Part shown: piece after piece, positions 1-24,247 of the stretch
How the letters are laid out: each line of letters starts with the position of its first letter
How positions within the stretch are numbered: the first letter of the stretch is position 1
DNA from: a virus
Direction: 5' to 3' (one strand)
Length of the DNA stretch: 24,247 bases
Virus record (IMG/VR): IMGVR_UViG_3300032282_000114
Span: 1-24,247 of that record
Position numbers and translations under genes: made by a program
Notes under the pieces: model-generated
Told to the model about the DNA's origin: nothing
Database searches by the model: none
Seen by the model: only the letters and a program-made list of their open reading frames with translations

Positions 1-23
1 CAGTCTTTAAAGGAAATGAAAAA

Positions 24-1280
24 ATGAGTAATACTCTATTAACAATCTCCAAGATCACCAACGAAGCGTTGATGGTTTTGGAAAACGAACTGACATTTAC
101 GTCAGAAGTAGATCGTAACTATGATGACCAATTTGCCGTTGTTGGCGCAAAAATTGGTAACACAGTTAACGTTCGCAGACCTGGTCGTTTCATCGGCACA
201 ACTGGCCCAGCATTGAATGTTGAAGATTTCAACGAAACTAGCGTTCCTGTAACATTGAGCACTCAGTTCCACGTTGACACTCAGTTCACCACTCAAGACT
301 TGGCTCTGTCTTTAGATATGTTCTCTGATCGTGTTCTGAAGCCAGCAGTTGCTGCTATTGCCAACAAAATTGACCGTGATGGTCTTTCTATGGCTACTTT
401 GAACACAGCTAACATCGTTGGTGAAGCTAACGTTCCTCCAACTGGTTTGATCACCTTCTTGACTGGTCAGGCTTATTTGGATGCTGAAGGCGCACCACGT
501 GATGGTCGCAGAAGCTGTATCGTTGAGCCGTTCACATCTGCAACTATTGTTGACAGCTTGAAAGGTTTGTTCATGCCTAATGCAAAGATTAGCGAACAAT
601 ACGAAAAAGGCATGATGGGAACAGACAGCGCTGGTATGCGTTGGCGCATGGACCAAAACGTCGTTTCTCAGCAATTTGGTAACAACAGCACAACTACTGT
701 GACTGGCTCTGTCGCTACTACTACTGCTACTGGATTCTTGACCTCTGGTTGGGCATCTACAAGCACTATTACTGTGACTGCTGCTAACACAGGTACTTTG
801 AACCTCAACGCTGGTGACACGTTCACTATCGCTGGCGTTTACGCTGTCAACCCACAAAACCGCCAAGCCTATGGCTCTAACAAGTTGCGTAACTTCGTTG
901 TTAAATCAACTGTTGCTATCGCTTCTGGTGCTTCTGGCTCTGTGGTTGTGTCTCCTGCTGTGATTACTGCGGGTCAATTCCAGAACGTGTCTATCCCGAC
1001 TACTTCTGCAACTGCCGCTATCACTCAGTTCAACAGCACAGGTACTGTGTCACCACAGAACATCATCATGCACCGCAATGCGTTCACGGTTGCCGTGGCT
1101 GACCTTGAGTTGCCAGAGGGTGTCCATTTTGCTGGTCGTGCAAGCGACAAGGAAATTGGCTTGTCCATGCGTGTTGTCCGTCAATACACCATCAATAACG
1201 ATAGTATTCCTACTCGTTTGGATGTGTTGTATGGCTGGGCGCCTCTGTACCCAGAACTCGCTTGCCGCGTTGCAGCTTAA
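24..1280 (+). CDS. P22 gp5-like major coat protein
   Basis: Major capsid protein that forms the icosahedral shell through an HK97-type fold. The 418 residues are close to the 430 of P22 gp5. The N-terminal half (about 1-220) has the look of the P22 coat family, with an N-arm, RRPGRF near residue 51 and a long helix near 100-125. Residues about 222-345 are Thr/Ser/Val-rich beta sequence with the segment AGDTFTIAGVYAVNP (263-277), which fits the inserted I-domain of P22-like coats. The C-terminus returns to the core (RLDVLYGWAPLYPEL, about 398-412). An AAGGAAA ribosome site lies about 8 bases before the ATG. A scaffold gene would be expected just upstream, outside the window. Family assignment rests on recalled similarity, not a search. 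Confidence 0.9.
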   Translation: MSNTLLTISKITNEALMVLENELTFTSEVDRNYDDQFAVVGAKIGNTVNVRRPGRFIGTTGPALNVEDFNETSVPVTLSTQFHVDTQFTTQDLALSLDMFSDRVLKPAVAAIANKIDRDGLSMATLNTANIVGEANVPPTGLITFLTGQAYLDAEGAPRDGRRSCIVEPFTSATIVDSLKGLFMPNAKISEQYEKGMMGTDSAGMRWRMDQNVVSQQFGNNSTTTVTGSVATTTATGFLTSGWASTSTITVTAANTGTLNLNAGDTFTIAGVYAVNPQNRQAYGSNKLRNFVVKSTVAIASGASGSVVVSPAVITAGQFQNVSIPTTSATAAITQFNSTGTVSPQNIIMHRNAFTVAVADLELPEGVHFAGRASDKEIGLSMRVVRQYTINNDSIPTRLDVLYGWAPLYPELACRVAA

Positions 1281-1305
1281 TTAACTTTTTTAAGGAATAA
1301 ATATC

Positions 1306-1734
1306 ATGGCCGCACCTAATAGCGTAACAACAATTCACCCAAGTAATTTGGCAGCTAACCAAGCATTGCGCTTGTTGTTTGTGGCAAATGGCGTACCAAT
1401 CTCCGCTACTGGCGATTCAAGCGTTACTTTGCCTGCACAAAACCTTGGCACTTACAACATTCAGAATGTGGTAATCACAAACGCTAACAAAGATGTTTCT
1501 GGTGGCGCTTTGGCTATCTGGACTGCACCCGCAGGCACAGGTACTGAAGTTGTTACTAACGCTTCTTTGACTAGCAATACGAGTTCAACTTATGTAACTA
1601 ACTCGACTGTGGTTGCAGGCACAAAAGCTACTGCACTAACAGCACAAACTCTGTATGTCAAAGTTGGTACTGCCGTTTCTGGTGGTACTGTGGACATTTA
1701 TGTCTACGGCTTTGACTTTGGTGTTTACAGTTAA
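1306..1734 (+). CDS. Small beta-rich virion-type protein of unknown function
   Basis: Unrecognised 142-residue protein, very rich in Thr, Val, Ala, Ser and Asn, with no hydrophobic signal or membrane segment and almost no charged residues after the first third. The alternating hydrophobic/polar pattern suggests an all-beta fold. It follows the coat gene after 25 bases with its own AAGGAA ribosome site, and a terminator follows it, so coat and this gene form one expression unit. A head decoration, head-fibre or tail-attachment role is plausible from position and composition, but no diagnostic motif is visible. Confidence 0.8.
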   Translation: MAAPNSVTTIHPSNLAANQALRLLFVANGVPISATGDSSVTLPAQNLGTYNIQNVVITNANKDVSGGALAIWTAPAGTGTEVVTNASLTSNTSSTYVTNSTVVAGTKATALTAQTLYVKVGTAVSGGTVDIYVYGFDFGVYS

Positions 1735-1752
1735 AAACTGTATGAAGTAAAG

Positions 1753-1790
1753 AAAAGCCATCCTCACAAAGGGTGGCTTTTTCTCTTTTT
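1753..1790 (+). terminator. Intrinsic (rho-independent) terminator
   Basis: An 11-base inverted repeat (1753-1763 with 1771-1781, one G-T wobble) encloses a 7-base loop and runs into a T-rich tract through 1790. The stem starts with AAAA and ends with TTTT, so the hairpin could partly work on the opposite strand too. It lies directly after the coat and 142-residue genes. Confidence 0.88.
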
Positions 1791-1825
1791 AAGATACAAT
1801 TCAATCATTCTGCAAAGGAATATCC

Positions 1826-2149
1826 ATGTCAAAAACCACCATCTCGCGTGGAAATGTTATAGCGCATACTATTTGCCAACTAACGCTACCCGCAACCACG
1901 TTTTCTACAACCACCACAGAAGTCACCATTGCTTGCGCTGGCGTTAAGTCTACGGACAAAATCCAAGCTCAAGTTGATGCAGTAATGACTACTGGCGTGG
2001 GTATCGGTAATGTGTACACATCCGCAGATAACGCAATCATTGTTCGCTTGTTTAACCTTACTGGCGCTTCTGTTACACAAGCAGCAGCACTCATGTTGGT
2101 AAGCATTAAGTCTTGCGAAGACAGCCCAATTCCTACTAACGTAGTCTAA
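1826..2149 (+). CDS. Small structural-type protein of unknown function
   Basis: Unrecognised 107-residue protein: Thr/Val/Ala-rich, beta-type, with one Cys near residue 17 and two more, without a membrane segment. The start is fixed by AAAGGAA about 7 bases before the ATG. It is the first gene after the coat-side terminator and leads the tail-fibre block; the next gene begins 2 bases after its stop. It may be a small fibre or baseplate-like accessory, but this is inference from neighbours only. Confidence 0.75.
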   Translation: MSKTTISRGNVIAHTICQLTLPATTFSTTTTEVTIACAGVKSTDKIQAQVDAVMTTGVGIGNVYTSADNAIIVRLFNLTGASVTQAAALMLVSIKSCEDSPIPTNVV

Positions 2150-2151
2150 TC

Positions 2152-2496
2152 ATGGCTGCATCATCTGTCCAAAGAAATGCTGGTCAGACGGTAGCGCTAT
2201 CTGTAACTTCTACCGCACACGCGGCAGTTTTGATAAATAGCAACACCAATGACCAGATTAACTACACATCTTTCATCAACACGGGCGCTGCCCCGATTGC
2301 TGTAAAGTGGGGGTTAACAGACCCTGGCGCACCCGTATTCCCTACGGATGGCACTAACGGTGACTTTGTGTTGCCTGCTGCCATGAATTTGCCAGTAATC
2401 ATCGCAACCCCAACAGCACCATACTATTTGACAGCTAAATCCAATTCTGGAACTGCTGGCATCTTGTATGTAACTCCTGCCGCTGACCAATCCTAA
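2152..2496 (+). CDS. Small structural-type protein of unknown function
   Basis: Unrecognised 114-residue, mostly beta protein, Ala/Thr/Asn-rich, with a Pro-rich middle (LTDPGAPVFPTDGTNGDF, about 56-73) and no signal peptide or membrane helix. It starts 2 bases after the previous stop with no own ribosome site, so translation is probably coupled. The next gene follows after 9 bases with AAAGGGG overlapping this gene's stop. Together with the previous gene it looks like a pair of small virion proteins ahead of the long fibre. Confidence 0.75.
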   Translation: MAASSVQRNAGQTVALSVTSTAHAAVLINSNTNDQINYTSFINTGAAPIAVKWGLTDPGAPVFPTDGTNGDFVLPAAMNLPVIIATPTAPYYLTAKSNSGTAGILYVTPAADQS

Positions 2497-2505
2497 AGGG
2501 GCGTT

Positions 2506-4620
2506 ATGGCTAACCCTGCCAATTCAGTCATACAAAATCTACTTCCCGTTCAAGCGTATTTCACGGTAGACGGGACTTTTCAGACTTTTATTGGTCAGGG
2601 TCAGCCGTTTTACGCAAGCGTAAACCCTAGTCAGTCTGGCTTAGACATAACAAACAGCACGATAAACAGCACCACCATAGGGGCTACAACGCCCTCTACG
2701 GCTGCATTTACAAGTGCCACAGTATCAGTAGCGCCTGTTAGTGGCAACGATGTGGTTAACAAGACCTATCTTGACTACTTTGCGACTGGTTTGTCTTGGA
2801 AACAACCTGTTTTATGCGCTACCACAGCAAATATCAGTCTAACGGGCGTTCAGACGCTTGATGGAATTTCTGCTGTTGCGGGTTCGCGTGTATTGGTAAA
2901 GAACCAAACTGCGGCTGCTGAAAACGGCATTTATATCTCTGCTGCTAGTGCTTGGGCGAGGTCTACGGACACAAATGATTGGACTGAACTGTTGTCAGCC
3001 ATTGTGTTTGTTGAGTCTGGAACAACTTTAGCGGGTTCAGCTTGGTACTGCACAGCACAGCCTGGTGGCACTATCGGCACAACTGCTGTTAACTGGTCTA
3101 ACTTCTCTGTCGCTTCTGTCTATACAGCTGGCACAGGGTTAACCCTTGCTAGTTATCAGTTCAGCATTACGCCTGTGGGGACTGCGGGGACTTATGGCTC
3201 TGCCTCACAAGTACCAGTATTTATCACTAATGCTAGTGGTCAAGTTACATCGGTAACTAACACATCTATTGCTATTGCGGGTAATCAGATTACCTCTGGC
3301 ACGATAGATACTGCACGACTTTCTGGCTCATACACGGGCATTACTGGGGTTGGTACGCTGACCGCAGGAACTTGGAACGCTGGCGTTATTGGAGTTGTTT
3401 ATGGTGGAACTGGCGCTGCTACGCTGACAGGATATGTCAAGGGTACTGGCACAGCAGCACTAACAGCATCTTCTACTATCCCTAGTTCAGACATTACTGG
3501 TCTTGGCACAATGTCAACCCAGAACGCTAACAACGTAGCGATTACTGGTGGCACGATTGCAACGCTAACTAGCCCGATTGCAGTAGGCTCTGGCGGTACG
3601 GGTGCATCTACCCTCACAGGATATGTAAAAGGCACAGGAACAGCCGCTTTAACGGCTTCTAGCACTATTCCTTCTGGTGACATTAGTGGCTTGGGAACAA
3701 TGGCTACCCAAAACGCCAACGCTGTGGCAATTACGGGTGGGGCAATAGATGGTGCTTCTGTGGGTGCTACAACGGCATCGACTGGTGCTTTTACTTATGC
3801 GTCTACCAGTAGTTCTACTAGCACAACGCCTGCCCTTAGTTACAACGCTTCTAATTCAGCTTTTGTAAATGGCGCAACAATTTCTGGCAGTTACTTACAA
3901 AACATAATGCAAAACAAGTCAGCTTCTGCTGGCGCGTCTACCAACTTTGCGGTAAGTAATGATTCTGGAACAGACTCTACCTATTACGGTGAGTTTGGCA
4001 TGAATTCCTCAGTATTTAGCGCTTCTACACCATCAGATTTTTTCTCGATTAACAACGGTGTTTATTTCTCTGGACACGATGGCGATGTAACGATAGGCTC
4101 TGGTAATGGCTTTAAAAGCTACTTTGCTTGGGGAACTGTTGGACAGTCTGCCCACGTAATCAATGCTGTTGGCGCTATTGGCTTATCGACTAACTTAGGC
4201 ACAACGCCTGCGTTATCAGGTACAACAGGCTTTGGAACATCTGGTCAAGCATTAGTAACGGCTGGCTCTGCTTCCGCTGCAACATGGGGAACAGTAGGCA
4301 TAAATGGAGGCGGTACAAATGGAACGGCTACTGCTACTGCTGGTGCTATCGCCTATGGTACTGGTACTGCTTACGCATTTACTGCCGCAGGTACTAGCGG
4401 ATATGTCCTGACCTCAAACGGTGCAAGTGCGCCAACTTGGGAAGTAGCAACCGCTAACGCTACGGTGACAGATGACACCACAACAAACGCTACACGTTAT
4501 CCATTGTTTGCAAATCAAACGACTGGCAACCTTACAACCGAGTATGTAAGTTCTACAAAACTTAAATACAATCCAAGCACAGGGGCGTTGACCGCTTCTC
4601 AGCTAATCATTGCACCTTAA
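2506..4620 (+). CDS. Repetitive tail-fibre-like protein
   Basis: A 704-residue low-charge, Thr/Ser/Gly/Ala-rich protein typical of phage fibre or receptor-binding proteins. Visible modules: a short N-terminal region; the motif NSTTIGATTPSTAAFTS (about 54-70), echoed by a similar ASVGATTASTGAFT stretch later; a module around residues 96-160 (SWKQPVLCATTANISLTG, then VLVKNQT and NGIYI), which I recall from many phage fibres; two tandem about 53-residue repeats starting at 300 and 363 with GYVKGTGTAALTASSTIP; and a C-terminal segment (TDDTTTNATRYPLFANQTTG) I also recall from fibre ends. No intramolecular chaperone or enzymatic domain is recognisable. Which part binds the virion and which the host surface cannot be told. 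Confidence 0.82.
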   Translation: MANPANSVIQNLLPVQAYFTVDGTFQTFIGQGQPFYASVNPSQSGLDITNSTINSTTIGATTPSTAAFTSATVSVAPVSGNDVVNKTYLDYFATGLSWKQPVLCATTANISLTGVQTLDGISAVAGSRVLVKNQTAAAENGIYISAASAWARSTDTNDWTELLSAIVFVESGTTLAGSAWYCTAQPGGTIGTTAVNWSNFSVASVYTAGTGLTLASYQFSITPVGTAGTYGSASQVPVFITNASGQVTSVTNTSIAIAGNQITSGTIDTARLSGSYTGITGVGTLTAGTWNAGVIGVVYGGTGAATLTGYVKGTGTAALTASSTIPSSDITGLGTMSTQNANNVAITGGTIATLTSPIAVGSGGTGASTLTGYVKGTGTAALTASSTIPSGDISGLGTMATQNANAVAITGGAIDGASVGATTASTGAFTYASTSSSTSTTPALSYNASNSAFVNGATISGSYLQNIMQNKSASAGASTNFAVSNDSGTDSTYYGEFGMNSSVFSASTPSDFFSINNGVYFSGHDGDVTIGSGNGFKSYFAWGTVGQSAHVINAVGAIGLSTNLGTTPALSGTTGFGTSGQALVTAGSASAATWGTVGINGGGTNGTATATAGAIAYGTGTAYAFTAAGTSGYVLTSNGASAPTWEVATANATVTDDTTTNATRYPLFANQTTGNLTTEYVSSTKLKYNPSTGALTASQLIIAP
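3403..3749 (+). repeat. Two diverged coding repeats within the fibre gene
   Basis: Two copies of an about 53-codon unit start at 3403 and 3592 (period 189 bases, 63 codons). The proteins are nearly identical (GYVKGTGTAALTASSTIP, then SGLGTM or TGLGTM with TQNAN and AITGG), while the DNA differs at many third positions. They are therefore old coding repeats under protein-level constraint, not a recent DNA duplication. Confidence 0.85.
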
Positions 4621-4629
4621 AGGAATATC

Positions 4630-5199
4630 ATGGGTCAATTAGTCTTTCAAGCAGCTTTAGGCGGTCAAGTTAACTTGGTTGGCCCTAACACGGCATCCAC
4701 CTTTAACCTAAATGTGCCTGCGGCAAGCGACACCATCGCGGTGATTGGTACAGCACAGACATTTACAGCCACACAGACCTTTAACGGCTCTACCAGCGTC
4801 TTTGGCGCTACTTTGTTGGACAGCAATGAGACTGTAAACATCGTGGCTTCTGCGCCTTCTAGCACTACTAATTACTATGTGCAAAACGGCTCAGTTCAGT
4901 ACTACACAACAAGTGCGGCTAACAACTGGACACTAAACATAGCGTTTTCAAGCGGTACTAGCATGAATACAGCATTGGCTACGGGTCAGTCTGTAACCTT
5001 TGCTTTGGTGACCACACAAGGGTCTACTGCTTACTACAACTCTGCTGTCACTATTGATGGCACATCTGTTACGCCTAAGTGGATAGGTGGCGCACCGACT
5101 GCTGGTAATGCTTCTGGACTTGATGTGTATCGTTATGCCGTGATTAAAACAGCAAGCGCAACATACACAGTTTTGGCTTCACTAACACAGTACAAATAA
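4630..5199 (+). CDS. Fibre-associated beta protein
   Basis: A 189-residue, Thr/Ser/Ala/Asn-rich protein with few charges, no membrane segment and an aromatic pattern (YYVQNGSVQYYTT, about 82-94) common in phage fibre tips. It follows the long fibre after 9 bases with AAAGGA before the ATG and ends in a TAATG overlap with the next fibre gene. I recall similar short proteins between fibre genes in environmental phages, always of unknown function. A distal fibre segment or fibre partner is the most likely role, from position and composition only. Confidence 0.78.
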   Translation: MGQLVFQAALGGQVNLVGPNTASTFNLNVPAASDTIAVIGTAQTFTATQTFNGSTSVFGATLLDSNETVNIVASAPSSTTNYYVQNGSVQYYTTSAANNWTLNIAFSSGTSMNTALATGQSVTFALVTTQGSTAYYNSAVTIDGTSVTPKWIGGAPTAGNASGLDVYRYAVIKTASATYTVLASLTQYK

Positions 5200-7190
5200 T
5201 GCCAGTTAATCAAACCTCTGGAAATCTAACCACCGATGCTTTTGGGGGTGGTGTTGCGACTGTGCCTAACTACATCGAGGATGTGTTTTCGACTTATCTT
5301 TATACGGGAAACGGCACATCTCAGACAATTACTAACAATGTTGATTTATCTACCAAAGGTGGTTTTGTTTGGTTGAAATACAGAAGCGGTTCTGCTTCAA
5401 CTACATACCATCATGTTTATGATTCAGCCCGTGGTAAAAGTGGTAATCCTTCATATAACTATCTTTATACAAATGCTACAAGCCCGCAAGGAACTGGTTC
5501 GTATGGCCCAACATCATTCAACACAACTGGCTTTAGTCTTAATGATTATTTAAATGAATCGACAATTCCTTATGTATCTTGGACTTGGGCAAAGCAGCCT
5601 AAGTTCTTTGATGTTGTGACTTATACGGGTACAGGTTCTAATACAACCATTGCCCATAGTTTAGGTTCAGTACCTGGCTGTATTATGGTCAAGCGCACAG
5701 ATAATTCTGGTGCATGGCAGGTATATCACAGTTCATTAGCAAACACAGAATATCTTGTTTTAAACACAACTGCCGCCAAAGCAACTGGCGCAACTCGTTG
5801 GAATTCAACTACACCTACATCAACAGTATTTAGCCTTGGCACTGACGCAACTGTTAACGCATCTGGCGGTACTTATGTGGCATATATCTTCGCCCACAAC
5901 GCAGGTGGCTTTGGCTTAACTGGTACAGACAATGTAATTAGCTGTGGGTCTTTTACTGCGTCTGGCGGTTTTGCCACTGTTACTCTTGGTTATGAGCCTC
6001 AATGGTTAATGGTTAAACAGTCCAATGGGAGCGGAGACTGGGGTTTATATGACATTATGCGAGGCATCCCTACTGGAAGCGATAAAAGAGTTTTATACCC
6101 AAACACATCTGGCGCAGAAGTAAATGGTAATAATCCATTTGACGTTACGGCAACTGGTTTTAATGTTACTAATTCATACGCATTCCCAGGCACTGGGTCT
6201 GGTAATGAAACTTTTATCTACATAGCCATACGCAGAGGCCCGATGAAAGTGCCTACTGATGCGACTAAGGTGTTTGCGCCAATAGCACGAACAGGTACAG
6301 GTTCTGCTACAACAATTACATCTGGGTTTGCTACCGACTTTGTGATGGCAGGGCAGAGAAATACAAATGGTTATATTTTTTATGATAAATTGCGTGGGCT
6401 TCGCCCATATTTAGTTCCAAATGGAACTTATGCTGAATTTACAGCGGCAACAAATGTAATTACTGGCTATAACAATACTGGTATAGATGTAGGAGCAGAT
6501 ACTAGCAATTACATTATTAATAATTCTGGTATTTCATATATTCAGTATCAAATGCAGCGCGCCCCATCATTCTTTGATGAGGTTTGCTATACGGGTAATG
6601 GGTCAACACAGACAATTGCACATAATTTAGGTGCTGTGCCTGAATTAATACTTGGAAAAAATCGTACAACAGGTGGCAATAATTTTCCTGCAACATTCAA
6701 TTTCACATCAACAAATTCTAGTTACGCATTTATAAATACAACTTCTGCTGGAGGTAATGATATTTATGCAAATGTTGGGGTAATGACTGCACAACCAACA
6801 TCTACAAATATATATTTAAGTAATTCTGGTTCAATGAACACTAGTGGTAATGCACAAGTTGCTTATTTATTTGCATCATGTCCTAACGTAAGTAAAGTCG
6901 GCACATATACGGGCAATGGAACAACCCAAACTATAAACTGTGGGTTTACAGGTGGGGCAAGGTTTGTACTCATAAAGTGTACGAGCGCAACTGGTGATTG
7001 GTATGTCTACGACACAGCCCGTGGCATGACAACGCTAACTGACCCATATCTATTGTTAAATAGCACAGCCGCAGAATCTGCAACGCTAGGTTCTGTAACA
7101 ACAGTATCAACAGGCTTTGCGCTTAATTCAACCATTCTTGCGGCTATTAACACAAATGGCGCAACATTTTTGTTTCTTGCGATTGCATAA
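5199..7190 (+). CDS. Six-repeat tail-fibre/receptor-binding-like protein (DUF7483-type)
   Basis: A 663-residue protein with six copies of an about 105-residue beta module, beginning near residues 30, 137, 247, 358, 458 and 564. The core of each is Y-T-G-x-G-(S/T)-x-x-T-I, then a hydrophobic V-K/L-K-x strand, then an aromatic-rich (W-x-x-Y-D/H) strand, often with ARGM- or MRGI-like endings; examples are TYTGTGSNTTIAHSLG and TYTGNGTTQTINCGF. I believe this is the DUF7483-type module of phage structural proteins, but the name is from memory. The ATG overlaps the previous stop (TAATG). Tandem beta modules in a fibre block suggest a multivalent surface-binding protein. The six units are clearly diverged, so the array is old. 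Confidence 0.83.
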   Translation: MPVNQTSGNLTTDAFGGGVATVPNYIEDVFSTYLYTGNGTSQTITNNVDLSTKGGFVWLKYRSGSASTTYHHVYDSARGKSGNPSYNYLYTNATSPQGTGSYGPTSFNTTGFSLNDYLNESTIPYVSWTWAKQPKFFDVVTYTGTGSNTTIAHSLGSVPGCIMVKRTDNSGAWQVYHSSLANTEYLVLNTTAAKATGATRWNSTTPTSTVFSLGTDATVNASGGTYVAYIFAHNAGGFGLTGTDNVISCGSFTASGGFATVTLGYEPQWLMVKQSNGSGDWGLYDIMRGIPTGSDKRVLYPNTSGAEVNGNNPFDVTATGFNVTNSYAFPGTGSGNETFIYIAIRRGPMKVPTDATKVFAPIARTGTGSATTITSGFATDFVMAGQRNTNGYIFYDKLRGLRPYLVPNGTYAEFTAATNVITGYNNTGIDVGADTSNYIINNSGISYIQYQMQRAPSFFDEVCYTGNGSTQTIAHNLGAVPELILGKNRTTGGNNFPATFNFTSTNSSYAFINTTSAGGNDIYANVGVMTAQPTSTNIYLSNSGSMNTSGNAQVAYLFASCPNVSKVGTYTGNGTTQTINCGFTGGARFVLIKCTSATGDWYVYDTARGMTTLTDPYLLLNSTAAESATLGSVTTVSTGFALNSTILAAINTNGATFLFLAIA

Positions 7191-7198
7191 GGAAAATC

Positions 7199-7642
7199 AT
7201 GGAAATCAGAACTCAATCAGGTCAAGTCATGTACGAAGCAGAGTTTCGTGCATATACCCTTTCTAATGGTGGCCCTACATGGGGTACAACAACACCAGAA
7301 GTGCTTACAGAACTAGGCGCAAGCGTAGTCTTAGAAAGCCCCACACCAACGATTACACGTTACCAAGGCATTGCCCGTGATGGCGTTGAGCAAATAGATG
7401 GTCAATGGTTTACTAAATGGAAAACTGTTGATTTTGATGATGCTGTAAAAGCGGTAGTCGATGAGCAACAGGCCAAGTCTGTGCGTAGTTCACGGGATGA
7501 GAAACTTAAAGATACTGATTGGACACAAGTAGAAGATGCGCCTGTGGATAAAACAGTATGGGCTACATATCGTCAAGAACTGCGTGATTTAACTAAGCAG
7601 TCTGGCTTTCCTTGGGAAGTCACTTGGCCTGATGCCCCATGA
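7199..7642 (+). CDS. Tail-fibre assembly chaperone (Phage_tail_APC-like)
   Basis: A 147-residue protein. The last 55 residues carry the signature of the phage tail assembly chaperone family: R-x-x-R-D-x-x-L-x-x-T-D-W-T-Q, then DAP, then WATYRQELRDLTKQ and FPWEVTWPDAP at the C-terminus. The N-terminal half is a small beta domain unlike other proteins here. Members help fold or trimerise fibre proteins, and this gene sits directly behind the fibre genes, as usual. The start has AAGGA 6-7 bases upstream. Its stop overlaps the next start as ATGA, so the two are coupled. Confidence 0.82.
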   Translation: MEIRTQSGQVMYEAEFRAYTLSNGGPTWGTTTPEVLTELGASVVLESPTPTITRYQGIARDGVEQIDGQWFTKWKTVDFDDAVKAVVDEQQAKSVRSSRDEKLKDTDWTQVEDAPVDKTVWATYRQELRDLTKQSGFPWEVTWPDAP

Positions 7643-7938
7643 GATATGTCTGGAAAATCACAGAGCTAAAAACCGAGGGTGATGCACTCACGGCTAAATA
7701 TCACGCTTCTTTGATTGACGATATAACGATTGAAACTGAGGGCTATTGGACATTCCAAGAACCCAAGTCTTTGGATGGCGTAACAGAAGAAACTGTTGCT
7801 GGTTGGATTGATGATGAGACTACCAAAGATGGGGTAAGTAGCATAAAATCAAGGCTACTGGAACAGTTTAATGCGGTAAAAAGCAGTCAGGATTTGGCAT
7901 TGCCTTGGAGACCACCAACTTTCAAGCCAAATTTATAA
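7639..7938 (+). CDS. Small phage protein following the fibre chaperone
   Basis: A 99-residue acidic protein that starts MRYVWKITELKT and ends in a Pro-rich tail (PWRPPTFKPNL). The N-terminal YVWKI strand followed by an alternating beta pattern and a helical second half resembles small phage proteins I have seen next to fibre chaperones, but I cannot name a function. It begins in an ATGA overlap with the chaperone gene. A second ATG two codons downstream is an alternative start. Confidence 0.75.
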   Translation: MRYVWKITELKTEGDALTAKYHASLIDDITIETEGYWTFQEPKSLDGVTEETVAGWIDDETTKDGVSSIKSRLLEQFNAVKSSQDLALPWRPPTFKPNL

Positions 7939-7952
7939 GATAAGGATTCAAC

Positions 7953-8933
7953 ATGGTAATGCCAATAGAAATCATTAGCAGAGCATTGAAGGACATTGGC
8001 GCATTAGAAGCTGGTGAGACACCTACGCCAGACGCGGCAGCAGATGCTTTTGATATGCTGAACGACCTTGTTGACCAATGGTCAAACGAAAACATGATGG
8101 TTTTCAACGTCACAGAAATTATCTTTCCTGTGATTTCTGGTCAAGTTCAATACAGCTTAGGCCCTTACCCACAAACGACAAACTTTATCGGTGCGTCATT
8201 CAATGGGTCTATTTCTGGCAACATTCTTACTGTTACTACGGTAAATTCTGGTGCTGTCGCGCAAGGTCAATTCTTGAGTGGAACTGGCATAACGTCAGGC
8301 ACAAAGATTACGGGAAGCATCACAGGCGGTGGCGGTAATGTTATCCAAGCGGGTACTTACCGAGTCAACATAAACCAAACAGTCGCTACAACCTCGATTA
8401 CAGCTAACTACCAAAAGCCATTAAACATTGATTCTGCTTTTGTTAGGGTAAACACTACTGCTAATGGACAGCCGATTCAAGGCGGTGGTTTGGATTACCC
8501 CATATCGGTATTGGCGTTGCAAGACTATCAGATGATTGGTTTAAAGACGCTAAATGGGCCTTGGCCTAAAGCGGTGTATTACAACCCTAATGAAGATTCT
8601 GGCAACTTGTTTCTGTGGCCCAACCCCGCACAGGGCGAGATGCACTTGTTTGCCAATACTTTGTTTATTCGGTATGGCTCACTAAACGAGTCCATTACTT
8701 TGCCACAAGGCTACTCAATGGCTCTCAGATGGTGTTTGGCAGAGCGTTTAATGCCTATGTATGGCAAAGCCTCACAGACCCAAATAGCGATGATTTCTCA
8801 GTACGCAGCGCAAGCAAAATCCACACTAAAACGCACCAATATGAGTCCGCTACAAGTGGCTCGTTATCCTGATGCCTTGCTAGTGAGCAAAGCCAAAGAT
8901 GCGGGCTGGGTGCTCACAGGTGGCTTTATCTAG
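7953..8933 (+). CDS. P22 gp4-like head-to-tail adaptor / head-completion protein
   Basis: A 326-residue protein. The N-terminal helical part ([12 protein letters not shown], about 7-18, then [16 protein letters not shown], about 31-46) and the C-terminal helical part ([17 protein letters not shown], about 256-272) fit the adaptor fold of P22 gp4 and HK97 gp6-like proteins, which bind below the portal and close the filled head. P22 gp4 has 166 residues; the excess here comes from a middle beta region and an inserted Gly/Thr-rich module at about 81-153. The module also occurs twice in the gp10-like protein downstream. Start at 7953 has AAGGA upstream; an ATG at 7959 is the alternative. The next virion gene is displaced by a homing endonuclease. 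Confidence 0.82.
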
Positions 8934-8959
8934 TACATTTTAGGCTAAATATAACTTAA

Positions 8960-9592
8960 ATGTATTACATATACACGCACATTAGAAACGATGTAAACGA
9001 GCCTTTTTATGTTGGAAAAGGCAAGGGGAAGCGTTGCGATTCTAAAAGGGGTCGTAATGAATATTGGCATAGGGTTGCTGATAAACATGGCTACCAAATA
9101 AAAATCGTTGCTGATAATTTAGACGAAGAATTAGCATTTTTGGCAGAAGCTGAATGTATCGACCTTTATAAACGCCTTGGATATAAATTAGTCAATATGA
9201 CCGATGGCGGTGAAGGCGCGTCTGGCTATCAACATACTGAAGAACACAAAGCCAAAATGGTTGGCAATGAATATTGGAAATTAGCCAAGACTAATGGTTT
9301 TTTGGGCAAAACTCATTCTGATGAACAAAAAGCCAAATGGACAGAATCTCGCAAAGGTACGCCAAGCCCGCGCAAGGGCGTAATTCTTTCTGATGAAATT
9401 AAACAAAAAATGAGTCAATCCAAAACTGGAAAACCTTTAAAAGCAAAAAGAGTTTTGTCAAACAATCAAGTGCGTGAAATTCGTATCTTATTGGACAGCA
9501 ACACAATCGCTTTTATTGCTAGACAGTTTGGCGTAGGTGAATCAACCATTCGCAGAGTTAGAGATGGCGAGCGTTACGGAGATGTAATTTAA
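8960..9592 (+). CDS. GIY-YIG homing endonuclease (NUMOD3 type)
   Basis: A 210-residue site-specific nuclease of the intron-free homing type. The GIY-YIG domain (about 1-85) shows YIY at 3-5, YVG at 17-19 followed by KGKGKR with Arg25, a Glu-rich helix ([10 protein letters not shown], 56-65) supplying the likely catalytic Glu, and NMTDGGEG (79-86). Three NUMOD3-like DNA-binding stretches follow: [22 protein letters not shown] and [18 protein letters not shown]-terminal helix-turn-helix (about 167-202, [15 protein letters not shown]) completes it. All parts are intact. It has no obvious ribosome site and lies exactly between two virion genes. Its last codons contain the GGAG that should serve the next gene and its TAA overlaps that gene's ATG. 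Visibly more A-rich and Lys-rich than its neighbours, consistent with recent arrival. Confidence 0.92.
9578..9581 (+). promoter_or_regulatory. Ribosome binding site for the gp10-like gene, inside the endonuclease gene
   Basis: GGAG lies 10 bases before the ATG at 9592 and within the final codons of the homing endonuclease. The virion gene's translation signal is thus now part of the mobile gene. Confidence 0.6.
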
Positions 9593-11592
9593 TGCCTGAT
9601 TTTGGCTTTGTCGGCCCAAGTTACGAAACACCTAGCATCTACCAAGATTCGCAGGAGTGCATCAATTTCTTTCCAGAAGTTGACGCTATGAAGCAGCCTG
9701 GCACTCGCGGTGTGGTGGCTCTTTACCCTACGCCTGGTCTGACCGCACAGGTCGTATTGCCTAACCAGCAAGAAGTGCGCGGTATGCGTACCTTGTCGGG
9801 TGGAACTACGATGATTGCGGTGTGTGGCCCTTATGTCTACGCGCTGACTTCTAACCTAGTACCGTCAGTTATTGGCACTTTAAATTCCAGTTCTGGGATT
9901 GTAAAAATTAGCGATAACGGCATAAACGTCTATATTGTTGATGGGGCTTATCGGTATACATGGTACATATCTAGCCCTGCTACGGCTGTATTTACCGCAT
10001 CTACAAGCGGTACAACGCTTACTGTTAGCTCTGTGTCTAGTGGCACTTTAGCGGTTGGGCAGTCTTTGTATGGTGTTGGTGTATTAGCTGAAACCGTGAT
10101 TACTGCGCTAGGCTCTGGGTCAGGTGGTGCTGGTACTTACACGATTAACCGAAGCCAGACAGTAGCTGCCGAGAGCATGAATTCGGCTACTGTTGGCGCT
10201 ACATTTACCGCGACTATTGCAGGCACTACATTAACTGTTTCTGCGATAGCGTCAGGTGCTTTACATCTTGGGCAAACCATTCAAGGCGCAGGCGTTACGC
10301 TTGGTTCAATTATTAAAGCATTTGGAACGGGTACGGGTGGTGCTGGCACTTATACATTAAGTACATCTAGCACAGTCGCTGCTGGTGTAACGATGTATGG
10401 CATCAATTTCTCTGTTTTGCCGTCTACGGATGGTGCGTTTTCTGGGGCTAATACAGTAGATATTATTGATAACTACTTTGTATATAACAACCCAACAACC
10501 CAACAATGGGGTGCTAGTGACTTACTTTCGCCTATATCACCGACTACCAGTTACGGGTTAAAAGACGGTGCGCCTGACGATTTAATTGCTTTGATTGTTG
10601 ACCACAGAGAAGTCTATTTAATGGGTGAGGCTTCATCTGAAGTTTGGACAGACATTGGTGCTGTGCCGTTTCCGTTCCAGAGAATACCAGGCACTTCAAC
10701 CCAACACGGTATTGCAGCGCCCTTTTCGGTGTATCGCTTTGGTGATTCCTTTGCCTATGTATCAAGAAACAGCCGTGGTCAAGCCCAAGTCATGCAAATG
10801 AAGGGCTACACACCGACCCGTATTTCTACCCATGCCGTTGAGAATTCCCTAACTGGTCAGTACATAGACGATGCGATTGCTTGGACATATCAGCTTGAAG
10901 GGCATGAAATCTATGTGGTTACATTCCCTACGATAAACCTGACTTGGTGCTATGACCTTGCGTCTGGGATGTGGCACAAGTGGCTATATACCGCCTCAGA
11001 CAATACATATCAACGACATAGGGGTAACTGCTGTGCTTTGTTTCAGGGCATGGTGCTTGTTGGCGATTACTCCAACGGCAAGATTTACGAACTAAGCAAA
11101 ACCCATTACACAGATGATGGTCAGAACATCCGCAGATTGCGTAGAGCGCCTCACTTAGTTGCTGACTTTCAAAGACAGTATTTTGATGAGTTTCAGATTC
11201 AGTTCCAGCCTGGCGTGGGAACTACGGGTTTATCACGCACGACTGTTGTAGTAGCGCCAGCGCCTAACCCTGACCCTTACTATATTTATCCTAACGCTAC
11301 GCTGACGATTGGCCCACTAGAAATCTTCACCATTGGTAACGCTACTGGTGGTGTGGTGATTTCATCAACTACAACCAGTCCACAAGCAATGCTTAGATGG
11401 TCAAACGATGGCGGTTCTACTTGGTCAAACGAGTTTTGGACACCGATTGGCGCATTGGGCAAGTACACAAATCGCGCTATCTGGAGGCGATTAGGTACGG
11501 CTAGGGATAGAGTATTTGAGGTGTCAATGACTGACCCTGTAAATGCGGTGATTGTGTCGGCTAACCTAAAATCTAGTGCTGGAGAGAATTGA
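9592..11592 (+). CDS. P22 gp10-like packaged-DNA stabilization protein
   Basis: A 666-residue head-closure/tail-hub protein of the P22 gp10 family (Phage_stabilise), which binds beneath gp4 and holds packaged DNA. The N-terminus (GPSYETPS then [11 protein letters not shown], about 8-31; TPGL near 47) and the beta-propeller-like body (DNYFVYNN, about 293-300; [11 protein letters not shown]-x-x-P-F-x-x-I-P-G; [15 protein letters not shown]) fit the family. P22 gp10 is 472 residues; the surplus is mainly two tandem Gly/Thr-rich beta modules at about 133-200 and 203-270 inserted into the N-terminal part. The ATG overlaps the endonuclease stop. Its own stop overlaps the next start. Confidence 0.87.
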
Positions 11593-11828
11593 TGGCTACT
11601 GGCATTTCAAACACCTCACAGCTAAACCCATACCCACAGTCTGAATTCCTTGATGGACAGACTAAAAGACCGACACGGGCTTGGCAACAGTTCTTTTTGA
11701 ACTTGCTGAACTTTTCTAGCGCAGCGACTGCAACGGCTGGAAGTGCGACTTTGCCAGCAAATCCTGTTGGTTTTATCAACATCACGATAAATGGGGTGGC
11801 TTACAAAGTCCCCTATTACAATCAGTAA
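11592..11828 (+). CDS. Small conserved-type phage protein after the gp10-like gene
   Basis: A 78-residue protein starting [11 protein letters not shown] chose the ATG at 11592 (overlapping the previous TGA, with GGAGAG about 7 bases upstream) rather than a TTG one codon earlier. The middle has an amphipathic helix (TRAWQQFFLNLLNFSS, about 27-42). The end (GFINITINGVAYKVPYYNQ) resembles a short tail I recall from small phage proteins and fibre ends. It occupies the place of the P22 gp26 tail needle but is too short and lacks a long coiled coil, so equivalence is not supported. Confidence 0.78.
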   Translation: MATGISNTSQLNPYPQSEFLDGQTKRPTRAWQQFFLNLLNFSSAATATAGSATLPANPVGFINITINGVAYKVPYYNQ

Positions 11829-11839
11829 AAGGAAATAAT

Positions 11840-13498
11840 ATGGCTATCGGTGGCTCAGACTCAGCATTACAGACGCAACTTAAAAACCTATATACGTCTA
11901 ATTTAGACCCTAATATAGTTAAAAACACGCCTACAAGTTTACCGAAGGCTAAACCAATTACTCAGATGGTCTATGAGGGCGCAACTGAGGATAACCCTTA
12001 TGGAACTGGTAGAAGAATTAGCCAACAAGTAGATATTGGCCCAGACTTTACTGGTTTAACGCCTGATAGAAACGCTGTTGGTGGAGAAGAAACACTTACA
12101 TATCGCAAACCAGTTTCTCCTTACATTGACGCTGTTTATGATGATTCTGGAAGGCTAACTGGTTACGAAGGAAACAACAACGCATATCTAACTGACCAAA
12201 GTTATGTGCATGGTTCTTTTGATACAAGTGGTAAAGCAAACCCTGTATACAGAACTAAGAGCGCTGGTGGATTCTTCCAAGGTCAGTTACCAGCAATGAT
12301 TGCATTGGCAGCGGCTGCGTATGGCTTGCCTGGCGTTAAAGAGGCGGTTGGTGCTGCGCCCGCTATCGGTGCTGCGCCTGTTGGCGGTGCTGTTGCTAGT
12401 GGCGTTACTGGAAGTGGATTGACAGCGGCACAAATAGCTGCAAATACTGCTGCTGCTAGTTCAGTAGAAGCATCACAGCTTGCTGGTCTAGCGGGAAGTC
12501 AATTAGGTGGTCAAATCGCTGCTGGTACTCTTGGCGCAACGGCATTAAATGCTTTAGGGCCTACTGCTGCTGAAGCGGCTGCTGCTACTAAAGCGGCTGC
12601 TGCTGTAGAGGCTTCTCAACTTGCTGGTCTAGAGGGTAGCACTTTAGGTGGAGAAATTGCTGCTGGTACTGTTGGTGCTACGGCTGCGGCTGCAAAAGCG
12701 GCTGAAGCGGCAGCGACTGCAAAAGCTGGAACTGGTTTGTCAGACCTTTTAACGCCTGCAAACGCACTTATTGGTAAAGTTTTATTAGATGCTGCTGGTG
12801 GAACAAAAACTGTTGATGCTATTAAAACTTCTGCTGCAACACAGCAAGCGGCTGCTGATGCGTCTAGAAATGATTTGTTGGGGCTTTATACCGCACAACA
12901 AGGCTATCAACGCCCGTACATGGCAACTGGCACTAATGCTTTAAGCAATTTAGGCGCATTGGGAACTGGTACATACCAAATGTACGATGAAAAGGGTAAT
13001 CCAACTGGCACTGGCACAGGCTCTGGTTATTTACAACACCAGTTTGATGCGTCTGACTTAGCAAAAGGATTAGCGCCTAACTATGACTTCATGCTTCAGC
13101 AAGGTCAAATGGCTAACCAACGTGCCGCTAATATGGCTGGTGGAGGCTTTGGTGGCAATGCGCTACAAGGTTTAAATCGTTACACGCAAGACTACGCAGG
13201 AAATGCTTACCAAAATGCGTTTACTAATTACCAAACTCAACGGCAAAACATTTTTGGTGATTTGACAAAACTTGCTGATATTGGTCAAGGCGCTACAAAT
13301 CAACTAGCTAAAACAAGTGATGTATACGGTACTAACTTGACTAATTTGAATGTCGGAAATGCCGCAGCGCAAGCAGCAGCACAAGTCGCAGCCGCCCAAC
13401 AAGCTGGCACTAACTTGTCGAATGTTGGCAATACTGCTGTCGCGGCTGCTTTGTTAAATCAAAACCCAAACATTGCAAAAGTTAATGTCAATGTTTAA
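11840..13498 (+). CDS. DNA ejection/transfer protein (P22 gp7-like C-terminal half)
   Basis: A 552-residue internal virion protein. The N-terminal 140 residues are polar. Residues about 150-300 are extremely Ala/Gly-rich, with a hydrophobic segment (LPAMIALAAAAYGL, 150-163) and two copies of VEASQLAGL-x-GS-x-LGG-x-IAAGT (209-234, 256-281). The C-terminal half (about 335-552) has the pattern of P22 gp7-type DNA transfer proteins: YTAQQGYQRPYMATGTNAL, then a FDASDLAKGLAPNYDF block, QRAANMAGGGFGGN and GLNRYTQDYAGNAYQNAF, ending in a long Ala/Gln helix. Such proteins leave the capsid first and help form a conduit through the cell envelope. AAAGGAA precedes the ATG. Confidence 0.8.
   Translation: MAIGGSDSALQTQLKNLYTSNLDPNIVKNTPTSLPKAKPITQMVYEGATEDNPYGTGRRISQQVDIGPDFTGLTPDRNAVGGEETLTYRKPVSPYIDAVYDDSGRLTGYEGNNNAYLTDQSYVHGSFDTSGKANPVYRTKSAGGFFQGQLPAMIALAAAAYGLPGVKEAVGAAPAIGAAPVGGAVASGVTGSGLTAAQIAANTAAASSVEASQLAGLAGSQLGGQIAAGTLGATALNALGPTAAEAAAATKAAAAVEASQLAGLEGSTLGGEIAAGTVGATAAAAKAAEAAATAKAGTGLSDLLTPANALIGKVLLDAAGGTKTVDAIKTSAATQQAAADASRNDLLGLYTAQQGYQRPYMATGTNALSNLGALGTGTYQMYDEKGNPTGTGTGSGYLQHQFDASDLAKGLAPNYDFMLQQGQMANQRAANMAGGGFGGNALQGLNRYTQDYAGNAYQNAFTNYQTQRQNIFGDLTKLADIGQGATNQLAKTSDVYGTNLTNLNVGNAAAQAAAQVAAAQQAGTNLSNVGNTAVAAALLNQNPNIAKVNVNV
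12464..12682 (+). repeat. Two 26-codon repeats in the ejection protein
   Basis: Codons 209-234 (12464-12541) and 256-281 (12605-12682) encode VEASQLAGL-x-GS-x-LGG-x-IAAGT-x-GAT with only four or five replacements, separated by an Ala-rich spacer. The DNA differs at third positions. Confidence 0.85.
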
Positions 13499-13510
13499 TA
13501 AGGATAAATA

Positions 13511-14944
13511 ATGGCTGACTTTTATACAAATTATCCTGCACCACAAAAGCCCATGACCTTGGGCGAGATGCTCAACATGGCTAGTGGTGTTCAACAATAC
13601 CAGCAAGCGCAACAGATGAATCCTTTGGCTTTGCAAAGAGCGCAACAGGAAGTTGAGCAAGCAAGGCAAATCAACCCACTGGCTTTGCGTCAAAAGCAAG
13701 CGGAAACTACGTTAGCGGAAGATACATTACAACCTAAGATTCAACAACAACAAACTATTACCGAAAAAGGTCAGTTTGAATTTGAATCTAAAAAAGCTGA
13801 TAAAAGCCGAGAAATTATTAGTGCTTTGGCTCAAAGTCCAGCATTTCGTAGTGGTAATCGCAATGAAATGATTAAAGAACTTTCTGATACACATGAAGAA
13901 TTATTACGTTCTAAAATTCCACCACAAGAAGCCTTGTTAGCAATGTCTGCGCTTACTAGCAAAGTAATGCAAGACCCAAAAAGCGCTGTTTTATTTTTGG
14001 AAAATTATGTTCGTCAAAGTGTAAGCCCAGAGTCTCGTCTAAGCCTACAAACGCCTCAACTTACTATCCAAGCGGGTGCGCCAGCAACATTTACATCTGG
14101 AACAAGCACATTAGCGCCAGCAAACATAGCGGGACAACCGCCTATGCCTCAACAGCCACAGCAAGTGATGCCCCAACAAGGTGTGCCTCAAGGTATGCCC
14201 CAACAACCGCCCCAGCAAGCCCCACAGCAACCGCCACAAGGCGTAACGCCAACGCAAATGTCGTTGCAGTACCCAGTGCGCAGGGCTGGCGATATTCGCC
14301 CATTAGCGCCTAATGAAGCCGTTGATACAGAAAAAGGCGTGGCATACAGAAACGCTTTAACAACCCGTCAAACAGATTTAGCAGCATCACGTAGAAACCT
14401 TGATGAAGTTATACAGCAAGCAGCGCAGATTTCTAAAGAAGATTTGTTTTCAAGCGGTGTATTAGGCGCAGTTACTCGAACCGTTAAAGGTTGGGCGGGT
14501 GACCCTAAATATAAGCAACTTAGCAAAGATTTGGCTAATGTGCAGATTTCAAACATTCAAGCTCAAGGCGGTTCTTTAGATACTGTTGCTGGTCAACATT
14601 TAACCAAAATGGCGAATGGTGATGAGACATATCCACCAGATGTATTGACTAACATCGCTAGAAGAACCTATGCTGATTTGACTAACTTGGATATGCAAGC
14701 CACGGCAGCGTCTAAGTTTGCACAAAAATATGGCGATAGCAACTTAAATTCTTTCAAGCGTACATGGTCTTCTAACGCTGACTCTAAAGTGTTTGAAGCC
14801 ATGAGCATTTTTGAAAATGTAAAAGACCCTAAAAAAGCCAAAGAAGAAATAGACAAGTTGCTTGGTGATAACCCACAGCAACGCCAACAGTTCTTCAATA
14901 AATACAATAACATTAAGAAATTAACAGCCACAGGGGAACTCTGA
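13511..14944 (+). CDS. Internal virion / DNA ejection-type protein with Gln-Pro linker
   Basis: A 477-residue protein not recognised by family. The N-terminal half is helical and Gln-rich (QQYQQAQQMNPLALQRAQQ, about 28-46, with MNPLALQ/INPLALR repeated), suggesting a coiled coil. Residues about 209-248 form a disordered Pro-Gln linker (MPQQPQQVMPQQ type). The C-terminal half (about 250-477) is helical with conserved-looking stretches (GGSLDTVAGQHLTKMANG; NSFKRTW) and a charged end. It lies between two other large internal proteins, where P22 has gp20, so an ejection-protein role is likely. AAGGA precedes the ATG; the stop overlaps the next start. Confidence 0.72.
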   Translation: MADFYTNYPAPQKPMTLGEMLNMASGVQQYQQAQQMNPLALQRAQQEVEQARQINPLALRQKQAETTLAEDTLQPKIQQQQTITEKGQFEFESKKADKSREIISALAQSPAFRSGNRNEMIKELSDTHEELLRSKIPPQEALLAMSALTSKVMQDPKSAVLFLENYVRQSVSPESRLSLQTPQLTIQAGAPATFTSGTSTLAPANIAGQPPMPQQPQQVMPQQGVPQGMPQQPPQQAPQQPPQGVTPTQMSLQYPVRRAGDIRPLAPNEAVDTEKGVAYRNALTTRQTDLAASRRNLDEVIQQAAQISKEDLFSSGVLGAVTRTVKGWAGDPKYKQLSKDLANVQISNIQAQGGSLDTVAGQHLTKMANGDETYPPDVLTNIARRTYADLTNLDMQATAASKFAQKYGDSNLNSFKRTWSSNADSKVFEAMSIFENVKDPKKAKEEIDKLLGDNPQQRQQFFNKYNNIKKLTATGEL

Positions 14945-16947
14945 TGGATGAATTAGGTGCATTGATTCTTGGCGAAAGACCCAAAGAAAAAGGGTCAGAC
15001 ATTGTTGCGCCTAACAAAAGCAGAAACACAGGAAAAAACCCACAACTGCAACCAGAGCCAGACAGACCTGACGAACTGGGTAGTTTGATACTTGGTAGCG
15101 CACCAGCGCCTACGCAACAAGCCTTACAAAAGCCTAGTTCATTCCGTGGCAATGTTGGCGAAGCGTTAACTAAAGCGTTTCAAATGAAACAAGCCATGCC
15201 TGCAACTGCGGCTGCTGGACTTGATGTGCTTGCTGGCGGTCTTGCTGGGGTGGCTCAACTGCCTGCCTATATTGCTGGCAGAGCGTTTGGCCTAAGCGAT
15301 GTAGAAGCAGAACGCGCAGCATCTAAAGTCCCACAGCAACTAGCACAACCTTTTGGTCGCATGACAGGATTGGCACAAACGCCAGCCTATCAGCAATCAT
15401 TTCCTACACAAGCAGCAGAGAAGGTTAGTCAACTTGTACAACAAAATGTTGTTGAACCTATTGCCGAAAGAACTGGTTTAAGCCCGATTGATGTTGGACA
15501 AGGCGTTAATGCTGCAATGTTGGCTGCACCTATGGCTGCTAGACCTATTGCTAGGGGCTTGGCAGAGGCTAAAGCAGCGTTGCCTACTGTGCGTGTTGAA
15601 ACTGTCGGTAAGCCTAGCGGTATGCAATCAGGCGGTGCGGCTGCTACTACCAACAAAGCAACTTTAGATGCAGCCCTTGCTGAAATAAAGAACCCAGAAT
15701 TAAAAGCCCAACTTGCTAAAGAAAACCCTGCCAGTATTGACCCTAAAGCGTTAGAGCGCTATGTTGATGCTGACAGCGTAGGCGTTCAGTTAATGAAAGG
15801 TCAAGCAACGCAAGACCCTAATTTAATTTCTTTTGAGCGCAATGTAAGAGGCCAAGACCCAAGGTTAGTTGAAAGACTAAATCAGCAAAACAAAGCCTTG
15901 CAAGAAAAGGTAGGCGAAGTAAAAGAAAAGTCTGCCCCAGATGTATTTGCCCCTGACTATGTGGCTAATGCTGAAGGCGCAATGGAGTTTATTGGCAACA
16001 AAATCAAACAGAACGAAACTTCTGTTGGCGAAGCATATAAAGCATTAGATGACTTTGGTGCTGGAAAGATTGAAGTTGATAGCAAAACCTTTGGTGAAAA
16101 AGCTATAAAAGCGTTGTCAGAAAAAGAAGATATAGACTTTTTGCCTTCCATAATTAAATCAAAGATTGATTCTTATGTTGGTGGCAAACCAATGAACTTT
16201 GCCCAATACGAGAATCTACGCACTCAGATTGCTAGGGAAACCCGTAAAGCACAAAAAGCAGATGATGGCAACGCTGTCCATGCCTTGACTTTGGTGCGTG
16301 GTGAACTAGAAAAACTGCCTTTGATTGGCGAAACAGTAGAAGCTAAAGCGCTTGCTGACAAAGCTAGGTCAACGGCTAAAGCTGAGTTTGATTTGTTAAA
16401 CCGTGATAGCCCTAACTACAACAAAGTTTATGCTGATTTAGTTAACGGTAAGACAGACACCAAAGACTTTATCCAAAGTGCTGTTTTGCGGTCTAAGAAC
16501 AAAGACTTTGCCAAAACAATGGAATTGTTTGATGACCCAACTGCCAAACAACATTTACGCGCTGGCGCTTTAGACATCATTATTAAAGATTCAACGGATG
16601 CAAGCGGAAAGTTTAAGCCTGCTGCTTTTGCTAAAGCCATAGACAATTTAGATGTAAACAAGAAACTAGATGTTTTGTTTGGCGAAGAAGCGCAAACTTT
16701 GCGTAAGATTGCCAGAACTGGTCAACTTGTTGAGGCTCGACCCGCAGGCGCATTTGTAAATGAATCAAACACAGCCACAGCATTGGCGGCTCAGTATGGC
16801 AAGAAACTAGCAGAGCAAATTCCTGTTGTGGGCAGATTTGTAGAGCCTGCTCGTCAAGTGCTGGCAGAGCGTCAAGCTAAAAAAGCAGTCGAAGAATCAT
16901 TGCGCCCTGGCGCTGGCGTAAAAATTAAAGACATAGGAAAACAATAA
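14944..16947 (+). CDS. Large internal virion / DNA ejection-type protein
   Basis: A 667-residue protein in the position of P22 gp16. Visible parts: a short motif DELG(A/S)LILG repeated at residues 2-10 and 43-51 within a polar N-terminus; a hydrophobic/amphipathic stretch (about 78-110, with LDVLAGGLAGVAQLPAYIAG); an Ala-rich region (about 180-210); then a long charged, mostly helical body to the end. No lytic transglycosylase or peptidase motif is visible. P22-type ejection proteins are membrane-active helical proteins, which fits the hydrophobic N-terminal third. The start overlaps the previous TGA and the TAA overlaps the next ATG. Confidence 0.72.
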   Translation: MDELGALILGERPKEKGSDIVAPNKSRNTGKNPQLQPEPDRPDELGSLILGSAPAPTQQALQKPSSFRGNVGEALTKAFQMKQAMPATAAAGLDVLAGGLAGVAQLPAYIAGRAFGLSDVEAERAASKVPQQLAQPFGRMTGLAQTPAYQQSFPTQAAEKVSQLVQQNVVEPIAERTGLSPIDVGQGVNAAMLAAPMAARPIARGLAEAKAALPTVRVETVGKPSGMQSGGAAATTNKATLDAALAEIKNPELKAQLAKENPASIDPKALERYVDADSVGVQLMKGQATQDPNLISFERNVRGQDPRLVERLNQQNKALQEKVGEVKEKSAPDVFAPDYVANAEGAMEFIGNKIKQNETSVGEAYKALDDFGAGKIEVDSKTFGEKAIKALSEKEDIDFLPSIIKSKIDSYVGGKPMNFAQYENLRTQIARETRKAQKADDGNAVHALTLVRGELEKLPLIGETVEAKALADKARSTAKAEFDLLNRDSPNYNKVYADLVNGKTDTKDFIQSAVLRSKNKDFAKTMELFDDPTAKQHLRAGALDIIIKDSTDASGKFKPAAFAKAIDNLDVNKKLDVLFGEEAQTLRKIARTGQLVEARPAGAFVNESNTATALAAQYGKKLAEQIPVVGRFVEPARQVLAERQAKKAVEESLRPGAGVKIKDIGKQ

Positions 16948-17489
16948 TGGCAGTCAATCTCTCACCCATTGGTAACGGCTTTCAGTTCTTTACCACCACA
17001 GGCATACCCCTAGCGGGTGGGTATATCTATACCTATCAGGCTGGCTCGACAACGCCTTTAAGCACCTATACAACGGTTACTGGCACGATTGCTAACACCA
17101 ATCCCATCCAGTTAGGAACGGATGGCAGACCGCCACAAGAAATCTGGCTAACAAGCGGTTCTTCATATAAGTTTGTGCTGACAGACTCTACTAACGCTGT
17201 GATTGCAACCTATGACAACCTTTACGGAATTATTGGTACAACGCCTGCTGTTAGTGCAGTTCCTTCTGGCGGCATTATTATGTGGTCTGGCAGTATTGGT
17301 TCAATACCTACTGGTTACTACATTTGTGATGGCACAAACGGCACTCCTGATTTGCGTGACCGCTTTGTTGTGGGTGCTGGAAACACCTATGCTGTCGGTA
17401 ATACTGGCGGTTTTACTTCTGCTGTGACTTCAAACGTAGGCACAAACCTACCTCTGTACTACGCACTTGCGTTTATTCAGAAGTCCTAA
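16947..17489 (+). CDS. Tail protein with head-binding-like N-terminus and collar-like C-terminus
   Basis: A 180-residue protein. The N-terminal 90 residues (GGYIYTYQAGSTTPLSTYT; NPIQLGTDGRPPQEIWL; YKFVLTDSTNAVIATYDNL) have the pattern of the P22 tailspike head-binding domain, which docks spikes on the tail hub. The second part (PSGGIIMWSGSIGSIPTGYY, then ICDGTNGTPDLRDRFVVGAG, about 106-144) matches the phage tail collar / microcystin-dependent protein motif. It is therefore probably a short tail fibre or an adaptor on which longer fibres sit. It lacks a large receptor-binding or hydrolase domain, unlike the 666-residue P22 tailspike. The start is in a TAATG overlap. Confidence 0.82.
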   Translation: MAVNLSPIGNGFQFFTTTGIPLAGGYIYTYQAGSTTPLSTYTTVTGTIANTNPIQLGTDGRPPQEIWLTSGSSYKFVLTDSTNAVIATYDNLYGIIGTTPAVSAVPSGGIIMWSGSIGSIPTGYYICDGTNGTPDLRDRFVVGAGNTYAVGNTGGFTSAVTSNVGTNLPLYYALAFIQKS

Positions 17490-17490
17490 G

Positions 17491-17685
17491 ATGGAAGATA
17501 TAGAAGTCCGTATGGCAGTTCACGAAGCTATCTGCGCTGAACGATACAAGAATATTGAAATCTCGTTGGCTACTGGCGAAAAACGGATGACGAAGATTGA
17601 GTATCTTTTGTACGCGGTTATGGGTTGCGTGTTGTTAGGCCCTGGCGTGGCGGCAACCATCGTTCACAAGCTATTCGGAGTGTGA
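17491..17685 (+). CDS. XhlA-like small membrane protein, lysis-associated
   Basis: A 64-residue protein: a charged N-terminal helix (MEDIEVRMAVHEAICAERYK) followed by one transmembrane segment (about 40-59, YLLYAVMGCVLLGPGVAATI) and a short basic tail. The layout, with MEDI-x-VR at the start, resembles XhlA/hemolysin-type proteins that act with holins. I chose ATG 17491, one base after the preceding stop, over a TTG at 17467 that would overlap the tail gene. No strong ribosome site. It opens the lysis cassette. Confidence 0.72.
   Translation: MEDIEVRMAVHEAICAERYKNIEISLATGEKRMTKIEYLLYAVMGCVLLGPGVAATIVHKLFGV
17677..17680 (+). promoter_or_regulatory. Ribosome binding site supporting an ATT start
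   Basis: GGAG stands 6 bases before an ATT codon at 17687 that would give a protein beginning (M)DPFSLLLLAQGAV. No ATG, GTG or TTG is in frame at a suitable distance. The TTG at 17708 lacks any such site. Confidence 0.55.
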
Positions 17686-17686
17686 C

Positions 17687-18385
17687 ATTGACCCGTTTAG
17701 CCTACTTTTGTTGGCACAGGGCGCAGTCGCTGCTGTTAAACAGGGCTGTTCAATGTTGCACGAAGGTCGGCTACAACTGGAGGGCGCTAAATCCACTATC
17801 CAAGGCGTACAAGAAGATTTTAAAGCGATTAAAGGACTATGGGATTGGTTGCTTGGGCTGTTTAAGCCTACCGAAGCCAAGCCTGTGGCGAAAGCGAAAA
17901 CCCTTAAAAGAGACAGTTCCTACGAAACAATGGAACTTGTTGTTATCAAAGATGTGGGAACGCAGCTTGGCAACTTCTTTGACTTACAGGCTCAGTTAAA
18001 AAACTATTACGCTTCTTTGGAAGCAGAATCGAAAGAACACTATGACCCAAATCAAAATACTTCTAAAAAAGCTATTGAACGTAGTTTGGTGGAACTCCAA
18101 ATGGAAAATCTTGATGCAGAAATTCGGGAGCAAATGACCGTATATGCGCCAGCAGAACTAAAAGCGATATACACCAGATTCTTGAGGATGTACGCAAGAA
18201 TTCAGCAAGAACAGGAATGGGCTAGAAGCGAAGAAGTTAGAAAGTTAAGACAACAGCGTTGGAAGCAAGAGCAAGACGAGATTCGCTTTATTGAAATTAC
18301 AAGTGGAGTTGTTGCCGTGATGTTCATATCTATATTTTTTGGGTGGCTCATGTGGGAAATACAAAACTTGTCTGGTGGGTTCTGA
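17687..18385 (+). CDS. Membrane-anchored helical protein in lysis cassette, probable ATT start
   Basis: A 232-codon protein of unknown function. I place the start at ATT 17687, giving (M)DPFSLLLLAQGAVAAVKQGC; GGAG lies 6 bases upstream and the ATT follows the previous TGA by one base. The conservative alternative is TTG 17708 (225 residues). The N-terminal 55 residues are hydrophobic/helical with WDWLLGLF, then a Lys/Ala-rich linker (about 58-72), a long charged helical body (about 75-195, Gln/Glu/Arg-rich) and a C-terminal transmembrane segment (GVVAVMFISIFFGWLMW, about 207-223). It lies between the XhlA-like gene and a small spanin-like gene, so a role at the inner membrane late in infection is likely but unproven. 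Confidence 0.75.
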   Translation: MDPFSLLLLAQGAVAAVKQGCSMLHEGRLQLEGAKSTIQGVQEDFKAIKGLWDWLLGLFKPTEAKPVAKAKTLKRDSSYETMELVVIKDVGTQLGNFFDLQAQLKNYYASLEAESKEHYDPNQNTSKKAIERSLVELQMENLDAEIREQMTVYAPAELKAIYTRFLRMYARIQQEQEWARSEEVRKLRQQRWKQEQDEIRFIEITSGVVAVMFISIFFGWLMWEIQNLSGGF

Positions 18386-18519
18386 TAGGCGTGGCAATAT
18401 GCGTGATTGTTGGCTTAACCTCGATAGCATACATAGAAACCCTATACATGAAAGCGCAACTTAGACAGGAAATGAAAGAGTTGCGTAAACTTAAACGGGA
18501 AATCAAGGAGGCGAAATGA
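18352..18519 (+). CDS. 55-residue membrane/coiled-coil protein, i-spanin-like
   Basis: GTG-start gene (alternative GTG at 18343) overlapping the end of the previous gene in another frame and ending in an ATGA overlap with the holin gene. It encodes (M)GNTKLVWWVLIGVAICVIV, continuing GLTSIAYIETLYMKAQLRQE and a Lys/Glu helix ending IKEAK. So: one N-terminal membrane segment (about 6-27) and a periplasm- or cytoplasm-facing charged coiled coil. This is the layout of inner-membrane spanins, though much shorter than lambda Rz (153 residues). A holin accessory is the other option. No lipoprotein partner (Rz1) was found nested in it. Confidence 0.72.
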   Translation: MGNTKLVWWVLIGVAICVIVGLTSIAYIETLYMKAQLRQEMKELRKLKREIKEAK

Positions 18520-18968
18520 ATGAATTACTCAATCTTCTCAAGGGTGTCGCACCCACGCTGGCAACTGCTGTGGCTGGCCCTTTGGGTGGCGCTGCTATTA
18601 CCGCTTTGGCTAGTAAGTTTGGTGTTTCTGATTCCGTTGATGCTGTTGCAAAAGCTATTGCTGGTGACCCACAAGCAGCGCAAAAACTAGCAGAGATGGA
18701 ACTGGAATACTACAAAACAGAGCAAAACAACCTCACAGAGCGCCTCAAAGCAGACATGGGGTCTGACTCTTGGTTGTCCAAAAACATACGCCCAATGGTG
18801 CTTATATTCCTTTTGCTTGCGTATACGGGCTTTGCTATTGCTTCCATGTTTGATTACGAGACTAGGGGTAACTATGTCGAGTTACTAGGCAACTGGGGCA
18901 TGGTTGTTATGTCGTTCTACTTTGGTGGCAGAACTATGGAAAAGATTACAGAAAAGGTTAAGAAATGA
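18516..18968 (+). CDS. Holin, GTA-type 3TM family
   Basis: A 150-residue membrane protein resembling the GTA_holin_3TM family. Hydrophobic segments: about 9-35 (APTLATAVAGPLGGAAITAL), 94-113 (MVLIFLLLAYTGFAIASMF) and 123-140 (GNWGMVVMSFYFGG). Between the first two lies a charged helical domain (EMELEYYKTEQNNLTERLKAD), and just before the second lies the family-typical SWLSKNIRPM. Its role is to open the inner membrane to the endolysin at a set time. An excellent AAGGAG lies 5 bases before the ATG. It is coupled to its neighbours by ATGA overlaps on both sides. Confidence 0.86.
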   Translation: MNELLNLLKGVAPTLATAVAGPLGGAAITALASKFGVSDSVDAVAKAIAGDPQAAQKLAEMELEYYKTEQNNLTERLKADMGSDSWLSKNIRPMVLIFLLLAYTGFAIASMFDYETRGNYVELLGNWGMVVMSFYFGGRTMEKITEKVKK

Positions 18969-19408
18969 ATCTTAGCGACCACTTTAGCCTTGAGGAAGCG
19001 ACTTATAGCGAGACTGCTATACGGTTGGGGATTAGTAACCAGCCCGATGAACGCCAACTAGCCAACATGAAAGTGGCTGCTGGACATTTGGAGGAGGTGC
19101 GTAATGTCACAGGCGCTTTGCGTGTTAATTCTTGGCTACGCTTGCCCGATGTTAATGTGGCTGTCGGTGGTTCAAAAGTATCCTCCCACATGGATGGTTG
19201 GGCTATTGATTGTTCTTCTAATGCTCATACTCCTTACGAACTATGCCAGCTTGTTTTAAAAGCAGGCATCAAATTTGACCAATGTATACACGAATTTGGA
19301 AAGTGGATGCACATATCCTTTGCGCCTGAGATGCGCCAGCAAGCACTTACCATCTTTAAACCAGAAGGCAAGTACAAGCCTGGCATCCTCACAGAAGCCG
19401 AATACTAA
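18965..19408 (+). CDS. Endolysin, M15 zinc peptidase
   Basis: A 147-residue peptidase of the M15 (D-Ala-D-Ala carboxypeptidase/L-Ala-D-Glu endopeptidase) type, which cuts peptidoglycan stem peptides. Zinc ligands are visible as H75 and D82 in SSHMDGWAID and H116 in KWMHISF, with E110 as probable catalytic base. VNSWLRLPDVNVAVGG (about 54-69) is the conserved loop. It has no signal peptide, so release depends on the holin just upstream, and no separate cell-wall-binding domain. The start is in an ATGA overlap with the holin gene. Its stop overlaps by three bases the stop of an opposing minus-strand gene. Confidence 0.9.
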   Translation: MNLSDHFSLEEATYSETAIRLGISNQPDERQLANMKVAAGHLEEVRNVTGALRVNSWLRLPDVNVAVGGSKVSSHMDGWAIDCSSNAHTPYELCQLVLKAGIKFDQCIHEFGKWMHISFAPEMRQQALTIFKPEGKYKPGILTEAEY

Positions 19409-19509
19409 TCTTTGTCCATGCTGACCCAAAGAATAGCCACCAAGATGCCTGCGCCTATCAAAGCACCAATACAAAGAACAACAATAATGGTTAATATGCT
19501 TGAAATCAT
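19405..19509 (-). CDS. 34-residue single-pass membrane protein
   Basis: It encodes MISSILTIIVVLCIGALIGA, then GILVAILWVSMDKD: almost one long transmembrane helix with a short charged end. It begins in an ATGA overlap with the stop of the 60-residue gene upstream, which is the main reason to accept it. No ribosome site of its own is close. It is the last gene of the leftward early operon, and its TAG interlocks with the endolysin TAA. Function unknown. Confidence 0.6.
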   Translation of the reverse strand: MISSILTIIVVLCIGALIGAGILVAILWVSMDKD

Positions 19510-19688
19510 AGTTTTGCGTAGTTCCGTTTAGTTACCACAGCTTTGGCAAACACATAAAATTGTCTAGGTTTCATGTCTTTTTCCTTTTGTGCTGCTTTGC
19601 GTTCTGCGGTTAGTGCTTGTTGGCTCTTGGCTACACCCCAGAAATCTGGGTAAAAAGTAGCCATGAATTTGGGGTGAAATGCGTTCAT
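19506..19688 (-). CDS. 60-residue basic protein of unknown function
   Basis: It starts MNAFHPKFMATFYPDFWGVA and continues with a helical, Lys/Arg/Gln-rich part ending VVTKRNYAKL. I chose ATG 19688, with GGAG nine bases upstream and an ATGA overlap with the previous stop, over a TTG at 19703 inside the upstream gene. An aromatic N-terminus plus basic C-terminus could bind nucleic acid, but there is no recognised motif. It is coupled at both ends to tiny membrane-protein genes. Confidence 0.65.
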   Translation of the reverse strand: MNAFHPKFMATFYPDFWGVAKSQQALTAERKAAQKEKDMKPRQFYVFAKAVVTKRNYAKL

Positions 19689-19771
19689 GTGTAGTGTCTC
19701 CAAAAATAGTAGATAAATACAGCAAGGGCTATTTGCCCCATAAGAATAGCAAAGTCTGTGATGTGTGTCAT
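19685..19771 (-). CDS. 28-residue membrane micro-protein
   Basis: It encodes MTHITDFAILMGQIALAVFI and then YYFWRHYT, a single hydrophobic helix with an aromatic-basic end. The ATG overlaps the upstream TGA (TGATG) and its TGA overlaps the downstream ATG (ATGA), filling the gap between two genes exactly. This end-to-end coupling supports it in spite of its size. Function unknown. Confidence 0.58.
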   Translation of the reverse strand: MTHITDFAILMGQIALAVFIYYFWRHYT

Positions 19772-19986
19772 CAAAAGTCTATATCTTCTTCTTTAGGCTT
19801 TGGCGCGTTCATGTACGCCCAACCTGACCAACCACCTTCTACGATAGGCATACAGTCAAACTTCAGCATAGGGCCGTTCTTGGTCTCAATCACAGACCCA
19901 ATGCGTTGATAGCGGTTCTTTTCTTGACCGTCTTTGTTGGTGTATTTGCCTGTGATGACGCTGACTTCATATTGTGTTTTAGACAT
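19771..19986 (-). CDS. Small recombination-operon protein of unknown function
   Basis: A 71-residue protein: a beta-rich N-terminus (YEVSVITGKYTNKDGQEKNR; YQRIGSVIETKNGPMLKFD) and an acidic end (KPKEEDIDF). Its beta pattern and acidic C-terminal tail recall single-stranded-DNA-binding proteins, and similar small proteins accompany phage annealing/exonuclease pairs, but I see no definite SSB motif. The ATG overlaps the end of the YqaJ gene by 8 bases. Confidence 0.75.
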   Translation of the reverse strand: MSKTQYEVSVITGKYTNKDGQEKNRYQRIGSVIETKNGPMLKFDCMPIVEGGWSGWAYMNAPKPKEEDIDF

Positions 19987-20599
19987 TCTTTGCTTTCAAG
20001 TTGGTTAATTTATTTACTTTTTGGTCTAATTCTTTGAGGAATAGATTTACTTCTTCTTCTAGCGTTGCTACATAAGCTGCATCAAAATCGACACGTTTAA
20101 CAAACAACTGAAGGTCTTGGGGTAATCGTGGGTCAAAAGATACAAAGTCGCACCATTGACGTTCACAGCAACGCAACTGCCATTGAATTTGCGGAATGTA
20201 TTTGGATGGCACTTTGTCAGACAAAAGTGTTTCCACCATCGTATTTGTCTGTGGGCATTTCACTTCTAGGATTCCAAACAAACCCACAAGGGCATCTGGT
20301 GATGCGCCAGCCATTGCAATTTTGGGATGGTTAACAAACCCAACAGTTTCAGTCAAAAGATTATTAGCGTTCTCGTAACAACTGACTGCTAGTGGCTCGT
20401 TGTCTACACCCCATTGCATCGCAGAGTTTGTAAACGATTCACCCTGCGTATTGGTAAGTCGTTCACAGATTAGCTGTGCCATGTAGTTATCTCGACTAGC
20501 GGAATAGCCTGATTTGGTTTTAGCAATTACATCTGCTACCCGACTAGCGGTAACTTTGCCTAATCTGGCGGCAAACCATTCTTCTGTACGTTGTTCCAT
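19979..20599 (-). CDS. YqaJ/lambda-type exonuclease (viral recombinase)
   Basis: A 206-residue 5'-3' double-strand exonuclease of the YqaJ family (PD-(D/E)XK fold). Signature parts: QRTEEWFAARLGKVTAS (3-19) at the N-terminus, E68 in WGVDNEP, GASPDALVG with D102, LEVKCP with E112 and K114, and YIPQIQWQL (134-142). It would trim DNA ends to 3' single strands for annealing by the ERF protein encoded one gene upstream. Its ATG overlaps the preceding TAA (TAATG). Length and all key residues are normal for the family. Confidence 0.9.
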   Translation of the reverse strand: MEQRTEEWFAARLGKVTASRVADVIAKTKSGYSASRDNYMAQLICERLTNTQGESFTNSAMQWGVDNEPLAVSCYENANNLLTETVGFVNHPKIAMAGASPDALVGLFGILEVKCPQTNTMVETLLSDKVPSKYIPQIQWQLRCCERQWCDFVSFDPRLPQDLQLFVKRVDFDAAYVATLEEEVNLFLKELDQKVNKLTNLKAKNV

Positions 20600-20829
20600 T
20601 ATTGTTCCTTATAAGTTTTAATTAACTCTTGAAATATTGCATCTTTGCAAATATCAAACAATCTTTTTACTTCCGTTTTGCTTGTGCCATCAGAAAGAGA
20701 GGCCTCTGCCGCAACCATCAATGCACAAATTAAAACCAATTCTTTTTCAACATTACCTGGAAATAAACCCCATATTTCATCTAAGTATTGTTCTATTTCA
20801 TCTCTATCTTGACCAAGAAAAAGATTCAT
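20599..20829 (-). CDS. Small acidic helical protein between ERF and YqaJ genes
   Basis: A 76-residue, mostly helical, acidic protein (DEIEQYLDEIWGLFPGN near 10-26; a hydrophobic LVLICALMVAAEASL stretch at about 32-46 that is more likely a buried helix than a membrane segment). Not recognised. It begins in an ATGA overlap with ERF and ends in a TAATG overlap with the exonuclease, so its product is made alongside both. A partner or regulator of recombination is inferred from place only. Confidence 0.72.
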   Translation of the reverse strand: MNLFLGQDRDEIEQYLDEIWGLFPGNVEKELVLICALMVAAEASLSDGTSKTEVKRLFDICKDAIFQELIKTYKEQ

Positions 20830-21383
20830 TTCAAACTCCGTTTCATTAAGTCTTTAGCTGCCGTTACTGCTTCTAACCATTCTTTGTCTGTGCCTGCTGC
20901 CTTGTAAGCATCTTTGAACGCTGTTTGCAGTTCTTCTACATTCTTTGCGTCTTGTATAGCTGTAAGGTGGTCTTGCATGGCGTTGTGGTTAGCCTTGGTT
21001 TCCTTAGGCTTCTTAGATGCAGCGTTGCCATCGTCATCTTCTGGCGCTATACCGCAAGCCGACATAAGCGAATAGCGTCTGGCATAAGTCAACGCAGAAC
21101 CATAACCCTGTGGGTCGTGCTTGCTGGCTGGCACAAACAACTGACCGCAGTTCAAAGTCTCGCCAGATTCGTGGATAAATACAGTTTCAACAACAACCCC
21201 GTCAGGGTGTGGCTGATTCTGTTGAATAAGTGCTATGCCGTTGTCGTTTAAAGCGTCTATGACAGCTTCTACGCAAGCAGATAGGTCAGCGTAGCGTGAA
21301 CGAAAGTGTGGGTTTGTAGCAGTCTTTAAAGCAGGCCCAAACGCCTTTTGTGCTTTGACTAACGCTGTGGCAATGTTTTTCAT
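20826..21383 (-). CDS. erf: ERF-family single-strand annealing protein
   Basis: A 185-residue member of the ERF superfamily, named after P22 Erf (essential recombination function). It anneals complementary single strands in phage recombination and genome circularisation. Hallmarks: NPHFRSRYADL (24-34), GYGSALTYARRYSLMSACG (93-111) and the acidic APEDDDGNAA (113-122). The C-terminal 60 residues are a Lys/Glu/Ala helical region of lower conservation. AAGGAAA lies about 7 bases before the ATG, which overlaps the preceding stop (ATGA). P22 Erf is 204 residues, so length is normal. Confidence 0.92.
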   Translation of the reverse strand: MKNIATALVKAQKAFGPALKTATNPHFRSRYADLSACVEAVIDALNDNGIALIQQNQPHPDGVVVETVFIHESGETLNCGQLFVPASKHDPQGYGSALTYARRYSLMSACGIAPEDDDGNAASKKPKETKANHNAMQDHLTAIQDAKNVEELQTAFKDAYKAAGTDKEWLEAVTAAKDLMKRSLK

Positions 21384-21547
21384 TTAGTTTCCTTTTCATA
21401 AACTACACAAGTCATACCAAATAAGTGCTGGTCAAAGTCAACCAAGTCGTAAGTGAAATTGCTTTCCTTAACATCTAGGTTGTATTTGACAGACAAGATA
21501 AGCGCTAAGGCTTCTTTGATTTCTTCAATGGTGAGTTCGAGTCGCAT
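21380..21547 (-). CDS. 55-residue small early protein
   Basis: It encodes MRLELTIEEIKEALALILSV, continuing KYNLDVKESNFTYDLVDFDQ and ending VVYEKETK. N-terminal helix, then beta strands; acidic, soluble. AGGAAA lies 6-7 bases before the ATG, and its TGA overlaps the ERF start (ATGA). Function unknown. The good ribosome site and exact fit make it a confident gene in spite of size. Confidence 0.72.
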   Translation of the reverse strand: MRLELTIEEIKEALALILSVKYNLDVKESNFTYDLVDFDQHLFGMTCVVYEKETK

Positions 21548-21682
21548 TTATTTTCCTAACATAAGAATTGCTGTGATAAATCCTGCGACAAAGCCAGATA
21601 GCCAGAAAAGCACTTTGTCTGCAAGGGTCGTGGTGGTGTAAGGGCCATCAATGCCGTGTTGGGTGTATTTGTCGAGTTTCAT
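21548..21682 (-). CDS. 44-residue single-pass membrane protein
   Basis: It encodes MKLDKYTQHGIDGPYTTTTL, then ADKVLFWLSGFVAGFITAIL and MLGK: a polar N-terminus and one C-terminal transmembrane helix (about 24-42). AGGAAAA precedes the ATG, which overlaps the upstream TGA (ATGA). It ends exactly one base before the next ATG. Function unknown. Confidence 0.7.
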   Translation of the reverse strand: MKLDKYTQHGIDGPYTTTTLADKVLFWLSGFVAGFITAILMLGK

Positions 21683-21948
21683 GCGTTTTCCTGTTTAGAT
21701 TCGTAACGGGCAAGGGCGTAGTCAAGTGCATCGTTGTCGGCTTCTTCTTTGCAAGCCTTGGCGTATGCGCTTTCTAGGGTTTGGATTACTGTGTCGCGTA
21801 ACAGTTCGTGGATTTCGCCACCATTGACGTACACAAACCAAAGGTTGCCTGTATATGCCTCAAAGTAACATTCGAGGTCTTGACCAGGCACATCGTGATG
21901 CTCACAAATCATCTGGTCTAAGTCGTGGTGCTGCGTGGGGAATGTCAT
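21679..21948 (-). CDS. First gene of the leftward early operon, unknown function
   Basis: An 89-residue acidic protein, His/Asp/Glu-rich at the start (TQHHDLDQMICEHHD), with a beta middle (YFEAYTGNLWFVYVNGGEI) and a helical end (LESAYAKACKEEADNDALDY). Two Cys and four His in the first 27 residues could bind metal, but their spacing matches no motif I know. AAGGAAA sits 6 bases before the ATG, and a TATAAT box about 50 bases upstream gives a short leader. Confidence 0.72.
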   Translation of the reverse strand: MTFPTQHHDLDQMICEHHDVPGQDLECYFEAYTGNLWFVYVNGGEIHELLRDTVIQTLESAYAKACKEEADNDALDYALARYESKQENA

Positions 21949-21995
21949 AAAGTTTCCTTAAAAGACCCTTTTGCTAAATTGCTAGGGCATGAATA

Positions 21996-22009
21996 AATTA
22001 TAACCTAGG
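21996..22009 (-). promoter_or_regulatory. Leftward early promoter -10 box fused to operator-like element
   Basis: Read on the minus strand this is CCTAGGTTATAATT. It contains a perfect TATAAT (22002-21997) and half of a perfect 10-base palindrome AACCTAGGTT (22002-22011). The -35 region is weak (TTAAAA at 15-base or GTTAAA at 16-base spacing), which suggests an activator or a strong -10-driven promoter. It would drive the ten-gene recombination operon. Thirteen of 14 bases match the element at 22243-22256. Confidence 0.65.
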
Positions 22010-22057
22010 TTGTGTCTTTTTAACATCAATATAAAAATAAAAACCCTTATGTTGTTT

Positions 22058-22087
22058 TTGTGCAACTTAACCTAAGTCATGTAAAAT
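22058..22087 (+). promoter_or_regulatory. Candidate rightward promoter for the HTH gene, with internal operator
   Basis: TTGTGC (22058-22063), an 18-base spacer and TAAAAT (22082-22087) form a reasonable sigma-70 promoter. The spacer contains ACTTAACCTAAGT (22065-22077), an inverted repeat with ACTTA/TAAGT arms. Predicted transcription would start within a base or two of the HTH gene's ATG at 22095. Confidence 0.5.
22065..22077. promoter_or_regulatory. Operator-like inverted repeat
   Basis: ACTTAACCTAAGT, arms of five bases around ACC. Read on the other strand it shares CTTAGGTTA with the elements at 21996-22009 and 22243-22256. Likely binding site of the adjacent HTH protein. Confidence 0.6.
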
Positions 22088-22094
22088 TTATGCA

Positions 22095-22247
22095 ATGGAC
22101 AAACATAAATTCATTGCATTAGCAGGCTCACAGGGTGAACTTGCCAAACTTTTAGAGATAAGCCAAGCGGCTGTGTCTAAATGGAAAACAGTTCCAAAAG
22201 CAAGAATCTGGCAATTAAAAGTTTTACGCCCAAGTTGGTTTACTTAG
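22095..22247 (+). CDS. Small Cro/YdaS-like helix-turn-helix regulator
   Basis: A 50-residue DNA-binding protein, essentially just one HTH domain: AGSQGELAKLLEISQAAVSK (10-29) followed by WKTVPKARIWQL and RPSW. This pattern (a short helix, then A-x-LL-x-(I/V)-S-x-x-AVS-x-W with a VP-x-x-R turn) is that of DicC/YdaS-type Cro proteins. It should repress early promoters. There is no ribosome site ahead of the ATG and the predicted RNA start nearly coincides with it, so the message may be leaderless. The stop codon lies inside an operator-like element. A partner CI-type repressor is not in the window. Confidence 0.8.
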   Translation: MDKHKFIALAGSQGELAKLLEISQAAVSKWKTVPKARIWQLKVLRPSWFT

Positions 22248-22256
22248 GTTATAATT
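22243..22256 (+). promoter_or_regulatory. Rightward promoter -10 box fused to operator-like element
   Basis: CTTAGGTTATAATT with a perfect TATAAT at 22250-22255, overlapping the HTH gene's stop codon. A good -35 is not visible. It would drive the DUF1376 operon with a leader of about 95 bases. The 14 bases match the leftward element at 21996-22009 with one difference. Confidence 0.62.
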
Positions 22257-22272
22257 GCTTGAAACGAGGCTA

Positions 22273-22352
22273 AGTACGAAGTCATGAGCGTACTGAAAAG
22301 GGTTACACCTTCCCCTGCCTATGTTTCTTTCAAAGGTGCGTTAAAAAGGTAA
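22273..22352 (+). other. Leader of the replication operon: hairpin and possible 22-codon ORF
   Basis: A 6-base perfect stem AGTACG/CGTACT (22273-22278 with 22289-22294, loop of 10) holds in its loop the ATG of a small ORF at 22284-22352, encoding MSVLKRVTPSPAYVSFKGAL plus KR. A second weak stem CACCTT/AAGGTG pairs 22306-22311 with 22333-22338. The small ORF has only a poor ribosome site (GAGG, too distant). Its stop lies 6 bases before the next gene's ATG, whose AAGG (22346-22349) is inside the ORF. Leader peptide, structured leader and chance are all possible. Confidence 0.3.
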
Positions 22353-22358
22353 AACTCA

Positions 22359-23126
22359 ATGCACTATTACCAGTTCAACATTGGTGACTACATCAAGAAC
22401 ACTTTGCATCTTTCTCTCGAGGAAGACCTTGCATATAGGCGTTTACTTGATTTCTATTACGACTCTGAACAACCAATACCCAACGATATCCCAAAGGTTT
22501 CCCGTAGGTTAAGGTTGGGTTGTGATGTTATTCAATCTGTACTAGATGAATTTTTTGAATTGTCTAAAAATGGTTATAGAAATCACAGGGCAGATTTAGA
22601 AATTGCTAGTTACCAAGAATACATGGCTAAACAAAAAGCCAACGGTAGCAAGGGAGGAAGACCTAAAAAAACCCAACAAGAACTTACCGCTAACCCAGAC
22701 CAAACCCAAAATAACCCTAAACATGAACCACTAACCACTCCCATAAACCAAGAACCAGTTATTAAAGAAGGTAAACCTTCTTTGTCTGGAACTGCGTTCC
22801 CGCCATGCCCCCATACCGAGTTATTAAAACTATGGGGAAAACAATTACCGCACCTTACGCAGCCAAGAACATGGGAAGGCAACCGCCAAGCCAACATGAG
22901 ACAACGATGGATTCAAGCTGGCAAACCTTCTGCATATTCTCCAGAAGGCTACAAAACAACCGAGGAAGGGCTGAAGTGGTGGGACTCGTTCTTTGGCTAC
23001 ATTGCCAATGACACTTCCTTGGCTAAAGGGTTTGAGACCAAGGGCAGAACTTGGTTGCCAGACTTAGAGTGGGTGGTTAACGCTACCAATTTTCAAAAAA
23101 TCATTGATGGAAAGTACGCAAAATGA
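22359..23126 (+). CDS. DUF1376 (YdaU-like) replication-associated protein
   Basis: A 255-residue protein. The N-terminal 90 residues carry the DUF1376 signature: YYQFNIGDYIKNTLHLSLEE (3-22), then DLAYRRLLDFYYDSEQPIP (23-41) and a winged-helix-like remainder. A GSKGGRPKK basic stretch (96-104) and a Pro/Gln/Asn-rich linker (about 105-150) follow. The C-terminal part (about 150-255) has WWDSFFGYIA and the conserved-looking WLPDLEWVVNATNFQKIIDGKY end. DUF1376 genes normally sit where phage replication initiator (O/DnaD-like) genes do, so DNA-binding at the origin is the likely job. AAGG lies 9 bases before the ATG. The stop overlaps the next ATG. Confidence 0.85.
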   Translation: MHYYQFNIGDYIKNTLHLSLEEDLAYRRLLDFYYDSEQPIPNDIPKVSRRLRLGCDVIQSVLDEFFELSKNGYRNHRADLEIASYQEYMAKQKANGSKGGRPKKTQQELTANPDQTQNNPKHEPLTTPINQEPVIKEGKPSLSGTAFPPCPHTELLKLWGKQLPHLTQPRTWEGNRQANMRQRWIQAGKPSAYSPEGYKTTEEGLKWWDSFFGYIANDTSLAKGFETKGRTWLPDLEWVVNATNFQKIIDGKYAK

Positions 23127-23353
23127 CATTTGCCAAACCTACCCCAAAACAAGAATCTTCTTTTGACGAAGTGCAAAAGCTAATGTGTTCTGTACCTGGT
23201 TGCCCTAGCCGTTGGTCTGTCCACATGAGCGGTGACAAGCCCAAGTGTTCTAAGCATCAATGGGAAAAAAACGCTAGCGACTACAAGCGCCCTATCGTTG
23301 CCAAGCCTGTATCACAGACTGTGCAGCAATGGTATGAGAAAGAAAACTTTTGA
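23123..23353 (+). CDS. Small zinc-binding-type protein
   Basis: A 76-residue protein with a likely metal knuckle pair: C22-x4-C27 (CSVPGC) and C42-x2-H45 (CSKH), with H34 nearby. The layout PGC-x3-W-S-V-H-M-x-G-D-K-P-K-C-x-x-H resembles short zinc-ribbon proteins that follow DUF1376 genes, where a helicase loader is expected. The C-terminus is basic then acidic (VQQWYEKENF). It starts in an ATGA overlap. Two consecutive in-frame TGA codons end it, and the same frame is open again downstream (see the overlapping ORF at 23372). Confidence 0.75.
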   Translation: MTFAKPTPKQESSFDEVQKLMCSVPGCPSRWSVHMSGDKPKCSKHQWEKNASDYKRPIVAKPVSQTVQQWYEKENF

Positions 23354-23604
23354 TGACCAAAATTAAAGCCCATGCCCTACTCGACAGAATCAGAAGCGGA
23401 GAAGCCAGATTTTTGTCATTGGCTGAAACAAATAGCGCCTTGGAACGGACAGGGGACATTTGTGGACTATTTAGCGAACCACTACGCGCTAATGGCAATG
23501 AACGCTGCAACCATAGACCACGCCAGACACATGAGCAAGCTGCTGAAGTCGGATTTTCCTACTCTAAATATCTTGATTGTTCAACGGGTGAAAGTGTTAA
23601 ATGA
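23353..23604 (+). CDS. Small unknown protein, candidate A of two overlapping frames
   Basis: An 83-residue ORF starting MTKIKAHALLDRIRSGEARF and containing SALERTGDI. This N-terminal pattern (HALLD-x-I-R-x-G and AL-x-x-TGD) resembles small phage proteins I recall from early operons. Its start overlaps the preceding TGA (TGATG) and its stop overlaps the next ATG (ATGA), matching the style of the operon. The last 40 residues are rich in Cys, His, Arg and Ser and look less protein-like. It competes with the ORF at 23372-23614 in another frame. Confidence 0.52.
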   Translation: MTKIKAHALLDRIRSGEARFLSLAETNSALERTGDICGLFSEPLRANGNERCNHRPRQTHEQAAEVGFSYSKYLDCSTGESVK

Positions 23605-23614
23605 GCAAAGATGA
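23372..23614 (+). CDS. Small unknown protein, candidate B of two overlapping frames
   Basis: An 80-residue ORF lying almost wholly inside candidate A in a different frame. It encodes a very protein-like sequence: FCHWLKQIAPWNGQGTFVDY, then LANHYALMAMNAATID, RHMSKLLKSDF and a hydrophobic strand LNILIVQRVKVL. It is in the same frame as the zinc-binding gene, separated from it by TGATGA and five further codons. The start has only AAAG as ribosome site. It overlaps the next gene by 14 bases. Either this, candidate A, or both are real. Confidence 0.45.
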   Translation: MPYSTESEAEKPDFCHWLKQIAPWNGQGTFVDYLANHYALMAMNAATIDHARHMSKLLKSDFPTLNILIVQRVKVLNEQR

Positions 23615-23807
23615 AATGGTTGAAATGTTGAAAATAGTCAACTGCGACATAAACACCATTATTTTTGCTACCAACGCATGGGAAATGGGCGCAGAGTGGC
23701 AGAAAGAACAATGTGCTTTGCTTTGTGAAGAAGAACGCATAAATGCTACCCATTACTCAGCCCCTACCCAATCAAACTGGTTGGCTAAAAAAATCCGAGC
23801 CAGATGA
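23601..23807 (+). CDS. Small early phage protein of unknown function
   Basis: A 68-residue protein: MSKDEMVEMLKIVNC, then a helix with WEMGAEWQKEQCALLCEEER and a basic end (WLAKKIRAR). This E-x-x-C-A-x-x-C-E-E helix followed by a basic IRAR end is common in small proteins of phage early operons whose function is unknown. ATGA overlaps exist at both ends. Confidence 0.7.
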   Translation: MSKDEMVEMLKIVNCDINTIIFATNAWEMGAEWQKEQCALLCEEERINATHYSAPTQSNWLAKKIRAR

Positions 23808-24247
23808 TTCACTATCACGGCACACCCATATCGCCCATAAAAGCGATTGAAACTATGGGAGGCAAACACTTTTGCGTGTCTTACGCTAGACCAGATGACC
23901 TTAAACGATGTTTGCGCCTTGGGCAAAGCCTAATGCTTGATAACGGGGCATTTAGTGCGTTTACCCGTGGGCTTAAATTTGACCGCGATGGGTTTTACGA
24001 GTGGGTAGAGCCTTTGTTAGCCCATCCCCATTGGGCGGTAGTGCCAGATGTGATTGACGGAACTGTTGAACAACAACGGGAAATGGTCAAAACATGGCCT
24101 TTTCGCAAAGAATTTGGCATTCCTGTTTGGCATTTGGGCTTGCCCATATCCTATTTATTGGAATTGTGCGACACATGGGGGCGGGTTTGCTTTGGGTCAG
24201 CCGGAGAATTTTGGCAAATTGGAACTAGCAAATGGTGCGGCAAGATG
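23804..24247 (+). CDS. TGT/DpdA-like protein, cut by the window end
   Basis: The first 148 codons of a gene that runs off the window. It starts MIHYHGTPISPIKAIETMGG in an ATGA overlap. Motifs: LMLDNGAFSAF (43-53), WAVVPDVIDGT (77-87), IPVWHLG (106-112) and CFGSAGE (129-135). D-N-G-A-F with a later P-D-V-I and a G-S-A-G-E loop parallels the DSGGFQ and GGLAVGE motifs of tRNA-guanine transglycosylase TIM barrels. Phage DpdA proteins of that superfamily put 7-deazaguanines into DNA. I infer superfamily membership from these motifs only; an uncharacterised phage TIM-barrel protein is the alternative. No preQ0 synthesis genes are in view. Confidence 0.6.
   Translation, partial: MIHYHGTPISPIKAIETMGGKHFCVSYARPDDLKRCLRLGQSLMLDNGAFSAFTRGLKFDRDGFYEWVEPLLAHPHWAVVPDVIDGTVEQQREMVKTWPFRKEFGIPVWHLGLPISYLLELCDTWGRVCFGSAGEFWQIGTSKWCGKM

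Follow-up and report, generated by a model that had tools for sequence, protein, structure and literature searches.

Gene order and the Cro protein

The window analysed here is the whole of a 24,247-base virus record (IMGVR_UViG_3300032282_000114) from an uncultured virus of bacteria. PHROG matches in the window include a major head protein, a head-closure protein and a DNA-ejection protein, and we read the virus as a P22-like podovirus. A gene for a small HTH protein sits between two operons. The leftward operon comprises, in this order, genes for proteins of 89, 44 and 55 amino acids, an ERF single-strand annealing recombinase (20826-21383, minus strand; PF04404, 4e-23), a 76-aa protein and a YqaJ-type exonuclease (19979-20599, minus strand; PF09588, 2.6e-25). 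Its first gene (89 aa, 21679-21948, minus strand), taken from the list of open reading frames, finds no family match in Pfam-type or PHROG searches. The rightward operon opens with a DUF1376 replication protein (primosomal-like; 22359-23126, plus strand; PF07120, 3.6e-22), which also matches PHROG primosomal families.

The gene between the operons (22095-22247, plus strand) codes for 50 amino acids and belongs by profile score to the P22_Cro family (PF14549, E-value 1.6e-10, 41 bits against a curated cut-off of 30.2). The best solved relative of the protein is P22 Cro (1RZS, E-value 2.2e-9). The 50-residue HTH regulator of the preliminary description is thus a Cro. Viral contigs hold 42 relatives of it; bacterial and archaeal genomes, scanned at one per species, yielded six distant ones only. 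After removal of the truncated L042 and the near-duplicates L013, L021, L022 and L024, 38 non-redundant loci including the window were compared, which are related by descent, so that counts over them are not independent.

Inverted repeats in the leftward and cro promoters

Three matching elements had been described around cro, and all three are confirmed by direct reading. Positions 21996-22009 are AATTATAACCTAGG on the plus strand and CCTAGGTTATAATT on the minus strand, positions 22243-22256 are CTTAGGTTATAATT on the plus strand, and 13 of 14 bases agree between the minus-strand element and the latter, with TATAAT present in both. The third copy of the core lies in 22065-22077 (plus ACTTAACCTAAGT, minus ACTTAGGTTAAGT) and includes CTTAGGTTA. 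By letters alone the 13-of-14 repeat is weak evidence, barely more than chance: simulation of 400 regions of 331 bp yields 14-mer pairs with at most one mismatch in 25 of them (two such pairs are present in the real one), and TTAGGTTATAAT with at most two mismatches has four matches in the window against 2.48 expected, a number equalled in 20 of 100 shuffles. The judgement therefore has to rest on the relatives.

With the relatives the unit becomes a 14-bp inverted repeat, offset by a few bases from the 14-mer first noticed. The search for further core sites that had been proposed was run; counts of the core barely exceed the shuffles, but a profile built from 37 relatives, with the window left out, ranks the three sites as the best places of the whole 24 kb: S1 (22000-22013) with 14.0 bits, S2 (22067-22080) and S3 (22239-22252) with 8.67 bits each. 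In simulated sequence sites of 14.0 bits appear 0.08 times per 24 kb (0.001 per 300 bp), those of 8.67 bits 2.7 times (0.033 per 300 bp). S1 is thus beyond chance, and S2 and S3 are notable for their clustering and position only; places with no presumed operator can also score about 8 bits, as the beginning of the replication gene does in L002 and L006. As a putative operator S2 has, beyond clustering and position, independent backing from the relatives.

S1 (ATAACCTAGGTTGT, unstranded) covers the leftward promoter. An inverted repeat like ATAACCTAGGTTAT lies on the -10 box of this promoter in 38 of 38 loci, these being the best matches of a consensus-anchored search with the site fixed beforehand, with 9 to 13 of 14 letters in agreement, and not perfect sites. 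An unsupervised motif search of the whole region caught coding sequence and low-complexity repeats, and the anchored search was used instead. A chance origin of the S1 repeat is ruled out by its conservation. The -10 box, TATAAT at 21997-22002 on the minus strand in the window, overlaps S1 and reads TATAGT in 20 loci, TATAAT in six, TATACT in four and otherwise in eight. A -35 element is recognisable in most relatives and weak in the window, and a sigma-70 consensus scan reports no promoter anywhere in the window. The proposed fusion of operator and -10 box is accordingly a constant feature of the recombination promoter, although the phrase "little-described switch" was too strong for the operators, since placing an operator on a -10 box is a usual way for repressors to work.

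The leftward transcript also begins with a short conserved hairpin-like stretch (21948-21996, minus strand), with arms CCC-GGG in 15, CCC-CGG in 13, CCG-CGG in five and CCC-AGG in four of 37 parsed loci (one locus unparsed). It is followed by a GUCUUUUAAGGA-like sequence and then by the first leftward gene.

S2 (TTAACCTAAGTCAT, unstranded) is located directly 5' of the cro -10 box; as the top score among 37 positions it has p about 0.015. In 35 of 38 loci the cro promoter holds a second operator copy that exceeds the 95% null, and in 33 this copy exceeds the 99% null, in line with the suggestion that cro has a control site of its own; the weak loci are L001 (5.5) and L011 (5.3), and L041 has none. 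Two registers occur, at about -28 or about -12 relative to the cro ATG. Operator, -10 box and start codon share bases in the -12 register, so that the S2 score there is partly forced. In each of the 18 loci of this register the 7 nt preceding the ATG finish like an operator (CTT, CCT or TTT); in the other 20 they mostly end in GC or CA, with TT in L023 and L038.

The cro -10 box is TAAAAT (22082-22087, plus strand), 7 nt before the ATG. A -10-like hexamer precedes the ATG by 7 nt in 28 of 38 loci and by 6 nt in ten, and a Shine-Dalgarno-like motif ahead of cro is found in none of the 38. The cro mRNA is predicted to be leaderless in all 38 loci, including the window, with its start at or beside the ATG.

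Between S1 and the cro ATG the spacing ranges from 65 to 118 nt, which rules out a fixed looping array. A second inverted repeat, TAGGGACTTTCCCTA-like, is present between S1 and cro about 50 nt before the ATG in 16 of 38 loci (e.g. L033, L034, L020), with a similar copy just after cro in L020-L022 and L031; the window retains only one half of it, ACCCTTATGTTG. A further inverted repeat, TGTTG-N6-TGCAA, surrounds the cro -35 region in the window (22050-22065) and in many relatives, several of which have TGTTGCTTGACTGCAACA there.

Cro is very likely the protein that binds these operators, because S1 and S2 vary together within one phage and with the recognition helix of its Cro. In the -12 register S1 and S2 of the same phage resemble each other, over interior columns, to a degree reached by 1 of 5000 shuffled pairings; in the -28 register the figure is 7 of 5000 for columns 8-14 and only 155 of 5000 over all columns. 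Cros whose recognition helix contains IKQPS have GCCTAT half-sites in seven of seven cases, and those with K29 (three loci: the window, L001 and L003) have GTT half-sites. We infer that Cro would bind the 14-bp repeat as a two-fold symmetric unit. Across 37 unique sites, operator positions 1 and 14 covary to an extent reached by 1 of 2000 shuffles, but the dyad covariation is weak among the 22 sites of the first set (positions 1/14, 510 of 2000; positions 4/11, 75 of 2000), and the 17 sites added later were picked for good score, a choice that may favour symmetry. The inverted repeats might instead be bound by a regulator of the host or by a phage repressor of CI type, lambda-type operators being common to CI and Cro; we consider this very improbable, given the covariation of helix and operator and the lack, in 19 records, of an S24 domain or any HTH_3-type match beyond cro, a lack for which a CI-binding site was also discarded as a candidate.

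The rightward promoter and its leader RNA

S3 (TTTACTTAGGTTAT, unstranded) combines one good half-site (AGGTTAT), fused to a -10 box, with a poor left half-site. The -10 box (TATAAT, 22250-22255, plus strand) lies 5 nt before a leader RNA and is placed by the gap conserved in related leaders, the consensus promoter scan being negative. At the S3 position the window scores 8.7, L001 8.4, L003 4.0 and L037 4.0 bits, and the site is operator-like only in the window and its nearest relative, L001; L003 shares the half-site AGGTTAT. Among the matches listed, the corresponding promoter of 77 other cro-carrying leaders reaches a best score of 0.7, and AGG[TC]TATA[AG]T occurs upstream of none of 118 leaders. 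Only about 20 of the Cros of those 77 leaders, counted by eye, have a recognition helix near that of the window; most have another one, and this operator sequence is therefore not expected there. S3 is possibly a lineage-specific operator.

The leader RNA (22261-22350, plus strand) resembles the int-alpA class (RF02996, 27.3 bits, E-value 0.0014, below the gathering score of 35.8, which L030, L032, L034 and L035 reach). The preliminary description missed this conserved structured element, which is a more unusual feature than the operators. It starts at the predicted +1 of the replication transcript, downstream of the S3 promoter, and consists of the helices P1 (22261-22270/22317-22327), P2 (22273-22278/22289-22294) and P3 (22300-22302/22312-22314). 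The P3 loop CACCTT (22306-22311) has a pseudoknot partner, AAGGTG, at 22333-22338, and its ACCTT also complements the ribosome-binding site AAGGT at 22346-22350. The R1 model gives the window leader 78.3 bits, the window being included in its training set. Leaders are found in 31 of 43 loci. P2 pairs at 6.64 of 7 positions against 4.80 with arms swapped (0 of 2000; 22 unique sequences), the middle pair of P3 is A-U, G-C or C-G in the same 22 sequences, and the P3 loop complements the downstream stretch at 5.81 against 4.44 positions when swapped (0 of 1000; 26 unique leaders). Covariation is thus seen in the helices and in the pseudoknot.

A pattern search of viral contigs returned at least 120 rows, 118 of them distinct after two duplicates were dropped. 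Among the matches listed, 98 of 118 leaders are preceded by a -10-like hexamer at a distance of exactly 5 nt, and the gene that most often comes next (41 of 118) begins MHYYQF; leader and -10 are kept, ahead of several different genes, in at least 118 contigs. Parsing succeeded for 102 of the leaders listed (16 of 118 were dropped as unparsed, duplicate or with no ATG at fitting distance). A loop complement of at least 5 bp is present in 99 of these 102, 12-18 nt (mostly 12-15) after CCTGCC, and a second copy in 42 of 102, with a mean second match of 3.77 against 2.47 swapped.

The class takes its name from a place between int and alpA and was reportedly described by Weinberg in 2017. The window leader has its layout, in which an outer helix encloses two hairpins, with the joints GAAAAG and CCTG, but opens a phage replication operon, and no integrase was found in the window record. 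Seven RF02996 loci from bacterial genomes, those parsed out of 20 (13 did not match the strict expression), share the loop-downstream pseudoknot (5.71 against 4.46; 1 of 1000), and in several of them a further copy is visible by eye close to the start codon that follows. RF02996 exceeds its cut-off in 34 of the 274 genomes searched from the taxonomic class that includes G019. In seven named phage loci and in 300 genomes from G019's order the R1 model finds nothing. The portions of the literature available list int-alpA by name in a table and a sentence, and no function for it was found in print there. A translational switch is one reading of the leader RNA; antitermination or a small RNA are others. 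Antitermination of the HK022 put type was considered, and a literature search for it in leader RNAs gave no match.

Other, longer structured-looking leaders with terminator-like ends lie downstream of cro in L007, L008, L033, L011, L013 and L036; those of L007, L008, L011, L033 and L036 have no Rfam match at gathering. In L004, L020, L021, L022 and L031 cro and the leader RNA are separated by an inserted small gene, whose product begins MKKA(L/I)I and resembles a signal peptide at that end.

Two alternatives bear on the replication promoter. S3 may be no operator at all, only a -10 box and some bases that happen to match where cro ends, maintained by the stop codon region and the promoter; its restriction to the window and L001, its poor left half-site and the results for the 118 and 77 leaders listed agree with this, but S3 keeps the same register to the -10 box as S1, matches S2 in score, and has AGGTTAT exactly in three loci that combine a K29 Cro with GTT half-sites, including L003 with a different leader RNA subtype. 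We rate this alternative at slightly less than an even chance. The replication operon may also be controlled mainly by the leader RNA, with Cro governing only the leftward operon and itself, a view with about equal odds for and against: leader and -10 are conserved across at least 118 contigs with several downstream genes and the operator S3 is not, but read-through from the cro promoter would still put the replication genes under Cro. The idea of one regulator for three units is partly supported. It appears right for two of the three sites, the recombination operon (38 of 38) and cro itself (35 of 38), and uncertain for the replication operon, where the case for control through S3 is weak and the site is absent from the 77 leaders; the fusion of operator and -10 box in both outward promoters would extend to the rightward one only in the window and L001.

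A probable circuit with Cro alone

Tyrosine integrase (PF00589) and S24 (PF00717) domains are found in none of the 19 records searched, i.e. the window and 18 others, 12 of which are 27-39 kb long, and which may be fragments. The sole HTH_3-type match, one each in 15 of the 19, falls in cro (positions compared by hand). With no integrase, S24 domain or outside HTH_3 match in these records, no lambda-type switch is visible. Cro operators in the leftward and cro promoters agree with a CI/Cro switch of lambda type; a cI-type repressor and an integrase were not found in the 19 possibly fragmentary records. The arrangement looks like a Cro-only shut-off rather than a lambda-type switch, as Cro alone can only lower early transcription while it accumulates.

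Taken as a whole, the explanation that we regard as probable is that a P22-like podovirus controls its early genes from this region by means of one small Cro, which would block the leftward promoter and its own through 14-bp repeats and possibly acts on S3, with the leader RNA as a likely second control point. Cro made early would shut off the recombination genes via S1 on the leftward -10 box and, bound to S2 in its own promoter, repress cro; the position of the sites suggests that repression would consist in blocking RNA polymerase. In the window and its nearest relative the rightward replication -10 box may have gained an imperfect operator, so that Cro may damp the replication genes there, not generally. 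The rightward transcript would begin with the pseudoknotted int-alpA-like leader, a second likely control point. A wider proposal, which we hold to be rather unlikely, is that early regulation in a large group of uncultured podoviruses, which seem to be obligately lytic, combines a lone leaderless Cro with an RNA switch at the replication +1, where the P3 loop would pair either with the first downstream copy (pseudoknot) or with the second copy over the ribosome-binding site and so gate translation of the replication genes; if true, this would give the int-alpA class a mechanism.

The operators point to a minimal Cro circuit that does without CI and can be read in 38 natural variants; as protein helix and operator change together in these, they are well suited to tests of Cro-operator specificity. 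The leader RNA ties the int-alpA class to a precise place, the +1 of a replication operon, to a pseudoknot and possibly to a switch at the ribosome-binding site, so that experiments can address the function of the class directly.

Titles and abstracts in the literature searched hold nothing matching Cro-only lytic phages. The lambdoid phages and P22 (Cro PF14549, PDB 1RZS; OL/OR) share with the window the Cro family, two-fold operators in divergent early promoters, and recombination genes to the left and replication genes to the right. In contrast to the lambdoid phages, the window has no cI beside cro, the 19 records searched show no integrase or S24 domain, each promoter has one operator where lambdoid OL and OR have three, and the operator has a different sequence. 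In the telomere phages PY54, phiKO2 and N15, Cro acts in immB on a single palindrome (16-18 bp), and the PY54 study (PMC4488713) reports a cro mRNA that is leaderless by RACE and a Cro said to repress cI, not itself; unlike PY54, the window has no cI, and its cro carries an operator of its own. The paaR2/ydaS region of CP-933P from E. coli O157:H7 likewise has a small YdaS/Cro regulator and divergent promoters and, according to PMC8630535, one leaderless regulator mRNA, but possesses a CI analogue (PaaR2) and YdaT. In Pantoea phage PdC23 (OL396571) GGAGG precedes the cro ATG, so that this cro is not leaderless, and the R1 model finds no leader RNA; like the window, PdC23 has no integrase match and carries an ERF operon to the left, a cro-like gene, and replication genes to the right.
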